In this document: piece after piece, positions 1-64,000 of the stretch | Layout: each line of letters starts with the position of its first letter | Numbering within the stretch: the first letter of the stretch is position 1 | Assembly: GCA_002706365.1 (NCBI GenBank) | Contig: PALM01000020.1 | Coordinates: 124,001-188,000, forward strand | Origin: Flavobacteriales bacterium | GTDB taxonomy: Bacteria > Bacteroidota > Bacteroidia > Flavobacteriales_E > Vicingaceae | Length of the DNA: 64,000 bases | Direction of reading: 5' to 3' | Position numbers and translations under genes: made by a program | Notes under the pieces: generated by a model | Seen by the model: the letters and a program-made list of their open reading frames with translations, nothing else | What the model was told of the DNA's origin: nothing | Database searches by the model: none

Positions 1-1369
1 GCATCTCAAGCCAATCCAATTTGCCATCCTTAAACTCTATAAATGCAGATTCTTTTGTGAGTGGGTTTAATGCTTCTAAGGGAATATGCTCAACTCTTGT
101 TTGTAGTTGAAAGCGGTCATTGGTGTCGGCTAAGAAGAAATGCGCCTGAAGATCTAGTCTACCTTTGTCCATGAAATAAGCTTCAGCCACTAATTTTAAT
201 GTGTCGTCATCTATAAGGTCTTGAAATCGATTGCTCAAATTCTCGATCTCAATGTCTAAATAATCGATCTCTGCATGTATCGGTCTTTTGGCATTGATCT
301 CCCATTCGTAATAGTTAAGCTGAGTATCAGTAATGGTGAGCTTAGGTATGCTAAGATCGATCTCTAATGCTTTTAGTACGGTACCGATCAATGGTATTGT
401 CGTCTTGTTTTCACTTAATCGTTTATCACGATAGATCTCAATATTTGCCTTATTTATAGATATTTCAGAAGTTTTGATGCTTTTGTTCCTTTGAAAGGAT
501 CTGAGATCGAACTTTCGTACAATTAACTCATCGATTTCGCATTTATACCAATCCACTTCTTGAATCTTATCGAGCATAAAAGTGAATTTGTCTTCTCTTG
601 GTACCAATCGAATGTCTTTAAAGGTCAAGTGATCTTCATCTGTCTCTTTGGTAAAGCTTCCTATAGAGAGGCTATAATCTTCATTTGCCTCCCAATGCAT
701 ATTCTTTAAATTGAAATATGAAGAGTCGTAATTAAAGACTATGGAGGAGTTTAAAGTCTGAGGATCTGTGCTGATTCCATAGATCTTAAAGCTTGAATTT
801 TCACTGCGCATTAAGCGCAACGAATCATTCTTTAACACCTTGTAGTATTGCGTGTTGGCCTTATTGATATCTATTTCAGAAATCTGAATAGTCTTGAACT
901 TGCCATTTACTAAATCAGAGAACAATCTTTTTTGATTGCCAATCCTAGACACGATAAGATCACCTTCTGAAATGCTTGAATCGGCTTTATAGAAAAAAAC
1001 CTTCGGTGAATTAAAACTAACCTTACCTATATCAATATGATTGCTAAAGACAATATTTATTAGATTGAGATCTTGGATCCTTATCTCATCTAGCTCTATA
1101 TAATAGATTGAGCTTTTGGCTTGATTGATCTTTTTCAAGCTATCCAAATAGTCAATCTTTGGTATGATTTTAATATCCTTCAGCACAAGCTCTCTGCTAA
1201 AGAGGCTCAATTCAAAGTCTCCCAGATCGTAATGATAAACCTCATTATCCTGTTTTAAAGCTAGTTTGTGTAGACGATTAGCCACTATGTCTTCAATCAA
1301 TCCCTTTCCAAACCAAGCGATCAAAAACACTATGATAATACTCAGTGCAATCTTGTACTTTTTATGCAT
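1..1369 (-). CDS. AsmA-like / DUF748-type membrane-anchored protein (partial, 3' end off window)
   Basis: A minus-strand frame stays open from the ATG at 1369 to the left window edge (about 456 codons). It begins MHKKYKIALSIIIVFLIAWF, a short basic N-terminus followed by one hydrophobic segment, so it is probably anchored in the inner membrane with a large periplasmic part. The rest is rich in alternating polar and hydrophobic stretches with repeated 'eidi..a' and 'l.i.di..vp' patterns, typical of the beta-rich AsmA/DUF748 envelope proteins linked to lipid transport or outer-membrane upkeep. This family call is by overall style, without a diagnostic motif. It is divergent from the HMG-CoA lyase gene with a 62-nt gap. 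The C-terminus is missing, so length and domain order cannot be judged. Confidence 0.6.
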   Translation of the reverse strand, partial: MHKKYKIALSIIIVFLIAWFGKGLIEDIVANRLHKLALKQDNEVYHYDLGDFELSLFSRELVLKDIKIIPKIDYLDSLKKINQAKSSIYYIELDEIRIQDLNLINIVFSNHIDIGKVSFNSPKVFFYKADSSISEGDLIVSRIGNQKRLFSDLVNGKFKTIQISEIDINKANTQYYKVLKNDSLRLMRSENSSFKIYGISTDPQTLNSSIVFNYDSSYFNLKNMHWEANEDYSLSIGSFTKETDEDHLTFKDIRLVPREDKFTFMLDKIQEVDWYKCEIDELIVRKFDLRSFQRNKSIKTSEISINKANIEIYRDKRLSENKTTIPLIGTVLKALEIDLSIPKLTITDTQLNYYEWEINAKRPIHAEIDYLDIEIENLSNRFQDLIDDDTLKLVAEAYFMDKGRLDLQAHFFLADTNDRFQLQTRVEHIPLEALNPLTKESAFIEFKDGKLDWLEM

Positions 1370-1431
1370 AAGCTAAAATTACTCACTAATCTTCAAGTGA
1401 TATCAATTGCATTATTTGGTAAAATTGTATC

Positions 1432-2280
1432 ATGCTAAAGATCGTTGAATGTCCAAGAGATGCTATGCAAGGCATAGATGTATTCATTCCTACGGAAAAG
1501 AAGGTAGATTATCTGAATCAATTGTTGAAAGTGGGCTTTGATACTTTGGATTTTGGGTCATTCGTTTCTCCTAAAGCAATTCCGCAATTGGCAGACACCA
1601 AAGAGGTGCTTCCTCAGTTGGATTTAGGGTCAAGCAAGACAAAATTATTAGCCATAGTAGCTAATTACAGAGGGGCAGAGGATGCTGCCTCTTTTGAGGA
1701 GATCAATTACTTGGGCTATCCCTTCTCAATTTCAGAGACATTTCAGCAGAGGAACACCAATGCTAGCATCGAGCAATCCATAAGCAGGGTAGAAGAGATC
1801 CAAACACTTTGTATGAAAAGCAAGAAGCAGCTTGTGATCTATTTGTCGATGGGCTTTGGTAATCCATATGGCGACCCATATCATGAAGATATACTGGCGA
1901 AATGGATAGAAAGATTGTCCGAGCTCGATATAAAGATATTCGCACCAAGTGATACTATTGGTGTGGCAAAGCCTGAATTGATCAATAGTATATATACCAC
2001 ATTGATCCCGGAGTTTCTCAATTTGGAGATAGGGGCGCATTTACATACCACCCCTGATAGCTGGGAAGAAAAAGTAGATGCTGCATATCAGGCGGGATGC
2101 AGAAGATTTGATGGTGCAATTGCAGGCTATGGCGGATGTCCTATGGCAGCAGATGAGCTTACGGGCAATATGCCAACAGAACGAATGATAGATTATTTCC
2201 TAGATCAGGGAGAAGACCTAGGGCTAGATCTAGATGCCTTTGATGAGGCTAGAGCAGAGGCTTCAAATGTTTTCTTGTAG
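1432..2280 (+). CDS. mvaB: Hydroxymethylglutaryl-CoA lyase
   Basis: Cleaves 3-hydroxy-3-methylglutaryl-CoA to acetoacetate and acetyl-CoA in the last step of leucine breakdown, in the cytoplasm. The 282-residue protein is a single HMGL-like TIM barrel. It carries the N-terminal CPRDAMQG motif (Arg9 and Asp10 are the expected catalytic and metal residues), HLH at 203-205 as metal ligands, and the family signature GYGGCPMA with the catalytic Cys at about 236. The GGCP signature separates HMG-CoA lyase from isopropylmalate and homocitrate synthases. It is slightly shorter than the usual 300 residues but nothing essential is missing. It stands alone, convergent with the VOC gene 2 nt downstream. 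No leucine-pathway partner lies nearby. Confidence 0.92.
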   Translation: MLKIVECPRDAMQGIDVFIPTEKKVDYLNQLLKVGFDTLDFGSFVSPKAIPQLADTKEVLPQLDLGSSKTKLLAIVANYRGAEDAASFEEINYLGYPFSISETFQQRNTNASIEQSISRVEEIQTLCMKSKKQLVIYLSMGFGNPYGDPYHEDILAKWIERLSELDIKIFAPSDTIGVAKPELINSIYTTLIPEFLNLEIGAHLHTTPDSWEEKVDAAYQAGCRRFDGAIAGYGGCPMAADELTGNMPTERMIDYFLDQGEDLGLDLDAFDEARAEASNVFL

Positions 2281-2282
2281 AA

Positions 2283-2705
2283 TTATTTATTGGTTTTTTC
2301 TCTATGCGACTTCGTAAAGACTTCGTCTACTGGCTCCCAGAGCTCTATCTTTTGATTTTCCGGCCCTAGAATATGCACGAAACGACCATATTCATATTCC
2401 TCAACCTCATCTAGTATCTCCACACCATTTTCTCTTAATTGAGTTAAAAGATCATCTAGATTCTCAACCCTATAATTGATCATGAAGTCTTTGTCTGAAG
2501 GATTGAAGTATTTCGTTTCTGAATCGAATGGACTCCATTGAAGGTAGCCAGTATTTCCCTCTTCATTTGCTTCTACAAACTCAAATAGGGCACCGTATTG
2601 ATCGGTTTTCATCCCCATATTCTTTGTGTACCATTCTTTGACGGCATTTGGGTCATTGCATTTAAAAAAAATACCGCCAATGCCTTTGATTCTTCCTTTG
2701 CCCAT
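2283..2705 (-). CDS. VOC (glyoxalase/bleomycin-resistance) family protein
   Basis: A 140-residue protein with the two beta-alpha-beta-beta-beta modules of the vicinal oxygen chelate fold. The first module includes 'FFKCNDPNAVKEWYTKNMGM'. The second ends in 'GRFVHILGPENQKIELWEP', the usual C-terminal VOC signature with its Glu ligand. Family members are metal-dependent lyases, dioxygenases or antibiotic-binding proteins, and substrate cannot be predicted from the sequence. It is the last gene of the minus-strand run that starts at 7275, separated by 54 nt from the small membrane protein upstream, so it may belong to that operon or have its own promoter. Confidence 0.8.
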   Translation of the reverse strand: MGKGRIKGIGGIFFKCNDPNAVKEWYTKNMGMKTDQYGALFEFVEANEEGNTGYLQWSPFDSETKYFNPSDKDFMINYRVENLDDLLTQLRENGVEILDEVEEYEYGRFVHILGPENQKIELWEPVDEVFTKSHREKTNK

Positions 2706-2759
2706 TTTTCCAGATTTTGGAATAAATATAGGGTAATCAGATATATTGTAAAGTATGAA

Positions 2760-3074
2760 TTAGAGCAATCCTAAACTCAATTGGATAATTGAATATCCAA
2801 AACCTGCGGTAAGAATGCCAATAGGTGCAGATAACCAACGACTGGTTTGTCGTTCATTGTATCCAAGTACATATTCCGATAGTAAGAAGTCCATCAGTAC
2901 CTGTGCAGTGAATAGGAAGAAGAAAGTGAGAATTATTTGAAGCTTGCTCATCTCAAGGCCCAATTGAAGTGGACCAATAATGTAGAGGCAAACAACGGTG
3001 ATCAAAGATGTTGCGGAGAACAACAAAACTCTAAATATCGTCGCCCATAGGGCTCTTCTCTCAGATACTTTCAC
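2760..3074 (-). CDS. Small membrane protein, three predicted helices, unknown function
   Basis: A 104-residue protein with hydrophobic segments at about 10-34, 44-64 and 80-103, so three membrane-spanning helices are likely. The short loops between them include 'SEYVLGYNERQTSRW'. I recognise no family motif. It lies 24 nt after aroE on the same strand and probably belongs to the same transcription unit. The context gives no further hint, since its neighbours are a biosynthetic dehydrogenase and a VOC protein. Confidence 0.65.
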   Translation of the reverse strand: MKVSERRALWATIFRVLLFSATSLITVVCLYIIGPLQLGLEMSKLQIILTFFFLFTAQVLMDFLLSEYVLGYNERQTSRWLSAPIGILTAGFGYSIIQLSLGLL

Positions 3075-3098
3075 TTAGAGCTAACGCACTCTAAAGCT

Positions 3099-3845
3099 TT
3101 AAATTGTTTGATCATGCCAAATTTTCCAGCTAGCCTCTGCTTGAAGCTCTAGCATTCTTCTCCCATTCTGGGTTTTAGCGCCCTGTTTTTTAGCTCTTTG
3201 TAAGAATAAAGAACGTTCTGGATTGTAGATCAGATCATAGACATAATGTGTACTATTCAATCGATCATAGGGAAATTCAATCGCTTCATTGATATTGGGG
3301 TAAGTCCCAATAGGCGTGCAATTCACAATAAGTTCGAACATTTCCAGATCTTGATTAGCAAGTTGCTCATAAGAGATCTGATGCTCTTTTGAAGGACTTC
3401 TACTTACACTCAAACAGTTGATTCCTTTGTTATTTAGAGCAAATATGATAGCTTTAGAGGCACCGCCACTTCCGAGAATTAAGGCTTTCTTCGAAGGGTC
3501 TAATTCTGTATCCAGGCTATGGTCGAAACCAATTACATCTGTATTAAAGCCTATGATCTCTCCATTATCCGACTTCTTTAATGTGTTTACAGCACCTATT
3601 GCAGATGAAACGGGGTCTAGATCACCGAGAAAAGTAATCACATCTTCTTTGTAGGGGATGGTGACATTTAATCCCAAACAGTTAGTAGATTCTAGAAAAC
3701 TCTTCAATTCATCAGTGTTTTCGATTTCATAATTATCGTACTGATAGTCATTTAGGCCCTCTTGCCTAAACTTATTCTCGAAGTGGTTTTTAGAGAAGGA
3801 ATGGGCAAGGCTTTTGCCAATCAATCCGAATTTCTTATGCTGCAT
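3099..3845 (-). CDS. aroE: Shikimate 5-dehydrogenase
   Basis: Reduces 3-dehydroshikimate to shikimate with NADPH in aromatic amino acid synthesis. The chosen start, MQHKKFGLIGKSLAHSFS, places the shikimate-binding S-L-A-H-S-F-S loop at the expected N-terminal position; the frame is open 27 nt further but the extra residues are not family-like. Other landmarks are LNVTIPYKEDV with the catalytic Lys, GAVNTL, GFNTDVIGF with the paired Asp, and the nucleotide-binding loop LGSGGASKAI. At 248 residues it is slightly short, as in other Bacteroidota. It overlaps the DUF368 gene upstream by 11 nt, which suggests translational coupling. Confidence 0.93.
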   Translation of the reverse strand: MQHKKFGLIGKSLAHSFSKNHFENKFRQEGLNDYQYDNYEIENTDELKSFLESTNCLGLNVTIPYKEDVITFLGDLDPVSSAIGAVNTLKKSDNGEIIGFNTDVIGFDHSLDTELDPSKKALILGSGGASKAIIFALNNKGINCLSVSRSPSKEHQISYEQLANQDLEMFELIVNCTPIGTYPNINEAIEFPYDRLNSTHYVYDLIYNPERSLFLQRAKKQGAKTQNGRRMLELQAEASWKIWHDQTI

Positions 3846-4785
3846 TCTTTTTCTTCTTAGCCATACCCTCAAAGATAAAGATCAGGCTAAAACCAAATAG
3901 AGCGAGGAAAAGTGCGCTGAAGAATTGTGGATCTCCATCAAACTGAAAAGGCATTACATTGCTTTCTATAACAGCTACCTTTTCTCCATGTCGGTCTAAG
4001 CCCCACTCAAGCACCTCTTTCCACGGCCAGATCTTATTCAATGATCCCAACATGAAGCCGGATAGAAGAGCAATGGTAATGTCGTGATATCGCTTAAGCA
4101 TCCAGGAAAGTAAATGACTAAAAGCCAAAAGTCCTGCGATACAGCCTGTCCCAAAGAAGGCGATTACTTTGATATTCATATCGGATAGGGCTTCAATGAC
4201 ATAAGCGTATTTGCCCAACAAGACTAGAATAAATGCTCCTGAAATTCCTGGAAGTATCATGGCGCAAATTGCCAAGGCACCGGAGAGGAAGATGAACCAT
4301 GGAGCCTCGCTGCTTTCTGCAGGAGCTACAGTAGTCACATAAAAGATCAAGGCGCCACCGATCAAGAAAACGATCACCTTTGCTATGTTCCATTTTTTAA
4401 CTCCTTTGGCAACAAAATAGGTAGAGGAGAGGATCAATCCAAAAAAGAAAGACCAAAGTAGAATAGGATGCTCAACAAGAGCGTACTTGATGAATTGTAC
4501 CAGAGAGATCAAGCTTGTACCTATACCTAGCACCAATACAAGAAGGAAATTGCCATTAATGTGTTTCCAGGCTTTTACAACTCCTTGATTGAACAGCACT
4601 TTTGGTGCAGAGGAGATCGACTTAAGGGAGTCCACAAACTCCTCGTAGATCCCTGAGATCAATGCCATCGTACCTCCTGAAACTCCAGGGACAATATCCG
4701 CAGCTCCCATTGCCATCCCTTTAAGGAAGAGCATTTGGTTTTGTTTTCTGCTTCTAGGCATTGGCATGTAGATTTCTATAAGCAT
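3835..4785 (-). CDS. DUF368 family polyprenyl-phosphate-transporter-like membrane protein
   Basis: A 316-residue multi-pass inner-membrane protein with about eight or nine hydrophobic segments. It has the two DUF368 signatures in inverted-repeat fashion: MGAADIVPGVSGGTMAL near residue 24 and MILPGISGAFILVLLGKYAY near the middle. DUF368 proteins have been linked experimentally to recycling of undecaprenyl phosphate across the membrane, and I infer that role here. The start is uncertain: ATG codons at 4785, 4767 and 4761 all lie inside the end of the rhodanese gene. The first is preceded by a purine-rich AAGGTGG. The C-terminus ends in a run of lysines and overlaps the aroE start. Confidence 0.85.
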   Translation of the reverse strand: MLIEIYMPMPRSRKQNQMLFLKGMAMGAADIVPGVSGGTMALISGIYEEFVDSLKSISSAPKVLFNQGVVKAWKHINGNFLLVLVLGIGTSLISLVQFIKYALVEHPILLWSFFFGLILSSTYFVAKGVKKWNIAKVIVFLIGGALIFYVTTVAPAESSEAPWFIFLSGALAICAMILPGISGAFILVLLGKYAYVIEALSDMNIKVIAFFGTGCIAGLLAFSHLLSWMLKRYHDITIALLSGFMLGSLNKIWPWKEVLEWGLDRHGEKVAVIESNVMPFQFDGDPQFFSALFLALFGFSLIFIFEGMAKKKKNAA

Positions 4786-5068
4786 CTAAGCCACCTTCGA
4801 GATATGATATATTCTTTGATGGAAGATGTTGATTGAGTGTATGATTCATTGCGTAGGCTCTGTTTCCTGAGCGACAGCATACAATGATATTGTCGTAAAG
4901 TTTCAGCTCGTCGATACGACTTTTAACTTCTGCCATAGGAATGTGCAGAGAATCCAAGTGATCGTCTTCATATTCATATTCCTCACGGATGTCAAGCAGA
5001 ACAGTATTTGGCTTAGCTAGTAGATGGTCTAAATCACTAGCTTGATTAGCGGTTGGTTTCATATGCAA
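4754..5068 (-). CDS. Single-domain rhodanese-like sulfurtransferase
   Basis: A 104-residue stand-alone rhodanese domain. The active-site loop is CRSGNRA, preceded by IIVC, so a persulfide-forming Cys is present. The N-terminal LLDIREEYEYEDDHLDSLHIP motif and the EGGLDAYR motif near the C-terminus are typical. Such small proteins carry sulfane sulfur or detoxify thiols in the cytoplasm. It sits 6 nt from phosphosulfolactate synthase and overlaps the DUF368 gene, so it is in the middle of the operon. A sulfur link with phosphosulfolactate synthase is possible but is inference from position only. Confidence 0.88.
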   Translation of the reverse strand: MHMKPTANQASDLDHLLAKPNTVLLDIREEYEYEDDHLDSLHIPMAEVKSRIDELKLYDNIIVCCRSGNRAYAMNHTLNQHLPSKNISYLEGGLDAYRNLHANA

Positions 5069-5074
5069 AGAAAA

Positions 5075-5860
5075 TTAATCTATGAGCTTACGACTGATAT
5101 CTTCAGGCAGGAAATCGTGAAATGTATCTCCCCTTAGACCAATTCTAAGGGTTTCAAGAGGAATTACTTCATCATGGCCGATGTTGCCGAGGTTCACATT
5201 ACTGCTAAACTGTTTGATAAACCAAACCTGTTGGGCTTTAAGAGGAGCTTCCCAAAGAATATTTTCCACCTTTACCTTGGAAATGATCTTATTGACAAGC
5301 GATACGTGTGCGGTACCATTAGGACGATAAATTCCAACATTTCCGCTCTCTCTTGCTTCGGCAATAACTTTCCAGCTGCCTGCTTCCAGTTCAGCTTGCA
5401 TCATATTGATCCATTTGTTGGGAGAGATCAATATACCTTCTTCTTTTGAACCAACTTCTGAAAGCACTTCAAAGTCCTTACTCAGCTCCCTGATGTATTC
5501 ACATTTCTTATCGTGCTCCATCTCAACTGATCCGTCGGAAACTTCTGCAGTACTAAGCTTGAACTTATCGAGTAGTTTGCGATAATCATCGAACATATCC
5601 CTTACCACAAAAGCTTCAAAAAGGGTACCACCTAAGTAAACTTTGAAGCCAGCAGAGTGGTAGATATCTATCTTTCGTTCAAGATCCTTGGTGAGATATG
5701 AAGTACCAAAGCCCAATTTCACCAGATCTGTGAAATCGCTACACGAATCCACAAAGTTCTCAGCCTGTCGCCAGCTAAGCCCTTTATCCATCATCATTGT
5801 TAGACCTGTTTGTCGTGGTCTTTGAGTTCTTTCCGGAATGAAAGGAAGGTTGAAATTCAT
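5075..5860 (-). CDS. comA: Phosphosulfolactate synthase
   Basis: Members of this family add sulfite to phosphoenolpyruvate to give phosphosulfolactate, the first step of coenzyme M synthesis in methanogens and of sulfolactate synthesis in some bacteria. The 261-residue protein has the family pattern in order: RPRQTGLTMMMDKGL, LVKLGFGTSYL, VYLGGTLFEAF, EVSDGS, the LSEVGSKE strand, WKVIAEARESG and LWEAPLKAQQVWFI. All expected TIM-barrel strand ends are present. The first base of its start codon is the last base of the TPR gene stop (TAATG), so it is translationally coupled. No later coenzyme M or sulfolactate genes are visible, so the end product is unknown. Confidence 0.87.
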   Translation of the reverse strand: MNFNLPFIPERTQRPRQTGLTMMMDKGLSWRQAENFVDSCSDFTDLVKLGFGTSYLTKDLERKIDIYHSAGFKVYLGGTLFEAFVVRDMFDDYRKLLDKFKLSTAEVSDGSVEMEHDKKCEYIRELSKDFEVLSEVGSKEEGILISPNKWINMMQAELEAGSWKVIAEARESGNVGIYRPNGTAHVSLVNKIISKVKVENILWEAPLKAQQVWFIKQFSSNVNLGNIGHDEVIPLETLRIGLRGDTFHDFLPEDISRKLID

Positions 5861-7275
5861 TAATGCGCTTTATAGTATTCGATCAGTTCTAAGACTTGAG
5901 GATTAAACCTCGCCTCTTCATAAACCTTGAAAAGTTCATCAATCTCATCACCGAACTCTCTAAGCGCAGTGTCGAGATAGAAGAGGGCGTTGATCAAGTC
6001 GCCAAGCTTGAACAGAAAGGCAACAAAATTATACATTAGGCGGCCATTTTTAGAATCTGATTGAACTCCTCTGCAATAAAAATCCATTGCCGACTCTGAA
6101 TCGCCCAGCTCTTCATAGATTCGGCAAATATCTAAAATTACATCTGCATTATCTTCCTCAAGTTCAAATACCTTTAAATAAGATGCGAGAGCTTCTTCTT
6201 TGAAGCCGAGAGCATGTTGAACATCTCCCAATAGATAAAAGTAGTCTGGATTCAATTCATCAAGCTCTATTGCCTTCTTTACATAGGCAAGGCTATCGAG
6301 GTGACGTTCAATTTCGAAGTAACATGAGCCAATTCCCAACCAGGCATCTGCTAGAAACTCGTCCAATTCACTTGCTTTTCTGTAGTGCGCTATGGCTTTG
6401 CTAAAATTCTCTAGCTTTTCATAACTCTCGCCAATGTAGTAGTAGCTAAGCGCATCCTCTACATCGAATTGCAAAGTCTCTTTAAAGCACTCCAAGGCTC
6501 TCTCATAGTCTTCTTGCTGAGAAAAGCAATGTGCTTTATTGAAATAGGCAGAAGAAAAGTCTTCTTTGATGGCAATTGCGAAGTCGTAACAATCAATTGC
6601 CTTCTCTGTTAGGTCTAACTTCCCATAAGTAATTCCAAGATTGTACCAAGCTATATGGGAGTAAGGGTGCTTGTCGACAAATTCTTGAAAGAATGATCTT
6701 CCACCTTCCAGGTCTTTACTAAGATCATAGCAAAAACCCAATTCATAAAGGGCGGTCTCATTCTCCGGATTAAGCTCCAGTGCTTCTTTTAAAACCTTTA
6801 TAGCTTCATCATGCTTATTGATGTTCTCATTTTCAAATGCCAATTGAAGCAGAATGTCTTCTTTCTCACCATCATCAGCATATTGAAGGGCTTTCTTATA
6901 ATTCTCTATTGCCTTCTCCGACTTGCGAAGCTGACTGAAGATCGAGGCTTTGGTATAGAAGAGGTCTATATCGAAAGGCTCAAGGGATTCAGCCAGATTG
7001 AGATACTTCAGCGCTTCTTGTGGCTTGTGTACAGACACATAGATCTGCGCACAGCTAACTAGCAATGATGCCGTCTTTGGATGCTGTGTCAATGCGTAGT
7101 CACAAACCTTCAAAGCCTTTGCTGCTTCGTTCTTAGCGTGATAGTAGTCAATTAAGTCCTCAAACTCGTCCACATCAAAAAAAAGCGCAGTTTTTGCGCT
7201 CAACATGTCTTCGAATTTTTTTACGATTGCCAGTTCTGGGGACTGTTCAGGAGTGGCTCCAAAATCATTTTCCAT
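5860..7275 (-). CDS. Tetratricopeptide repeat protein
   Basis: A 471-residue protein made almost entirely of about ten to eleven TPR units of 34 residues, for example 'SAYFNKAHCFSQQEDYERAL' and 'ADAWLGIGSCYFEIERHLDS'. It has no signal peptide and starts MENDFGATPEQ, so it is probably cytoplasmic. The protein is strongly acidic, like other Bacteroidota TPR scaffold proteins. It is the first gene of the minus-strand operon that continues with comA, and its stop overlaps the comA start. Its partner proteins cannot be named from the sequence. Confidence 0.88.
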   Translation of the reverse strand: MENDFGATPEQSPELAIVKKFEDMLSAKTALFFDVDEFEDLIDYYHAKNEAAKALKVCDYALTQHPKTASLLVSCAQIYVSVHKPQEALKYLNLAESLEPFDIDLFYTKASIFSQLRKSEKAIENYKKALQYADDGEKEDILLQLAFENENINKHDEAIKVLKEALELNPENETALYELGFCYDLSKDLEGGRSFFQEFVDKHPYSHIAWYNLGITYGKLDLTEKAIDCYDFAIAIKEDFSSAYFNKAHCFSQQEDYERALECFKETLQFDVEDALSYYYIGESYEKLENFSKAIAHYRKASELDEFLADAWLGIGSCYFEIERHLDSLAYVKKAIELDELNPDYFYLLGDVQHALGFKEEALASYLKVFELEEDNADVILDICRIYEELGDSESAMDFYCRGVQSDSKNGRLMYNFVAFLFKLGDLINALFYLDTALREFGDEIDELFKVYEEARFNPQVLELIEYYKAH

Positions 7276-7392
7276 AAGGCGAGAAGTAAAGGTGCTTTAA
7301 CAAAGTTTGAAAAATTTAAAGCTTTGCAAAGGTCGCCCCACTATTCTTATCCACAAAGAAATTAACACTCTATTTATTGTTTTCAAACTTGC

Positions 7393-7400
7393 TACTTTTG
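7393..7400 (+). promoter_or_regulatory. Bacteroidota -7 element TACTTTTG upstream of glmM
   Basis: Exact match to the TAnnTTTG -7 consensus of Bacteroidota primary sigma factor, 18 nt before the ATG at 7419. No convincing -33 TTTG at the right spacing. It shows that the open frame upstream of 7419 is leader sequence. Confidence 0.6.
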
Positions 7401-7418
7401 CAGCCCAAATTCTACTTT

Positions 7419-8822
7419 ATGACCCTTATCAAGTCTATATCAGGTATTCGAGGTACAATCGGAGGTAAAAGCGGCGACAATTTAAGTCCCGAAGTCATTG
7501 TGAAATTCGCTGCAGCTTACGGTTTATGGCTAAAAAATAGAAATGCGAAGCAAAAGACAAAAGTAGTAGTAGGTAGAGATGCTAGAATTAGCGGGCCTAT
7601 GCTTAGTCAGCTAGTTACTGCTACTTTGAGCGGATTGGGGATCGATGTAATTGATTTGGGTTTATCGACTACCCCGACTGTGGAATTGGCCGTTCCGGGA
7701 GAAAAAGCTAATGGAGGAATCATTTTAACTGCTAGCCATAACCCAAGAGAGTGGAATGCCTTGAAATTGCTGAATGAAAAGGGAGAATTCATTTCTGCTG
7801 CTGATGGAGCTGAGATATTGGATATTGCAGAAAAGGGCGGAATTGAATATGTGAGTGTCGGCAAATTAGGACAGATCAGCACAGACGATTCCTATCTTAA
7901 GAAACACATAGATCACATACTTAATCTAGACTTGGTGGATGTTGAAGCCATTAAGAATGCCGATTTCAAGGTGGCTGTTGATTGTGTGAATTCAACTGGA
8001 GGGATCTTCTTACCTGAGCTTTTGCGTGCACTTGGAGTTAGTGAGGTGTTTGAGCTTTATTGCGAGCCAAATGGCGATTTTCCTCATAATCCAGAGCCTT
8101 TAAAAGAGAACTTAAGCGAAATCTCTACATTGGTTAGCAAGAAAGGTGCAGACCTGGGACTTGTAGTTGATCCAGATGTAGATCGACTTGCAATCGTTTG
8201 TGAAGATGGCGAGATGTTCGGTGAAGAATATACACTTGTCGCTGTGGCGGATTATGTATTGCAAAACCAAAAAGGTTCTGCGGTTAGTAACCTTTCATCA
8301 ACTAGAGCTCTCAGAGATCTATGTGAGAAGAGAGGCGCCGCATATGAGGCTTCTGCAGTTGGAGAAGTGAATGTAGTGGCCAAAATGAAGGAGATCAATG
8401 CGGTTATTGGCGGTGAAGGAAATGGAGGGGTGATCTATCCTGAATCTCATTATGGGAGAGATGCCTTAGTTGGAGCTGCTTTGTTCCTAAGCCATTTTGC
8501 GAAATTTAGAAATGGAGATAGAAAAACAGTTTCTCAGCTGAAAGCCCAATATAAAAGCTATCACATTTCCAAGAATAAGATCGAATTGAGTGCTGATATG
8601 GATGTAGACGCCATATTAGAAGAGGTGAAAAAGAAATATCAGAAATACCCTCAGAATACGATCGACGGACTAAAGATCGATTTTGAGAATGAATGGGTTC
8701 ATTTGAGAAAGTCGAACACTGAGCCAATCATTCGTATTTATTCAGAAAGTGAATCTGAAAGTACGGCTGAGCATTTAGCGGCTAAGATCATTTCCGATAT
8801 ACGTGAGATCATCAAATCCTGA
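7419..8822 (+). CDS. glmM: Phosphoglucosamine mutase
   Basis: Interconverts glucosamine-6-phosphate and glucosamine-1-phosphate on the way to UDP-GlcNAc. The 467-residue protein has all four alpha-D-phosphohexomutase loops: the phosphoserine loop TASHNP (Ser about 106), the Mg loop DPDVDR (about 251), the sugar loop GEGNGG, and the phosphate-binding SNTEPIIRIYSES near the C-terminus. The start at 7419 gives the standard N-terminus MTLIKSISGIRGTIGG. An upstream in-frame ATG at 7377 would place the promoter -7 element inside the gene and is rejected. The NifS-like gene follows after 7 nt. GlmM rather than phosphomannomutase is favoured by length and loop style, not proven. Confidence 0.88.
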   Translation: MTLIKSISGIRGTIGGKSGDNLSPEVIVKFAAAYGLWLKNRNAKQKTKVVVGRDARISGPMLSQLVTATLSGLGIDVIDLGLSTTPTVELAVPGEKANGGIILTASHNPREWNALKLLNEKGEFISAADGAEILDIAEKGGIEYVSVGKLGQISTDDSYLKKHIDHILNLDLVDVEAIKNADFKVAVDCVNSTGGIFLPELLRALGVSEVFELYCEPNGDFPHNPEPLKENLSEISTLVSKKGADLGLVVDPDVDRLAIVCEDGEMFGEEYTLVAVADYVLQNQKGSAVSNLSSTRALRDLCEKRGAAYEASAVGEVNVVAKMKEINAVIGGEGNGGVIYPESHYGRDALVGAALFLSHFAKFRNGDRKTVSQLKAQYKSYHISKNKIELSADMDVDAILEEVKKKYQKYPQNTIDGLKIDFENEWVHLRKSNTEPIIRIYSESESESTAEHLAAKIISDIREIIKS

Positions 8823-8829
8823 GTAAGTA

Positions 8830-9963
8830 ATGAATATTTATCTAGATAATGCTGCAACAACCGCAATCGACCCTCAGGTGATCGATGCGATGATTCCCGT
8901 CTTGAAAGACACATATGGCAACCCTTCTTCCATTCATACTGACGGAAGGGTAGCACGTTCACTGATAGAGAAGAGTAGGAAAAGTATCGCCAAATTGCTG
9001 AATTGCAGTCCGGCTGAAATATTCTTTACCTCCGGAGGAACAGAGGCCGACAATATGGTTTTGCGCTGTGCAGTTGAAGAGCTTGGTGTGAACCATATCA
9101 TTACCTCCAAGATCGAGCATCATGCCGTTTTGCATACTGCTGAAGAATTATGCAAGCAAAAGGGTGTTGAGTTGAGCTTTGTAAGTCTAGATGAGAAGGG
9201 AAAGGTAGATCTAAAGGATTTGGAGCGACTGCTTAAGCAGAAGGGACATACGCTAGTGAGTTTGATGCACGGCAACAATGAGATTGCCAATCTTTTGCCA
9301 CTTAAAGAAGTAGGTGAGATGTGCAAAGAGCATGGTGCGCTGTTTCATTCAGATACAGTGCAAACGATGGCGCATTATGATTTTGATCTTTCTGATCTAA
9401 ATCTGGATTTTGCTACTTGTTCAGCACATAAGTTCCACGGACCAAAAGGAATAGGCTTTCTCTACATCAAGAACACTTCGGCACTGCGGCCACTTATTAC
9501 AGGTGGTGCTCAGGAAAGCAATATGAGAGCCGGAACCGAGAATATCTATGGGATTGTAGGCTTGGCTAAAGCACTTGAACTTGCCTACGAACAGCTTCCT
9601 GAACATCAAGAACATATTCGCGGTTTAAAGAAGTACATGATCGAGCGACTTAAAGAGAGTATTCCAGGAGTACAATTCAATGGGGATTCTGAGAACCCCG
9701 ATTCATTGTATACCGTTTTAAGTGTTTGCTTTCCATCATCAGATATGGATGAGATGTTCTTGTATCACTTAGATATTGAAGGAATAAGCGTTTCAGGTGG
9801 TTCTGCTTGTTCTTCTGGCAGCAATACCGGTTCCCATGTGTTAAGAGCAATCCAATCTCCAATGGATCGTCCATCAGTACGTTTTTCCTTTGGAAGATTC
9901 AATAAGAAATCAGACGTAGACAAAGCGGTTGAGATAATCTCAAAAATCTATTCCAATTCATGA
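8830..9963 (+). CDS. Cysteine desulfurase (NifS/IscS-type)
   Basis: A PLP enzyme that removes sulfur from cysteine for Fe-S clusters or thiolated cofactors. The 377-residue protein starts with the family motif YLDNAATT. The PLP lysine is K201 in CSAHKFHGPKG. The persulfide Cys is C327 in SGGSACSSGS, in the long flexible loop of group I enzymes. It lies between glmM and the MBL hydrolase with a 7-nt gap and a 4-nt ATGA overlap, so the three are probably co-transcribed. No IscU or SUF genes are adjacent, so the sulfur acceptor is unknown. Confidence 0.92.
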   Translation: MNIYLDNAATTAIDPQVIDAMIPVLKDTYGNPSSIHTDGRVARSLIEKSRKSIAKLLNCSPAEIFFTSGGTEADNMVLRCAVEELGVNHIITSKIEHHAVLHTAEELCKQKGVELSFVSLDEKGKVDLKDLERLLKQKGHTLVSLMHGNNEIANLLPLKEVGEMCKEHGALFHSDTVQTMAHYDFDLSDLNLDFATCSAHKFHGPKGIGFLYIKNTSALRPLITGGAQESNMRAGTENIYGIVGLAKALELAYEQLPEHQEHIRGLKKYMIERLKESIPGVQFNGDSENPDSLYTVLSVCFPSSDMDEMFLYHLDIEGISVSGGSACSSGSNTGSHVLRAIQSPMDRPSVRFSFGRFNKKSDVDKAVEIISKIYSNS

Positions 9964-10724
9964 AGATCACCATTCTCGGTAGCGGCACCTCACAGGGAGT
10001 TCCGGTAATAGCATGCGAATGTGAAGTATGCAAGTCGGAAAACCCAAGAGATAAGCGACTGAGATGTTCGGTTCTAATAGAGACCGAAGATCAAAACATT
10101 GTAATAGATACAGGCCCAGATTTCAGACAGCAAATGTTGAGAGCATCTGTTTCTGATCTAGATGCAGTTTTATTCACTCATGAACATAAGGACCATGTTG
10201 CCGGTCTTGATGATATAAGAGCATTCAATTTCAAGAGTGGAGGGAAGGCGATGTCGGTCTACGCCACTGATCAAGTGCAAAAGGCTCTAAAGCGTGAATT
10301 CGCCTATGTATTCGCCGATTCCAAATATCCAGGTGTACCTGAAGTAAAACTACATACCATCATGAACAAAGACTTTGAAGTGAATGGTTTAATGATCCAT
10401 CCAATTCAGTTGATGCATTATAAGATGCCGGTACTTGGCTTTAGAGTAGGCGACTTCACTTATATCACAGACGCCAATTTTATTGCCGAAGAAGAGAAGG
10501 AGAAGATCAAAGGGACTAAGGTCTTGGTGTTGAATGCACTCCGACAAAGTAAGCACATCTCTCATTTTAACCTTGAAGAAGCTCTTGAATTAATAAAAGA
10601 GCTCGATGTTGAGAAAGCTTATCTCACACACATCAGCCATCTAATGGGCAAACACGATGATGTTTCAGAGCTATTGCCTGATAATGTAGAGTTGGCTTAT
10701 GATGGTTTGGAGTTGGAATTCTAA
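9960..10724 (+). CDS. MBL-fold metal-dependent hydrolase (PhnP/YycJ-like)
   Basis: A 254-residue metallo-beta-lactamase-fold protein. It has GSGTSQGVP at the N-terminus, a Cys-rich stretch (CECEVCKS) as in PhnP-type phosphodiesterases, the metal motif THEHKDHVAG, the Asp in YITDANF, and a final His in YLTHISHLMG. Conserved ligands for two metals are all visible, so it should be active. PhnP-like members hydrolyse cyclic phosphates, but that substrate is not proven here. Its ATG overlaps the cysteine desulfurase stop by 4 nt. Confidence 0.87.
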   Translation: MKITILGSGTSQGVPVIACECEVCKSENPRDKRLRCSVLIETEDQNIVIDTGPDFRQQMLRASVSDLDAVLFTHEHKDHVAGLDDIRAFNFKSGGKAMSVYATDQVQKALKREFAYVFADSKYPGVPEVKLHTIMNKDFEVNGLMIHPIQLMHYKMPVLGFRVGDFTYITDANFIAEEEKEKIKGTKVLVLNALRQSKHISHFNLEEALELIKELDVEKAYLTHISHLMGKHDDVSELLPDNVELAYDGLELEF

Positions 10725-10780
10725 AAGTGAAATTAGACAGGAGATTGGGGATCGAGGACGGTATTGTTCTTCCAATAAAA

Positions 10781-10809
10781 ATGTGGGAACCTAGATTAGA
10801 TTCCCACAT
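10781..10809 (-). terminator. Rho-independent terminator between convergent genes
   Basis: Perfect 9-bp inverted repeat ATGTGGGAA / TTCCCACAT with an 11-nt loop. On the minus strand it is followed by a T-run (TTTTTATTGG), fitting termination of the T9SS gene at 10837. Confidence 0.75.
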
Positions 10810-10836
10810 CCCATATTTCAAATCCCATATCCGTGC

Positions 10837-12651
10837 CTAGTCCGCAAACTGAATCTTGGCAATCGACTTGCCTACACGTAGGATATAGTTCCCTGCTTCA
10901 AGATTTCCGCGGAACAATCTAAGTTCATTTCCAAATCTCATGGTCTTAGCATCTACATTCCTTCCAGATAGATCCATTAGCTGATAGTCGTTCAATTCCG
11001 CTTCTTCATTTAACTCAATTGTGACCATCTCATTAGCTGGATTAGGATATACCTTGAAATCATTCAATGAAGAAACTCCGTCTTCTAAGCCTGTTGTAAC
11101 CGGAGCCACTTGAATTCCCATTGCAAAGTCTTCATCATCGGCATCTCTATATCTTGACCAGGCTCCATTGAGTACTTCATAAGTTCTTTGGGAAGCGGGA
11201 ATTTGAACAACTCTTCCAAGTCCAATACCGTTACCATCCATTAGCCAAAGAAGATAAACGCCACCACTGGCAATTGTAATATTTGAAGCAATTACAGGGT
11301 GTGAATAGTAACTCTGAGGGATTATTGAAGCTGCTGAAATAGTAGCTGAGTCGAGTACATTACCATGCGCTCCTTGTCGGCCAGTATTGTCGTACAGAAT
11401 CGACTTAAAGCCATTGGCCGTTCCTAAATTCGTGATATAGAACTCGGTGCTCAAGACCCTAGCCGGATAGTATGGTGGTTCCATATAGACTGCCACACCT
11501 CCAGCACCACCAATCCATGAGATGGTGAATAGACTACCAGTTTGATCGGTATAATCGAGGTTATGAGCAGTTAAGGCAGTATCTAATGCGGTAAGTAAAA
11601 TAGAAGTGGAATCATTTGTTCTAATATTATCGCCAGAAACCGTAGAAACATATCCTTTATAGGTATATCTATTTGCTTGACTAAGAGCTGCATTTCTCGT
11701 GAATACAATTGTGCTGTCTGCACCTACAGCTAGTCCATTTAAAATGGTGCTGTTACTGTCTACGATTGCATTGGATGGGGAAAGTATGCGATAGCCTACT
11801 CTGAAATTCCCATTCACAGCTTGATTACCTGTGTTTTTTACATTGAGAGTAGGTTGAAATCTCTCGGTGATCATTTTAAAGATCCCGCCATTCGCATCAT
11901 TTTCCACCCATTCTAAAGCTAGATCTGTAACTGGAGCAACAGCTGAAGGGAAGTAATACTTAACTGCGGTTCCGGCTGTGGGGAATGTAGTTCCTCTATA
12001 GTATTGGAGTCCGTCATTTCCGGTGGCATTCTCAATTCCTATACTCACTGAATTATTGACATATGCAGGATCTGGTGAACCTGTTTGCTTCTTGTAATTG
12101 AATGTGATTGATGAGTCTGCTTTGTTCAGGATGACCTGAAATGAATTGTCTCCATTATACTGGTTGGTATTATTTGTCCAGAAAGGCACACCCTCCCATG
12201 TTACACAAATGGTGTCTCCTGACGCATAGAAATAGCATTGGGCAGGATTAGTAGATGCTCCACCAAAAGTGAGATCCGTCAACATGGGTGCAATAAAATC
12301 ATTTGGTCCGCCAAGGGTGGGAATTATAGGGAATTGAGCTGCAGAAGAAGAGATATTCACTGGATTGAAAGCGATGTAACCATTCGATCCAATGTAAAGA
12401 GAAGTAGGGGTCCCATTATAATATCGAAAGCCACTGATACTAAATGGACCTACAAAGTTGTCATCTGATAGACCAGTTACATTAGTACCGATGGTGCTTA
12501 TATCAAACCATAAGTATTGAGGCCCGTTGGGTGCAGTGTTATTCCTATATGTATAACCAAAAAGATCAGGTCCACCGCTGCTAGTTTGAGCAAAAGCTAG
12601 TGGTGATGCCATTAGTAGACTGAGTAGGAGGGGTAGTAGCTTTAGTTTCAT
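10837..12651 (-). CDS. Secreted protein with T9SS type A sorting domain
   Basis: A 604-residue exported protein. It has a signal peptide (MKLKLLPLLLSLLMASPLAFAQ). The middle is a beta-rich region with Asn/Thr-rich repeats ('FISFNPV'-like segments and a CARDB-like part around 'PTLNVKNTGNQAVNG'). The last ~75 residues form a T9SS type A sorting domain (VYPNPANEMVTIEL ... LEAGNYILRVG). It should be secreted through the outer membrane and anchored to the surface. The N-terminal half resembles other Bacteroidota cell-surface proteins, but no enzyme motif is visible. Transcribed divergently from the M16 peptidase pair. Confidence 0.85.
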   Translation of the reverse strand: MKLKLLPLLLSLLMASPLAFAQTSSGGPDLFGYTYRNNTAPNGPQYLWFDISTIGTNVTGLSDDNFVGPFSISGFRYYNGTPTSLYIGSNGYIAFNPVNISSSAAQFPIIPTLGGPNDFIAPMLTDLTFGGASTNPAQCYFYASGDTICVTWEGVPFWTNNTNQYNGDNSFQVILNKADSSITFNYKKQTGSPDPAYVNNSVSIGIENATGNDGLQYYRGTTFPTAGTAVKYYFPSAVAPVTDLALEWVENDANGGIFKMITERFQPTLNVKNTGNQAVNGNFRVGYRILSPSNAIVDSNSTILNGLAVGADSTIVFTRNAALSQANRYTYKGYVSTVSGDNIRTNDSTSILLTALDTALTAHNLDYTDQTGSLFTISWIGGAGGVAVYMEPPYYPARVLSTEFYITNLGTANGFKSILYDNTGRQGAHGNVLDSATISAASIIPQSYYSHPVIASNITIASGGVYLLWLMDGNGIGLGRVVQIPASQRTYEVLNGAWSRYRDADDEDFAMGIQVAPVTTGLEDGVSSLNDFKVYPNPANEMVTIELNEEAELNDYQLMDLSGRNVDAKTMRFGNELRLFRGNLEAGNYILRVGKSIAKIQFAD

Positions 12652-12803
12652 GACAGTAAAATTTGCTTCTAAATATAATCAATTCACAATTCATTTCTAA
12701 AATAATCCGCTTATAATTAAAGAAGGCCATTCATCTAAGCTTATTCATTGAGCTCATCAGATATTTTGTATTTTCGAGCCACGCTAAAATAAATCGATAT
12801 AAA

Positions 12804-14138
12804 ATGAGAAAAATAACTGCCTTAGCAATGGCAACTGCTTTCTGCTTTAGTTTAAATGCGCAGAAGAAAAGCAGCAATGAGATCGAATTCGTTGAATACG
12901 ATCTGGATAATGGATTGCATGTGATCTTGCATGAAGATCATTCTACTCCAATTGTATCAGTTTCTGTACTATATCATGTGGGTTCTAAGAATGAGGATCC
13001 AAACAGAACTGGTTTCGCTCACTTCTTCGAGCACTTGCTCTTTGAAGGCTCTGAGAACATTGAAAGAGGGGAGTTCTTCAAGATCGTACAAGGAAATGGT
13101 GGTTCATTGAATGCCAATACATCTTTCGATCGCACTTTCTATTATGAGGTTTTGCCTTCAAATCAATTAGAGCTAGGCCTTTGGTTGGAGTCAGAGCGTA
13201 TGTTACACGCCAAGATCGATGAAGAAGGAGTTGAAACTCAAAGAGGCGTTGTGAAGGAAGAGATGAAGCAACGATACGACAATACTCCTTATGGAACAGT
13301 TCTACCTGAGATGTTTGGTCGTGCATTTGTAGAGCACCCATATCGTTGGGTTCCAATTGGTTCAGTTGAATACTTGAATCAAGCCAAGCTTGAGGAATTC
13401 ATGGAGTTCTATGAAATATTCTACGTGCCTAACAATGCTACACTTTCAATTGCAGGAGATATTTCTATCCCAGAGACAAAGAAAATGATCGAAGCATATT
13501 TTGGCGGTATTCCAAAAGGTGAAAAAGAAATTCCACGTCCGGATATTGTAGAACCAAAGAAGACAGCTGAAGTAAGAGACACTGTTTATGACAATATCCA
13601 ACTTCCAGGTGTGATCATGGGTTATCATATGCCAGCTCAGGGTGAGGATGATTACTATGCCATGAGCATGCTTGCTCAGTATCTTTCTCAAGGTGAAAGT
13701 TCAAGATTCAATAAAGTGATCAAGAATGAAAAAGAGAAAGCTCTTTTTGTAGGGGCATTTCCACTTCCAACAGAAGATCCGGGATTGGCTCTAATGTTTG
13801 GAATCACCAATATGGGCGTTGCTCCTGAGGACTTGGAAGCTGCAATGGACGAAGAGATCGATCTTGTAAAAGCCAATTTGATCACTGAAAAGGAGTTTGA
13901 AAAGCTGCAAAACCAGGTTGAGAATGATTTTATAGCAGGAAATGCCACTGTTAGAGGCCTTGCAGAGAATCTAGCAAACTATCATGTATACTTTGGCGAT
14001 GCCAATTTGATCAATACTGAGATCGATAGATATATGAATGTGAGCAGAGAAGACATTCAGGCTGTGGCAAAAAAGTACTTAAACAAGGAAAACAGAGTGG
14101 TATTGTATTACTTACCTAAGCCACAAGCAGCTAACTAA
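12804..14138 (+). CDS. M16 family zinc metallopeptidase (active subunit)
   Basis: A 444-residue exported peptidase with signal peptide (MRKITALAMATAFCFSLNAQ). The inverted zinc motif HxxEH is present as HFFEH at residues 73-77, with the distal Glu in RGVVKEEM, so it should be catalytically active. The second half (about 200-440) is the inactive M16 C-terminal domain ('LPGVIMGYHMP', 'GESSRFNKVI'). The next gene, 47 nt downstream, is the non-catalytic partner, as commonly seen for M16B pairs. Probably a periplasmic peptidase that degrades peptides. The specific substrate is unknown. Confidence 0.92.
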   Translation: MRKITALAMATAFCFSLNAQKKSSNEIEFVEYDLDNGLHVILHEDHSTPIVSVSVLYHVGSKNEDPNRTGFAHFFEHLLFEGSENIERGEFFKIVQGNGGSLNANTSFDRTFYYEVLPSNQLELGLWLESERMLHAKIDEEGVETQRGVVKEEMKQRYDNTPYGTVLPEMFGRAFVEHPYRWVPIGSVEYLNQAKLEEFMEFYEIFYVPNNATLSIAGDISIPETKKMIEAYFGGIPKGEKEIPRPDIVEPKKTAEVRDTVYDNIQLPGVIMGYHMPAQGEDDYYAMSMLAQYLSQGESSRFNKVIKNEKEKALFVGAFPLPTEDPGLALMFGITNMGVAPEDLEAAMDEEIDLVKANLITEKEFEKLQNQVENDFIAGNATVRGLAENLANYHVYFGDANLINTEIDRYMNVSREDIQAVAKKYLNKENRVVLYYLPKPQAAN

Positions 14139-14185
14139 GCTAATCTAAATCAAAGAATTTAATATCTACTGATAATAAAAAGAAA

Positions 14186-16267
14186 ATGAAAAGATTATTT
14201 ATCAATATAGCTCTGTCGTTGGTGGTGTTTTCAGCCGCTGCTCAAGAAGTAGACAGAAGTAAGATGCCGGAAGCAGGACCGGCTCCAAAGATCGAATTGG
14301 GTGAGATCCAATCATTCACCCTCGATAATGGATTAAAGGTGTTTGTAGTTGAAAATCACAAACTACCAAGAGTAACTTATTCTCTTCAATTAGACATTGA
14401 TGCATTCACCGAAGGTGATAAAGTGGGAATGAGTGATATTGCAGGTGACTTATTGTCGAAGGGAACTACCAATAGAACTAAAGAAGAATTGAACTTCGAA
14501 GTAGACTATATAGGTGCAAACTTTGGAACCTCTGCAACTAGCATGTTTGGAAGATCCCTAAGTAAACACCAAGAGAAACTATTAGAGATCATGTCTGATG
14601 TGGTAATGAACACAGATATGAAGGAAGATGAACTTGAGAAGCTGAAAAAGCAATACATTTCAGGCTTGCAAACAGAAAAGGACGATCCTGATGCAATCGC
14701 AGGAAATGTGCGAAGAGTCCTTCTTTATGGAAAGGATCATCCTTATGGGGAGATCATGACAGAGGAGACTGTTGAGAATGTGACTTTGGAGGATGTAAAG
14801 AACTTCTACAACACTTATTGGGCTCCTAATGTAGCCTATATGGCTGTAGTAGGTGATATCACTCTCAAGGATGCCAAGAAATTGGTAAAGAAGCATTTTG
14901 GTGCTTGGGAAAAGAAAGAAGTACCAACTCATGAGTATGCTACTCCTGCTCAACCAGATCAAATGCAAATTGCCTTTGTGAATAAGCCAGGTGCAGTACA
15001 ATCTGTGATCACTTTCGCTAACACTATTGATCTTAAGCCAGGAGCTGAGGATGCAGTTGATGCGGTTGTAACGAATGGCATCCTCGGTGGTGGATTCGTT
15101 TCTAAACTAAACTTGAATTTGCGTGAAGCGCATTCATACACCTATGGAGCTAGATCCAATATTAGTGCTGATGAGTTAGTTGGAAACTTCATTGCAACTG
15201 CTAAAGTGAGAAATGAAGTAACTGATAGTGCTCTTATAGAGTCTATGAAGGAGATCTCTGCTATGCTGCAGGGAAATATCACTGAAGATGAACTGAAGAC
15301 GATCAAGAATTACAGAACTGGAATCTTTGCTTCTAGCCTTGAGAACCCTCAAACGAAGGCCAATTTCGCGATCAATATCGAGAAATATGATATGCCTGAG
15401 GATTACTACGCTACTTATTTAAAGCGACTTTCAGAGGTTAGTCTTGATGATGTGAAAGCTACAGCTCAAAAGTATATTGCTCCGAATAAGGGTTATATGA
15501 TCATTGTAGGTAATCAAGAAGAAGTTGCCGATAAAGTGAAAGCTTTAAGTCCTACTGGAATGATCAGCTTCTACGATTCATATGGTAATCCGGTAGAAGA
15601 AACTAGCATGAAGCCAGCTCCGGAAGGCATGACTGCAGAATCTGTGATCAATGCGTATATCGAAGCATCGGGTGGAAAGAAGAAGCTGGAGAAAATTAAA
15701 GCTTATGAACAAAAATTAAACGGAAGCATGGGACCAATGCAATTCCAAGCAGAAGTGAAATTTGTTACGCCTGATAAACTCTCAAATGTTATTATGATGG
15801 GAGGCAATGTAGTTCAAGCACAAATTGTTAATGGTTCTCAAGGAAAGGTGAGTTCTCCTCAAGGAAGTAGACCTATGTCAGATGAAGAGGTTGGTTCTAC
15901 AAAGAAAGACGGTATCTTGATTCCTGAACTAACTTATTTAACAAACGGAACCAAGCTCGAACTTAAAGGCATTGATACATTTAATGGTCAAGAAGCATAT
16001 GTTGTAGAAATAACGAAGTCAGATGAATCTACTCAGACAAATTATTACTCTACTGATAGTGATCTTTTGATCGGTACTCGTGAAATGCTTGAAGGACCAC
16101 AAGGAAGTGCAATGCAAGAGATAACACTTGACAATTACGAAGAATATGATGGAATTATGTATCCAAAAAGCATAGTTCAAGCCACTGGCCCTCAAGTTGT
16201 GAAGATGGAACTTGAAAGCATTAAGTGGAATCCGAAGTTTGATGACAGTGTGTTTGCTGTAGAATAA
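14186..16267 (+). CDS. M16 family non-catalytic subunit with extra C-terminal domain
   Basis: A 693-residue exported protein (signal peptide ending SAAAQ). Residues about 35-450 form a full M16 pair of domains. Where the zinc motif should lie the sequence reads MSDIAGDLLSKGTT, with no His or Glu ligands, so this subunit is not a zinc peptidase by itself. It carries the 'NLREAHSYTYGARS' motif of M16 C-terminal domains. Beyond about residue 475 is a further ~215-residue beta-rich domain ('AYIEASGGKKKLEKIKAYEQ ...'), similar in style to LolA/DUF4292-like outer-membrane lipoprotein carriers. It forms a two-gene unit with the active M16 gene, ended by a strong terminator. Confidence 0.88.
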   Translation: MKRLFINIALSLVVFSAAAQEVDRSKMPEAGPAPKIELGEIQSFTLDNGLKVFVVENHKLPRVTYSLQLDIDAFTEGDKVGMSDIAGDLLSKGTTNRTKEELNFEVDYIGANFGTSATSMFGRSLSKHQEKLLEIMSDVVMNTDMKEDELEKLKKQYISGLQTEKDDPDAIAGNVRRVLLYGKDHPYGEIMTEETVENVTLEDVKNFYNTYWAPNVAYMAVVGDITLKDAKKLVKKHFGAWEKKEVPTHEYATPAQPDQMQIAFVNKPGAVQSVITFANTIDLKPGAEDAVDAVVTNGILGGGFVSKLNLNLREAHSYTYGARSNISADELVGNFIATAKVRNEVTDSALIESMKEISAMLQGNITEDELKTIKNYRTGIFASSLENPQTKANFAINIEKYDMPEDYYATYLKRLSEVSLDDVKATAQKYIAPNKGYMIIVGNQEEVADKVKALSPTGMISFYDSYGNPVEETSMKPAPEGMTAESVINAYIEASGGKKKLEKIKAYEQKLNGSMGPMQFQAEVKFVTPDKLSNVIMMGGNVVQAQIVNGSQGKVSSPQGSRPMSDEEVGSTKKDGILIPELTYLTNGTKLELKGIDTFNGQEAYVVEITKSDESTQTNYYSTDSDLLIGTREMLEGPQGSAMQEITLDNYEEYDGIMYPKSIVQATGPQVVKMELESIKWNPKFDDSVFAVE

Positions 16268-16293
16268 TTCACAGCAAATAGAATTGTGGATAA

Positions 16294-16326
16294 AGTCCTA
16301 CCTCGATCTGGGGTGGGACTTTTTTT
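16294..16326 (+). terminator. Rho-independent terminator after the M16 pair
   Basis: Stem AGTCCTACC / GGTGGGACT (one G-T wobble) with a 9-nt loop, followed by seven Ts. The T-run overlaps the stop codon of the convergent flavin reductase gene. Confidence 0.88.
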
Positions 16327-16963
16327 ATCTCTGAAAGGAGGGAAGCTCTTCTTTTCGAGCATAGGGATAATGAGCGATCTGAGCCACTTGGTGATATCTG
16401 TTCAAACCGGATATCGCTACAACTTTGCCTTGATTCAAATCCAATTGACCACTCTCGGTGATTAGTCTTTCTGCGATCTCTGCAATTTCGATCTCTCCAA
16501 CTATTAGAATGGTACCATTGCTCTTAATGGGTATTTCTTCAACTAGTCGCATCCCCAACTTCACAGGACTCTCCTTTACAAAAGGGGCGGGGAAGTCGCC
16601 AATATATTCCTTTTCGATCACGCAATGATCGAATTCAGATTCCGCCTTGTCGAATTTTGCCGAAGTATAATGCGCATTCTCAGTAATGCCCTCAAAGATG
16701 TGATTGATGGTATAGACTCCCGTTTTTCTCAAATTATCGAGTGAGTGTCTTTCCACTGTATTCGGACGGTTGATCATGCCCAAAAGGGGAGGATTAGAAC
16801 CCAGGTGCGTCACAGAACTGAATATGGCTAGGTTTGAAAAGCCGTTTTCTTCTGTTCCAATAAGATTGGCCGATTTATAACCACTAATGGAGTTCATAAG
16901 ATTGAGTCGATAAACTCTATCCATTTCCTCGATCTCATTGCGATCTATTCTTTTATAGCTCAT
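16325..16963 (-). CDS. Flavin reductase family protein
   Basis: A 212-residue flavin reductase-like (split barrel FMN-binding) protein. The hallmark pattern is present: 'ANLIGT', 'NLAIFSSVTHLGSNPPLLGMI', 'TGVYTINH', and the pattern 'ILIVGEIEIAEI' near the C-terminal third. Such proteins bind FMN and reduce flavins or serve as small oxidoreductases in the cytoplasm. It has no signal peptide. It is a single-gene unit between two terminator hairpins, convergent with the M16 pair. The substrate is unknown. Confidence 0.85.
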   Translation of the reverse strand: MSYKRIDRNEIEEMDRVYRLNLMNSISGYKSANLIGTEENGFSNLAIFSSVTHLGSNPPLLGMINRPNTVERHSLDNLRKTGVYTINHIFEGITENAHYTSAKFDKAESEFDHCVIEKEYIGDFPAPFVKESPVKLGMRLVEEIPIKSNGTILIVGEIEIAEIAERLITESGQLDLNQGKVVAISGLNRYHQVAQIAHYPYARKEELPSFQR

Positions 16964-16997
16964 TGGACATTGATTGAAGTACTTACAACAAAAGAAA

Positions 16998-17023
16998 AGC
17001 CCCTTTGATCGCTCGCAGGGGCT
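16998..17023 (-). terminator. Rho-independent terminator downstream of the fasciclin gene
   Basis: Perfect stem AGCCCCT / AGGGGCT with T-rich tails on both strands; in the minus direction it follows the stop of the fasciclin gene at 17047. Confidence 0.85.
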
Positions 17024-17046
17024 TTTTATGCTTATTTAATTAGTTC

Positions 17047-18009
17047 TTATGGTAAAAGAACTTCATCCACAGCATGGATCACACCATTTGTACCTTGTAC
17101 ATCGGTGATGATAATATCAACAGCTGCTTGACTAGTATCTGAAGTCATCAATTGAGCACCATTAGTTAAGTCAACAGTTAATGTACCTCCCAAAGTAGTA
17201 ATATTCTGACCTTGAGATAGTTCATCAGACTGTACATTAGCGCCATTTACAACATGGTAAGAAAGTACAGCTGCCAGAGTAGTTTCGGGGATGTCTGAAA
17301 CTCTAGTCGCTCCTAAGTCGCTCAATAGGTTAACAAATGCAGTGTTTGTCGGTGCAAATACTGTAAATGGACCACTTCCACTCAATGTTCCTACAAAAGT
17401 GAAACTTGGATATGCAGTCAGTGCAACTACAAGACTATCAAAACGATCATCCTTTGTAGCAAAATCTACAATACTTTGCTGAGTCAATACTTCATCCACA
17501 ACATGTACCACACCATTGCTAGCATCTAGATCTACAGTTGTGATATTTGCTGTATTGTTAATAGTAGCTCCACCAGTTACGTCGGCCTTCAACGAAAGCA
17601 ATTCCATATTTGGACCTTGACTTAAAGTGTTTGCATAAGTATAATCAGCTAGTGAAGTTGAACGTACTTCTGCACCGATTACATGATATAAAAGAATGTT
17701 TCTCAAAGCAGTACTATCAATATCGGCTACTGCACTTCCCAAGGCAGCGAAAGCGGCATTAGTAGGAGCGAATACTGTAAAACTTCCCGATCCAGAAAGC
17801 GTAGCTGCTAAATCTGGGAATCTCAATACAGCCTTCTCTAAACTATCATGATCATTACTATTGATCACAATCTCGGCTATACTAGGATCGCCAGAATTGT
17901 TATTGTTATTGTTTGTTGGGGTTGGTTCATCATCGTCATCGTCGCTACAAGCCGTCAGCATTACTCCTGCTGAAAGGAAAATCATAAAGAAAAGTTTGAA
18001 CTTTTTCAT
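17047..18009 (-). CDS. Lipoprotein with two fasciclin (FAS1) domains
   Basis: A 320-residue lipoprotein. The lipobox LTAC (Cys about 21) is followed by an acidic stretch and an Asn-rich linker (about 22-45). Two FAS1 domains follow, each with the FTVFAPTN motif and a closing 'VVDEVL' / 'AVDEVL' motif. FAS1 domains mediate adhesion or protein contacts at the cell surface. The Asp run right after the Cys resembles Bacteroidota surface-export signals for lipoproteins, so it may be exposed outside the cell (inference). Monocistronic, with its own terminator. Confidence 0.9.
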   Translation of the reverse strand: MKKFKLFFMIFLSAGVMLTACSDDDDDEPTPTNNNNNNSGDPSIAEIVINSNDHDSLEKAVLRFPDLAATLSGSGSFTVFAPTNAAFAALGSAVADIDSTALRNILLYHVIGAEVRSTSLADYTYANTLSQGPNMELLSLKADVTGGATINNTANITTVDLDASNGVVHVVDEVLTQQSIVDFATKDDRFDSLVVALTAYPSFTFVGTLSGSGPFTVFAPTNTAFVNLLSDLGATRVSDIPETTLAAVLSYHVVNGANVQSDELSQGQNITTLGGTLTVDLTNGAQLMTSDTSQAAVDIIITDVQGTNGVIHAVDEVLLP

Positions 18010-18082
18010 TTGGTTGAATTTTGAATTAAATAGCCACTTAACATTAAGTTAACCTGCCTTGTTCAACCGTTGTTTAACTTTT

Positions 18083-19090
18083 TTATAATTTAATTAAACA
18101 TCTACCTTTGCTTTTCCCCGCTAACATTAGACTTATATGGGATTGTAGCTCATCCAAACTAATCACATTCTTTATTGAATTCAGCTCAGAAATTTTCCAA
18201 TCTCCTGACAAAAGCTCCCAAATTTTAAGACGTATATCTCTTGGAGTTTCTGCCGTTTCTATGCCCAGAAGATTAACGCCATTTAGAATAAAAGGGTATA
18301 CGGTAGTATGTAGCTCCGGTGATTGAACCAATCCACATACAGCTATATTCCCATTTCGGTCACAAGCTTTTATACAAGTGGCTAGTGTATTATCGCCAAC
18401 TGTATCAATAGCACCAGCCCATTTGTATCTCAATAAAGGTCTTCCGCTTTGATCATTTACTTCTTCTCTGTCAATGATCTCATCTGCACCTAGTCTTCTC
18501 AGAAAATCGTGTGCAGAAGCTTTTCCTGAGGAAGCAATCACTTTGTATCCATTCTGGTGCAATAGCTTTACAGCCATGCTTCCAACGCCTCCTGTTGCCC
18601 CTGTGACCAAAACAGGTCCCATTTCTGGTTTTTGACCATTGATCTCCATTTTATAGATAGATAGTGCTGCCGTGAATGCTCCTGTACCTAGAATCATACT
18701 CTCTTCAAGGCTCATTCCTTGAGGCAGATGCACCGGCCAGTCCGCGGGCACTCTAATGTATTCCTGAAAGCCCCCAGAAGTATTCATTCCAAAATCATAG
18801 GAGGTGACAATGACTTCATCTCCTTCACTAAATTGATCAGAAGCTGACTCTACAACTATACCACAAGCATCAACCCCAGGAGTATGGGGGTAATTCTTAG
18901 AAATTCCCTTATGACCTGAAGCTGAAAGTGCATCCTTATAATTAAGCGCTGCATACTTAACCCGTATAAGTACTTCGTGGTCTGGCAATTCACTGATCTT
19001 CTTTTTCTCTAAAGCCTGACTAAAACTGCCGTCGGCATTCTCTCTTGCCACAAAGGCCCTGTATTCTGTATTTGGATCGATCTTACTCAT
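18083..19090 (-). CDS. YhdH/YhfP family NADPH-dependent quinone oxidoreductase
   Basis: A 335-residue zinc-free MDR protein of the YhdH/YhfP type, which includes acrylyl-CoA reductase (AcuI). Landmarks are YAALNYKDALSASG, the family strand 'PGVDACGIVVES', and the nucleotide-binding VTGATGGVGSMAVKLL. The family pattern 'GAIDTVGDNTLA' follows. It probably reduces an enone or acryloyl-type substrate with NADPH. Its start overlaps the end of the large membrane protein gene upstream by 8 nt, so the two are co-transcribed, though no functional link is evident. Confidence 0.88.
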   Translation of the reverse strand: MSKIDPNTEYRAFVARENADGSFSQALEKKKISELPDHEVLIRVKYAALNYKDALSASGHKGISKNYPHTPGVDACGIVVESASDQFSEGDEVIVTSYDFGMNTSGGFQEYIRVPADWPVHLPQGMSLEESMILGTGAFTAALSIYKMEINGQKPEMGPVLVTGATGGVGSMAVKLLHQNGYKVIASSGKASAHDFLRRLGADEIIDREEVNDQSGRPLLRYKWAGAIDTVGDNTLATCIKACDRNGNIAVCGLVQSPELHTTVYPFILNGVNLLGIETAETPRDIRLKIWELLSGDWKISELNSIKNVISLDELQSHISLMLAGKSKGRCLIKL

Positions 19091-21062
19091 AGATTAGGAT
19101 TTCATAATTGTCGATATAGGCTACACTTCCATCGGGATTCCAGAAGTATATCTTTAGTGGCCCCTCATTGTTCAAGTATTTTGCCGGTATCCTTCTGTGG
19201 AATTGATGTGTATGCCAATAGTTTTGCTCTTCAATTTCATTCTCCATGTAGAAGGCATAATGATAATTGGCAGATGAGATCACCAATTGCAGTCCTTTTG
19301 ATGAATCAAGAGGGTGGAAGTCGAACTTCAAAGAGATCTTTGCATCCATTTTATGCACAGTGCTATCAGTATACTCAGCTGTAAGCGCAAATTCCGATTG
19401 ATCGGATAACTTCAGGCTGTTTCCTTTCATATCATCGATCATACTTCGCTGTGCACCCTCATTGATAACTAAATCTTTAGTTTTCAGATTGTCCTCGAAA
19501 TCCAGTCGAGAATGAGCATAAAGCACTTTAAAGAACTGATCTATAGTGCTTGAAGTATTCTTTCGATAGATCGATATCTCTCCATTTCCATTCAAATACT
19601 GCAATTGCTTAGCCAAGTCCGGATAGTCAAAGTAAGAGTCACTCACTTTAAAGGAATCGATCAAGAATGCATAGTCGAAAGGCTTAGCTAAAAGCTCTTT
19701 AGCTTGATTCTCACCTGAACTCAGACTGGTATATCCTTTTTGTTGCCAAGAGATAAAAGGCAAGTTTGTTGAACTTATATCGAATACAGCCAGAGTATCT
19801 TCTTTCTTAACTCCCCAACTCTCCAAATCATTAGCTGATCTTTCAAAGACTTGATAATGATAATTCACTCTACCTTCCTCTGAACTTCCATATCGATAAT
19901 CTTGATTGCTTTTGGCGTAGGAGAACATGCTAAGCCCTGTTATAAATAGAAAGGCCGCACTAGCCGAATACCATTTCTCACTGACTGCCTTGCCTCTTAA
20001 TCCATAGATGGCAACAAAACATAGAATAGGAAGTAAGCTGTCGATATAATAGTAATCGTGATCTATGAATTGCAAGCTCATCAGTATGAAGTAGCAGAGC
20101 ATTCCTATTAGAGAGATCAATGTAAATACTTTGAGGAATCGATCTCTGTCAGATGATTGTACACCTTTCTTTTGCTTGAAGTAGAGCGCAATCAAAGCAA
20201 TAACTATAAGCCAATGAAAAGGACTGAGCAATTGTCCGCTCCATCTTTCCATTGAAGCTTGAATAGTCTGCCAAAGATCACTGCTGCTTTCAGCAGTCCG
20301 AAAGCTTGAAAGGAACATGCTTCCGTATTCATCTGCTAACTGACGGTTGTAAAAGAAATATGCTATTACCATTAATAGACCGATAAGAGGGGGGAATATT
20401 TTCTTCCAATCTATCCTTCTTCCTTTAATAATGGGGAATGTCAAGGTCCCAATAAGCGCTATTAGAAATACTGTAAATGGTATTCTGGCCAAAGCGGCTA
20501 TCGTAAAGAATGTTATTCCTACATAATATGCTTTCACATTCCCAAGGTTGAAGGATTTGATCATGAAATACATTCCAATAAAGAAGGATGCTAAGGATGG
20601 AATTGAGGGTAAGAATCCATTCTGATAATAGACCAGAAAAGGCAATGTGCCGACGAATAAGGTGATGCTAATTGATATTACTGAGTCTATGTTCAATAGT
20701 CGACAAGCTCTAAAGAAGAAGAAAAGTCCCAGAAGGAAGAAGCAGAGATTGTATAGTCTGAATGTAAATGAGATCTCCATTCCACTAACAAAAGAGATAA
20801 GGGCTATCAAATAATCGTGAATAGGGAAGTCTACTTGGGTGATCCCATCCTTTGTAAGCAGATTATAAGTGGCGGGATGAAAAAAATCAAAGCCATTATC
20901 TTGGAAATTCATAGCAATAGCCAATCTATCTGATTGGGTCCATGAATGCACATGAGCAGGAGCAAGGCTCATACTATCGTGAAAGAGGTAAATCGCCCCG
21001 AGCAGTAAAATGCCGATCATCAAAAGATTCTGGGGTAGATTTTTATTAAATGAATGCTGCAT
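19083..21062 (-). CDS. Multi-pass membrane protein, GT39/GT-C glycosyltransferase-like
   Basis: A 659-residue protein with about ten to eleven transmembrane helices in its first 400 residues, then a ~250-residue soluble C-terminal part. The first outside loop contains 'HVHSWTQSDRLAIAMNFQDN', placed like the catalytic loop of GT-C dolichyl- or polyprenyl-phosphate-dependent glycosyltransferases (GT39/ArnT-like). The C-terminal part is beta-rich. I infer transfer of a sugar from a lipid carrier, with the acceptor unknown. It could instead be a related polymer-processing membrane protein. It is divergent from typA. Confidence 0.6.
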   Translation of the reverse strand: MQHSFNKNLPQNLLMIGILLLGAIYLFHDSMSLAPAHVHSWTQSDRLAIAMNFQDNGFDFFHPATYNLLTKDGITQVDFPIHDYLIALISFVSGMEISFTFRLYNLCFFLLGLFFFFRACRLLNIDSVISISITLFVGTLPFLVYYQNGFLPSIPSLASFFIGMYFMIKSFNLGNVKAYYVGITFFTIAALARIPFTVFLIALIGTLTFPIIKGRRIDWKKIFPPLIGLLMVIAYFFYNRQLADEYGSMFLSSFRTAESSSDLWQTIQASMERWSGQLLSPFHWLIVIALIALYFKQKKGVQSSDRDRFLKVFTLISLIGMLCYFILMSLQFIDHDYYYIDSLLPILCFVAIYGLRGKAVSEKWYSASAAFLFITGLSMFSYAKSNQDYRYGSSEEGRVNYHYQVFERSANDLESWGVKKEDTLAVFDISSTNLPFISWQQKGYTSLSSGENQAKELLAKPFDYAFLIDSFKVSDSYFDYPDLAKQLQYLNGNGEISIYRKNTSSTIDQFFKVLYAHSRLDFEDNLKTKDLVINEGAQRSMIDDMKGNSLKLSDQSEFALTAEYTDSTVHKMDAKISLKFDFHPLDSSKGLQLVISSANYHYAFYMENEIEEQNYWHTHQFHRRIPAKYLNNEGPLKIYFWNPDGSVAYIDNYEILIYE

Positions 21063-21161
21063 TAAGACTGCCTAAGCTATTGAAATGATTTCTGGAAACA
21101 AACTTATTAAAACTTAAAAGCCATTTAAACTACAATAACATATTAAGCTGAAGATTAAACG

Positions 21162-21169
21162 TACTTTTG
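21162..21169 (+). promoter_or_regulatory. Bacteroidota -7 element TACTTTTG upstream of typA
   Basis: Exact TAnnTTTG match 18 nt before the ATG at 21188, the same spacing as at glmM. It rules out an in-frame TTG start at 21167. Confidence 0.6.
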
Positions 21170-21187
21170 CCGCCCAATTTAGCATCT

Positions 21188-22984
21188 ATGAAGATTAGAA
21201 ATATTGCCATTATAGCTCACGTAGACCACGGAAAGACTACACTGGTTGACAAAATGTTAGTCGCCGCAGAATTATTCGGCGATCATGAAACTCCCGGTGA
21301 GCTTATCATGGACAATAACGATCTTGAACGTGAAAGAGGGATTACTATCCTTTCTAAGAACGTTTCTGTGAATTATAAAGACACCAAGATCAACATTATT
21401 GATACTCCTGGTCACGCCGATTTTGGTGGTGAAGTAGAGCGAGTATTGAATATGACAGATGGCGTTTTGCTATTGGTAGATGCTTTTGAGGGTCCTATGC
21501 CTCAAACGCGTTTCGTACTTCAAAAAGCGATTGAATTGGGCTTGAAACCTATTGTTGTGATCAATAAGGTAGATAAGGAGAATTGTACTCCTGATATAGC
21601 CCAAGAAAAGGTATTCGACCTTATGTTCAATCTAGGTGCAACAGAAGAGCAGCTTGATTTTCCAACTATCTACGGTTCTGCGAAGCAAGGATGGATGAGT
21701 GACGACTATCAGAAACCTACAGAGGATATCTCGGCTCTTTTTGAAGCGATCATTGAGCATATTCCGGCTCCTAAGAAGAATGAGGGAACTCCTCAAATGA
21801 TGATCACTTCTCTTGATTACTCATCTTATATTGGAAGAATTGCAGTTGGTAGACTACACAGAGGAGAATTACAGACCAAGCAAGATGTAAGTCTAGTAAA
21901 AGCAGATGGAAGCAAGAGCAAGCAGAGGATCAAAGAACTATACCTATTCGAAGGATTGGGTAAAGTGAAAGTAGATAAGGTTGAAAATGGCGATATCTGT
22001 GCTGTTGTGGGGATGGAAAACTTCGAAATTGGTGATACCATAGCCGATGTAGAGAATCCTGAAGCACTTCCTAGCATTCAGATCGATGAGCCTACCATGA
22101 GTATGCTCTTTACGATTAACGACTCTCCATTCTTCGGTAAAGAAGGAAAATATGTGACTTCTCGTCACATTAAAGATCGTTTGGATCAAGAACTAGAGAA
22201 GAACCTCGCATTGAAAGTAATGCCGGGCAATGGACCTGATTCATTCAAGGTATTTGGAAGGGGGGTACTTCACCTTTCTGTATTGATTGAAAGTATGCGA
22301 AGAGAAGGCTATGAGCTTCAAATCGGTCAGCCTCAGGTAATCATCAAGGAAATTGATGGTGTTAAGCACGAGCCTGTTGAAGAACTTACCATTGATCTAC
22401 CAGATAATGTAAGCGGAAAGGCTATAGAATTGGTAAACCAGAGAAAAGGGGAGATGCTGAGCATGGAACCAAGAGGTGAGCGTGTGAATCTTGAGTTTAC
22501 CATTCCTTCTAGAGGAATCATCGGATTGAGAAACCAAATCCTTACAGCCACTGCTGGAGAGGCCATTATGTCGCATCGATTTAAAGAATATCAGCCTTAC
22601 AAAGGTGAAATGCCAGGCCGTCAGAATGGCTCATTGATCTCTTTAGAGAATGGCAAAGCCATTCCTTACTCATTGAACAACCTTCAAGATCGTGGGAAAT
22701 TCTTTGTAGATCCTAACCAAGAGGTATATGCCGGACAAGTAATTGGTGAGAATACCAGAGCGGGTGATCTTGTGGTGAATGTGACCAAGACTAAGAAATT
22801 GACCAATATGCGTTCAGCTGGTGCTGATGACAAATTGAGATTGGCTCCTGCGATCAAGTTCTCATTGGAAGAAGCATTGGAATATATTCAGGCTGATGAA
22901 TATGTGGAAGTTACGCCGGAATCTATTCGATTGAGAAAGGTTATGCTTTCAGAGCACGATAGAAAAAGGGCGGCCAAGGTCTAA
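21188..22984 (+). CDS. typA: Ribosome-associated GTPase TypA/BipA
   Basis: A translational GTPase acting in 50S assembly and stress adaptation. The 598-residue protein begins MKIRNIAIIAHVDHGKTTLVDKM with the P-loop. Next come the switch region RGITILSKN and DTPGHADFGGEVERVL, then NKVD (G4). The C-terminal part contains the BipA-specific 'GQRNGSLISLENGKAIPYSL'-like region (here RQNGSLISLENGKAIPYSL). Length is normal for the family. It is monocistronic or followed by the GDPD gene 36 nt later. Confidence 0.95.
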   Translation: MKIRNIAIIAHVDHGKTTLVDKMLVAAELFGDHETPGELIMDNNDLERERGITILSKNVSVNYKDTKINIIDTPGHADFGGEVERVLNMTDGVLLLVDAFEGPMPQTRFVLQKAIELGLKPIVVINKVDKENCTPDIAQEKVFDLMFNLGATEEQLDFPTIYGSAKQGWMSDDYQKPTEDISALFEAIIEHIPAPKKNEGTPQMMITSLDYSSYIGRIAVGRLHRGELQTKQDVSLVKADGSKSKQRIKELYLFEGLGKVKVDKVENGDICAVVGMENFEIGDTIADVENPEALPSIQIDEPTMSMLFTINDSPFFGKEGKYVTSRHIKDRLDQELEKNLALKVMPGNGPDSFKVFGRGVLHLSVLIESMRREGYELQIGQPQVIIKEIDGVKHEPVEELTIDLPDNVSGKAIELVNQRKGEMLSMEPRGERVNLEFTIPSRGIIGLRNQILTATAGEAIMSHRFKEYQPYKGEMPGRQNGSLISLENGKAIPYSLNNLQDRGKFFVDPNQEVYAGQVIGENTRAGDLVVNVTKTKKLTNMRSAGADDKLRLAPAIKFSLEEALEYIQADEYVEVTPESIRLRKVMLSEHDRKRAAKV

Positions 22985-23020
22985 TATAATTGGGCAAAGA
23001 GCTAAATTAGCAAGCCTGTT

Positions 23021-26074
<3,054 letters not shown>

Positions 26075-26092
26075 ATGGTCAATTCAGCTAGC

Positions 26093-29053
26093 CTATCTAA
26101 TTATGGTAATACTTCCTTTTTCAGTCCTTTCTGTCAATAACTCATCTTTAAGGCTGATCACATAGAAATAAGTGCCCTCGCTAAGATTCTTTTCATAATA
26201 CTTACCATTCCAGCTAATGTTTGGATGGTTGGATCTGAAGACCAGCTTTCCAAAGCGATTGTAAATGCTCAATTCAAAGGAACTGTAGTTGCAATTCACA
26301 TCCAATACGAGCTCATCATTTATTCCATCACCATTAGGGGTGAAAACGGAAGGTACTTCGGAAATACATTCACAGTCGATAAGCCCAATAGAAACGCTAT
26401 CTGCAAACTCACAATGATCTATGGTTGAGATCACTTTGTATTTGCCACTATCACTTACTACATATGTATCTCCACTTGAACCGTCTTGCCAAAGATGACT
26501 TCCATCTGAAGGTACTACACGAAGTTCAGTGGAGCTATTCGTGCAAATGGTATCGCTTGAATATTGCAATCTACTCTTGACAATTCCACCAACCACAATG
26601 GTATCTCTACCCACACATACCGAATTTCTTACGGTTACATAGTAGGTGGAGTCTTTTAAACCACTGGCGATAAAAGTAGGAGTGGTGCTTCCATCATGCC
26701 ATAGATAGGTACTTAAATTCGAATGCGATGCATCTAAGACTAGTTGTACGCCTTCACAAAGGTTGGTGTCTTTACCAAGTCTTGGTCTAGGGGCAACGAT
26801 ATTCAGATAATCAACTACTACGCTATCCCTAAATACGCAATTGGCAGTGGTGACTTGTAACCAGTATAAACCATCCTGTCTTACTATAAACTCATTTGTA
26901 GTGCTTCCATCATGCCAGAGATAGGAGACTCCAGCAAGGTTTGGATATGTCAAGATCAGACTGTCGTTTAGACATAGAGTGGTGTCTGGACCGAGATTAA
27001 CATTTGGGAAAGCAAAGAAGAACACATTAATGGTATCTGAATAAGTACAATTACCATTGGTAACGAATAAGATATATTCTCCCGGATTCTTAATGGATCT
27101 TTGCGGAGAACTTATATTATCAGACCATAGGTAGCTATTTCCCCAACTTACAGTTCCGTCAAGTACTAAGGAGTCGCCCTGACAGATCGTAGTATCATTG
27201 CCTAATTCAAGTTCACTAGGATCAAATAGGTTATAATCTACTTGAATACTATCTCGCTCTGAACAATTACCCTCATTTACTTGCACCCAATATAGTCCGG
27301 CTTGCACCACATTGAAAGTTGAATTTGTAGATGCGTCTTGCCATAAGTAGCTGTAATTATTAGCGATAGGAGCGCTGAGCTGAAGTTGTTCGTTAGGACA
27401 TAGAGTTGTGTCGTCACCTAAACTAAAAGGAAGCAAATTCGAATAAGAAACATCTATAGTATCCCTTATCTCGCAAATCCCATCAGTAATAGTCACGCTG
27501 TAGCTACCAGCCTGATTAATTAAGTATTGTGGATTGGTAGATAGATCTTGCCAGAGGTAGCTAACAGCTCCAGTTGTAGTGACATCCAGCGGCAAAGTCT
27601 CACCTCCACAAAGTATTGTATCTCTTGATGCGATAGCATTCCGCACACTAAAAGCAGTAAAATCTACACGTATTGAATCCCTTTCCACGCAATTTCCCAA
27701 GCTTACATCTACCCAATAGATTCCAGGTGTTTTCGCATAGATGCTAATTGCTGTGCTATTGTTCGACCATAGATAGCTGTATGTGCCATTGAAGGGTGGT
27801 GAAAGCTTAATGCTATCTCCAGAGCAAAGTGTAGTGTCTGGGCCAAGATCAAAAGGAGCAAGGCTGCCAAATCCAATCTGGATGGTATCTCTGAACTCAC
27901 ATGTGTTTTTAGTAACGGTAACACTATAAGTCCCCGGACTATTCACAGAAAGCTGAGATGCAGTGCTATTGTCGGACCATAGGTAGCTAGAGGCTCCTGG
28001 ACTAGTGGCATCAAGTAAATAAGATTGACCAAAGCAAAGTGTGGTGTCATTTCCAAGATCAAGACCTATATCAGAAATAATCTCAACCAAAATACTGTCG
28101 TTCTGCACACAAAATCGAGAAGTAGTAGTAAGACTGTACCAGCCTGAATCTGCTGCTATGATATTCGGAAAGGTAGAATTATCTTGCCATAGATATGAAG
28201 TGTTTGAGGTCTGGATATTTGATAGTATCTGAATACTGTCGTTACCGCAGAGCAAGGTATCATTACCTAGGTTGAGTGTGTTCTCATAAGCCACATATAT
28301 ACTGTCAATTCCTCGACAACCACTAGGTCCTGTGGCAAGCACATAATACAAACCTTCGGATCTAACCATGAAGGTTGAGTCGGTGCTATTGTCTTGCCAG
28401 ATGTATGATCCACCGGGTGCGCTTGCAATAAGTAGCAAGGAATCTCCAGGACATAATGTGGTATCATTCCCGAGATTTATATCAACTCTATTTATAGATT
28501 CATTGTGGATGTTATCTACCACCATACACACATTGGTTAGGCCAGAGAGGGAGTCGTGTATATCAAATACCACATGGGTATATGTTTTTGGGGATGTGAA
28601 ATTGACAGTGTATGTTCTGTAGGCAGTATGTCCGATACGAGGAGAAAACCAAGCAAGATAATCGCGATCACAAGTCGAATTGCCCAGCCAAACTCTAAAT
28701 GTTCCAGGATTGCAGGTGCCCAAATAAGCTGGAAGATACTTTAGGTCAATATCGAACTGATAACAAGAAAGGGTGTCAATTGCCATTGGGATCGCTTGGC
28801 CAATCTTTTCTTCAATACCGGGAATGTTGTTTACAAGCCCTATACAGCTCATCCCATCCGTAGGATTCACTCCATTCAAGGTAAAGGGAATTGGTCCAGT
28901 ATCAGGAGTTCCTCCGCATGTTGTCCATGGACTAGGGGTGATATTAACACCAGTTGGTCCTTCAAAGGAGGGATTGTTGAATATTATCTGTGCATTCAAT
29001 GAAAATGAAAGCAAGAAGACAACAAAAAAACTAAGAGTGTAGCAGGGTCTCAA
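26093..29053 (-). CDS. Large secreted repeat protein with gliding-motility-type C-terminal domain (CHU_C)
   Basis: A 986-residue secreted protein. It begins with a signal peptide (ending SLNAQ) and a ~190-residue N-terminal domain with few Cys ('SFEGPTGVNITPSPW'). Ten tandem units of about 70 residues follow, each opening LGNDTTLC or a variant, then 'SYLWQDNST', and closing with a second Cys ('GNCVERDSI'); each pair of Cys probably forms a disulfide within an Ig-like or PKD-like unit. The C-terminus is the type B sorting domain (VFTPNGDGINDELVL ... SIYNRFGKLVF ... GTYFYVISL). It should be exported by T9SS and act as an adhesin or sheath component. Units differ enough that recent expansion is not apparent. 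Confidence 0.9.
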   Translation of the reverse strand: MRPCYTLSFFVVFLLSFSLNAQIIFNNPSFEGPTGVNITPSPWTTCGGTPDTGPIPFTLNGVNPTDGMSCIGLVNNIPGIEEKIGQAIPMAIDTLSCYQFDIDLKYLPAYLGTCNPGTFRVWLGNSTCDRDYLAWFSPRIGHTAYRTYTVNFTSPKTYTHVVFDIHDSLSGLTNVCMVVDNIHNESINRVDINLGNDTTLCPGDSLLLIASAPGGSYIWQDNSTDSTFMVRSEGLYYVLATGPSGCRGIDSIYVAYENTLNLGNDTLLCGNDSIQILSNIQTSNTSYLWQDNSTFPNIIAADSGWYSLTTTSRFCVQNDSILVEIISDIGLDLGNDTTLCFGQSYLLDATSPGASSYLWSDNSTASQLSVNSPGTYSVTVTKNTCEFRDTIQIGFGSLAPFDLGPDTTLCSGDSIKLSPPFNGTYSYLWSNNSTAISIYAKTPGIYWVDVSLGNCVERDSIRVDFTAFSVRNAIASRDTILCGGETLPLDVTTTGAVSYLWQDLSTNPQYLINQAGSYSVTITDGICEIRDTIDVSYSNLLPFSLGDDTTLCPNEQLQLSAPIANNYSYLWQDASTNSTFNVVQAGLYWVQVNEGNCSERDSIQVDYNLFDPSELELGNDTTICQGDSLVLDGTVSWGNSYLWSDNISSPQRSIKNPGEYILFVTNGNCTYSDTINVFFFAFPNVNLGPDTTLCLNDSLILTYPNLAGVSYLWHDGSTTNEFIVRQDGLYWLQVTTANCVFRDSVVVDYLNIVAPRPRLGKDTNLCEGVQLVLDASHSNLSTYLWHDGSTTPTFIASGLKDSTYYVTVRNSVCVGRDTIVVGGIVKSRLQYSSDTICTNSSTELRVVPSDGSHLWQDGSSGDTYVVSDSGKYKVISTIDHCEFADSVSIGLIDCECISEVPSVFTPNGDGINDELVLDVNCNYSSFELSIYNRFGKLVFRSNHPNISWNGKYYEKNLSEGTYFYVISLKDELLTERTEKGSITIIR

Positions 29054-29224
29054 AGTATTCTTTTATTAGATAGCAAAGTCTTTTGACTCCTTAAACAGTT
29101 AATAATGAGGCAATATAAACTTTAATGATTGTCTCTTTTATATGTAAAACGCAAATTAATTAACAGTCGTTGCTTCATTAGTTTAGCTTTTTTGAAATTT
29201 TTCTGATTTAAGAGGATCAAGCAT

Positions 29225-29232
29225 TACCTTTG
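29225..29232 (+). promoter_or_regulatory. Bacteroidota -7 element TACCTTTG upstream of the thioesterase gene
   Basis: Exact TAnnTTTG match 15 nt before the ATG at 29248. It overlaps an in-frame TTG at 29230 that would otherwise be a start. Confidence 0.55.
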
Positions 29233-29247
29233 AATCAAATCAATAAA

Positions 29248-29643
29248 ATGAACTTTTACACTAGAAAATGGGTAAAACCTGAGGATTTGAATCCGAATAA
29301 CAATCTCTTCGGAGGTAGACTTCTACAGTGGATCGATGAGGAAGCTGCATTGTATACCATGATCCAATTGGAGAATAAGAAGATTGCCACTAAGTTTATG
29401 TCGGAAATCAACTTTATCAGTTCTGCTAAACAAGGAGATATAGTTGAGTTGGGAATTCAAGTCGAAAAGTTCGGTCGCACTTCAATCACTTTATCATGTG
29501 TGGCTAGAAATAAGATGACGAGAAAGAATATATTGACCATAGATAATATCACAATGGTGAATTTGGGTGAGGACGGAAAACCAACTCCGCATGGTAAAAC
29601 CAAAGTGGAGTATGTGAAAGATAGAGTGGAGAAGTCTAGTTAA
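29248..29643 (+). CDS. Acyl-CoA thioesterase (hotdog fold, YciA/BFIT-like)
   Basis: A 131-residue hotdog protein that hydrolyses acyl-CoA thioesters. The pattern 'NPNNNLFGGRLLQWIDEEAA' is the family signature, with the conserved Asn-Gly-Gly and the catalytic Asp. It continues KFMSEINFISSAKQGDIVELGIQVEKFGRTS. The start at 29248 is used because the -7 promoter element overlaps the longer frame. Single-copy, with a repeat-containing gap downstream. Chain-length preference cannot be read from the sequence. Confidence 0.87.
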   Translation: MNFYTRKWVKPEDLNPNNNLFGGRLLQWIDEEAALYTMIQLENKKIATKFMSEINFISSAKQGDIVELGIQVEKFGRTSITLSCVARNKMTRKNILTIDNITMVNLGEDGKPTPHGKTKVEYVKDRVEKSS

Positions 29644-29668
29644 TTAATTAGAAAGAGTTTAGATGTTA

Positions 29669-29687
29669 CACTTCGGCAGGCTCAGTG
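29669..29687 (-). repeat. GAGC-core hairpin repeat, copy 1
   Basis: On the minus strand a CACT/AGTG stem encloses the core GAGCCTGCCGA. It belongs to a family with copies at 41716, 58567, 63144 and 63211, which keep the core and change both sides of the stem. Confidence 0.7.
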
Positions 29688-29768
29688 CAGCGGATTTTAG
29701 AGGTTAGACTGATTTGGGCAAAGTCTAAAATCTAAACTCTAATCTCTAAAATCTTAAATATTGAAAAA

Positions 29769-30533
29769 ATGAAAAAGACATTAATAATAATTACGCTACT
29801 TGCATTCAGCACCCAGCTGCTCGCCTGGGGTCAGATAGGGCATAGGACAATTGGGTTGATCGCTACCAATCATTTGAGTAATAAGACGAAGAAAGCGCTG
29901 CATGAGATCATGGGACATGAAAGTCTGATGCAAGCTTCCACCTGGATGGATGAGATTAGAAGTGATTCCACTTGGGACTATACCCATCCTTGGCATTATG
30001 TGACCATTCCAGATGGACAAAGCTATGCGACTAGTGAAAAAAGCGACAAAGGAGATGTGGTTGAAGCCATTGAAAGAATGAAGGCCATCATTAAGGACGA
30101 GAATAGCAGTCGTGATGAAAAAAGAAATGCGGTGAGAATGCTCGTTCACCTAATTGGAGATATTCATCAGCCACTACATGTGGGAAATGGAGAAGATAGA
30201 GGTGGAAATAGCGTAAAGATCAAGTGGTTCTATGAGAAGTCTAACCTTCATAGAATCTGGGATAGCGGAATGATCGATTCCAAGCAATTGAGCTATACTG
30301 AATTGGCACAATTCGTTGATCACCCCAATGAAACGCCTATCCCAAATCTCCATAGCACAGATGTGAACATATGGATCAAGGAAGCAATGGATCTAAGACC
30401 TCAAGTGTACGACCTTACCAATGAGGAGAATCTTTCTTATGAATACATGTATAAGAATTGGGACACAGTGATGGCTCAATTGGAGAAGGCGGGAATAAGA
30501 CTGGCTGAAACCTTGAATGAGATATTTGGGTAG
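29769..30533 (+). CDS. Secreted S1/P1-type nuclease
   Basis: A 254-residue exported zinc nuclease of the S1/P1 family, which cuts single-stranded nucleic acid or removes 3' phosphates. After the signal peptide (ending QLLA) the mature N-terminal Trp begins WGQIGHRTIG, where Trp and His are metal ligands. Further ligands come in ASTWMDEIRSD, the HLIGDIHQPLHVG motif, and NLHRIWDSGM. Family length is normal. Flanking gaps contain AT-rich repeat runs of the 'TCTAAAATCTAAAC' type. Probably a scavenging nuclease of the periplasm or exterior. Confidence 0.92.
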   Translation: MKKTLIIITLLAFSTQLLAWGQIGHRTIGLIATNHLSNKTKKALHEIMGHESLMQASTWMDEIRSDSTWDYTHPWHYVTIPDGQSYATSEKSDKGDVVEAIERMKAIIKDENSSRDEKRNAVRMLVHLIGDIHQPLHVGNGEDRGGNSVKIKWFYEKSNLHRIWDSGMIDSKQLSYTELAQFVDHPNETPIPNLHSTDVNIWIKEAMDLRPQVYDLTNEENLSYEYMYKNWDTVMAQLEKAGIRLAETLNEIFG

Positions 30534-30615
30534 TTGAGAGTTTAGATATAAGAGTTTAGACTGTTTCGTCTAACATCTAAAGTCTAGAATCTAAAAGCAA
30601 TATTTAAGAATCAAA

Positions 30616-30924
30616 ATGAATCAAAACAACAACCTCGGTCAGCTCAAACAATTTAGATGGATCAGCATAGTGGAAGCTGTTTCTTTTCTCTTGCTATTGG
30701 GAATTGCTATGCCCCTCAAATATCTATATGATACACCAGAAGCCGTGAAATATGCCGGCTGGGCTCACGGACTACTATTTATCGCATATGTCTTTCAATT
30801 GTTCTATTTGACCATTCAAATGAAATGGAAGTTTCAGCGTCTTTTCCTCTATTTCATAGCTGCTTTATTGCCTTTTGCGCCTTTCGCAGTTGAGAAACAG
30901 CTGAGAAAGGAATATCAGTTTTAG
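30616..30924 (+). CDS. DUF3817 domain membrane protein
   Basis: A 102-residue protein with three predicted transmembrane helices (about 16-35, 48-70 and 78-94). The conserved pattern 'LKQFRWISIVEAVSFLLLLG', then 'PLKY' and 'GWAHGLLFIAYV', is that of DUF3817. The function of this family is unknown. It is convergent with the Nudix gene with a 4-nt overlap. Confidence 0.85.
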   Translation: MNQNNNLGQLKQFRWISIVEAVSFLLLLGIAMPLKYLYDTPEAVKYAGWAHGLLFIAYVFQLFYLTIQMKWKFQRLFLYFIAALLPFAPFAVEKQLRKEYQF

Positions 30925-31439
30925 AAGTTCATTGTAAACCACTTCTGGGCGATCAGGGTCTTGGCATCATTGAATTCGTAGCTTTTGAATTCTGCTTCTG
31001 GCATTTGGATTACTTCAATTTCTTCATGTTCAGAGTCTAAACCACCACCTTTAGAAGCTCTTTTGCTCACTTTGGCGTAGAAGAGTGTCATTTCTTCGCT
31101 CACAGGACCCGGAGCAGGGTGAAAGCTGTGCAGTTTTACGATCTCTTCTACTTCATATCCCACTTCCTCTAGAACCTCTCTCTTTGCTGTGTTCTCCAAA
31201 TCCTGGTCTTTTCCTTCTACTTTGCCGGCTACAATTTCCAGAAGGAGTTTTTCCGGACCTATTCTAAATTGCTTTACCAATACGATTGTCTTTTTGATTG
31301 CGTCGTGAACCAAGACGCCCACACTATCTGGTGTTTCAAACTGCTCACGCTGGAACTTTTCACCTTTTTCAGACTCTAAGTCAATTAGGTTCAGGCGGTA
31401 ATGCCCGTCGAACACATTCTTCTTTCCGACTATCTTCAT
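30921..31439 (-). CDS. Nudix hydrolase (ADP-ribose pyrophosphatase-like)
   Basis: A 172-residue Nudix protein related to ADP-ribose or nucleoside-diphosphate-sugar pyrophosphatases. The catalytic part of the Nudix box is present as REVLEEVGY, preceded by a Gly-containing loop (AGKVEGKDQDLENTAK) one residue longer than the usual spacing and without the first Glu at its normal place. The N-terminal sheet and 'HPAPGPVSEEMTLFYAKV' near residue 110 match the ADPRase group. Substrate unproven. Divergent from the acyltransferase gene. Confidence 0.87.
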   Translation of the reverse strand: MKIVGKKNVFDGHYRLNLIDLESEKGEKFQREQFETPDSVGVLVHDAIKKTIVLVKQFRIGPEKLLLEIVAGKVEGKDQDLENTAKREVLEEVGYEVEEIVKLHSFHPAPGPVSEEMTLFYAKVSKRASKGGGLDSEHEEIEVIQMPEAEFKSYEFNDAKTLIAQKWFTMNF

Positions 31440-31478
31440 GGATTTGTAATTTAGCTTTTTTTTAAAGGCAAGCTCTAT

Positions 31479-32606
31479 ATGAATTTTGATGAGATCAGAC
31501 CCTATCGCGACGACGAAGTAAAGGAAAAGATCAGAAAACTACTCGATGAGGAGCAATTCGCTCAAGTAGTTAGCTATGTGAACCCAGACACCCCTTTCGA
31601 GCAGATCAAGGCTGCCATGTTGCAAATGGATAGCATCAAGGCATTCCAGTCGAACATTATCGTCCCTATGGTGGAGAGATTAGTTGAAAAGACCACGAAC
31701 GGACTCGAATTCGAAGGTCTGGAGAACTTGGAGAAGGGCAAGGCTTATTTATTCGTCTCTACACATAGGGATATTGTGCTGGATTCGGCTTTTATGAACT
31801 ATATCCTACTAAAGCAGGGCTATGAGACGGCTGAGATTGCTATTGGCGATAATTTAATGACCATTCCATGGGTAGTTGACCTGGTTAAGCTCAACAAGAC
31901 CTTCATTGTGAAGCGTAATGTTGCCAAAGAGGATAAAGTAGAAGCTTCAATGCAGCTTTCCGGATATATCAATGAAACGATCAAGAATACGGGTGAGTCA
32001 ATTTGGATTGCACAGCGTTCCGGTAGAAGCAAGGATGGAAATGATGAAACCAATCCAAGCTTGATCAAGATGTTCAATTTGGGTGGTGAGAGTAATAATG
32101 CATTGGAGAACATTGAGCAATTGAATATAGTTCCCGTAGCTATTTCCTATGAGTACAATCCATGTGATGTGCTCACGATTCCCGAATTAATGACCGTGGC
32201 CAAGGGAGAGCGTTATGAAAAGGCTCCTATGGAAGATATGATCCATATGGCTAAAGGAATTGAAGGTGATAAGGGTAGAGTAGCGGTGAGTTTTGGCCGA
32301 CCATTGAACAACTTCACAGACCAACTTCAAGGTATAAAGAATAGAAATCAATTATTGGGTGCAATTGCCGATAAGATTGATGAGGAGATCCATTTGGCAT
32401 ATCACCTAATGCCTACAAATTATATAGCTTGGGATCTTTTGAATGATTCAGACAAGCATAAAGAGAATTATACCGCAGAAGAAAGAACAGGCTTTCAAAC
32501 CTATATGGAAAGTAGGATCACTGAAGTAGAAGGAGATATGGATGAAATCCGCAAGACTTTTCTAAGCATGTATGCCAATCCGGTTGAGAACTCTCCAGTG
32601 GCCTAG
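31479..32606 (+). CDS. PlsC/PlsB-like glycerol acyltransferase family protein
   Basis: A 375-residue protein with an acyltransferase domain at about 60-270. The catalytic motif reads STHRDIVLDSAF, a variant of the HxxxxD box with HRD and a later Asp. Other boxes are 'GDNLMTIPWVVDL', 'KTFIVKRNVAKED', and 'IWIAQRSGRSKDG', matching blocks II-III of the family. No transmembrane helix is evident. It probably transfers acyl groups to glycerol phosphate or a related lipid. It shares a CTAG palindromic stop with the convergent TIGR02757 gene. Confidence 0.85.
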   Translation: MNFDEIRPYRDDEVKEKIRKLLDEEQFAQVVSYVNPDTPFEQIKAAMLQMDSIKAFQSNIIVPMVERLVEKTTNGLEFEGLENLEKGKAYLFVSTHRDIVLDSAFMNYILLKQGYETAEIAIGDNLMTIPWVVDLVKLNKTFIVKRNVAKEDKVEASMQLSGYINETIKNTGESIWIAQRSGRSKDGNDETNPSLIKMFNLGGESNNALENIEQLNIVPVAISYEYNPCDVLTIPELMTVAKGERYEKAPMEDMIHMAKGIEGDKGRVAVSFGRPLNNFTDQLQGIKNRNQLLGAIADKIDEEIHLAYHLMPTNYIAWDLLNDSDKHKENYTAEERTGFQTYMESRITEVEGDMDEIRKTFLSMYANPVENSPVA

Positions 32607-33370
32607 ATAATCTTATTCACGCCCATTCCAAAGAGTGCAAAGTCGTACTTGGCTGGATCTTTTGGATCAAAGCTTCTTAAGTTGGAAGTTAATTCTTCAA
32701 CTGCTTTCCAATCGTCTTGCTTGCGCTTTAAAAGTCCGAGTTTTCTACCTACGGTTGATGTGTGAATATCTAGAGGAATCATAAGATCAGCTTGATCGTG
32801 TTTCTCCCAAATACCGAAATCTACACCTTTAGGGTCCTTTCGCACCATCCATCTCAAGAACATATTGAGTCGTTTAGCTGAAGAGCCTTTCAATGGGTCA
32901 GCCAAATGCTTTTCAGAGCGTTTCAAATGCTCTTGCTCGAAGAAAAGCTTCTTGAAATTCGATATGCGTTCTTTATAATTGTTGCCAATTAAGAAAGCAG
33001 CTTCCAATCCGCCCTTGTGAAGATAAAGCTGCTGAAGAGATTGCAGGAAGTACATCAGATCATCTGAATTGAAAGTACGATGAACAAAACCTTCTAATCG
33101 TTCGAGATCAGATTCTCTATGCTGCATAATGAATTCATAGGGTGAATGATCCATCAGCTCTACGATGCGATTGGCATTGCGAATGATGGTAATTCTTTGT
33201 CCCCAAGCGATAACAGCGGCTAGAAATGCCGAGATCTCAATATCTTCTTTGCGACTAAACTGATGTGGGATGGATATGGGGTCATCTTCCACAAAATCAG
33301 GAGTATTGAAGCGATTAAAATTTTGCTCCAAAAGCTCGAATAGCGATTCCCTATGATTAACTTTAGCCAT
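32603..33370 (-). CDS. TIGR02757 (DUF2400) family protein
   Basis: A 255-residue soluble protein with the DUF2400/TIGR02757 pattern: 'DDPISIPHQFSRKEDIEISAFLAAVIAWGQR', 'RLNMFLRWMVRKDPKGVDFGIW', and 'LMIPLDIHTSTVGRKLGLL'. These resemble helix-hairpin-helix DNA-glycosylase-like folds, but no function is established. The start at 33370 (MAKVNHRES) is chosen over the longer frame, which runs into the divergent gene. Its ATG is only 1 nt away from the divergent small gene at 33372. Confidence 0.88.
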   Translation of the reverse strand: MAKVNHRESLFELLEQNFNRFNTPDFVEDDPISIPHQFSRKEDIEISAFLAAVIAWGQRITIIRNANRIVELMDHSPYEFIMQHRESDLERLEGFVHRTFNSDDLMYFLQSLQQLYLHKGGLEAAFLIGNNYKERISNFKKLFFEQEHLKRSEKHLADPLKGSSAKRLNMFLRWMVRKDPKGVDFGIWEKHDQADLMIPLDIHTSTVGRKLGLLKRKQDDWKAVEELTSNLRSFDPKDPAKYDFALFGMGVNKII

Positions 33371-33371
33371 A

Positions 33372-33611
33372 ATGAAGAAGGAAGATTTCCGTCGTTTAAA
33401 ACTATCGAAAAGGTATAAACTGGTACAAGAGCAAGGCACCTATCTTGCCAAGCGTATACATGGCGGCTTTCTTATTCATCTATACGACTTTCACGGATAT
33501 TATGTGGAAGTCTGGAAGCCGGCCGGCATCAATCTTATTCAATGGATCGAAGTGGTGAATAGAGATGAGATCTTGGATTCTTATTTGCAGGATTTTGATA
33601 TTGGTAGTTGA
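33372..33611 (+). CDS. Small conserved-looking hypothetical protein
   Basis: A 79-residue basic protein starting MKKEDFRRLKLSKRYKLVQE and continuing 'GTYLAKRIHGGFLIHLYDFHGYYVEVW'. It has no signal peptide and no transmembrane helix. The Tyr/His-rich middle looks structured rather than random. I recognise no family. Its ATG lies 1 nt from the divergent TIGR02757 ATG, so its leader runs through the other gene. Real coding status rests on composition and its compact fit, so it needs homologue support. Confidence 0.6.
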   Translation: MKKEDFRRLKLSKRYKLVQEQGTYLAKRIHGGFLIHLYDFHGYYVEVWKPAGINLIQWIEVVNRDEILDSYLQDFDIGS

Positions 33612-34031
33612 GAGCCGAGAATCTAGAGTCTAGACAAATCAGAAAAATTAATTTAGAACGCTAGCGCGGACATGTTGTCCGTGCGTCGGTACTGAACTTA
33701 AATCAAAGGATATTAAATCATGCTAATCAAACATTGCGTCCATGGCGCCTGCTTGCCGAAGGCAGGAAAACCATTGCGTACTTTGCGGTTAGAGTGAATT
33801 CTTTAATGATGAAGAAGAAATGCTTATTGCCAGCCATTCATTTTAACCACAAAGGCTAATCGCTTCGCTCTTAGCTTCACAGAGTCGCTTCGCTAGGCAC
33901 GGCGGACACGGAGGAAATTCAATCCCAAAAGCCGTCCTCGTCATCGTCTTCACTCCTAATTCTAGCGCACTCTAGCTGCACTCTTGACCTCCGTAGCTTC
34001 AGCGCAGGAGGTCCCAACTCTAGTGCACTAC
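33612..34031. repeat. Intergenic mosaic of short hairpin repeats
   Basis: This 420-nt gap has no credible gene. It contains a CGGACA/TGTCCG stem with a TGT loop (33667-33681), a CCTGC/GCAGG hairpin (33748-33766), a module at about 33772-33791 that is the reverse complement of a 'TTAACCGCAAAGT'-type module also found near 63021, a stretch 33838-33911 with two 'TCGCTTCGCT' motifs, and a 24-nt hairpin with a CCTCC/GGAGG stem at 33988-34011. The last is shared with 62341 and 63103. Confidence 0.7.
33988..34011. repeat. CCTYC-GTAGC hairpin repeat, copy 1
   Basis: 24 nt with outer stem CCTCC/GGAGG and inner GCT/AGC stem around GTAGCTTCAGCGCA. Copies 2 and 3 (62341, 63103) have CCTTC/GAAGG, a compensatory change on both sides. 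Confidence 0.75.
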
Positions 34032-34367
34032 TTAACCACCTACCCGTTTCACCTTGAAACCCTTCTTCTTCAAAACCTCCATCACCTTATCGCGTTTTTC
34101 GCCTTGAATGATGATCTCGCCGTTCTTGGCAGAGCCGCCAACTCCGCAGGCAGATTTTAAGGTCTTGCCAAGGTCTTTCAATTCATCATCCGGACCGATA
34201 AAGCCTTTTACAAGGGTTGCTACTTTGCCACCTCTTTGTTTTCTGTCGATATGCACCTCCAAGGTCTGCTGATTAGGGTCAACAGATTCTTGATTGTCCT
34301 CATCTTGATATTCGAAATCCGGATTGGTAGAGTAGACGTAGCCGTCGTTCTTTGATCTTTTTGACAT
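34032..34367 (-). CDS. SUI1/YciH family translation-factor-like protein
   Basis: A 111-residue protein related to eukaryotic eIF1 and bacterial YciH, which bind the 30S subunit and affect initiation fidelity. An acidic N-terminal part (about 1-45) is followed by the SUI1 core: 'VHIDRKQRGGKVATLVKGF', 'LGKTLKSACGVGGSAKNGEI', and 'QGEKRDKVMEVLKKKGF'. The start at 34367 (MSKRSKNDG) is used because the longer frame adds an unrelated hydrophobic segment. Transcribed divergently from the riboswitch-controlled operon. Confidence 0.9.
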   Translation of the reverse strand: MSKRSKNDGYVYSTNPDFEYQDEDNQESVDPNQQTLEVHIDRKQRGGKVATLVKGFIGPDDELKDLGKTLKSACGVGGSAKNGEIIIQGEKRDKVMEVLKKKGFKVKRVGG

Positions 34368-34424
34368 GTTGACAAAGTTCTTGATTATTATTTTGAAGCA
34401 AAATTCAATTCTCAATTATTCTTT

Positions 34425-34432
34425 TAACTTTG
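34425..34432 (+). promoter_or_regulatory. Bacteroidota -7 element TAACTTTG upstream of the cobalamin riboswitch
   Basis: Exact TAnnTTTG match just before the aptamer start, so transcription would begin at the riboswitch. No clear -33 element at canonical spacing. Confidence 0.6.
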
Positions 34433-34439
34433 TACCGTT

Positions 34440-34606
34440 ATTGGTTCCATACTATCATAGGATGGATGAAAAGGGAATCCGATGAAAATTCGGAACTGTA
34501 CCCGCAGCTGTAAGCTCCATTAACCTTTAGCCATGTGATGGTCACTTTCTAAATCAAAATGAAGGGAAGGCCGGTTAAAGGGGAGTAAGTCAGAAGACCT
34601 GCCAAT
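34440..34606 (+). ncRNA. Cobalamin riboswitch
   Basis: A B12-sensing leader RNA. The core blocks are in the right order: GGGAATCC, the GATGAAAATTCGGAACTG segment, CCCGCAGCTGTAA, and the B12 box as AGTCAGAAGACCTGCC at about 34587-34602. The spacing between blocks is normal. It probably lowers expression of the downstream operon when cobalamin is plentiful. It precedes a 167-nt leader before the first gene, which has an inverted repeat that could be the switching hairpin. Confidence 0.93.
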
Positions 34607-34674
34607 CACATAAATGCTTTCGGGATTAAAAGCGAAGAGTTTTATACTTTGTATTCTACCCTTTGTGCTTTCCC

Positions 34675-34712
34675 GGTTTAATTAATTTATTGTTTAACAA
34701 TGCAATTAAACC
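34675..34712 (+). promoter_or_regulatory. Inverted repeat in the riboswitch leader (possible expression platform)
   Basis: Perfect 9-bp arms GGTTTAATT / AATTAAACC around a 20-nt loop that has its own ATTG/CAAT pairing, located between the aptamer and the first gene. It has no T-run, so regulation by terminator is doubtful. Confidence 0.45.
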
Positions 34713-34773
34713 AGTGGAATTTGTCAGGCCTAAAAACCTCTTTTCACCTTTAATTGCGCCAAAATCTTTTTTA

Positions 34774-36042
34774 ATGAGAAGATCTCTACTAATTGGCGCG
34801 ATAGGACTAATCTTCAGTCTATCCGCAAAAGGACAAGCAAGCAGCTCTGTCTTAATTATCAATGGCGGCCAATATGGCAACCAAAGTGAAAATGTGAATA
34901 TTCAACTCTACGATCCTGCTACTAATAGCAGTAGAGTACTGGATACCATTCACACACAATCTGTTCAGGACTTATTATTCCATGGCAATGATGTTTTCAT
35001 TGCAGCTCAGGATTCTATTGTTCTGTTTTCTTTAGATACCGAAAGAAGACTTGCAGCCAATCGTTTCTTCGGACCTAGTTCATACAGTTTAGCGATCTAT
35101 CAAAACCAATTGATCGTTGGGAATTGGTATGGAAAGTCGTCGCACAACCTCTATTTCTACGATGCTACAAGCCTTGCTGTAGTTGATTCTATTGCAATAT
35201 TTGATAAGGGTGCTAAATCCATCCTGATCAATAATGGCTTTGCTTATGTGACTCAAAATGCCCAGACTTCAAACTTTGAAGATACGCTTGGAATGATCGT
35301 AAAAGTGGACCTAAGCAATAGAAGCATCACAGACACGATTTCTGTGAGTAATTATTCCGGCGAATTTGGTGAGCTGATCGAAAAGCCAGACCAAAGTGGG
35401 TTCTATGCTGTAAATTCAGTTTCTAACACCATTACCTCTGTCGATTACAGCAATCCTTCAGCTGCTAACAATACGGCAATGGGAGTGGACTTGAGAATAG
35501 GGTCATCTTCTCATTGGTCGCTACACAGCGACACCCTATACGGGCGAATGCACGATGGTATTGGAGCAATCGATCTAACAAATCTTTCCATCATTGATAG
35601 CAGCTTCATTGATACAGTGGTAACAGCTTTTGCATATGATAGCATTGCCAATGAGTTTCATATCACCCAAACGGATTTCTTTAGCTATAATCTAGGAAAG
35701 ACCTACGACCATCAAGGTAGCTTGCTAGCTACATTCAATGTAGGGTACTCTCCAGAAGTAATGGGCGTATTTCCCGCTATTACTCTTGGTATTGAGGAGT
35801 CTTTCTCTACTGTATCAGCTTTGGAGTTTTATCCAAATCCAGCTAGAGAGCAGTTGTTTTTGAATTCAGCTAAGGCTGGAGATGTTCTCAGAATTTTCGA
35901 TATCAGCGGGAGACTGAAAATGGAGCATAGAATCAACAATGTAAGTCGGCAAGTTGATGTTTCAGAGCTCAATAGAGGCACTTATGTGATTAGCCTTCAG
36001 TCGGCCGAATCAATTCAAACGGCAAAACTGATCATTGAATAA
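34774..36042 (+). CDS. T9SS-exported beta-propeller-like surface protein, first gene of the riboswitch operon
   Basis: A 422-residue exported protein. The start at 34774 (MRRSLLIGAIGLIFSLSAKGQ) gives a clean signal peptide; the longer frame lies in the leader. Residues about 22-330 carry repeating blade-like strands ('LYDPATNSSRVLDTIHTQSV', 'YDATSLAVVDSIAIFDKGA', 'LGMIVKVDLSNRSITDTISV') like YncE/DUF5074 propellers. The last ~80 residues are a T9SS type A sorting domain (EFYPNPAREQLFL ... LNRGTYVISL). Placement right after a cobalamin riboswitch suggests a surface corrinoid-binding role, as for Bacteroides BtuG, but this is inference. Its stop overlaps the next ATG (TAATG). Confidence 0.8.
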   Translation: MRRSLLIGAIGLIFSLSAKGQASSSVLIINGGQYGNQSENVNIQLYDPATNSSRVLDTIHTQSVQDLLFHGNDVFIAAQDSIVLFSLDTERRLAANRFFGPSSYSLAIYQNQLIVGNWYGKSSHNLYFYDATSLAVVDSIAIFDKGAKSILINNGFAYVTQNAQTSNFEDTLGMIVKVDLSNRSITDTISVSNYSGEFGELIEKPDQSGFYAVNSVSNTITSVDYSNPSAANNTAMGVDLRIGSSSHWSLHSDTLYGRMHDGIGAIDLTNLSIIDSSFIDTVVTAFAYDSIANEFHITQTDFFSYNLGKTYDHQGSLLATFNVGYSPEVMGVFPAITLGIEESFSTVSALEFYPNPAREQLFLNSAKAGDVLRIFDISGRLKMEHRINNVSRQVDVSELNRGTYVISLQSAESIQTAKLIIE

Positions 36043-37013
36043 TGAGAATCCTATTAACTCTATTCTCTTGCTCAATCCTCTTGCTGTGCAAAGCACAGGG
36101 TCCGTATGCTCCTGCTGTTGGTCATGCCAATAGTACAGCCATCCATATGGATTCTAGCACAATCGTAGATTGGGCTACGAGCTGCTCTGTGCAAAGAGGA
36201 TGGGTGAATATAGCCGATACTAGTTTAGGTAGGGTAACGGTAGGTGAAGCGCATTTTGCCAGTGGAAAAGCAGATCAGCATGGTGTGGTTTCTCTTGGAG
36301 ACGGTGGAGAGGCTATACTTACTTTCAATGGGAAGATATTCGACGGTCCAGGGCCGGATTTTGCAGTTTTCGAGAATTCATTTTCAGATACATTCCTCGA
36401 ATTGGCTTTTGTTGAAGTGAGCTCCGACGGACAAAACTTCTTTCGCTTTCCAGCTCATTCTTTGACCGACACTGCTCAGCAAGTAGGTGGTTTTGGCACA
36501 ATGGACCCTACTAATATTCATAACCTAGCTGGTAAATACAGTTGGAGCTATGGTACGCCTTTCGATCTGGCAGATCTAATTGGTACTCCTGGACTGGATA
36601 TTCAGAGCATTACCCACATCAAGATCATTGATGTGGTAGGTAGTCTTGATTCTGCATATCTCAATAGAGACAGTCGGGCTAGACCAATTAATGATCCTTA
36701 TCCCACTCCTTTTCCTTCCGGTGGATTTGATCTGGATGGAGTTGGAGTGATGCATATTAGCGGTGTGGGTATTGATGAGACTAGCTTAAACGATCAGATC
36801 ACAGTCTATCCAAATCCCGTGAATGATCAATTGAAGATAAGTCATCAAGGTATCGACCTTCAGGAGTATCAATTGATTGATCTTGGTGGCAGAGTGATTC
36901 TTAGAGGTTTAATAGGTAATCAACTAGACCTTTCAAACATACCTTCCGGACAATACATTTTGAGAATAATCAGTGATGATCAAGTAGCGACTAAAAAGAT
37001 CATTAAAAGATGA
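36042..37013 (+). CDS. T9SS surface protein of unknown function in the B12 operon
   Basis: A 323-residue exported protein. After a signal peptide (ending LLCKAQ) there is a ~220-residue beta-rich domain: 'VTVGEAHFASGKADQHGVVSLGDGGEAILTF', 'FDGPGPDFAVFENSFSD', 'LAFVEVSSDGQNFFRF', 'TPFPSGGFDLDGVGVMHI'. The final ~75 residues are a T9SS type A sorting domain (VYPNPVNDQLKIS ... IPSGQYILRI). I know the middle domain only as a pattern in surface proteins near cobalamin transporters and assign no function. It overlaps its neighbours at both ends (TAATG and ATGA), so it is coupled to the propeller protein and BtuB. Confidence 0.82.
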   Translation: MRILLTLFSCSILLLCKAQGPYAPAVGHANSTAIHMDSSTIVDWATSCSVQRGWVNIADTSLGRVTVGEAHFASGKADQHGVVSLGDGGEAILTFNGKIFDGPGPDFAVFENSFSDTFLELAFVEVSSDGQNFFRFPAHSLTDTAQQVGGFGTMDPTNIHNLAGKYSWSYGTPFDLADLIGTPGLDIQSITHIKIIDVVGSLDSAYLNRDSRARPINDPYPTPFPSGGFDLDGVGVMHISGVGIDETSLNDQITVYPNPVNDQLKISHQGIDLQEYQLIDLGGRVILRGLIGNQLDLSNIPSGQYILRIISDDQVATKKIIKR

Positions 37014-38893
37014 AGCTTTTGAGGTCATACTGGCTTCTTGTAGGCATACTGATGGCCCATTTTGGTCTAGCTCAGGATACTATTCGAATCAAGGAGGTTG
37101 AAGTTGAAGCAAAGAGAGAGTTGCTTGAGCTTGGCAGTCAGCGGATCGATTCTATTGGTTTGGCAGACCCTACTAACAAAGACCTCGGCGCTAGTTTGCA
37201 GAAGTACAGCCATGCCTTTGTGAAATCTTACGGCATTGGTAGCATGGCTTCTGTTTCTCTTCGAGGATCTGGTAGTTCACACACGAATCTACTGTGGAAT
37301 GGCGTGCAATTGAACAGCAACAGTCATGGAACGGCTGATCTTTCACTATATCCTCCATTCTTTACTGAGAATTTGGCTGTTTTTTATGGACAGAACAGCA
37401 GTCAGTTTGGTTCCGGAGGTTTGGGAGGAGCTGTGAGTATGGCCAACCAAGTGAGCTTTAATGCTAAAGATCAAATCGAATTTCAGCAAAAGCTTGGAAG
37501 CTTCGGATACAGCTCAACTGCAGCAAAAGCAAGCTTTGGCAATAATAAGTTCAGATCGATCAGCAGGTTGATCTACAGTAGGGCCGATAACGACTTTTCA
37601 TATAGAGACATGAGTGAGATAGGCTTTCCAGAGCATAGTTTGCAACATGCCGATTTTGAGCAGAAAGGTCTCTTGCAGTCGATCCATTATAGACTTAGGG
37701 CAGATCGTAGAATTGACGTGCATCTGTGGTATATGAACACCTATAGGGAATTACCTGGGATGATGGCCATACGCGATCTTGAAGAAATTCAAGAGGATGA
37801 AAACCTTAGAGCTCAAGTCATCTTTAATCAGTATTTCAAGGGAGGCAAGCTCGTTTGGAATAGCAGCTTTGTAAACGATCAACTTCTCTACGATAACAGA
37901 GAACAAGCCAACTCTAGTGCATCAGAGAATCTGAGCTTGAGAAACTATTTGGAAGGTGATTATGCGTTCAAGGACTGGAATTTCAAAGCTAGAATGGATC
38001 TAGATTGGGATCGTTCAATACAATCAAGTCTTAATGGAGGAGAGGTAGAGCGTTTTAGAAAGGCCGTCTATACCAACATCAATAAGGATTTTGGTAGGAA
38101 GTGGAACCTTTCTTTAGCTGCGAGAAATGAATGGATAGAAGATGACTATTTCTTTCTTCCTGAATTGAAAGCCGCATTTGAATTTAGTAAGAATGGAGAA
38201 GTCTGGTTCATTGCCGGAAGGAATATGAAGTATCCATCTTTGAATGATCTATACTGGGCAAGCGGAGGTAATAGCGATCTAAAAGCAGAGGAATCTCAAA
38301 ACCTAGAACTTGGACATAGCTTGGAGATTGCGATAAGCAAAAGAACTAGCTTGGAGCTGAAGAACTCGGTATACTATGCCCTCATAGCCAATTTCATTCA
38401 ATGGGTGCCAAGTAGCAATGGTTATTGGTCGGCAGAGAACCTAAAAGAGGTGCAGAGTACTGGCCTTGAAAGCTCTATTGGATTTACTTATAAAGGCGAG
38501 AAACTGTCGCAGCGGCTGACATTGAACTACAATTACAATCGCTCGATCAATCTGCAGAAGAACCATATTGCAGATGCTTCAGTTGGAAAGCAATTGATCT
38601 ACCAACCTGAGCATCAGTATAATCTGAATTCTAGGACTGCAGTAAAGCAGTACTACTTTGATGCAAATCTCCAGTTTATTAGTGCTCGGTATATACAATC
38701 AGATAATGAGGATTATCTACCGTACTTCTCCTTAGTAGACTTTACTCTTGGTAGAATCATTAAAATGGGTGCCGACCAATTGCAGCTGAGTTTTTCTGTC
38801 CGCAATCTTTTGGATGAAGAGTATCAAGCCATCCAATGGCGACCAATGCCTGGCAGGAATTACATGGTCACGCTGAACTACAAATTGAAGTAA
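37010..38893 (+). CDS. btuB: TonB-dependent receptor, BtuB-like
   Basis: A 627-residue outer-membrane receptor. It has a signal peptide (ending FGLAQ) and a plug domain at about 30-150 ('EVEVEAKRELLELGSQRID', 'SMASVSLRGSGSSHTNLLWNGVQLN', 'FGSGGLGGAVSMAN'). It has a barrel of alternating strands ending 'VSFSVRNLLDEEYQAIQWRPMPGRNYMVTL' with a C-terminal aromatic region. Length is close to E. coli BtuB. The cobalamin assignment rests on the riboswitch and neighbours; the plug alone could also serve iron. Coupled to both neighbours by overlapping stop and start codons. Confidence 0.85.
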   Translation: MKLLRSYWLLVGILMAHFGLAQDTIRIKEVEVEAKRELLELGSQRIDSIGLADPTNKDLGASLQKYSHAFVKSYGIGSMASVSLRGSGSSHTNLLWNGVQLNSNSHGTADLSLYPPFFTENLAVFYGQNSSQFGSGGLGGAVSMANQVSFNAKDQIEFQQKLGSFGYSSTAAKASFGNNKFRSISRLIYSRADNDFSYRDMSEIGFPEHSLQHADFEQKGLLQSIHYRLRADRRIDVHLWYMNTYRELPGMMAIRDLEEIQEDENLRAQVIFNQYFKGGKLVWNSSFVNDQLLYDNREQANSSASENLSLRNYLEGDYAFKDWNFKARMDLDWDRSIQSSLNGGEVERFRKAVYTNINKDFGRKWNLSLAARNEWIEDDYFFLPELKAAFEFSKNGEVWFIAGRNMKYPSLNDLYWASGGNSDLKAEESQNLELGHSLEIAISKRTSLELKNSVYYALIANFIQWVPSSNGYWSAENLKEVQSTGLESSIGFTYKGEKLSQRLTLNYNYNRSINLQKNHIADASVGKQLIYQPEHQYNLNSRTAVKQYYFDANLQFISARYIQSDNEDYLPYFSLVDFTLGRIIKMGADQLQLSFSVRNLLDEEYQAIQWRPMPGRNYMVTLNYKLK

Positions 38894-39936
38894 TGTTTCG
38901 CAATCTACTTCTATACAGTTTGTTAGGACTTTTGATATTTTCCTGTAAAGAGGAAGATTCAAATGGAATTGAAGATCCCATTGATACGGATGAAAGACAT
39001 GTTCTTGTCTTGAATGAGGGGAACTTCCGTTCAGCAAATGCTTCCATATCAGTTTACCTCCCAAATAAAAAGTCGGTGCATCATGATGTGTATTCAAATG
39101 CGAATCAGGATGTGCCTTTGGGCGATGTTGTGCAGTCGGCCAATAAGATCAATGGCAATTTATGGTTGGTAGTAAATAATTCAAACAGAATAGAGATTCT
39201 TGAGCCACGCACATATAAGTGGATCGGAAGAGTGAGTGCTTTGAATTCACCGAGATACTGTATTCCAGGGCCAAATGGGAAGGTGTATGTGAGCGATCTG
39301 TATGAAGGAATGGTCTATGTGGTAGATGTAAATTCTTATACTGTTACTGACAGGATTTCCACAAATGGCTGGACAGAAGAAATGTTGTTGATTGGAGATA
39401 GTTTATTTGTGTGTCAGGTGGATAGTAGTCAGCTTTTAGTGATCAACACCATGAGCGACAGTATTGTAGATCGCATTCCAACTGCGAAATCGCCCTTATC
39501 CTTAGTCTTAGATATCAATGGAAAGATTTGGATAGGCTGCAGTGGAGGATTCAATGATCAGGATCCCGCATTGATGAAGATCGATCCAAAAAGCTTGATT
39601 GTAGAGATGACTTTAAGTGTGCCGGATGTTTCTAAGAGCATTGGAGATCTCGCTATGAGTCCGTCTAAAGATGAGCTCTATTTTCTAATGGATGATCTCT
39701 ATAAGATGGATATCAACGCCACAGCTTTGCCGGCAAATGCATGGGTCACTAAGGCGTCAGCCAATTTCTATGCAATGGATGTGGATCCATTTAATGGAGA
39801 TGTGTATTTAAGCGATGCGATTGATTATCAGCAAGATGGCGTGATCTATAGATATGATTCGAACGGACAAATGATTCATCAGTTCAAGACTGGATTAATC
39901 CCTGGATTTTTCTATTTTGATGATTCAGATGATTGA
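38893..39936 (+). CDS. Surface lipoprotein with YncE/DUF5074-like beta propeller (BtuG-like)
   Basis: A 347-residue lipoprotein. The start at 38893 gives a signal peptide with lipobox LIFSC, and the Cys is followed by an acidic segment (KEEDSNGIEDP), as in Bacteroidota surface-exposed lipoproteins. The body is a beta propeller: 'VLVLNEGNFRSANASISVYL', 'GPNGKVYVSDLYEGMVYVVDV', 'DINGKIWIGCSGGF', 'DVDPFNGDVYLSDAIDY'. Bacteroides BtuG, which binds B12 tightly at the surface and partners BtuB, has the same kind of fold and gene neighbourhood. The start overlaps the BtuB stop (TAATG). BtuG-like is inferred from fold and context. Confidence 0.83.
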   Translation: MFRNLLLYSLLGLLIFSCKEEDSNGIEDPIDTDERHVLVLNEGNFRSANASISVYLPNKKSVHHDVYSNANQDVPLGDVVQSANKINGNLWLVVNNSNRIEILEPRTYKWIGRVSALNSPRYCIPGPNGKVYVSDLYEGMVYVVDVNSYTVTDRISTNGWTEEMLLIGDSLFVCQVDSSQLLVINTMSDSIVDRIPTAKSPLSLVLDINGKIWIGCSGGFNDQDPALMKIDPKSLIVEMTLSVPDVSKSIGDLAMSPSKDELYFLMDDLYKMDINATALPANAWVTKASANFYAMDVDPFNGDVYLSDAIDYQQDGVIYRYDSNGQMIHQFKTGLIPGFFYFDDSDD

Positions 39937-40738
39937 TTTTAGGCCAGAACGAATAGTTTGTCTCACCGAAGAAAGTACAGAAACCCTGTATCTCTTAGGA
40001 GAAGAGGATAGAATTGTAGGCATTTCAGGATTTACGGTCAGACCGGAACAGGCCAGAAAAGAAAAACCTAAAGTCTCTTTATTCACAGATGCCAGTAATG
40101 ATAAGATCGTAGACCTTAAGCCCGATCTAGTGATTGGCTTCTCGGATATACAAGCAGATATCGCATCCCAATTGATCAAGAAGGGAATTAATGTTTGGGT
40201 GAGCAATCAACGCTCATTAAAAGAGATCATGGCCTATATCATTCAGCTTGGGTCATGGGTAGGAAAGCAAGAAGAAGCCACAGAGCTGGTAAAGAACTAT
40301 CAAAGTCGGCTAGATGAGATAAAAACCATAACTCAGTCGTGGGAAAATAAACCTAAAGTGTACTTCGAGGAATGGTATGATCCATTGATCAGTGGAATAT
40401 CCTGGGTAAGCGAATTGATAGAGATCGCAGGTGGCGTAGATTGTTTTGGGCATTTAGCTGTGGAATCCCTTGCTAAAAACAGAATCATTGCCGAGCATGA
40501 GGAAGTGATCAAAGCCAATCCGGATGTAATCTTCGCAAGCTGGTGCGGGAAGATGTTCAAGAAGGAGAGATTGCTGGCAAGAGAAGGTTGGGAGAAGATC
40601 CAAGCAGTGAAGGATGATCAGATCTTCGAGATCGATTCGTCAATTATATTACAGCCCGGTCCGGCAGCGCTGACTGATGGGGTGGAGGAGATTTTTAAAT
40701 ATTTAAAATCGTGGTGCGATTCCAATGTATCAATTTAG
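39929..40738 (+). CDS. BtuF-like cobalamin-binding protein lacking a signal peptide
   Basis: A 269-residue class III substrate-binding-protein fold: 'PERIVCLTEESTETLYLLGE' at the N-terminus, 'DKIVDLKPDLVIGFSDIQADI', 'LIEIAGGVDCFG', and 'VIKANPDVIFASWCG' near the C-terminal lobe. No signal peptide or lipobox is seen; any of the candidate starts (39917 TTG, 39920 and 39929 ATG) begins directly with the fold. So it would be cytoplasmic unless it is exported in another way. Its gene overlaps the propeller gene end by 8 nt. In many bacteria similar signal-less forms accompany cobalamin genes, so it may bind corrinoid in the cytosol. Confidence 0.8.
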   Translation: MIDFRPERIVCLTEESTETLYLLGEEDRIVGISGFTVRPEQARKEKPKVSLFTDASNDKIVDLKPDLVIGFSDIQADIASQLIKKGINVWVSNQRSLKEIMAYIIQLGSWVGKQEEATELVKNYQSRLDEIKTITQSWENKPKVYFEEWYDPLISGISWVSELIEIAGGVDCFGHLAVESLAKNRIIAEHEEVIKANPDVIFASWCGKMFKKERLLAREGWEKIQAVKDDQIFEIDSSIILQPGPAALTDGVEEIFKYLKSWCDSNVSI

Positions 40739-41052
40739 TAATATACCGATGTGAAAATGGATTACATTCAATGTGTTTTTTCCCGCTGATTACGCAAAAA
40801 AGAAAGTCAGAGCCAGTAATCAGATTGATTTGATTTCGCAGATTTTTAATTCATAAATTGTAATTGACTTTATACAACTTATCTAATCAGCGTGATCATC
40901 TGCATCGCAGGATCTCTGATCCTGCGTGGGCATTATATAAAGAGTGAAAATTCCGCAGGATTACAAATCCTGCGGTACAGAGCGGGAAACCTAAAAAAGA
41001 ATTAATAAAACATGGACGTCTTCGATCCTCGTCCTCAATCATCAAAAACAAC
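40739..41052. repeat. Repeat-rich gap with two GCAGGAT hairpins
   Basis: No gene seen in 314 nt. It contains hairpin CGCAGGAT/ATCCTGCG at 40906-40926 and hairpin CCGCAGGAT/ATCCTGCGG at 40953-40975, which share the GCAGGAT stem and differ in loop. An outer inverted repeat CGCTGATTA (40784-40792) / TAATCAGCG (40884-40892) lies just before them. The REP-like arrangement lies between the signal-less BtuF gene and the DUF71 gene and may also stop transcription. Confidence 0.75.
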
Positions 41053-41847
41053 ATGCCTAAACGATTCATGAATTGGAGTAGTGGTAAGGATTCTGCCCTT
41101 TGTCTGCATAGATTAATAGAAAGCGGCAATGCTCCGGAACTATTGCTCACCACCATTAGCAAAGAAGAGCAAAGGATTGGTATGCATGGCACAAGACGCG
41201 AGCTTTTGGAAGAACAAGCAGCTGCAATTGGTATTCCTCTTCAGATCACTGAGCTCTCTGCCTCTACAGACCATGAAGCCTACAATAAATTGATGTATGA
41301 TACTTGCATGCAGTTAAAATCAGAAGGATTCGACACTGCAGTTTTTGGCGATATCTTTTTAGAAGATTTAAGAAACTATCGTGAAACACAATTGAATGAA
41401 GTAGGTATAAATGGTGAGTTTCCACTTTGGAAGAACGATACTAAAACATTGATCAAAGAGTTTGTAAATTCAGGATTGAAGTCGGTCATTGTTGCCGCAT
41501 TACAAGAGCATTTTGATGAAGATTTTGTGGGGACAGAGATCGATTCATCATTCATATCAAAGCTTCCGGAAGAAGTAGACCCATGTGGAGAGTATGGTGA
41601 ATTTCACAGCTTTTGCTATAATGGACCAATCTTTAAGCAAGAAATAACGTTTGAAAGAGGAGATAAGGTGTTGAAGTACTATAATAAACCTAAAGAGAGT
41701 AAATCAGAAATCCGCCGTCCTGAGCCTGTCGAAGGGAGAGATCAGAAATCGGAAACTTTAGATTCAAATGAAGAAAGCCGGACTCGTTCCTCGGACTCAG
41801 ACTCTAGATTAGGCTTCTATTACCTTGATCTGATCCCTAATAATTAG
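41053..41847 (+). CDS. DUF71/Dph6-like ATP pyrophosphatase (B12-associated branch) with repeat-derived insert
   Basis: A 264-residue ATP-PPase of the COG2102 family, starting MPKRFMNWSSGKDSALCLHRL with the PP-motif SSGKDS. Family motifs include 'FGDIFLEDLRNYRETQL', 'PLWKNDTKTLIKEFVNSG' and 'DPCGEYGEFHSFCY'. Eukaryotic and archaeal members make diphthamide; a bacterial branch has been proposed to act in B12 salvage by genome comparison, which fits this location. Near the C-terminus (residues about 217-252) is a polar segment (KSEIRRPEPVEGRDQ ...) encoded by an intergenic-type repeat, after which the conserved ending GFYYLDLIPNN resumes. The core looks intact. Confidence 0.88.
   Translation: MPKRFMNWSSGKDSALCLHRLIESGNAPELLLTTISKEEQRIGMHGTRRELLEEQAAAIGIPLQITELSASTDHEAYNKLMYDTCMQLKSEGFDTAVFGDIFLEDLRNYRETQLNEVGINGEFPLWKNDTKTLIKEFVNSGLKSVIVAALQEHFDEDFVGTEIDSSFISKLPEEVDPCGEYGEFHSFCYNGPIFKQEITFERGDKVLKYYNKPKESKSEIRRPEPVEGRDQKSETLDSNEESRTRSSDSDSRLGFYYLDLIPNN
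41703..41750 (+). repeat. GAGC-core hairpin repeat, copy 2, flanked by a 10-nt direct repeat inside the DUF71 gene
   Basis: The direct repeat ATCAGAAATC stands at 41703-41712 and 41741-41750. Between them is the core GAGCCTGTCGA within a CCT...AGG stem. The whole is in frame in the DUF71 gene. Confidence 0.7.
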
Positions 41848-41931
41848 AATGTTAAAAACACCTTTAAAAGAGAAGTAGTTGAAAGCCTCAAAATGTGAGG
41901 TGGCTTTTACGATATTTGTAAGCCTACAAAA

Positions 41932-44900
41932 ATGAGAAGACAGATCTACAGACTTACGATACTATTAATTGCTTTCCTATCTCTAGCTGGTAGAGCAGAG
42001 GCTCAGGAGTGGAGATTGATCATGGCTCTCACTGTGACCAATGATGGAAAGAGAATGGAAGGGGCTACGGTTGAGCTGCGCAAAGGCGGTTCTGTTGTAA
42101 AGACCTTCAAAACGGATAGCAGAGGTAATGTAGACGTCCCCTTGGATCCAAATGGAGATTATGAGATTTCCATTACGGGCAATGGTCTTATCAATAAGAA
42201 GATCAGTGTAAGTACAAAGGGTGTTCCACCAGAAGATCTTTCCGGTGATCATTATTATGAAGCAGAAGTAGACATCTTTCCAAAATTAGAAGGGCTCGAC
42301 TATAAAGTCCTGGATCAACCCATTGGAAAGCTCTCATATTTTCCAGATGATCAGGCATTTGATAATGACTACGATTATACAAAGCAACGACAAGCTGCCT
42401 TAGCTAAGCTGCAAAAGGATTACCTAGCGCAGAAAGCAAGAGAAGCCGAGCTTGCAGAACAGAAGCAGAAAGAATACGACGCTGCCATTAAAGCTGCTGA
42501 TAAAGCCTTTAATGATGAACAATGGGAGCTTGCAGAGAAGGAATACAAGAGAGCAGCTGAATTAATGCCAATAGAGACCTATCCTACTTTCCAATTAGCT
42601 GAATTGGAAACCAAGCTGATCAGAATAAGAGAGGCAACCAAAAACTACAATGAGGCCATTAAACTGGCAGATGCTGCTGCTGAGCAAAAAGATTATCAAA
42701 GAGCAGTAACCGAGTATAAAAGAGCTGCATCCATCAAGCCAGATGAAACTTATCCTAAAGATAAGGTTGATGAGATGCAAGGCTTATTGGCTCAGCAAGT
42801 CAAGAATGAGCAAACCTATTTAGCCGCAATAGAACGAGGTGATAATGCATTGAAGGTAGCCGATCTGAATACGGCCAAAGCTGCTTTTGAAGAAGCAACT
42901 AAAGCAAAGCCGGATGAGGCATATCCAAAGAATAAACTCGCCGAGATCAACGATATCTTAGGAAAGAGGGAAGCTAAAGAAGCTGAATATCAAGCCGCTA
43001 TTAAAGCTGGTGATGAGGCTTTAGCCGCTAAGAAATACGATGAAGCTAAAGCCAGCTATCAAAAAGCATTAGGTGTTAAGCCAACTGAGTCTTATCCTCA
43101 AGAACAGATAGGGAAAGTTGACGCCATGATCGCTGAAGCCGCAAAAGAACAGCAAGAATACCTAGCTGCAATTGAAAGAGCTGATCAAGCTTTGGCTGCA
43201 AATCAATTAGAGACAGCTCTTGCTGCCTATAAAGAAGCTGGAGGTATAAAACCCGCAGAAGAATATCCAAAGAACAAGGTAAAAGAGGTTGAGTCGATCA
43301 TTGCCAAGAATGCAGAGAAGGACAAAGCCTATAAAGAAAAGATTGCCGAAGCAGATAAAGCATTTGGCAGTGAATCGTATGAAGAAGCAAAGACAGCCTA
43401 TCAAGCTGCAGCCGGACTAAAGCCGAACGATAGCTATCCACAAAACAAAATCACTGAAATAGATGGGATCCTAGCGGCTAGAGCTAAGAAGGATGAGGAA
43501 TATAATGCGGCAATACAAGCAGCAGATCAAGCATTGGCAGCTGAGAATTTTACTTTGGCGAAAGAAAAGTACAATGCAGCTCAGTCGATCAAGCCAGATG
43601 AGTCATATCCAAAAGAAAAACTAGCTGAAATAAGCACCATTGTTTTGAAGCGGGAAGAAATTCAAGCTGCCTATGATAAAGCCATTCAGAATGGCGATGA
43701 TGCCTTAGCCTCAGCTGATCTTGATAAGGCCAAGCAGTTCTTCACTGAAGCACAGAATATCAAAGCCGAAGAGAGTTATCCCAAAGAAAAACTAAGTGAG
43801 ATCGATGGCATCATCAAACAAAGAGAAGCTGCCGAGACAGAGTATAAAGAAACAATAGCCACTGCGGATGAAGGATTAAAGAATATGGACTTAGAGGCTG
43901 CGCTTTCAAGCTATCAGAAAGCAGCAGGATTAAAGCCAGATGAAACTTATCCTAAAGATCAGATCACCAAGGTGCAGGGAATGATGGCAGAAGCTGCCAA
44001 GGAAGAGCAAGACTACTTAGCTGCAATAGAAAGAGGAGATCAAAATCTACAGGAAAACAATTGGGATGCGGCATTGGTAGCATTTAAGGAAGCCAAAGGC
44101 ATTCGTCCGAATGATACTTACCCAACAGATAAGATCTCAGAAATTGAAGGTCTGATGGCAGCAGCTGCTGAGAAGGATGCCAAGTATAATGAGGCCATAG
44201 CAGCAGGAGATAAAGCTTTCCAAGCTGAGAATTACGCCGAAGCAAAAAGCTCTTATGAAGCTGCATTGAAGATCAAAGATGATCAGTACCCGAAAGATCA
44301 AATTGTAGCAGTTGATGAAAAGCTAGCCGCTATAGCTGCAGAAAAGGCTGCAGAAGAAAAGCTTTTGGCTGATTATGGGAATTTCATACTGGAAGGTCAA
44401 AACAAGCTTGATGCAGAAGACTACCAAGCAGCATTGACAGCCTATAAGAAAGCAGCCGAATTGAAACCTGATGAAAAGCTACCTCAGGAAAGAATTACGG
44501 AAATAGAGAACACCCTTGCCGAACTTCAGGCAAAAGAAGAAAAAGAAGCTCGTCAGGCCGAATTGAAAGCCAATTACGATGCTAAGATCGTTGAAGCAGA
44601 TGCCTTAATGGCAAAAGAGGACTATAATGGGGCGCGTGAATCATATCAGCAGGCGCTAACAATAATCGCTGGAGAAGCATACCCTCAAGGAAAGATAGAG
44701 GAGATCAATAAGATCTTAGAAGATGCTGCAGAACAAGAAGAATTATATGCATCAGCAGTAACTGCAGGTGAGGAGTTGATGAAGCAGGAAGAGTGGAAGG
44801 CTGCCAAGGTCAAATTCGAAAGAGCAAAGGAGATCAAACCAGATGAGCCATTCGTTCAAAAGAAGATCGACGAGATCGATGCGAAATTGGCAGAAATTGC

Positions 44901-47559
44901 AGCAGAAGAGGCTGCGATTCGACTAGCAAACCAAAAGCAAGAAGAGACCGACAAGCAATATGCTGCTTTGATGACAGAAGCGGATGGACTAGCATCGAAT
45001 TCAAAGTGGATCGCTGCAAAAGGCAAGTATGAAGAAGCTCTTGAACTTAAGGATGAGCAAGAGGTAAAGGATAAGATCCAAGAAATGGATGCAAAGATTG
45101 CCGAGGAAGACGCTAAAGTTGCAGCCGCTGAGCAGAAAAAACTCGATGATCAATACAATGCACTGATCTCAGAAGCTGATGCATTCTTCAGCAATAATGA
45201 TCTTGAAGATGCTAAACTGAAATACAAGGCAGCTTTAGATTTAAAAGATGAACAATACCCTAGGGATCAGTTATTGGCTCTTCAGGAGAAAGAGAATGAA
45301 TTGGATGCAGCAGCAGAGCAGGCTAAGATCGATGCTCAGTTTCAAGCTGTATTGGCAGAAGCAGATGCTTTATTTGATGAGAACAAACCGGAAAAGGCGG
45401 GTGCTAAGTATCGTGAGGCATTGAAGATCAAAGAAGATCAATATGCCCGAGATCAACTTAAATTGGTCGATGCTAGAATTGCAGAGATAGTCGCGGCTCA
45501 GCAAGCAAAAGCTGCAAAGGCAGAAATTGATGCTCAGTATGCTCAAGTGATCGCAGAAGCGGATCAAGCTTTTGAAAACAAGGATTATCAAAGAGCGAAA
45601 TCTAAGTATGAAGAGGCTATTGGTTTAAAAGAGGGGGACTCTTACCCAACTCAAAAACTTGGAGAAATTGAGAACTTAATGAAAGAGCAGTCGGCTGATG
45701 ATCAGTATAATAAATTGATCCTCTTGGCTGACAATGCGATCAAAACCAAGGATTTTGAAACAGCAAAAGAGCAGTATAGAAAGGCATCTGAACTAAAGCC
45801 AGAGGAATCGTATCCAAATGAGCAATTGGGAAAGATCGATGAGATGATAGCCGCTGAAGCAGCAAAAGCGGAGCAGATCAAATTAGCACAAGAGCAAGAA
45901 GCCAAGAAAGAGTCAGATTATCAGGCTGCAATTGCTTCAGGAGATAAATTGCTTTCAGATAAGCATTATGATGCTGCTATTGAACAATATCAGCTGGCTA
46001 AGGGTCTTCGTCCGGATAAATCCTATCCATCTGAACAGATCGATAGAATCAGAGATATTCAGAAAGCTAATGCTTTAGCTGCTGCAGAGAAGGAGAAGGA
46101 AAAAGAAGAGCGAGAAAAGCGCTATCTAGAGATCATTTCATTGGGTAATAAAGCCTTTAAAGAGGAAGACTACAACACAGCTCTTCGTCAGTATGAAGCT
46201 GCTTTATCAATGAAACCCGGAGAAGTTTATCCTCAAAACAAGATCAAGGAAATAAACTCTATCCTAAGAGGTGCAGAGGAGGAAGAAAAGCCAAAAGAAG
46301 AGCCTAAACCAATTGCAGTTCAAACTGGACCAAAATCTTCTGTAGATGGAAGTGCAGAAGATGAAATTGATAAGATGTACGCAGAGATGTGGGATAAGCA
46401 GAAGGCTGAGAAAGGTTCAGAAATAGAGAAGAAGAGAGAACTGCTTAATGCAATGCAGGAAGAGGATAAAGAAAAGGAAGAAGCTCGCAGACAAAATGCG
46501 ATTGAACGCATAGAGAGTATCTCTATCAGCATGAGGGATCAGCAACAGAATACTGAAGAATTGAATCTTCAGAATTATGAAACTGTGAAGCGCAATACCA
46601 AGGAACATGATGAGCGCACCCAGGAGTTGACCAAAGAGTCTGAACGCAGAAGGAATAACAATTTGGTAGATAATGAAGCCAATTTGGAAGCCAATGCGAA
46701 TTTCAGAAAGGAAAAGAACGAAGAAAGTCAGGCTAAGAATATCGATCTAGAGAGAGAGAAGCAAGATCAGATCGACTTCAGAAAAGAACTTACAGAAGAG
46801 CAAAGACAGCGAATTTATCAGGAAGGTGATAATGTTCTACTCAAAGAAGAAGCTGTTAGGAATTACAATAGTGCTAGAGCTGAAGAGAACTTGCATAAGA
46901 ATACCGGTGACTTGGATCAGAGAGTGAAGGAGCATAGAGAGGCGATGAAAGACAATGAATCTGAGCAAAACAAGAGAACCAGATTAGAGAAGGATAAAGT
47001 GGTTGTGCTTCAGGAAGAACTACGTACATATAATCAAGAACGTTCTGATGATTATATGGAAGGCTATGAAAAAGTTAAAGCCGATATAAAGGCTAAGGAG
47101 GACTTTGAAGATGCAAATCAAGCCAATGCCGATAAAAGAAGATCAAATGAACAGCAGAATATCGACGATATAGCTAATGATATCAAGGAACAGCAAGAAG
47201 AAGGTAATACTAGACCTAACGACAATTATTTGGAAGTTGTAGAAACCACCGAGGCTTTAGAGCAGAGTCGCAAAGAAGATCAGAGTGAAGCTGAAAAACG
47301 CCGTCAGGAAGCAAAGGATAAGAAGTTCTACGAAGGGGAGGATAAGCCTAGAGAGGATCCTGAGGCTGCTAATTATCCTCAAGGCGTTACTGAAAAGATC
47401 ATTGAGAATCCTAATGGAAGCACAACTATTCGTCGTATCAAAGTAGAGGGAACCCAAGTTGATATTTACGAAAAGACCTTATTCTCCTATGGTAAGATCC
47501 ATTACACTAAGAATGGAGCGCCAATTACAAAGGAAATGTGGGACGCAAATAGCAAATAG
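41932..47559 (+). CDS. Giant exported protein with 21 TPR-like repeats of about 57 residues
   Basis: A 1875-residue protein. Residues 1-25 are a signal peptide (ends AGRAEAQ). About 27-110 look like a carboxypeptidase-regulatory-like beta domain ('GATVELRKGGSVVKTFKTDSRG'). A coiled-coil linker (about 145-179) leads to 21 repeats at about 180-1468. The consensus unit is Y..AI..AD.AL....Y..AK..Y..A..IKP.E.YP...I.EI...LA, a TPR-like helix pair plus a charged third helix. A coiled, Glu/Lys/Gln-rich tail (about 1469-1810) follows. It ends with a compact ~60-residue domain: 'TEKIIENPNGSTTIRRIKVEG' and 'KNGAPITKEMWD'. No sorting signal or lipobox is visible, so the periplasm is likely. The BtuF gene starts 3 nt downstream. 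Function unknown. Confidence 0.85.
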   Translation: MRRQIYRLTILLIAFLSLAGRAEAQEWRLIMALTVTNDGKRMEGATVELRKGGSVVKTFKTDSRGNVDVPLDPNGDYEISITGNGLINKKISVSTKGVPPEDLSGDHYYEAEVDIFPKLEGLDYKVLDQPIGKLSYFPDDQAFDNDYDYTKQRQAALAKLQKDYLAQKAREAELAEQKQKEYDAAIKAADKAFNDEQWELAEKEYKRAAELMPIETYPTFQLAELETKLIRIREATKNYNEAIKLADAAAEQKDYQRAVTEYKRAASIKPDETYPKDKVDEMQGLLAQQVKNEQTYLAAIERGDNALKVADLNTAKAAFEEATKAKPDEAYPKNKLAEINDILGKREAKEAEYQAAIKAGDEALAAKKYDEAKASYQKALGVKPTESYPQEQIGKVDAMIAEAAKEQQEYLAAIERADQALAANQLETALAAYKEAGGIKPAEEYPKNKVKEVESIIAKNAEKDKAYKEKIAEADKAFGSESYEEAKTAYQAAAGLKPNDSYPQNKITEIDGILAARAKKDEEYNAAIQAADQALAAENFTLAKEKYNAAQSIKPDESYPKEKLAEISTIVLKREEIQAAYDKAIQNGDDALASADLDKAKQFFTEAQNIKAEESYPKEKLSEIDGIIKQREAAETEYKETIATADEGLKNMDLEAALSSYQKAAGLKPDETYPKDQITKVQGMMAEAAKEEQDYLAAIERGDQNLQENNWDAALVAFKEAKGIRPNDTYPTDKISEIEGLMAAAAEKDAKYNEAIAAGDKAFQAENYAEAKSSYEAALKIKDDQYPKDQIVAVDEKLAAIAAEKAAEEKLLADYGNFILEGQNKLDAEDYQAALTAYKKAAELKPDEKLPQERITEIENTLAELQAKEEKEARQAELKANYDAKIVEADALMAKEDYNGARESYQQALTIIAGEAYPQGKIEEINKILEDAAEQEELYASAVTAGEELMKQEEWKAAKVKFERAKEIKPDEPFVQKKIDEIDAKLAEIAAEEAAIRLANQKQEETDKQYAALMTEADGLASNSKWIAAKGKYEEALELKDEQEVKDKIQEMDAKIAEEDAKVAAAEQKKLDDQYNALISEADAFFSNNDLEDAKLKYKAALDLKDEQYPRDQLLALQEKENELDAAAEQAKIDAQFQAVLAEADALFDENKPEKAGAKYREALKIKEDQYARDQLKLVDARIAEIVAAQQAKAAKAEIDAQYAQVIAEADQAFENKDYQRAKSKYEEAIGLKEGDSYPTQKLGEIENLMKEQSADDQYNKLILLADNAIKTKDFETAKEQYRKASELKPEESYPNEQLGKIDEMIAAEAAKAEQIKLAQEQEAKKESDYQAAIASGDKLLSDKHYDAAIEQYQLAKGLRPDKSYPSEQIDRIRDIQKANALAAAEKEKEKEEREKRYLEIISLGNKAFKEEDYNTALRQYEAALSMKPGEVYPQNKIKEINSILRGAEEEEKPKEEPKPIAVQTGPKSSVDGSAEDEIDKMYAEMWDKQKAEKGSEIEKKRELLNAMQEEDKEKEEARRQNAIERIESISISMRDQQQNTEELNLQNYETVKRNTKEHDERTQELTKESERRRNNNLVDNEANLEANANFRKEKNEESQAKNIDLEREKQDQIDFRKELTEEQRQRIYQEGDNVLLKEEAVRNYNSARAEENLHKNTGDLDQRVKEHREAMKDNESEQNKRTRLEKDKVVVLQEELRTYNQERSDDYMEGYEKVKADIKAKEDFEDANQANADKRRSNEQQNIDDIANDIKEQQEEGNTRPNDNYLEVVETTEALEQSRKEDQSEAEKRRQEAKDKKFYEGEDKPREDPEAANYPQGVTEKIIENPNGSTTIRRIKVEGTQVDIYEKTLFSYGKIHYTKNGAPITKEMWDANSK
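42814..44350 (+). repeat. Higher-order duplication of a repeat block inside the giant gene
   Basis: Repeats 3-6 (from about 42814) and 8-11 (from about 43669) correspond pairwise. The linker ends match: GKREAKEA/KQREAAET, EAAKEQQ/EAAKEEQ, NAEKDK/AAEKDA. This is a period of five repeats, about 855 nt. Confidence 0.7.
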
Positions 47560-47562
47560 GCT

Positions 47563-48708
47563 ATGCTCAGATCACTCAAACTGGCTACCGCCTTTCTATT
47601 CTTAAGCCTATTATATTCATGTGAGAACGAACATCAGGGCGACTTTCAATCTGATGGCTTTGAATTGCTTTATGAAAGTGATGAATATGAGATCTTTCAT
47701 CGGGGTAAAGAGTTCATCTTAGAAGTAGTTCACCCATATCCGGGAGCATCTACTCCAGAGTACTATCATTTGCACCCCAGGTATATGGAAGCACTTGAGT
47801 TAGAAAATGTAACTCATCATATTCCTTATCCAATCGATGGCATTGCCATAAGCTCTACTACCCATTTAGGCTTTTTAGAAGCACTTGGCATGGGTGATAG
47901 AATTATTGGGGCAAATAATCCACAGCTTTTCTATTCCACTGAGTTCAATGAACGCTTCAAGAATGGAGAGATTCGCAATATTGGAGGTGCCAAATTTGAT
48001 GAGGAGCTATTGATCAAGCTCAATATTGATGTCTTATTCGCTTTTGCATTAAGTCCTTCTGATCTAGGCTCAATCAATGATTTGAGGGAAAGTGGGATCA
48101 AAGTGGTAATGATCTCAGAGTTCCTAGAAGCAGACCCTTTGAAAAAGGCCAAGTGGTTGAAGTTCTTTGCTGTCTTTTTTGGGGAAGAAAAACTGCTAAA
48201 AAGCAATCAACTGCTAAATGCGATTGAAGCTCAATACCTGCTTATCAAGGATGCGGTGGCAAGCCAAGAAAATAAACCAACTGTAATGATGGGATATCCA
48301 TGGAAAGGAAGTTGGCATGTAAGCGGAGGAGCTTCATATCAAGCAAAGTTCTTTAGGGATGCCGGTGCTGAATATATTTGGTCTGATTTCGATCAAACAG
48401 GTAGCGTGCCTTTAGATATTGAAGTGGTACTTAAGAAAGGAGCAAACACAGACTTCTGGTTAAATCCAGGTGATAAGCAGTCCATTTCTCAAATACTGGA
48501 ATCAAATGATAATTTCTCTTCTTTTTCAGCTGTCAAACAGGAGCAGGTATATTCAAACTATGCCAGGACGACAGCACTTGGGGCAAATGATGCTTGGGAG
48601 AAAGGAGTAGTTAGGCCGGATTTGATTCTGGCAGATCTAGCCACTATCTTTCATCCTGCGGTCTTAGGTGAAAGGGAATTGTACTTTTACAAGCAATTAG
48701 AACCATAA
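47563..48708 (+). CDS. btuF: ABC transporter substrate-binding lipoprotein (BtuF-like)
   Basis: A 381-residue lipoprotein with lipobox LYSC (Cys about 20). The class III periplasmic binding fold includes 'IDGIAISSTTHLGFLEALGMGDRIIGANN', 'FDEELLIKLNIDVLFAFA', and 'RPDLILADLATIFHPAVLGE'. It should hold its ligand in the periplasm for the permease encoded downstream. Corrinoid is inferred from the locus; ferri-siderophore is the main alternative since the families are close. The gap to the giant gene is 3 nt and to the permease about 22 nt (ATG) or 4 nt (TTG). Confidence 0.85.
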   Translation: MLRSLKLATAFLFLSLLYSCENEHQGDFQSDGFELLYESDEYEIFHRGKEFILEVVHPYPGASTPEYYHLHPRYMEALELENVTHHIPYPIDGIAISSTTHLGFLEALGMGDRIIGANNPQLFYSTEFNERFKNGEIRNIGGAKFDEELLIKLNIDVLFAFALSPSDLGSINDLRESGIKVVMISEFLEADPLKKAKWLKFFAVFFGEEKLLKSNQLLNAIEAQYLLIKDAVASQENKPTVMMGYPWKGSWHVSGGASYQAKFFRDAGAEYIWSDFDQTGSVPLDIEVVLKKGANTDFWLNPGDKQSISQILESNDNFSSFSAVKQEQVYSNYARTTALGANDAWEKGVVRPDLILADLATIFHPAVLGERELYFYKQLEP

Positions 48709-48730
48709 GGATTTGCAGACAAAAGGAATC

Positions 48731-49726
48731 ATGATCATCATTCTTGGAGCAATACTCTTGCTCTTGTTCATTGCCGATCTACTTATTGGTTCAGTGCATA
48801 TTCCAATAGATAGCATTATTGGCTATTTAAAGGGAGCTAAGATCAATGAAACTGATTATCTCATCCTTCACCATTCTAGATTACCCAAAGCAATTACTGC
48901 AATAATTTGTGGAGGGGCTTTATCCGTTGCCGGTTTACAGATGCAGACTCTTTTCAGAAACCCCCTTGCCGGACCATATATACTCGGCATTAGCAGTGGA
49001 GCAGGTTTAGGAGTAGCCATTCTATTAATGGGCTTAGGTCTCTTAGGTTTGAGTGCTATCAATGAGTGGTCTTTAGCCGCTGCTGCTTTTTTAGGAGCAT
49101 TCTCGATCCTATTCATCCTGCTTTTGCTCTCATATCGCTTGAAAGATGTAATGACCCTTCTTATTGTGGGTATAATGATTGGGGCCATTGCCACTGCTTT
49201 AATTGGGATCTTACAATTCTATTCTAACGATTTCCAATTGAAGTCATTTGTGATCTGGAGTTTGGGAAGCCTGGATTCTGTTGGTTATCAAAAGCTGGGA
49301 ATCATGGGAGGCGCATGTGTTCTTGCCTCTTTGCTGGCCTTTGTGAACTCAAAACCCTTGAATTCACTCTTAATGGGTGAAGCTTTCGCAAGTAGCGTGG
49401 GCATCAATATCAATAGAATTCGCATACTCAGCATCTTGTCTACTGGCATTTTAGCAGGTACGGTAACTGCATATTGCGGGCCAATAGGTTTTGTGGGAAT
49501 CGTGGTGCCACATTTGGGGAGAATGCTCTTTCAAAGCACCGACCATTCCTGGTTGATTCCAGTCTGTATATTGATGGGAGCAATCCTTTTGCTCTTTTCT
49601 GATATACTATCTCATCTGCTTGTCGATCAAATGGCATTGCCAATTAATTCCATCACTGCACTTCTGGGGATTCCAATAATTATTTGGATACTATTAGCGC
49701 GACAAAGAGTCTCACAATCATTCTAA
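48731..49726 (+). CDS. btuC: FecCD/BtuC-family ABC transporter permease
   Basis: A 331-residue inner-membrane permease with about ten transmembrane helices. Motifs are 'LPKAITAIICGGALSVAGLQMQTLFRNPLAGPYILGISSGAGLG' in pieces matching the family, and 'CGPIGFVGIVVPHLGRML' before the last helices. The start is uncertain: TTG at 48713 and ATG at 48731 are in frame, both with purine-rich sequence upstream. I chose the ATG. The stop overlaps the next ATG (TAATG). Confidence 0.87.
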   Translation: MIIILGAILLLLFIADLLIGSVHIPIDSIIGYLKGAKINETDYLILHHSRLPKAITAIICGGALSVAGLQMQTLFRNPLAGPYILGISSGAGLGVAILLMGLGLLGLSAINEWSLAAAAFLGAFSILFILLLLSYRLKDVMTLLIVGIMIGAIATALIGILQFYSNDFQLKSFVIWSLGSLDSVGYQKLGIMGGACVLASLLAFVNSKPLNSLLMGEAFASSVGININRIRILSILSTGILAGTVTAYCGPIGFVGIVVPHLGRMLFQSTDHSWLIPVCILMGAILLLFSDILSHLLVDQMALPINSITALLGIPIIIWILLARQRVSQSF

Positions 49727-50493
49727 TGATCAGCTTAAAACACATAGAGATATCGTATGAGTCAGTGCTCTTATTGAAGGCTGAAATGCTTCATCTAAAG
49801 AAGGGCGAAATGATAGCACTTATAGGTAGGAATGGAAGTGGGAAGTCGTCTTTGATCAAAGGTATTTCCGGCTTGAATAAAAGCTTAAAAGGAGACATAC
49901 ACATCAATGAATCACCTTTATCTAAATTGAATTCACTGGAGCTAGCAAGAAGTTTGGCCATAGTCCATACAGATGCTCCATTCCCGGCAATTATGGCAAT
50001 GGAGGAGTTTGTGGCTTTTGGCCGATACCCTTTCAATAATTGGTTGGGCAAATTGAGACAGCAAGACCTTGATGCGGTTAATGCGGCAATAGAAGCTTGC
50101 GACTTGAAATATCTCAGAGGTCAGAGTATGGATAAATTGAGTGATGGGGAGCGACAAAGAGCTATGATCGCCAGAGCAATCTCTCAGGATAGCGAATTTT
50201 TGATCTTGGATGAACCCAGCACCCATCTTGATGGGCAGAATACCTTGAAAATATTGAAGTTGTTGAAAGAGCAGGCAAAGGAGAAGGGTAGAGGAGTGCT
50301 CTATTCAACGCATAGGATTGCAGAGAGTATTGAACTCGCAGATCGCTTGTGGATAATTTCCAATAAAGAGTTAAAAGCCTATTCCAAAGCAGAATTCCTC
50401 TCTGATTTAAAGCTTCAGAAATCTATTCTAGGAGAGCACATCACTTATCAGGAAGGGGAGAGTGGCAGTCAGTTCAGCATCAATCTGAGCTAA
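49726..50493 (+). CDS. btuD: ABC transporter ATP-binding protein (BtuD/FecE-like)
   Basis: A 255-residue ATPase that powers the BtuC permease. Walker A is GRNGSGKSSL, the signature is LSDGERQRAM, and Walker B is FLILDEPSTHLD. The switch His is in YSTHRIAES. The start ATG overlaps the permease stop. Cobalamin specificity comes from context only. It is convergent with a small lipoprotein gene with a 14-nt overlap. Confidence 0.9.
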   Translation: MISLKHIEISYESVLLLKAEMLHLKKGEMIALIGRNGSGKSSLIKGISGLNKSLKGDIHINESPLSKLNSLELARSLAIVHTDAPFPAIMAMEEFVAFGRYPFNNWLGKLRQQDLDAVNAAIEACDLKYLRGQSMDKLSDGERQRAMIARAISQDSEFLILDEPSTHLDGQNTLKILKLLKEQAKEKGRGVLYSTHRIAESIELADRLWIISNKELKAYSKAEFLSDLKLQKSILGEHITYQEGESGSQFSINLS

Positions 50494-50734
50494 ACTTTGT
50501 AGAGTTCCTATTTTCCTTGGTTCCCAACCTTTTCTTCGTCTTTCTCTGCTGCCTTTTATAGGCCCTTTGAGCCTTGCGATTCACTTTATCATAGTTTTGG
50601 CGAAGCTCCTGACTGGGAAGTTTTCCTTTCTTCATCCCCTTTCTAGATACTCCGCTAAAGCCAGGGTAGGGGTTACAGCCGAGCAATACAACTGAGACAA
50701 TTAAAACGATATATAAAAGGGATCTATTGATCAT
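50480..50734 (-). CDS. Small basic lipoprotein, unknown function
   Basis: An 84-residue lipoprotein with signal peptide and lipobox LLGC (Cys about 20). The mature part is short and rich in Lys and Arg ('KVNRKAQRAYKRQQRKTKKRLG'), which suggests unstructured binding to nucleic acid, peptidoglycan or lipid. I recognise no family. Its start overlaps the SCO gene by 11 nt, so it is translationally coupled to a copper-chaperone-like protein, which may point to a joint envelope role. Confidence 0.7.
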   Translation of the reverse strand: MINRSLLYIVLIVSVVLLGCNPYPGFSGVSRKGMKKGKLPSQELRQNYDKVNRKAQRAYKRQQRKTKKRLGTKENRNSTKFSSD

Positions 50735-51383
50735 ACTCTTGAGAAAGGATCTCGATATCCGTTATCAGTTGGTCAACGCTCTCTTCTGAGGTTCCGTCGT
50801 AAAAGCCTCGGATCCTTTTTTCTTTATCGACTAATACGAAATTCTCGGTGTGGATGAAGTCATTAACGCCACCATCTCCTTCTGTAGTTGCAGCAAAATA
50901 TGATTTTCTAGCTAGATCATAAATGATCTTCTTATCTCCGGTTAAGAACACCCATTTATTAGGGTCGGCCTCATAAAGTTCAGCATAAGCCTTCAAGGTT
51001 TCTGCAGAATCTACTTCCGGATTTACAGTATGTGATACGATCATAAAATCATCATCCGCTTTATATGCTTCTTGTACTCGTTTGAGTTGAGTACTCATGT
51101 CTGGACAAATAGTCGGACAAGTAGTAAAGAAGAAGTCGCTCACATAGTATTTTCCTTCTAAATCCGATTGGTTGAAAGCTTTACCATCCTGATCCACTAG
51201 CTCGAAATCTGCAATATTGTGCTTTACTCTTTCACCTTGTACGCTCTCGTCTACCAGCTCAGGATTGATCATAGCAGGAGTATAAATAGGCAATGTGCGA
51301 TTGTCCTTGATCATGGTGTAGGCAATCGCTACGCCGATACAAAGCAATACGAATGGGATTATGATAGGGAGTTTTTTGATCAT
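50724..51383 (-). CDS. SCO1/SenC family copper chaperone-like protein
   Basis: A 219-residue membrane-anchored thioredoxin-fold protein. One N-terminal helix (about 5-24) anchors it. The copper motif is FFFTTCPTICPDM (CxxxC) and the distal His lies in DFIHTENFVLVD. It also has 'VSHTVNPEVDSAETLKAYA'. SCO proteins deliver copper to the Cu-A site of cytochrome c oxidase or reduce its thiols. No oxidase gene is nearby in the window. The next minus-strand gene upstream is a thioredoxin-like protein 142 nt away. Confidence 0.92.
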   Translation of the reverse strand: MIKKLPIIIPFVLLCIGVAIAYTMIKDNRTLPIYTPAMINPELVDESVQGERVKHNIADFELVDQDGKAFNQSDLEGKYYVSDFFFTTCPTICPDMSTQLKRVQEAYKADDDFMIVSHTVNPEVDSAETLKAYAELYEADPNKWVFLTGDKKIIYDLARKSYFAATTEGDGGVNDFIHTENFVLVDKEKRIRGFYDGTSEESVDQLITDIEILSQEYDQ

Positions 51384-51425
51384 TGATGACTTTGTTATTT
51401 AGGATGAAGGATTAAAGACTTTATT

Positions 51426-51539
51426 CAAATATGAAATATGAGATGTGAAATATGAAAGTTTGAATCAGTCTTTAGAATACAATACTCATTTGCAGAGAGT
51501 TGTGAGCTTTCACATTTCATATTTCTCATTTCACATTTG
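51426..51539. repeat. Long imperfect inverted repeat of CATATTTC-type sequence
   Basis: Arms of 33 nt at 51426-51458 and 51507-51539 pair with few mismatches, based on repeated GAAATATGA/GTGAAAT units. The right arm contains the last codons and the stop of the TlpA-like gene (stop at 51526). Probably doubles as its terminator. Confidence 0.7.
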
Positions 51540-52962
51540 GCATATCTGCCTTTTCCGCATCCTTTTCAAAGTAATACTCAAGCATTTTTTCTAGAGATTC
51601 CACACTCATCTTCTTAGAGAGGATTTTTAGGTCTTCATCTAGAAGATAGGTTTGCGGAGTACTGTAAACGTCGTAAAGACTTCTAAAATTGCTTCTAAAG
51701 TCGCCTCCATCAGAACCATTGATCCAATCTAGATTGTATTTATCGATGAAGTCGATCCAAGCTTCATTTTCATATTCACTTCCTACGGCAAAGACTTCAA
51801 GTCCTTGCTTTCTGAATCGATCGTAAACCCTCTTGAGTTTTGGTGTCGCTTCCTTACAATGCCCACAATCTGGCGACCAGATATAAACAACAGTGTATTT
51901 GGCCTTTACATCATAAAGCTGAACGAAACGTTTCATGGCTGTGTCTTTAACTATGATGTTCGGAGCTTTTTTACCGATCAACAATGGGTCAAGTGCATTT
52001 GCTCTTTCCGAAAGCTTCTCAAGATTCTTCTTGCTAAACCATTCGGGCTTCTCTTTCATAAAGTAATTCTTTGCCAAATGAACAAAGACTGCATCCATTC
52101 CCATCACCTGAGAGCGTTCATACTTGGAAGTGAAGTTGGATAGGGCGTACTTATAAAGCACCGGATTGTCCTTTACCTGAGCCAGAATGTAATCTACAGC
52201 CTCAATAAGTGAGTCAGGGTCTTGTCTAGTGAGCTTATCCAAGTAGTATTCTGTCTTTTCATGGAAAGTTGATGTCCTCAGCAAACGCTCATCGTCAAAA
52301 GCATAATTGTCGAAAAAGTGCGCTTTAAAGTACTTGAAACCGAAAGTACTGTCTGCACCTTCAGGAGCTTCAGGTACCGTTGGATATTCCACAGCATAAA
52401 TGAAGTTGGAGGTAAAAGAACCAGGATGTTCTTTATGCAAATTTGCGATATATGCCCTTACATCCTCATTGATCTGATTCATTTCAGCCTCAATAGCTTT
52501 AGCTTCTCCCGATTTTGGATCAAAAGCTTCTTTCTCCTTTCTAAGTCTAGTGACTTTTCTATTCTGCTGCGATAGGTATTTTAAATAATCATAGAATATC
52601 TTGTTCTCTTTTCCACCCTTCACTTTCATATTACCTACAATGTAAGAGGTGTCTGTTTCAAAGGAAAGCTTCTGATCATCCAATAGAAAATCGAATACTT
52701 TCTTGTTCTGAACAAGCACTGAATACATGCCGTGTTCTAGAGTGTCTTCCCCTTTAAAGGTGAATTCTCCTTTGGCATTTACTTCTGCAGTATCTCGGTA
52801 GAATTGACCTTTACCATAGAAATATGAGAGATATGCTGTTTTAGAAGGAAAATCTTCCACCTTTACTTTGATCTCGTATTGCGCCTGAGATGGCTTAAAG
52901 ATCAATACAGAGAGAAGTAATAGAACAGTGCTTTTTAGGTATTTGATGTAAGTAGTATCCAT
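51526..52962 (-). CDS. TlpA-like thioredoxin-fold protein with N-terminal DUF4369-like domain
   Basis: A 478-residue exported protein. The start at 52962 (MDTTYIKYLKSTVLLLLSV) gives a signal peptide ending SQAQ. A DUF4369-like beta domain (about 25-130) and a helical middle (about 130-320) lead to a C-terminal thioredoxin domain with the active site SPDCGHCKEATPKL and the cis-Pro region 'VYSTPQTYLLD'. It probably exchanges disulfides in the periplasm. The final residues (about the last four) come from the inverted repeat. Confidence 0.88.
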   Translation of the reverse strand: MDTTYIKYLKSTVLLLLSVLIFKPSQAQYEIKVKVEDFPSKTAYLSYFYGKGQFYRDTAEVNAKGEFTFKGEDTLEHGMYSVLVQNKKVFDFLLDDQKLSFETDTSYIVGNMKVKGGKENKIFYDYLKYLSQQNRKVTRLRKEKEAFDPKSGEAKAIEAEMNQINEDVRAYIANLHKEHPGSFTSNFIYAVEYPTVPEAPEGADSTFGFKYFKAHFFDNYAFDDERLLRTSTFHEKTEYYLDKLTRQDPDSLIEAVDYILAQVKDNPVLYKYALSNFTSKYERSQVMGMDAVFVHLAKNYFMKEKPEWFSKKNLEKLSERANALDPLLIGKKAPNIIVKDTAMKRFVQLYDVKAKYTVVYIWSPDCGHCKEATPKLKRVYDRFRKQGLEVFAVGSEYENEAWIDFIDKYNLDWINGSDGGDFRSNFRSLYDVYSTPQTYLLDEDLKILSKKMSVESLEKMLEYYFEKDAEKADMPNVK

Positions 52963-53112
52963 AGTTATTTCTTTCGCTGACAAATGTAAGTTTTATGATA
53001 GCATCCTTGCGTTAATGCTTGTTAATTGCATGACGCATGAGGGTGCCATTTGGTTTACTCTATTTAATATAATTTTCAACTCTGCAGTAAACAAATATTG
53101 TACCTTGCACAT

Positions 53113-53916
53113 ATGGAAATCCTTACATGGACAATTATAGCGCTGATCACCCTGGTCGGAATTGTTGCGGGAATACTCTTGAGCATCTACTTTTTGCAGG
53201 ATAAGCTCATTTTTTCGCCTATTCGTCTGCCAATGGACTACCATTTCCCATTTGAGAATGCAGAGGAGTTCACTTTTAAAGTTGCAGATCGGGCAGACCT
53301 CAATTGTTTATTGTTCAAGACAGAAGGGGAGAGTAAAGGACTGATCTTTTACATTCATGGAAATGCCGATAACCTTCGTTATTGGGGCGATTTTGCAAAA
53401 TTCTTCACCGATCTCCAATACGATGTATTCATGTATGATTTCCGAAGTTTTGGCAAAAGCACAGGAAGGATCAAGAATGAAAGGAACCTACAAAGAGATA
53501 ATAAGATCCTATATAAGAGGATGGTGAAGATCTATGGAGAGGAAAACATAATCGTTTATGGCTTTTCTATTGGTACCGGCTTAGCAGCGCGACTGGCAAA
53601 TAGGAATAAGCCAAAGATGTTGATCCTAGAAGCACCTTATGACCATTTTATCAGCTTGATCAAGTATCACAAGGCATATCTACCCGCAAGTTGGATTACC
53701 AAATATCATTTCAGGATCAATAGGTATTTAGCTGAGATCGATGTGCCAACCCATATCTTTCATGGAACGGAAGATCGTAAAGTGCCTTACTATCTGGGTG
53801 AGCGCCTTAGAGGAATACATCCCTTGGTAGAATTTCACACTGTATTGGATGCTACACATTCAGATATGCAGTCGATGGAATACTATAAAAGGAAGATGAA
53901 GGAGCTTTTAGCTTAA
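53113..53916 (+). CDS. Membrane-anchored alpha/beta hydrolase
   Basis: A 267-residue hydrolase with one N-terminal transmembrane helix (about 3-29). The fold shows '[16 protein letters not shown]' (oxyanion region), the nucleophile elbow GFSIGTG with Ser, Asp in 'TEDRKVPY', and the final His in 'LDATHSDM'. It resembles the BAAT/YqkD (serine aminopeptidase-like) group. The start at 53113 is preferred, since the TACCTTGC sequence upstream looks like a -7 element. Convergent with prfC with a 4-nt overlap. Confidence 0.87.
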
Positions 53917-55505
53917 GCTTCTACTGCCTTGAATTCGGAAGTGAAGTGAAAATCGATATCCGGATAATTATCCTTGGTGATCTGTAGGATTCCAGCTGTT
54001 TGCGCTAGGAATACGAGGTTTTCATCCTTATCGTGAACAATGTAGTTCGACTTCAATCGCACAAACTCATCTAGCATTTCCTTATTGTCTGAGGTAAACC
54101 AGCAAGCCTTGTAGAAGTTTAGAGGGTGGAAGCTTACAGAGGCATTGTATTCATGCTTTAAACGGTATTGAATCACCTCAAACTGAAGTTCTCCAACCGT
54201 ACCAATGTATTTCTTATTCCCCATTCTAGCAGTGAAAAGCTGAGCTACACCTTCTTCAGTAAGCTGATGTATACCCTTTTCAAGCTGCTTGCTCTTCATT
54301 GGATCGTCGTTCACCACTTCTTTAAAGATCTCAGGCGAAAAGCTTGGGATTCCTTTGAATGTGAAGTCATCTCCTTCTGTTAAGGTATCACCGATCTTGA
54401 AGTTTCCGGTGTCGTAGAGTCCAATTACATCACCTGGAAAAGCCTCTTCAATTAAACTTTTATCCTTAGCCATGAAGGAGGTAGGGTTGCTAAAGCGCAA
54501 GTCCTTATCCAATCGCACATGATGAAAGAATTTATTCCTTTGGAACTTGCCACTGCATACTCTTAGGAATGCAATACGATCGCGGTGTTTAGGATCGAGG
54601 TTTGCGTGGATCTTAAAGATGAAGCCGCTGAATTTATCTCGTTCAGGATCTATTTCTCCCTCATCTGTCTCTCTTCCTTTAGGCGCTGGAGCGATGTCGA
54701 TGAATTCATCTAGCATTTCCTGAATTCCAAAGTTATTCACAGCAGAACCGAAGAAGACAGGAGCTAGCTTTCCATTCAAGTATTCAGTTTGATCGAATTC
54801 ATCGTAGACTCCTTCTACCAACTCTACATCTTCTCTCAATTGATCAGCTTCCTTTCCCAATAGTTCATCCAATTGAGGGTCGCTTAGATCATCAAAAGAC
54901 ATAATGTTTTCAGCTCTTTTTGTCTTTGAAGACTGAAAGAGGTTTACATTCTTCTCTTGAAGGTTATATACCCCTTTGAATGTGGCTCCAATTCCAATTG
55001 GCCAGGAGAGAGGACGAACATTTATCTTCAGCTTCTCTTCCAATTCGTCTAATAATTCGAATGGGTCGCGACCTTCAAGATCGAGTTTGTTGATGAAGAC
55101 GATCACTGGGGTATCGCGCATACGACACACCTCCATGAGTCTTTCAGTTTGCTCCTCAACACCTTTCACACAATCGATCACCAAGACCACGCTATCAACA
55201 GCAGTAAGTGTACGATAGGTGTCTTCTGCGAAGTCCTTGTGACCGGGAGTGTCAAGTAGATTGATGAGCTTGTCTTTGTATTCAAAGCCCATTACAGAGG
55301 TAGCCACAGAGATCCCTCTCTGCTTTTCAATTTCCATGAAGTCGGAAGTGGCAGTCTTGGTGATCTTGTTATTCTTTACCGCACCAGCAGTCTGAATAGC
55401 ACCACCAAATAGAAGGAACTTTTCAGTAAGAGTTGTCTTTCCCGCATCCGGGTGAGAAATGATAGCGAATGTCTTTCGTTTGCTGATCTCGTCTTTGAGC
55501 TTCAT
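53913..55505 (-). CDS. prfC: Peptide chain release factor 3
   Basis: A 530-residue translational GTPase that recycles release factors RF1 and RF2 from the ribosome after termination. The P-loop is [10 protein letters not shown], with [12 protein letters not shown] as the switch, DTPGHKDF for G3 and NKLD for G4. Domain II and the RF3-specific C-terminal part are complete. Length is normal. A -7 element (TAACTTTG) lies 23 nt upstream of the ATG. Confidence 0.95.
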
Positions 55506-55527
55506 GAAAAGGTTTTTTTCGAGCCCG

Positions 55528-55535
55528 CAAAGTTA
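55528..55535 (-). promoter_or_regulatory. Bacteroidota -7 element TAACTTTG upstream of prfC
   Basis: Minus-strand exact TAnnTTTG match, 22 nt before the prfC ATG at 55505. Confidence 0.55.
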
Positions 55536-55549
55536 ATCTTTTGAATTCG

Positions 55550-56848
55550 CTAATTGTAAACGATCAGCTTTTTTCGGATAAGTTGCTTTTCATTCTTGAT
55601 CTGAAGAATGTACAAGCCTTCCGGTACATCCAAATTGCCTCTAAAATCATTTTGATAGAATTCTGTGCTATAGACCACATCACCATTCAAACTGATCAAT
55701 TGAAGCTCTTTTCTTTCATTTAAGCTGGTTCTTAGCTGCAATTGATTCCCTCGAAGTGGATTTTGAAATTGTAGTATTTCATTATTTGCGTATCGATCCA
55801 ATCCGGTAGTAAGCTGGATTACGGCTGAATCCTGACCCTGACAATTATTTGCATCATCAATGATTATGGTATAGACAGCAGGACATAAACTATCGAATAC
55901 TCCTGTTGAATTTGACTGTACGAATAACAATTGTTGGTTCATTAGAGTGATCTGATAAGGAGGGGTTCCAAAAGTCGGTTGAACCGTCAACTTACCGTTA
56001 CATGTGATATTGCTTGATGAGTGCTGATTAACCTGATCATTCGCAAGAATAGGGGGAGGTGCGATAATTGTGTAGTTGTAGACAATGGAGCGATTGTTTA
56101 CATCAGTCAATGTAATTCGGTACTGTCCCGGCATTGCGCCCATCATCATCCACATATTATTTGAATCAACCATCCATCCATTGCCAATATTAAATTCTGT
56201 TAGGTAAGTGATCGGCTGAACTAAGCTGTCTCTTTGCCAAGGAGGATTAAAGCATCCCACGTTCATTAGCGCCGGTTGATTGCAAAGCGGCTGAATAACA
56301 ACCCCCGGAGGACATTGCGGTCCGTATCCCGGTTGGATCCACTTTAGCTCATCCACACTAAAGCCATGCTCATAAGCCCATAGATCGATCTCTGGAAAGA
56401 GCATATCTTCTATGTAGGCGTAGTTCATTTCTCTAGATATCTTCTGTGCCACCTCTTTATTCCCACTTTCAATGATCATATGTCCTACTGCGCATGCCGT
56501 CCCATAATCATCGATGAAGTATGGAGTTCTCTTTTGATGATAAGTGTTTTGGGGAAATTCTTGCTTATTCGCATAGCTTCTAAGCTTGTTTAGCAATTCA
56601 GCTCGCTTAGTTCGCTGCTCTTTGTTATAGCATTTCAGATCAACTCGATCAAGGGAATCGATAACTTCAAGTAGATGAAATCGAATGATCTCTTTTTCAG
56701 ATAACTCATTCAAATCATTTGACTTATAAAAGCTCATATCAACTGCCGACCAATACTTATTCAATTCTACGAGTCGGTTAGTTGGATTCGATGCGATCAA
56801 TTGGAAGCAAAAAAATGAGAGTAGGAGAGAGAGGGTAGTAGCTTTCAT
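55550..56848 (-). CDS. Secreted protein with T9SS type A sorting domain
   Basis: A 432-residue exported protein. The start at 56848 (MKATTLSLLLSFFCFQLIAS) gives a signal peptide; the longer frame is not needed. A domain at about 25-180 has 'PYFIDDYGTACAVGHMIIESGN' and 'YEHGFSVDELKWIQPGYGPQ', a pattern I have seen in secreted proteins of several phyla, function unknown. An Ig-like beta domain (SprB/PKD-like, about 240-350) follows, then the T9SS sorting domain (LQFQNPLRGNQLQL ... VPEGLYILQI). Separate from its neighbours. Confidence 0.85.
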   Translation of the reverse strand: MKATTLSLLLSFFCFQLIASNPTNRLVELNKYWSAVDMSFYKSNDLNELSEKEIIRFHLLEVIDSLDRVDLKCYNKEQRTKRAELLNKLRSYANKQEFPQNTYHQKRTPYFIDDYGTACAVGHMIIESGNKEVAQKISREMNYAYIEDMLFPEIDLWAYEHGFSVDELKWIQPGYGPQCPPGVVIQPLCNQPALMNVGCFNPPWQRDSLVQPITYLTEFNIGNGWMVDSNNMWMMMGAMPGQYRITLTDVNNRSIVYNYTIIAPPPILANDQVNQHSSSNITCNGKLTVQPTFGTPPYQITLMNQQLLFVQSNSTGVFDSLCPAVYTIIIDDANNCQGQDSAVIQLTTGLDRYANNEILQFQNPLRGNQLQLRTSLNERKELQLISLNGDVVYSTEFYQNDFRGNLDVPEGLYILQIKNEKQLIRKKLIVYN

Positions 56849-56956
56849 GCCGGATGCTTTGTTCAAAGATAGGAATCTAGAAAATCCTTCTAGGCTATGA
56901 AGACGATTTTGGCAAATTAATCGTTGCCTGGCTTGAATCAAACCTTTTATTGTGGG

Positions 56957-56964
56957 TACTTTTG
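56957..56964 (+). promoter_or_regulatory. Bacteroidota -7 element TACTTTTG upstream of the SF2 helicase
   Basis: Exact TAnnTTTG match 11 nt before the ATG at 56976. It argues against the upstream in-frame start at 56952. Confidence 0.55.
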
Positions 56965-56975
56965 CAACTATTATT

Positions 56976-58523
56976 ATGAGCGAGACCTCCAGAGAATTTG
57001 ACCTTACGGAAATAGAAGAAAGCGACGACGGAAAGGACCTCTATCCCTTTCAATCAGAGGCAATCCAGAAGATTTCCGACAAGCTGAACGAACTTAAGGA
57101 CAATCACAATATTCTTTTTCAATTACCAACGGGCGGAGGAAAGACCGTGATCTTCTCTGAGATCGCGAGAAGGTATATTCTAGCTACCGGTAAGAAGGTT
57201 CTTATACTCACTCACCGCATCGAGCTTTGCAAGCAAACCTCCAAAATGCTTACTGAATTTGGGGTAAAGAACAAGGTTATCAATAGCAAAGTAAAAGAAG
57301 TACCCGATCAAAACGATTACACCTGTTTTGTGGCTATGGTTGAGACATTAAACAACCGAATTCAGGATGAAAAGGTGAGTCTGAGCAATGTGGGACTAGT
57401 GATCGTGGATGAGGCTCACTACAATAGCTTTAGAAAGCTTTTCAAATATTTTGAAGAGGTCAATATACTAGGAGTTACGGCAACGCCATTGAGCTCTAGT
57501 ATCAAATTGCCAATGAATGAGAATTATCAGGAGTTGGTGATAGGAGAGAGCATTAAGAATCTTGTGGATGAGGGTTATCTTGCAAAGGCCACTACTTACA
57601 GTTACAATGTTCGATTAGATAGTTTGAAGATCGGTATCAATGGAGATTATACTGTAAAATCTTCAGAGCAGCTCTATGGGAATTACCATATGCAGGAGAA
57701 ATTGCTCAGAGCTTATGAGGAGAAGTCATACGGCAAGAAGACCTTGATCTTCAATAATGGCATCTCGACTTCATATGGTGTTTATGATACTTTCAAATCG
57801 GCCGGTTACGAGATCCGTCACTTAGACCATCATGCCGGTGATGCCGAAAGAAAAGATATTTTAAAGTGGTTCAAGGAAACTCCGGATGCAATTCTAACTT
57901 CCGTGGGTATTCTAACTACCGGATTTGATGAACCAACCGTAGAGACGATCATCCTCAATAGAGCTACACGTTCATTGAGTTTATATCATCAAATGATCGG
58001 AAGGGGATCTAGAATACTTCCGAATAAGAGTCAGTTTACAGTAATTGACCTCGGAAACAACTTACATCGCTTTGGATTGTGGGATTCGCCGGTAGATTGG
58101 TACCATATCTTCATGTCGCCTCATCAATATTACGACGACCTTAAATCCGATGAGATCATCGAGCGCAATTTCGTCTATGATATGCCGGATGAGCTGAAGA
58201 AGAAGTTCGACAAGACTGATGATATCACTTTCGATGTAAAAGAGCATTACAAGAGGACCATTCAGCGTGGTGGACATGCAAAAGAGGTGATTCAAGCTTC
58301 CATTGATCAGCATGCGAAGATGTGTATTGAGAATGCGGAAGAGGATATGTGGGATGCCTTGGATCTAGCAGAACTTCTTGAGGATGATATCCAAGATCGC
58401 ATCAAGCATTATTCATATTGCACCATCAAAACCACCAAGAACTATCTAGTTTGGCTGGAAGAGGACTATAAGCGTCGATTGAATACAGCGATTAGACAGG
58501 CTTTTGTCAAAAGAGAAATATAG
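56976..58523 (+). CDS. Superfamily 2 DEAD/DEAH-type helicase
   Basis: A 515-residue SF2 helicase of the SSL2/RadD-like group. Motif I is QLPTGGGKTVIF, motif II is VIVDEAHYNS, motif III is GVTATPL, and motif VI is YHQMIGRGSRILP. It starts MSETSREFDLTEIE at 56976 behind a -7 element. It lacks an obvious extra nuclease or RNA-binding domain; the C-terminal ~110 residues are helical. DNA-repair helicase is most likely. Followed by a gap with hairpin repeats. Confidence 0.9.
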   Translation: MSETSREFDLTEIEESDDGKDLYPFQSEAIQKISDKLNELKDNHNILFQLPTGGGKTVIFSEIARRYILATGKKVLILTHRIELCKQTSKMLTEFGVKNKVINSKVKEVPDQNDYTCFVAMVETLNNRIQDEKVSLSNVGLVIVDEAHYNSFRKLFKYFEEVNILGVTATPLSSSIKLPMNENYQELVIGESIKNLVDEGYLAKATTYSYNVRLDSLKIGINGDYTVKSSEQLYGNYHMQEKLLRAYEEKSYGKKTLIFNNGISTSYGVYDTFKSAGYEIRHLDHHAGDAERKDILKWFKETPDAILTSVGILTTGFDEPTVETIILNRATRSLSLYHQMIGRGSRILPNKSQFTVIDLGNNLHRFGLWDSPVDWYHIFMSPHQYYDDLKSDEIIERNFVYDMPDELKKKFDKTDDITFDVKEHYKRTIQRGGHAKEVIQASIDQHAKMCIENAEEDMWDALDLAELLEDDIQDRIKHYSYCTIKTTKNYLVWLEEDYKRRLNTAIRQAFVKREI

Positions 58524-58744
58524 AAGAAGTTGGGAGTGCACTAGAGTTGCATAGTCTAAGATGTCAGGTCGAGCGGAGTCGAGACCACTTAGTAGCAACA
58601 ATTCAAAAGCTCAGTGATTTCCTAACAAGCCGACGGCTCCTGAGTGATTCCGCATGTCTCGATACTATTCCGATTTCATCGGAATCACTCGACAAGCTTA
58701 TGGAATTGTATCGAAGGATAGTCGGCTTCTCAATGTAGAAAAAA
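58524..58744. repeat. Gap with nested hairpin repeat elements
   Basis: No gene seen. It has a GAGC-core hairpin with GGTC/GACC stem (58567-58586), then a three-level nested inverted repeat: AAGCCGAC (58627) / GTCGGCTT (58721), GAGTGATTCCG (58642) / CGGAATCACTC (58680), and ATTCCGAT/ATCGGAAT (58667-58685). A frame here of 63 codons is repeat-derived and not a gene. Confidence 0.7.
58567..58586 (+). repeat. GAGC-core hairpin repeat, copy 3
   Basis: Stem GGTC/GACC around the core GAGCGGAGTCGA. Confidence 0.7.
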
Positions 58745-59128
58745 CTACTGAACTAAAACCTTCTCGGCATATACTCCTTTTTCCGATTGGAATTGAATTA
58801 GGTAAATCGAATTCTTTAGGTCGCCTAGATTAATTGAGTTTGTTCCGGAATTCACTTGGAATTCATTCAATAGGCTTCCTTTAAGATCGAGGATTCTCAA
58901 TTGGATGACTTCGCCACTTTTGTTTTCGACACTCAATCTTCCAGCTTGGATATTCCATTCTATATCATTCTTAATCTCCTGATCTTTAATACCGGAGTAG
59001 CCAGTACCTAAAGTGGCTTGAATATCTTCTGTTTGGTTGTTACAATCGGTGAATGAGCCTGTTAAAGGCTGAGCATTGGTCATTCCTGCAAAGAAGAGGA
59101 GGAGGGTAATTAGGCTAATCTTTTTCAT
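58745..59128 (-). CDS. Minimal secreted protein with T9SS-type sorting domain
   Basis: A 127-residue exported protein. After the signal peptide (MKKISLITLLLFFAGMTNAQ) only about 35 residues remain before the C-terminal sorting domain (RLSVENKSGEVIQLRILDLKG ... LKNSIYLIQFQ). The N-terminal segment 'LTGSFTDCNNQTEDIQATLG' has one Cys. Either it is a very small cargo or a gene shortened by deletion. The signal and sorting domain are well preserved, so it is probably expressed. Confidence 0.7.
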   Translation of the reverse strand: MKKISLITLLLFFAGMTNAQPLTGSFTDCNNQTEDIQATLGTGYSGIKDQEIKNDIEWNIQAGRLSVENKSGEVIQLRILDLKGSLLNEFQVNSGTNSINLGDLKNSIYLIQFQSEKGVYAEKVLVQ

Positions 59129-59341
59129 AGTACATCAAATTTAAACCCGGATTAGTTTGCTGAATGTCAATCAGTAGACAATAATGAAGTCGGTGCTTTT
59201 CTACACTGAGGCTCCGCCTTTGTCGGAGCTTCCCAGAGAAGGCACAGAGAACTTAGAGTTTAGGATCTCACTATTCTCATAGCTCTCTTTGTGCAAAAAG
59301 AAAGACTAGATTCTAAAATCATTTCTTCGTAACTTAATACA
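59129..59341. repeat. Repeat-containing gap upstream of the GxxExxY gene
   Basis: Contains a GCTCCG/CGGAGC hairpin (59211-59229) and 'CACAGAGAAC'-type pieces also seen in other gaps of this window. No gene seen. Confidence 0.55.
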
Positions 59342-59713
59342 ATGCGCTTAAATGAAATAACTGATATAATATTAGGAGCAGCGATAAATGTTCATAAGGA
59401 GCTTGGTCCAGGATTGTTAGAGTCGAGCTATCAGGAGTGCTTGTATTATGAACTAGTAAGCTCAGGACTGCTTGTTCAAAAAGAGATTCCACTTCCGATA
59501 ATATATAAAGAGGTCAAGCTTGAGCATGGATATAGGATCGATTTATTAGTAGAGAAAAAAGTTGTCGTTGAAATCAAATCTATAGATACAATTGCCCCAG
59601 TTCATGTAGCACAAATTCTAACATATATGAGATTGAGTAAAACCAATACTGGCTTAATGCTCAACTTTAATGTTGCTAAGCTTAAAGAAGGAATCAGAAG
59701 GTTTATTCTTTAA
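59342..59713 (+). CDS. GxxExxY family protein
   Basis: A 123-residue protein with the GxxExxY motif as GPGLLESSYQECL near residue 24. Later 'YRIDLLVEKKVVVEIKSID' gives a D...ExK arrangement like PD-(D/E)XK nucleases. The family is short, widespread and of uncertain function; nuclease fold is a reasonable inference, activity untested. Flanked on both sides by repeat-rich gaps, as if the gene travelled in a mobile or recombining stretch. Confidence 0.88.
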   Translation: MRLNEITDIILGAAINVHKELGPGLLESSYQECLYYELVSSGLLVQKEIPLPIIYKEVKLEHGYRIDLLVEKKVVVEIKSIDTIAPVHVAQILTYMRLSKTNTGLMLNFNVAKLKEGIRRFIL

Positions 59714-59845
59714 CAACTCAATGAACTCTGAGCCTTCTCTAAGTAGCATCGATATCATCGAGGCCTCTGTGTCCCAAAGAAAAAACACTAATTCTATTCA
59801 ATTTTCTAATTATTTCAAGACCTACTTTAAATCGTTTATTTACAG

Positions 59846-59853
59846 TACTTTTG
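59846..59853 (+). promoter_or_regulatory. Bacteroidota -7 element TACTTTTG upstream of the DEAD-box helicase
   Basis: Exact TAnnTTTG match 28 nt before the TTG start at 59882. Confidence 0.55.
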
Positions 59854-59881
59854 CAGCTCATAAATCATCCCCCTTTATTCG

Positions 59882-61651
59882 TTGAAAAATTTTAGTGAAC
59901 TCGGACTTTCAAGTCAAACCTTGAATAGTATCGAAAGTATGGGCTTTAAAAGTCCGACTCCTATTCAAATCCAGGCTATACCTTATCTTTTGCAATCGGG
60001 CAAGAGAGACTTGGTAGGTCTAGCTCAAACCGGTACCGGAAAAACTGCGGCATTTGGATTGCCACTTATTGAGAAAGTAGATTCGAAGAACAATCAGATC
60101 CAAGCCTTAATTCTATCTCCTACAAGAGAATTAGGACAACAGACTGCTCAGCAGATCAAGGATTTTGGAAAGGCATCAAAGATCAATTCAGAGATCGTTT
60201 ATGGAGGTACGGCAATAACAAATCAAATAAGAGCCCTAAAGAAGCCCACACAGTTGGTGGTGGCTACTCCGGGTAGATTGCTCGATCTTATTCGCAGAAA
60301 GGCACTTTCATTAAGCGCTGTAGAGTACGTGGTGCTCGACGAAGCTGATGAATTATTGAACATGGGTTTCCAGGAAGATATCGATCAGATCCTGAGCTCG
60401 ATCGACAAAGATTATAGCCTTTGGTTATTCTCAGCGACAATGCCATCTGGTATTCGCAAGATCATCAAGAAGTATATGAAAGACCCTTTTGAGATCAGTG
60501 TAAAAGGGCAGGACGAGACCAATAAAGATATTGATCATCAGTTTGTGATGACCAGTAACGACAATAAACTACCGGCATTGAAGCGCATTGTGAGTGCGAA
60601 TCCTGAAATGAAAGGTATACTGTTTTGTCGTACTAAAAGAGATACCGAACAAGTAGCAGCAGATCTAAGCAAGGCAGGCTACAATGTTGAAGCTTTGCAT
60701 GGCGATCTTTCTCAAAAGCAGAGAGATGTGGCTATGAACAGATTTAAGAGTCAGAAAGTACAGTTGCTAGTTGCCACTGATGTAGCGGCCAGAGGAATTG
60801 ATGTAAGCGAGCTGAGTCATGTGATGCACCATAAACTTCCAGATCAATTGGAGGCCTATACGCATAGAAGTGGTCGTACCGGTAGAGCTGGAAACAAAGG
60901 TGTTTCATTGGCATTCATCAATAACAGAGAAGGAAGAAAGATCACGGATCTTGAGAAGAAGCTGAAGATCAAGTTCGAGCAATACGAGATTCCATCACAT
61001 AAAGAAGTTGAACAACAACGTTTGGAAAAGTGGGCTACTGAGCTATTGTCGAATGAAGATGATGGCACTGCATATCAGTCGTATCAGAAGATCAAGCATC
61101 ATTTTGACGCTATCAGCAAGGAAGAGTTGATCACCAAACTGATCAGCAGAGAGATGAAGCAGCTAGATCAGGATGGACAGCATGATTTGAATCAAGGTCA
61201 AGGTTCTGAGAGAGGAGATAGATCCAAGTCGAGAAAAGACCGCACTGAAGGCAGAGAAGAGAAGGGCAGAAGTGGCAATCTGAAATATCAGATCAATATT
61301 GGATATGCAGATGGCTTGAAGAAAGGTGAGCTTGTACAGTTTTTAGTAGATATGAGTGGAATCAACCGCAAGGATGTGGGCGATATCCATATGGATCAGA
61401 ATAAAGCAGTCTTTGAGGTACTTGGAAAGGTGAATAAGAACTTTGAAATGAGTTTCAGAGGCATCTTTATTGGAGACGATAAGCCATTGGAACTTCGATT
61501 GATGAAAAGTGGAAGAGAAAGATCATCTAAAGGTAGATCAGATAGAGGACCTCAAAAAGGAAGACGTTCAACACGTTCTGATTCTCCATCTAAAGGAGGA
61601 ATGCGCGTAAGAGGTAAGGGAAATAAAGGCGGAAGAGGAAGAAACCGCTAG
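59882..61651 (+). CDS. DEAD-box RNA helicase with DbpA-like RNA-binding domain
   Basis: A 589-residue RNA helicase. It starts at a TTG codon (59882); the only nearby ATG lies inside the Q-motif region and would remove residues needed for the fold. Motifs are AQTGTGKTAAFGLPL (I), SPTRELGQQ (Ia), TPGRLLDL (Ib), VLDEADELLNMGF (II), SATMP (III), and HRSGRTGRAG (VI). A C-terminal ~75-residue domain at about 465-540 (YQINIGYADGLKKGELVQFL) is the DbpA/CsdA-type RNA-binding domain, followed by a Gly/Arg/Lys-rich tail. Probably ribosome assembly or cold-shock related. Confidence 0.92.
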   Translation: MKNFSELGLSSQTLNSIESMGFKSPTPIQIQAIPYLLQSGKRDLVGLAQTGTGKTAAFGLPLIEKVDSKNNQIQALILSPTRELGQQTAQQIKDFGKASKINSEIVYGGTAITNQIRALKKPTQLVVATPGRLLDLIRRKALSLSAVEYVVLDEADELLNMGFQEDIDQILSSIDKDYSLWLFSATMPSGIRKIIKKYMKDPFEISVKGQDETNKDIDHQFVMTSNDNKLPALKRIVSANPEMKGILFCRTKRDTEQVAADLSKAGYNVEALHGDLSQKQRDVAMNRFKSQKVQLLVATDVAARGIDVSELSHVMHHKLPDQLEAYTHRSGRTGRAGNKGVSLAFINNREGRKITDLEKKLKIKFEQYEIPSHKEVEQQRLEKWATELLSNEDDGTAYQSYQKIKHHFDAISKEELITKLISREMKQLDQDGQHDLNQGQGSERGDRSKSRKDRTEGREEKGRSGNLKYQINIGYADGLKKGELVQFLVDMSGINRKDVGDIHMDQNKAVFEVLGKVNKNFEMSFRGIFIGDDKPLELRLMKSGRERSSKGRSDRGPQKGRRSTRSDSPSKGGMRVRGKGNKGGRGRNR

Positions 61652-61721
61652 AATCGTTCTTGGGTTAATTTGCATATTCAAACTAAATTTTTAGTTTTGA
61701 ATAGAACAATCTAACCTTAAA

Positions 61722-62159
61722 ATGATGAATCAAGAAAAAATCAAAGTACCCGGTTGGTTCTGGGCAGTAGCTGTATTAGCATTAATCTGGAATTTAATGG
61801 GTGTGATGGCTTATCTAGGTCAAGCTATGGCTACACCTGAGATGATGGAAAGCTGGCCAGAGGATACCAGGCAAATGATCGAGAACCGACCTGCTTGGGC
61901 TACTGCAGCATTTGCTATAGCGGTATGGGGGAGTACAATTGCTTGCATTCTTCTTTTATTAAGACGAGCGCTTTCAGAGAAAATTTTCATTCTTGCTTTT
62001 ATCGGAATCATGGTTCAAATGGCTTACAATCTATTTGTTGCAGAACAAAATGTGGATTATGGTCCGGGAGAAATAGCGATGACCATTATGATTCCGGCTA
62101 TTGGAATATATCTTATTTGGGTAGCTAGGAAGGCGAAAGCGAGTGGTTGGCTTCGTTAG
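61722..62159 (+). CDS. Four-helix membrane protein, tandem paralogue 1
   Basis: A 145-residue protein with four predicted transmembrane helices. It opens with a VPGWFWAVAVLALIWNLMGV helix, then an acidic loop 'ATPEMMESWPEDTRQMIENR', then WATAAFAIAVW. It ends KAKASGWLR. The paralogue downstream (62486) shares the same layout and about half to 60 percent of residues. I do not recognise the family. Both are followed by the same intergenic repeat module. Confidence 0.75.
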   Translation: MMNQEKIKVPGWFWAVAVLALIWNLMGVMAYLGQAMATPEMMESWPEDTRQMIENRPAWATAAFAIAVWGSTIACILLLLRRALSEKIFILAFIGIMVQMAYNLFVAEQNVDYGPGEIAMTIMIPAIGIYLIWVARKAKASGWLR

Positions 62160-62485
62160 GAGAGTGCAGTGTACAGATTTTTAGAGTAGAGAGATTTATA
62201 GGTTATTGTAGATATTCGTAATTCAGAATTGACAATTCGTAATTGATCTACATCCGCCTTAACCACAAAGTGCGCAAAGTTTTTCGCTAAGGACGCAAAG
62301 GGGAGTTGGACTTAATTGTCCTCCATGTTCTCCGCTTTGCCCTTCGTAGCTTTAGCGCAGAAGGGTGCCTTCTCAGTGTAGTCCGACGATAGGAGGTGCT
62401 CTGTGTCCAAATAAAGACAGATGGCCGTCTTTCAACATGATCTAGACGTATAGCTTAAAGTTGAATTTATTATAAACACTTTATC
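62160..62485. repeat. Intergenic module A, shared with 62921-63170
   Basis: A gap of 326 nt without a gene. The segment from about 62185 to 62375 matches the gap after the next paralogue nearly base for base, including 'GTAATTGATCTACATCC' and the 24-nt hairpin at 62341-62364 with stem CCTTC/GAAGG. Confidence 0.8.
62341..62364. repeat. CCTYC-GTAGC hairpin repeat, copy 2
   Basis: 24 nt, stem CCTTC/GAAGG with inner GCT/AGC pairing. Confidence 0.75.
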
Positions 62486-62920
62486 ATGAATGATTTAAGG
62501 GACAAATTGCCAAAATGGTTCTGGGCTATTGCAATCATCGGACTCATCTGGAATATAATGGGTGTTATGGCATATTTGGCGCAAGTATTTGCGACTCCAG
62601 AAATGATTGAAACTTGGCCTGATGGTCAGGCAGAAATGGTGGAAAACCGTCCGGCATGGGCTACTGCAGCCTTTGCAATTGCGGTATGGAGTGGATTTAT
62701 TGCCTCTATTGCTCTTTTAATGAAACGAAGAATAGCTTACACTTTATTTTTAGTTTCTCTTATTGGTATTGTTATTCAATATTTTTACGAGCTATTTCTA
62801 ATGGAAACTGAGTGGAGCTATGAAGCAAATCCAGTTGTCATTATGATACTGATCCCACTTTTAGGGATAATCATGTTAATGGTTTCCAAAAAAGCAAAAG
62901 CCAATGGATGGCTTCGTTAA
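62486..62920 (+). CDS. Four-helix membrane protein, tandem paralogue 2
   Basis: A 144-residue paralogue of the preceding gene with the same four-helix layout: LPKWFWAIAIIGLIWNIMGV, ATPEMIETWPDGQAEMVENR, WATAAFAIAVW and the ending KAKANGWLR. It was probably created by tandem duplication together with the downstream intergenic module. The membrane segments have changed more than the acidic loop and the C-terminus. Function is unknown. Confidence 0.75.
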   Translation: MNDLRDKLPKWFWAIAIIGLIWNIMGVMAYLAQVFATPEMIETWPDGQAEMVENRPAWATAAFAIAVWSGFIASIALLMKRRIAYTLFLVSLIGIVIQYFYELFLMETEWSYEANPVVIMILIPLLGIIMLMVSKKAKANGWLR

Positions 62921-63102
62921 TAGAGTATAGATTGTAAGATTCTAAGAGTAGAGAGATTTATAGATTGCGGTAGGTATTCGTAATTCATAATTGAAAATTC
63001 GTAATTGATCTACATCCGCCTTAACCGCAAAGTGCGCAAAGTATTTCGCAAAGGACGCAAAGGGGAGTTGGACTTAATTGACCTCCATGTTCTCCGCTTT
63101 GC

Positions 63103-63126
63103 CCTTCGTAGCTTTAGCGTAGAAGG
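63103..63126. repeat. CCTYC-GTAGC hairpin repeat, copy 3
   Basis: 24 nt, stem CCTTC/GAAGG, differing from copy 2 by one loop base. Confidence 0.75.
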
Positions 63127-63143
63127 TTGCCTTCTCTGTGTCA

Positions 63144-63163
63144 CCCCGAGCGGAGTCGAGGGG
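63144..63163 (+). repeat. GAGC-core hairpin repeat, copy 4
   Basis: Stem CCCC/GGGG around the core GAGCGGAGTCGA. Confidence 0.7.
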
Positions 63164-63210
63164 CTCTGTGTCAAATAAAACTTCAAGTATTTCAAGTACT
63201 TCAAGCGCCG

Positions 63211-63230
63211 CCCTGAGCGCAGTCGAAGGG
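63211..63230 (+). repeat. GAGC-core hairpin repeat, copy 5
   Basis: Stem CCCT/AGGG around the core GAGCGCAGTCGA. Confidence 0.7.
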
Positions 63231-63336
63231 TATTCTTAACTACTCATTAACTTATTCATACTCTGTTGGGGTCAGGCAATGTCTGGCTTGCCGTGGTTAA
63301 AGAAACATTTCATATTGCTTCGTATCTTTAATGCAT

Positions 63337-64000
63337 GCGAATCAATTACTTAGGACTCTTTCTACTTCTTATTATCGGTTTTAATGCAGAGGCCCAGAAA
63401 AAGCCAGTTCAAACAGAACTTGTCAATGTAACACTTGGGCAAGGACTTGTCTTTACTCAGAATCGGTGGGCATTCGCCGCTATGCGTCCTTCTGTGAGCA
63501 ACACATTCTTCTGGATAAGACAAAGTCATATAGAGAAAAGGGTTGGATACTACAATTTTGGTAGGCATATTATAGAAAGGAGGAGTGGGGGTAACTTGCA
63601 AGTGATCGATTCATTGATCATTGATGGAAATGCAAAGATTTTCGATATTGAGAGTGATGAGATTGGTAATCTATATATGTCTATAACCTTCATTGACTCC
63701 TTAAATCTCCCAGGGTATGATACCTTATACCCATCAGCTGTTCCTTATGCAATGTTGAAAATTGATAGTAATTTGAATATTGCTTGGTTAAAGTTTGAAA
63801 CAACAGGTGAATTTACTGTTACACCAGATGGAAGTAGGATATATATAAGAGATAGACTTGGAGGTTTAGGTGGAAACACCTCCATAGATCAATTAGATTC
63901 TGCGGGTAATTTTATTAGGACAAAAACTTTAAATGGAATTGGAAGTCTAACTAGACTAAAGGCAGCTTCAGATGGTAGCCTATTCTTAGGAGGAGGGTGT
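63337..64000 (+). CDS. Secreted protein, unknown function (partial, 3' end off window)
   Basis: The frame from ATG at 63337 is open to the right edge (221 codons). It starts MRINYLGLFLLLIIGFNAEAQ, a signal peptide ending AEAQ. The mature part has repeated beta-strand segments ('IFDIESDEIGNLYMSITF', 'VTPDGSRIYIRDRLGG'), as in Bacteroidota secreted proteins with beta-propeller-like or SBBP-like repeats and a C-terminal T9SS sorting domain. The C-terminus is outside the window, so the sorting domain is not seen. An ATG 4 nt upstream (63333) is in another frame. Confidence 0.75.

Follow-up and report, generated by a model that had tools for sequence, protein, structure and literature searches.

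The DUF71 gene and its C-terminal segment

The window, a stretch of 64,000 nt from the genome of a Flavobacteriales bacterium, encodes a T9SS type B sorting domain, T9SS being typical of Bacteroidota, and carries on its plus strand a gene of the DUF71 (Diphthami_syn_2) family at 41053–41847. The open reading frame is unbroken over its 264 aa and terminates with GFYYLDLIPNN. The Pfam profile PF01902 covers residues 7–205 with 112.3 bits (cut-off 23.2), and the NCBIfam model Dph6_archaeal falls below its own cut-off (91 vs 197). Profile scores of this kind, which do not fix the substrate, suggest a diphthine-ammonia-ligase-like protein. Two solved structures, 3rjz and 2d13, can be aligned up to residues 207 and 205, respectively. 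DUF71 homologues were found in 71 of the 149 genomes searched, the host genome being counted; a search of the genome contigs with the DUF71 protein as query found no relative.

From the 70 relatives with a match we aligned 29 homologue loci of the same genus, family and class, and dropped one fragment (L052). In the 28 readable tails, a short polar linker of variable length is followed by an aromatic ending, with which GFYYLDLIPNN (41812–41844) aligns. By this comparison GFYYLDL appears to be the ancestral ending of the protein, and the loop preceding it would be a naturally permissive place. Residues 217–253 (KSEIRRPEPVEGRDQKSETLDSNEESRTRSSDSDSRL), encoded by the 37 codons at 41701–41811, form a segment that is present in 0/28 tails, including that of the same-genus genome G001, and whose exact ends are uncertain. 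Relative to the same-genus homologue, the net gain is about 31 residues by hand count on the alignment. The original prediction had proposed that a repeat was inserted near the C-terminus, that the frame survived and that a conserved ending resumed after it; the open frame and the aligned ending agree with both latter points. It had also proposed that relatives without the insert should join 'YYNKPKES' directly to 'GFYYLDL'; the relatives do pass from their short linker to the conserved ending without the segment, so that a linker inherited as ancestral protein sequence is unsupported. Because no near-identical empty site exists among the genomes compared, the closest relative being 62% identical in protein, insertion as a single event, the ends of the segment and a target duplication cannot be shown.

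Anatomy of the composite

The segment is a composite of about 110 nt that combines three repeat types, one of which is nested within a second. A heptad array interrupted by a REP-like block is followed by a spacer and by a CCGGACTCG..CCTCGGACTC block, all on the plus strand. The first part of the array, AAATCAGAAATC, occupies 41701–41712. The REP-like block CGCCGTCCTGAGCCTGTCGAAGGG (24 nt, 41713–41736) reads RRPEPVEG, as first noticed, and contains the GAGC-core repeat of the original prediction as the 17-mer CCTGAGCCTGTCGAAGG at 41719–41735. The second part of the array (AGAGATCAGAAATCGGAAACT) extends over 41737–41757, and the CTCGG-rich block CCGGACTCGTTCCTCGGACTC plus AGACTC, at 41778–41804, lies within the residues SRTRSSDSDS. 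The period of 7 nt is apparent in the segment as a whole, where lag-7 identity (0.404) is the maximum over lags 2–21.

When 12 in-gene modules of the same genome (see below) were aligned, their common order was heptads, spacer and CTCGG block, the last being weak or absent in some. Both parts of the DUF71 array align with the arrays of the other 11 modules. Only in DUF71 is the array interrupted, and once the 24-nt block is taken out it reads through like the arrays of the SDR and E2 genes. The same nesting of a REP-like block in a heptad array is found at the intergenic site C8:20973. These observations bear on the 10-nt direct repeat ATCAGAAATC, which is indeed present at 41703 and 41741 and had been read as a possible target-site duplication. 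It belongs to a word with 92 genome copies, and because the array resumes when the 24-nt block is removed, as at C8:20973, the pair is array sequence flanking a nested repeat. Nor are two copies exceptional within the window (at least two in 15 of 100 shuffles). This duplication is therefore rejected; the ends of the segment being uncertain, another one is possible.

The hairpin that had been taken as the captured unit is likewise abandoned. The intervals 41713–41740 and 41701–41815 fold no better than shuffled sequences (z +1.06 and +2.21), the longer one folding worse than its own shuffles. The in-gene core reaches −0.9 kcal/mol, and two intergenic copies folded with their flanks (z −0.45 and −1.32) do not fold clearly better than shuffles.

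Distribution of the repeats

The repeat blocks of the composite are all dispersed in the 3.02-Mb genome, a draft of 47 contigs in which the DUF71 contig measures 358 kb. The 17-mer CCTGAGCCTGTCGAAGG has 8 exact and 10 one-mismatch copies, with about 0.0001 exact copies expected by base composition and none in the reversed-pattern control. AAATCAGAAATC has 92 copies at 70 sites, often in period-7 arrays (about 0.9 expected by base composition; reversed control 1), and the triple heptad unit AAATCNGAAATCNGAAATC occurs at 74 places. The 21-mer of the CTCGG-rich block, CCGGACTCGGTCCTCGGACTC, has 15 copies at up to 3 mismatches (reversed control 0). Taken together, the flanks of the 18 core copies also peak at lag 7. 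A AAATCAGAAATC-type heptad stands on both sides of the core in only 2 of the 18, and nesting of the core in such a heptad is thus seen at a few places only. A REP-like block lies within 45 nt of 10 of the 70 heptad sites.

Across the genome set, the exact 17-mer core was found in 36 of the 149 genomes, the host genome being counted, with a reversed control of 0 in every row. One core place was sampled in each of 29 genomes, and 11 of these places fell within ORFs of at least 150 aa, among which L070, L075 and L076 may carry the repeat outside the true gene. Pfam, run with L075 and L076 left aside, named eight of the 11: two HsdM-type methyltransferases, a T9SS sorting domain protein, a 2-hydroxyacid dehydrogenase, an amino acid kinase, an M1 peptidase, an E2 subunit and a methylmalonyl-CoA mutase. 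The REP-like unit has probably been captured in frame beyond the present species, as far as these reading frames indicate. Four-unit heptad arrays form at least 118 stretches in many phyla and are thus not confined to the present group. Many arrays of the same type are present in the unrelated genome of Acidobacteria bacterium SZAS-13 (L199, L205 and other loci), some of them as close opposite-strand pairs.

In-gene copies across the genome

The heptad word is found inside 14 long ORFs, at 16 of the 70 sites, and always in the sense orientation (16/16, binomial p 3e-5); the other 54 sites lie outside long ORFs. Sites with the word at the extreme end of the ORF, at its likely start or ahead of it, or in a short ORF were not counted as in-gene (C8:20340, C20:67980, C20:355420, C31:14271, C46:64461 and C46:82872; spanning ORFs of 103–266 aa). 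In-gene sites are far scarcer than the proportion of DNA taken up by genes would give (coding fraction about 0.915 in the window), as expected if most in-gene insertions were purged. Besides DUF71, the hosts recognized by Pfam are a tRNA uracil methyltransferase, an S49 peptidase, MutL, DnaX, a 2OG-Fe oxygenase, FtsK, a short-chain dehydrogenase, an E2 acyltransferase, an ATP-dependent DNA ligase, a mechanosensitive channel, an HTH protein and a DUF5606/DUF6852 protein; the heptad-bearing ORF at C7:34860 had no Pfam hit. In many hosts (MutL, FtsK, E2, DnaX, HTH, DUF6852) the segment lies between Pfam domains or in a tail. It separates the two halves of MutL, the membrane and motor parts of FtsK, and the lipoyl and E3-binding domains of the E2 acyltransferase, and the linker of DnaX contains three successive modules (G000:C16:23693-24108, L110).

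Related sequences occur in other genes. A DsbD-like gene carries a related module that lacks the exact 12-mer. Two core copies without the AAATCAGAAATC heptad, read DPSTGSGT, lie in further ORFs, of which one encodes a protein resembling an outer-membrane barrel (below the Pfam cut-off) and the other an HMA-domain protein. With the DnaX linker as protein query, six more weak matches came up: four in ORFs already listed, which belong to three genes, one in another frame of the DnaX region and one in a new ORF at C36:102183. Such segments form a family in at least 15 genes of the genome. Absence from relatives was also observed at two more loci: in place of the ligase segment, 6/6 relatives show a clean gap of 35 residues (the weak match L327 left out), and the oxygenase segment is missing in 13/13 (L319, weak and partial, left out). 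The idea that a repeat was captured in the DUF71 gene thus holds in that the repeat is in frame, dispersed and mostly intergenic, and was too narrow in that the unit is a composite of about 110 nt belonging to a genome-wide family.

Frame properties of the heptad

Repeats of TCAGAAA encode SEIRNQK in all three sense frames, since a period of 7 nt visits each reading frame in turn (7 and 3 being coprime), and their antisense strand runs into TGA whichever frame is read. The stop-bearing antisense suffices to explain the sense-only orientation of the in-gene sites, and no insertion preference is required. Some array units have the form TCTGAAA, which is stop-bearing in the sense strand when tandem; inside genes these units occur in stop-avoiding phases, as the open frames indicate. 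In the same-genus genome G001 and in G003, of the same family, the heptad is CTAAAGN instead, and 0 of the 24 places listed, many of them overlapping, is in an open frame. This contrast shows which arrays can be captured, though it is partly a tautology, a stop-bearing array being unable to sit in frame. It is conceivable, though we would put it at somewhat less than even, that 7-nt arrays are frame-independent peptide donors, their open strand adding one and the same hydrophilic heptapeptide wherever they land, that a stop-free dominant heptad has led to a steady gain of disordered linkers in core proteins, unlike in the stop-bearing sister genomes, and that heptad/REP/CTCGG cassettes are a species-specific source of new protein segments.

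RAYT-type genes

Core copies were absent within 1.5 kb of all three Y1_Tnp (RAYT-type) loci of the genome. One of them (L118) is located less than 1 kb downstream of the repeats of the DnaX ORF, and at this locus heptads are found only inside that upstream gene. Mobilisation by linked RAYT genes was therefore rejected, the repeats not forming the flanks of any of the three loci; this concerns linkage, and action in trans is possible.

Origin of the segment

We consider it quite probable that the DUF71 segment is a composite of dispersed, mainly intergenic repeats captured in a loop, that it is one of a family in at least 15 genes, that inserted copies were filtered by selection, and that the effect is most likely neutral. 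This reading starts from the dispersal and nesting of the repeats, from relatives that lack them at the DUF71, DNA ligase and 2OG-Fe oxygenase loci, and from the sense-only orientation. The composite would have come into the loop that precedes the enzyme's last conserved strand, and the open frame suggests that it is translated as a polar, probably disordered loop. Copies may have inserted and then passed a selection filter, the survivors being those with a length divisible by three, a stop-free strand and a tolerant loop, tail or linker as host site. The heptad part would be well suited to such survival, being open in all sense frames. For the DUF71 enzyme itself, a neutral effect is most likely.

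Not all of the evidence is predicted by an intergenic origin. A CTCGG block follows the heptads at 7 of the 16 in-gene sites vs 3 of the 54 others (p 0.0008), an excess that leaves room for a module carried by coding sequence. The polar peptide (KSEIRNQKSE...RTRTSDSD) would then have recombined from gene to gene as a good disordered linker, and the intergenic copies would be its decayed leftovers. The common block order of the 12 aligned modules fits this possibility, as does a GAGCAAGAGGCTGAAA-like stretch recognized by sight upstream of several of them. However, most heptad sites (54 of 70) lie outside long ORFs, the REP-like core is shared by 36 of the 149 genomes, and intergenic copies with both heptad and CTCGG blocks exist (C24:9492 and C27:51368). 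Moreover, heptad arrays yield one peptide in any frame, so that peptide likeness needs no selection. We therefore regard the coding-borne module as unlikely, though it is the best of the alternatives.

Growth in place, by replication slippage of a 7-nt unit in the loop with no dispersed repeat imported, appears still less probable. Period-7 arrays are regarded as slippage-prone by Mrazek et al., according to PMC4679880, and the loop is variable in length among homologues, but slippage of a heptad cannot make the REP-like core and the CTCGG block, both of which are dispersed. A misjoin that placed intergenic sequence in the gene is very improbable: repeats are a usual cause of misjoins and the assembly is a 47-contig draft, yet the composite occupies only about 110 nt within a 358-kb contig, homologues at three loci match the sequence before and after the segment in a single frame, and the in-gene sites are all sense and open (16/16).

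Capture of intergenic repeats, the reading we prefer, has precedents. The reviews PMC2229807 and PMC10969869 describe the Rickettsia palindromic elements (RPEs) as short dispersed repeats located between genes and in frame in unrelated conserved genes, whose proteins are thought to be tolerant. The present repeat resembles them in being both intergenic and in frame in unrelated genes (16/70 sites, 14 ORFs, relatives without it at three loci). It differs in structure and lineage: RPEs are palindromes of 105–150 bp with a long stem-loop in an alphaproteobacterium, whereas we find a composite of array, REP-like and CTCGG blocks with no stable hairpin in an unrelated lineage. According to PMC3733652, intragenic GTAG/CGTC REPs occur in many species, frequently in genes for DNA repair and synthesis, with DNA ligase among them. 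These are 20–40-bp palindromes with tag tetranucleotides, whereas the in-gene unit here forms no hairpin, is nested in a heptad array and does not adjoin the RAYT genes of the genome. The MITEs ERIC/RU-1, RU-2 and RU-3 and the Correia elements are presented in PMC2759123 and PMC2229807 as dispersed small elements with open frames that lengthen or interrupt genes; unlike them, the present segment, whose ends are uncertain, was found with neither terminal inverted repeats nor a target duplication.

Known heptanucleotide repeats are TAACTGA in Beggiatoaceae, cyanobacteria and some Bacteroidetes, GGGAATC in Xanthomonas and GGGGA(C/T)T in Nostoc. PMC4679880 already notes the coding consequence of TAACTGA arrays, one strand being stop-bearing and the other encoding a repeating heptapeptide. 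The present arrays are similar to this LSSR type in forming period-7 tandem arrays genome-wide, mostly between genes, but consist of other heptads, are tied to REP-like and CTCGG blocks, and lie in frame in many conserved genes. In a full-text literature search the letter strings of the core and the short peptides had no match, a result that speaks of those strings only.

The present case works like RPE capture but is neither an RPE nor a MITE nor, by the tests made, a RAYT-linked REP. In-frame repeat capture is already known from the Rickettsia elements, REPs and MITEs; the heptad/REP mosaic is a further variant. The repeats of this genome appear to have been supplying its proteins with extra segments that are tolerated and probably floppy, and a different type of repeat has thereby become part of conserved proteins in a lineage remote from Rickettsia. 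The frame properties of the heptad suggest a simple arithmetical basis for the capture of some repeats and not of others, an idea testable by counting open and stop-bearing heptads in related genomes.

Other repeats of the window and genome

Upstream of the DUF71 gene, at 40903–40980, the inverted repeats GCAGGATCTCTGATCCTGC and CCGCAGGATTACAAATCCTGCGG resemble by eye the flanks of a RAYT gene (G000:C40:80243, L117) and look like an ordinary RAYT-type REP family, separate from the in-gene repeats. An intergenic stretch at 29670–29771 has a degenerate REP-like core (3 mismatches) beside a TCTAAAA/TCTAAAC period-7 array with lag-7 identity up to 0.80, so that the REP-like/heptad pairing is also present outside genes. 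At intergenic heptad sites, for instance L022 and L088, several arrays begin at or just past the stop codon of the upstream gene (GAGTAAATCAG...). Two further period-7 arrays, of the AAATGTG/AAATATG type, are located at 51423–51550; the second overlaps the 3′ end of a minus-strand ORF (51526–52983), the last residues of which are encoded by the array.

Follow-up and report, generated by a model that had tools for sequence, protein, structure and literature searches.

A cobalamin uptake cluster with a giant gene

At positions 41932..47559 on the forward strand of the window, by which we mean the whole 64,000-nucleotide stretch of Vicingaceae DNA that was analysed, lies a reading frame that starts with ATG and encodes 1875 residues. 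The coordinates were as first noted, and a check of the genome returned one uninterrupted frame, identical to the ORF in the window. The gene is part of a cluster that runs entirely on the same strand. It begins with a cobalamin riboswitch (RF00174, 105.6 bits; 34425..34620), the only RNA that Rfam detected over the whole window, followed by two genes for proteins with type IX secretion system (T9SS) tails (34663..36042 and 36042..37013), a BtuB-like TonB-dependent B12 receptor (37010..38893; best model TIGR01779 with E 4.8e-27, which is below the equivalog cut-off), and a homologue of BtuG, a DUF5074 beta-propeller lipoprotein (38836..39936; PF16819, E 1.2e-23). Against the PDB, the latter matched 8p97_B at 5.9e-57 and 8okv_B at 2.8e-56. 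The order continues with a BtuF-like binding protein (39917..40738; PF01497, E 1.7e-48), a Dph6-like ATP-pyrophosphatase (41053..41847; PF01902, E 3.1e-32), the giant gene, and, starting 4 bp past it, the substrate-binding lipoprotein BtuF2 (47563..48708; PF01497, E 3.1e-12, and synteny). A BtuC permease (48713..49726) and a BtuD-like ATPase (49684..50493), assigned like the T9SS-tail proteins by domain search, complete the cluster.

The first-pass annotation had known of no described function for this gene. We likewise found no described homologue; what had been overlooked was the context, namely the riboswitch and the complete cluster for B12 uptake around the gene. The protein is real, conserved, and structurally unusual, and it has a strong functional context that was previously unnoted.

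Several features of the neighbouring genes were observed alongside. The BtuF-like protein starts with MMIQMIDFRPERIVCL and has no signal peptide, while BtuF2 has a lipobox; the former is thus probably cytoplasmic. At its 3' end (41700-41847), the Dph6-like gene has a tail that makes the product longer than most relatives (264 versus about 233 residues); CCTGAGCCTGTCGAAGG, contained in this tail, resembles a dispersed REP-type repeat. The 315-bp gap between the BtuF-like and Dph6-like genes carries the neighbouring inverted repeats gcaggatctctgatcctgc and ccgcaggattacaaatcctgcgg at 40905-40975.

Domain architecture and predicted fold

Sequence, profile searches, and AlphaFold2 (AF2) models describe an exported protein in which a carboxypeptidase-regulatory-like domain, 21 TPR units, a charged rod, and a C-terminal module (C-module) follow one another. 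Judged by eye, residues 1-25 (MRRQIYRLTILLIAFLSLAGRAEA, followed by Q; 41932..42006) form a predicted signal peptide with an AxA cleavage site in front of the glutamine, and AxAQ is kept in relatives, which bears out the earlier reading of the protein as exported. No lipobox cysteine was found after the signal peptide (the sequence, ...AGRAEAQEWRL, is without Cys), and PF18962 and TIGR04183, the models for T9SS tails, matched both T9SS neighbours and gave no match in the giant protein. Together, these features suggest a soluble periplasmic protein. Relatives, which range from about 400 to 2250 residues, share the signal peptide with the N-terminal beta domain, the repeat array, and the C-module of ~60 residues, while the middle is variable.

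The N-terminal domain (residues ~26-145; 42007..42366) resembles carboxypeptidase-regulatory-like domains (PF13620/PF13715) in its weak match to PF13620 (E 4.2e-5, below the Pfam gathering score) and in its predicted beta sandwich, of which 100 residues superimposed at 3.4 A on a domain of SleC. It differs from them in this sub-gathering score and in the conserved segment that follows it, KPIAK..Y...DydYtksi, which is specific to the family. The array had been described as capped by a beta domain and a separate C-terminal domain; the C-terminal folded beta module stood, whereas the other beta domain sits at the N terminus. The same genome also encodes three short exported proteins (L002:1498-2022, L003:1462-1935, and L004:1501-1974) made up of the N-terminal beta domain alone.

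The repeat array spans residues 179-1452 (42466..46287). An iterated profile trained on the repeat itself found exactly 21 copies at 51-75 bits each, as the first-pass annotation had counted, with a mean pairwise identity of 33%. The 57-residue period proposed there holds for copies 2-11, while later copies are spaced by 56-71 residues. The turn motif KP.E.YP, described as invariant, is not: by hand count in the repeat alignment, YP occurs in 17 of the 21 copies and KP in 11. The conserved positions are Y, A, D, A, Y, A, P, and YP, which look like TPR core residues. PF07719 (TPR_2) scored 60.9 bits over the whole protein (cut-off 27), with no single stretch passing alone, and 68.8 bits with 5 stretches in a homologue from a second family (L188, of family f5, see below). 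A sequence search of the PDB with the whole protein gave only weak TPR matches, such as Ski3/TTC37.

Across ~70 family members, the spacings between units were not evenly distributed: peaks at 57, 60, 64, 67, and 71 residues account for 662 of 800 spacings and correspond to 57 plus multiples of 3.5 residues, which is one helical turn. For spacings above 58, the vector strength R(3.5) was 0.64, and none of 2000 uniform draws exceeded 0.125. This statistic overstates the sample size because homologous positions are not independent, with the peaks nonetheless recurring in unrelated branches. Spacing quantised by helical turns provides independent sequence support for a chain of continuous helices.

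Such a chain was also what AF2 predicted. The model of residues 24-521, built with 30 homologues (mean pLDDT 92.6, pTM 0.43), shows the beta sandwich followed by a helix of 35-36 residues that alternates with one of 14 residues, the long helix combining a repeat's third helix with the first helix of the one after it. Structure prediction had been set beforehand as a check, and its outcome was helical; disorder was ruled out by the AF2 model and the quantised spacings. A single unit superimposed on the TPR domain of Sgt2 (5lyn_A) over 56 residues at 1.0 A, whereas alignments longer than one unit against TPR proteins gave a TM of ~0.1 and an rmsd of roughly 20-50 A. Each unit is thus modelled as one TPR hairpin with a capping helix, as in TPR proteins, while the period is 57-71 rather than 34 residues, the third helix runs into the next repeat, and stacking into a continuous TPR superhelix was not found (pTM 0.43, as above). 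Hence, in the model, the array extends as a chain, with single TPR units strung on continuous helices in a spectrin-like manner, and is not the solenoid, or TPR superhelix, that had been proposed. Spectrin-type repeats are three-helix units in which the linking helix is shared between neighbours. The likeness is one of design principle only, and we claim no homology: the present repeat is half as long and is a TPR rather than a spectrin bundle.

At about 2.5-3 nm per repeat, a rough estimate puts the contour of the array at 50-60 nm, which probably exceeds the periplasm. The suggestion that the array could span much of the periplasm therefore understated its length. A straight bridge is unlikely at such a contour, and the protein would have to follow the wall, bend, or adopt a compacted form.

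The number of repeats ranges from 12 to 24 in Vicingaceae orthologues and from 2 to 23 elsewhere. Such variation would be expected if capacity mattered more than exact length, that is, if the protein were a periplasmic cobalamin buffer whose repeats bind or concentrate corrinoids, or provide docking sites for many copies of a binding protein, instead of acting as a tether. The riboswitch-linked loci and the adjacent BtuF2 would fit such a buffer as well. However, the conserved repeat positions resemble the TPR core with no ligand pocket evident, and paralogues outside B12 contexts share the repeat, so that we consider a buffer improbable.

Between the repeats and the C-module lies a charged stretch of ~360 residues (1453-1812; 46288..47367; E 19%, K 11%, R 8%, D 8%), which AF2 predicts to be a helical rod. 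The model of the C-terminal 486 residues runs from the last repeat through two long helices, of 126 and 189 residues, to a folded beta module, although long polar helices such as these two are often over-predicted. The C-module itself (~61 residues, YPQGVTE...IRRI.V.G...Y.K....G...Y.KNG..IT...WD; 47374..47556) was delimited by alignment and the AF2 model, and its predicted fold is a beta-meander plus helix. Its consensus across relatives reads YPQGVTEE...IRRIVV.G...DVYEK..Y.WGG.YY.KNG..IT...WD.ES, and this alignment together with the modelled fold upheld the view that it is a separate conserved module. The module had no match above the cut-off in Pfam and no significant match in the PDB, either by sequence or by fold, the query model in the latter search also containing the rod. 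The profile search proposed for these C-terminal residues found the module to be common, in 145 of 295 sampled Bacteroidia genomes with 1-8 copies each; the source genome has one copy. It thus represents a widespread Bacteroidia domain outside the reach of Pfam. In Cryomorphaceae-like genomes (L122, L123, L124, L126, L128, and L130), short exported proteins of ~250-280 residues with a conserved neighbourhood combine a single TPR unit with a charged stretch and the C-module and lack the N-terminal domain.

A small C-terminal domain behind a long charged helix recalls a force transducer or energy coupler of the TolA/TonB type, which here would serve the B12 receptor, and the Ala/Lys/Asp/Glu-rich helices in L146, L147, and L153 presumably resemble TolA domain II. 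A cleavable signal with AxAQ, after which a beta domain and no membrane anchor follows (by eye), and a C-module modelled as beta-meander plus helix make such a coupler extremely unlikely. The same C-terminal layout, a conserved extreme C-terminal module behind a variable middle, is common for sorting signals. With T9SS cargo proteins as neighbours, the C-module might be an unrecognised type IX secretion signal and the protein a surface or secreted adhesin-like filament. We regard a filament as very unlikely, given that neither T9SS-tail model matches the protein, that a single C-module in its own genome is far fewer than expected for a general sorting signal, and that the N-terminal domain is conserved alongside the C-module.

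Gene neighbourhoods within and beyond Vicingaceae

The gene was found in single copy in 32 of 32 good Vicingaceae genomes. BtuG, BtuF2, and the riboswitch were each also present in all 32, and because all four are universal, presence or absence within the family cannot discriminate between associations. Other Vicingaceae genera keep the gene order BtuB-BtuG-(BtuF)-Dph6-giant gene-BtuF2-BtuC-BtuD, and Acidiluteibacter ferrifornacis (L102) has the same B12 cluster. In about half of the Vicingaceae loci, the gene instead lies behind tpiA, apart from BtuB and BtuG. Even there BtuF2 comes after it in most cases, whether or not a ~330-residue protein and a DUF4846 protein lie in between. BtuF2 is the most constant neighbour: in most Vicingaceae, as well as in L146, L150, and L153, it comes next or is separated by one or two genes, while in genus g4 (L037, L062, and L082) the gene is apart from BtuF2 as well. 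BtuF2 being the constant partner, the substrate-binding protein is the first candidate for a direct contact. In L043, L057, L059, L068, L069, and L152, the gene is often followed by the DUF4846 protein and the ~330-residue exported protein, which is without Pfam match; DUF4846 has been listed among papain-like cysteine proteinases (PMC10318531).

Just upstream of the start codon, in most Vicingaceae and in B12 and tpiA contexts alike, we found the 11-bp element TACGATATTTG (41908..41918, forward strand, in the window), which is also located before the corresponding genes of L068 and L069 from other families. Loci with the element include, besides these two, L034, L036, L037, L038, L041, L049, and L055. 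The intergenic DNA around it is otherwise diverged, and TTNCGATATTTG occurs only three times in the source genome. The -7 box of Bacteroidota is TAnnTTTG, from which the element departs by one mismatch (GATATTTG). TACGATATTTG, which is conserved with the gene, is probably the gene's own promoter. Scans for sigma-70 promoters and terminators yielded no more than shuffled sequences did. The gene lies downstream of the riboswitch on the same strand, but with this element directly before it, riboswitch control cannot be assumed in the window.

Next, we considered lineages outside Vicingaceae. Among the matches listed class-wide, the positions of C-modules relative to BtuG were unimpressive, a result that was reversed by complete family-level lists. 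The second family, f5, is that of genome G040 and includes G337 (locus L131) and G352; the locus of G352 matches L125, a record from Crocinitomicaceae, in gene content and lengths. C-module proteins are present in 35 of 35 f5 genomes and BtuG in 32. For 17 of the 32 with BtuG, which represent 9 genera, a hand count from coordinates placed a C-module protein no more than about 6 kb from BtuG, with both on one strand, where chance would give roughly 1% per genome. The typical order is riboswitch-T9SS-(T9SS-2)-BtuB-BtuG-(Dph6 or a ~280-residue gene)-giant gene with short gaps, and RF00174 was found upstream in all eight f5 loci scanned. In some f5 genera, two or three tandem short family members replace the one long gene; in L131 and L125, three of them stand right after BtuG behind the riboswitch. 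No element like TACGATATTTG was seen in the f5 loci checked, in which the gene follows BtuG with short gaps. A cobalamin riboswitch also lies upstream in L069, which belongs to a third family.

Synteny in two families ruled out that the gene is a chance neighbour of B12 genes. Since the linkage arises through different arrangements in separate families, it would be difficult to account for if the genes shared no role, and the context lends good support to an involvement in B12. Many family members nevertheless lie away from B12 genes (L106-L121 and L127-L142), for instance beside AsmA and OmpA/PD40/TPR genes in L110 or beside CsgG/LpoB-like and LPP20 genes in L137. In a quick tree of the N- and C-terminal modules, members linked to B12 clustered (9 label changes versus 24 in shuffles); the tree has long branches, and what it displays is clustering, not a single origin. 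With so many paralogues outside B12 loci, the architecture is general and a role in B12 may be one of several uses.

These distributions bear on the possibility that the protein is a general scaffold of the cell envelope, serving cell wall or outer membrane architecture, that has no specific role in B12 and owes its place in the locus to inherited gene order. The spread of the C-module over Bacteroidia, the contexts without B12 genes, including those Vicingaceae with the gene behind tpiA, and a promoter-like element kept whatever the neighbours would all be expected of such a scaffold. It accounts poorly for a linkage that recurs in two families right after BtuB-BtuG and behind the riboswitch, in arrangements as different as one giant gene or a tandem of three short ones, in which Dph6 and BtuF2 may be present or absent, and for a link to BtuF2 that survives relocation of the gene. 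We therefore regard a general scaffold as possible but doubtful.

A candidate periplasmic component of B12 import

Vitamin B12 is scarce, and many bacteria need to import it. In Bacteroidota, uptake is known in detail for the steps at the cell surface; for the crossing of the wide periplasm, diffusion to BtuF is assumed. We propose that the giant protein is probably an undescribed structural part of the B12 import machinery. That it acts there specifically as a soluble periplasmic scaffold or tether is a tentative reading, to which we give not quite an even chance. The N-terminal beta domain and the C-module would be two conserved ends, probably used for binding, and the 21 TPR units on continuous helices, together with the charged rod, would form a very long bendable spacer that might offer many peptide-binding TPR faces. 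By this means the protein could hold BtuB-BtuG at the outer membrane and BtuF2, with BtuCD, within mutual reach; alternatively, it could anchor BtuB-BtuG, BtuF2, and BtuCD to the cell wall. In either case, the scarce vitamin would be handed across. A broader proposal, which we find rather doubtful, is that the family constitutes a new class of component, a periplasmic TPR giant that organises the cobalamin relay from BtuB-BtuG to BtuF-BtuCD in Flavobacteriales, with paralogues doing likewise for other envelope systems across Bacteroidia.

With a conserved giant protein, probably periplasmic, in B12 loci, the periplasm-crossing step becomes testable. Apart from B12, the repeat is of use for protein design, as a clear case in nature of TPR units whose spacing follows whole helical turns.

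The cluster in the window can be compared with the cobamide transport loci of Bacteroides, which contain BtuB, BtuG, BtuH, and BtuFCD (PMC6143338, PMC10404256, PMC8941943, and PMC13398666). It shares with them the riboswitch, BtuB, BtuG, BtuF, BtuC, BtuD, and surface proteins. In the searched passages of these papers, we found no mention of a TPR or giant periplasmic component. Three of the papers describe BtuG, BtuH, and DUF4465 proteins (PMC10404256, PMC8941943, and PMC13398666), the last-named proteins binding B12 experimentally (PMC13398666). A further likeness is that other lineages with the giant gene carry DUF4465 in their B12 locus: in the f5 loci L131 and L191, the product of the first cargo gene contains this domain. 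The version in the window, encoded by the first of the two cargo genes (34663-37013), has a T9SS tail only and may represent another binder or one that has diverged strongly.
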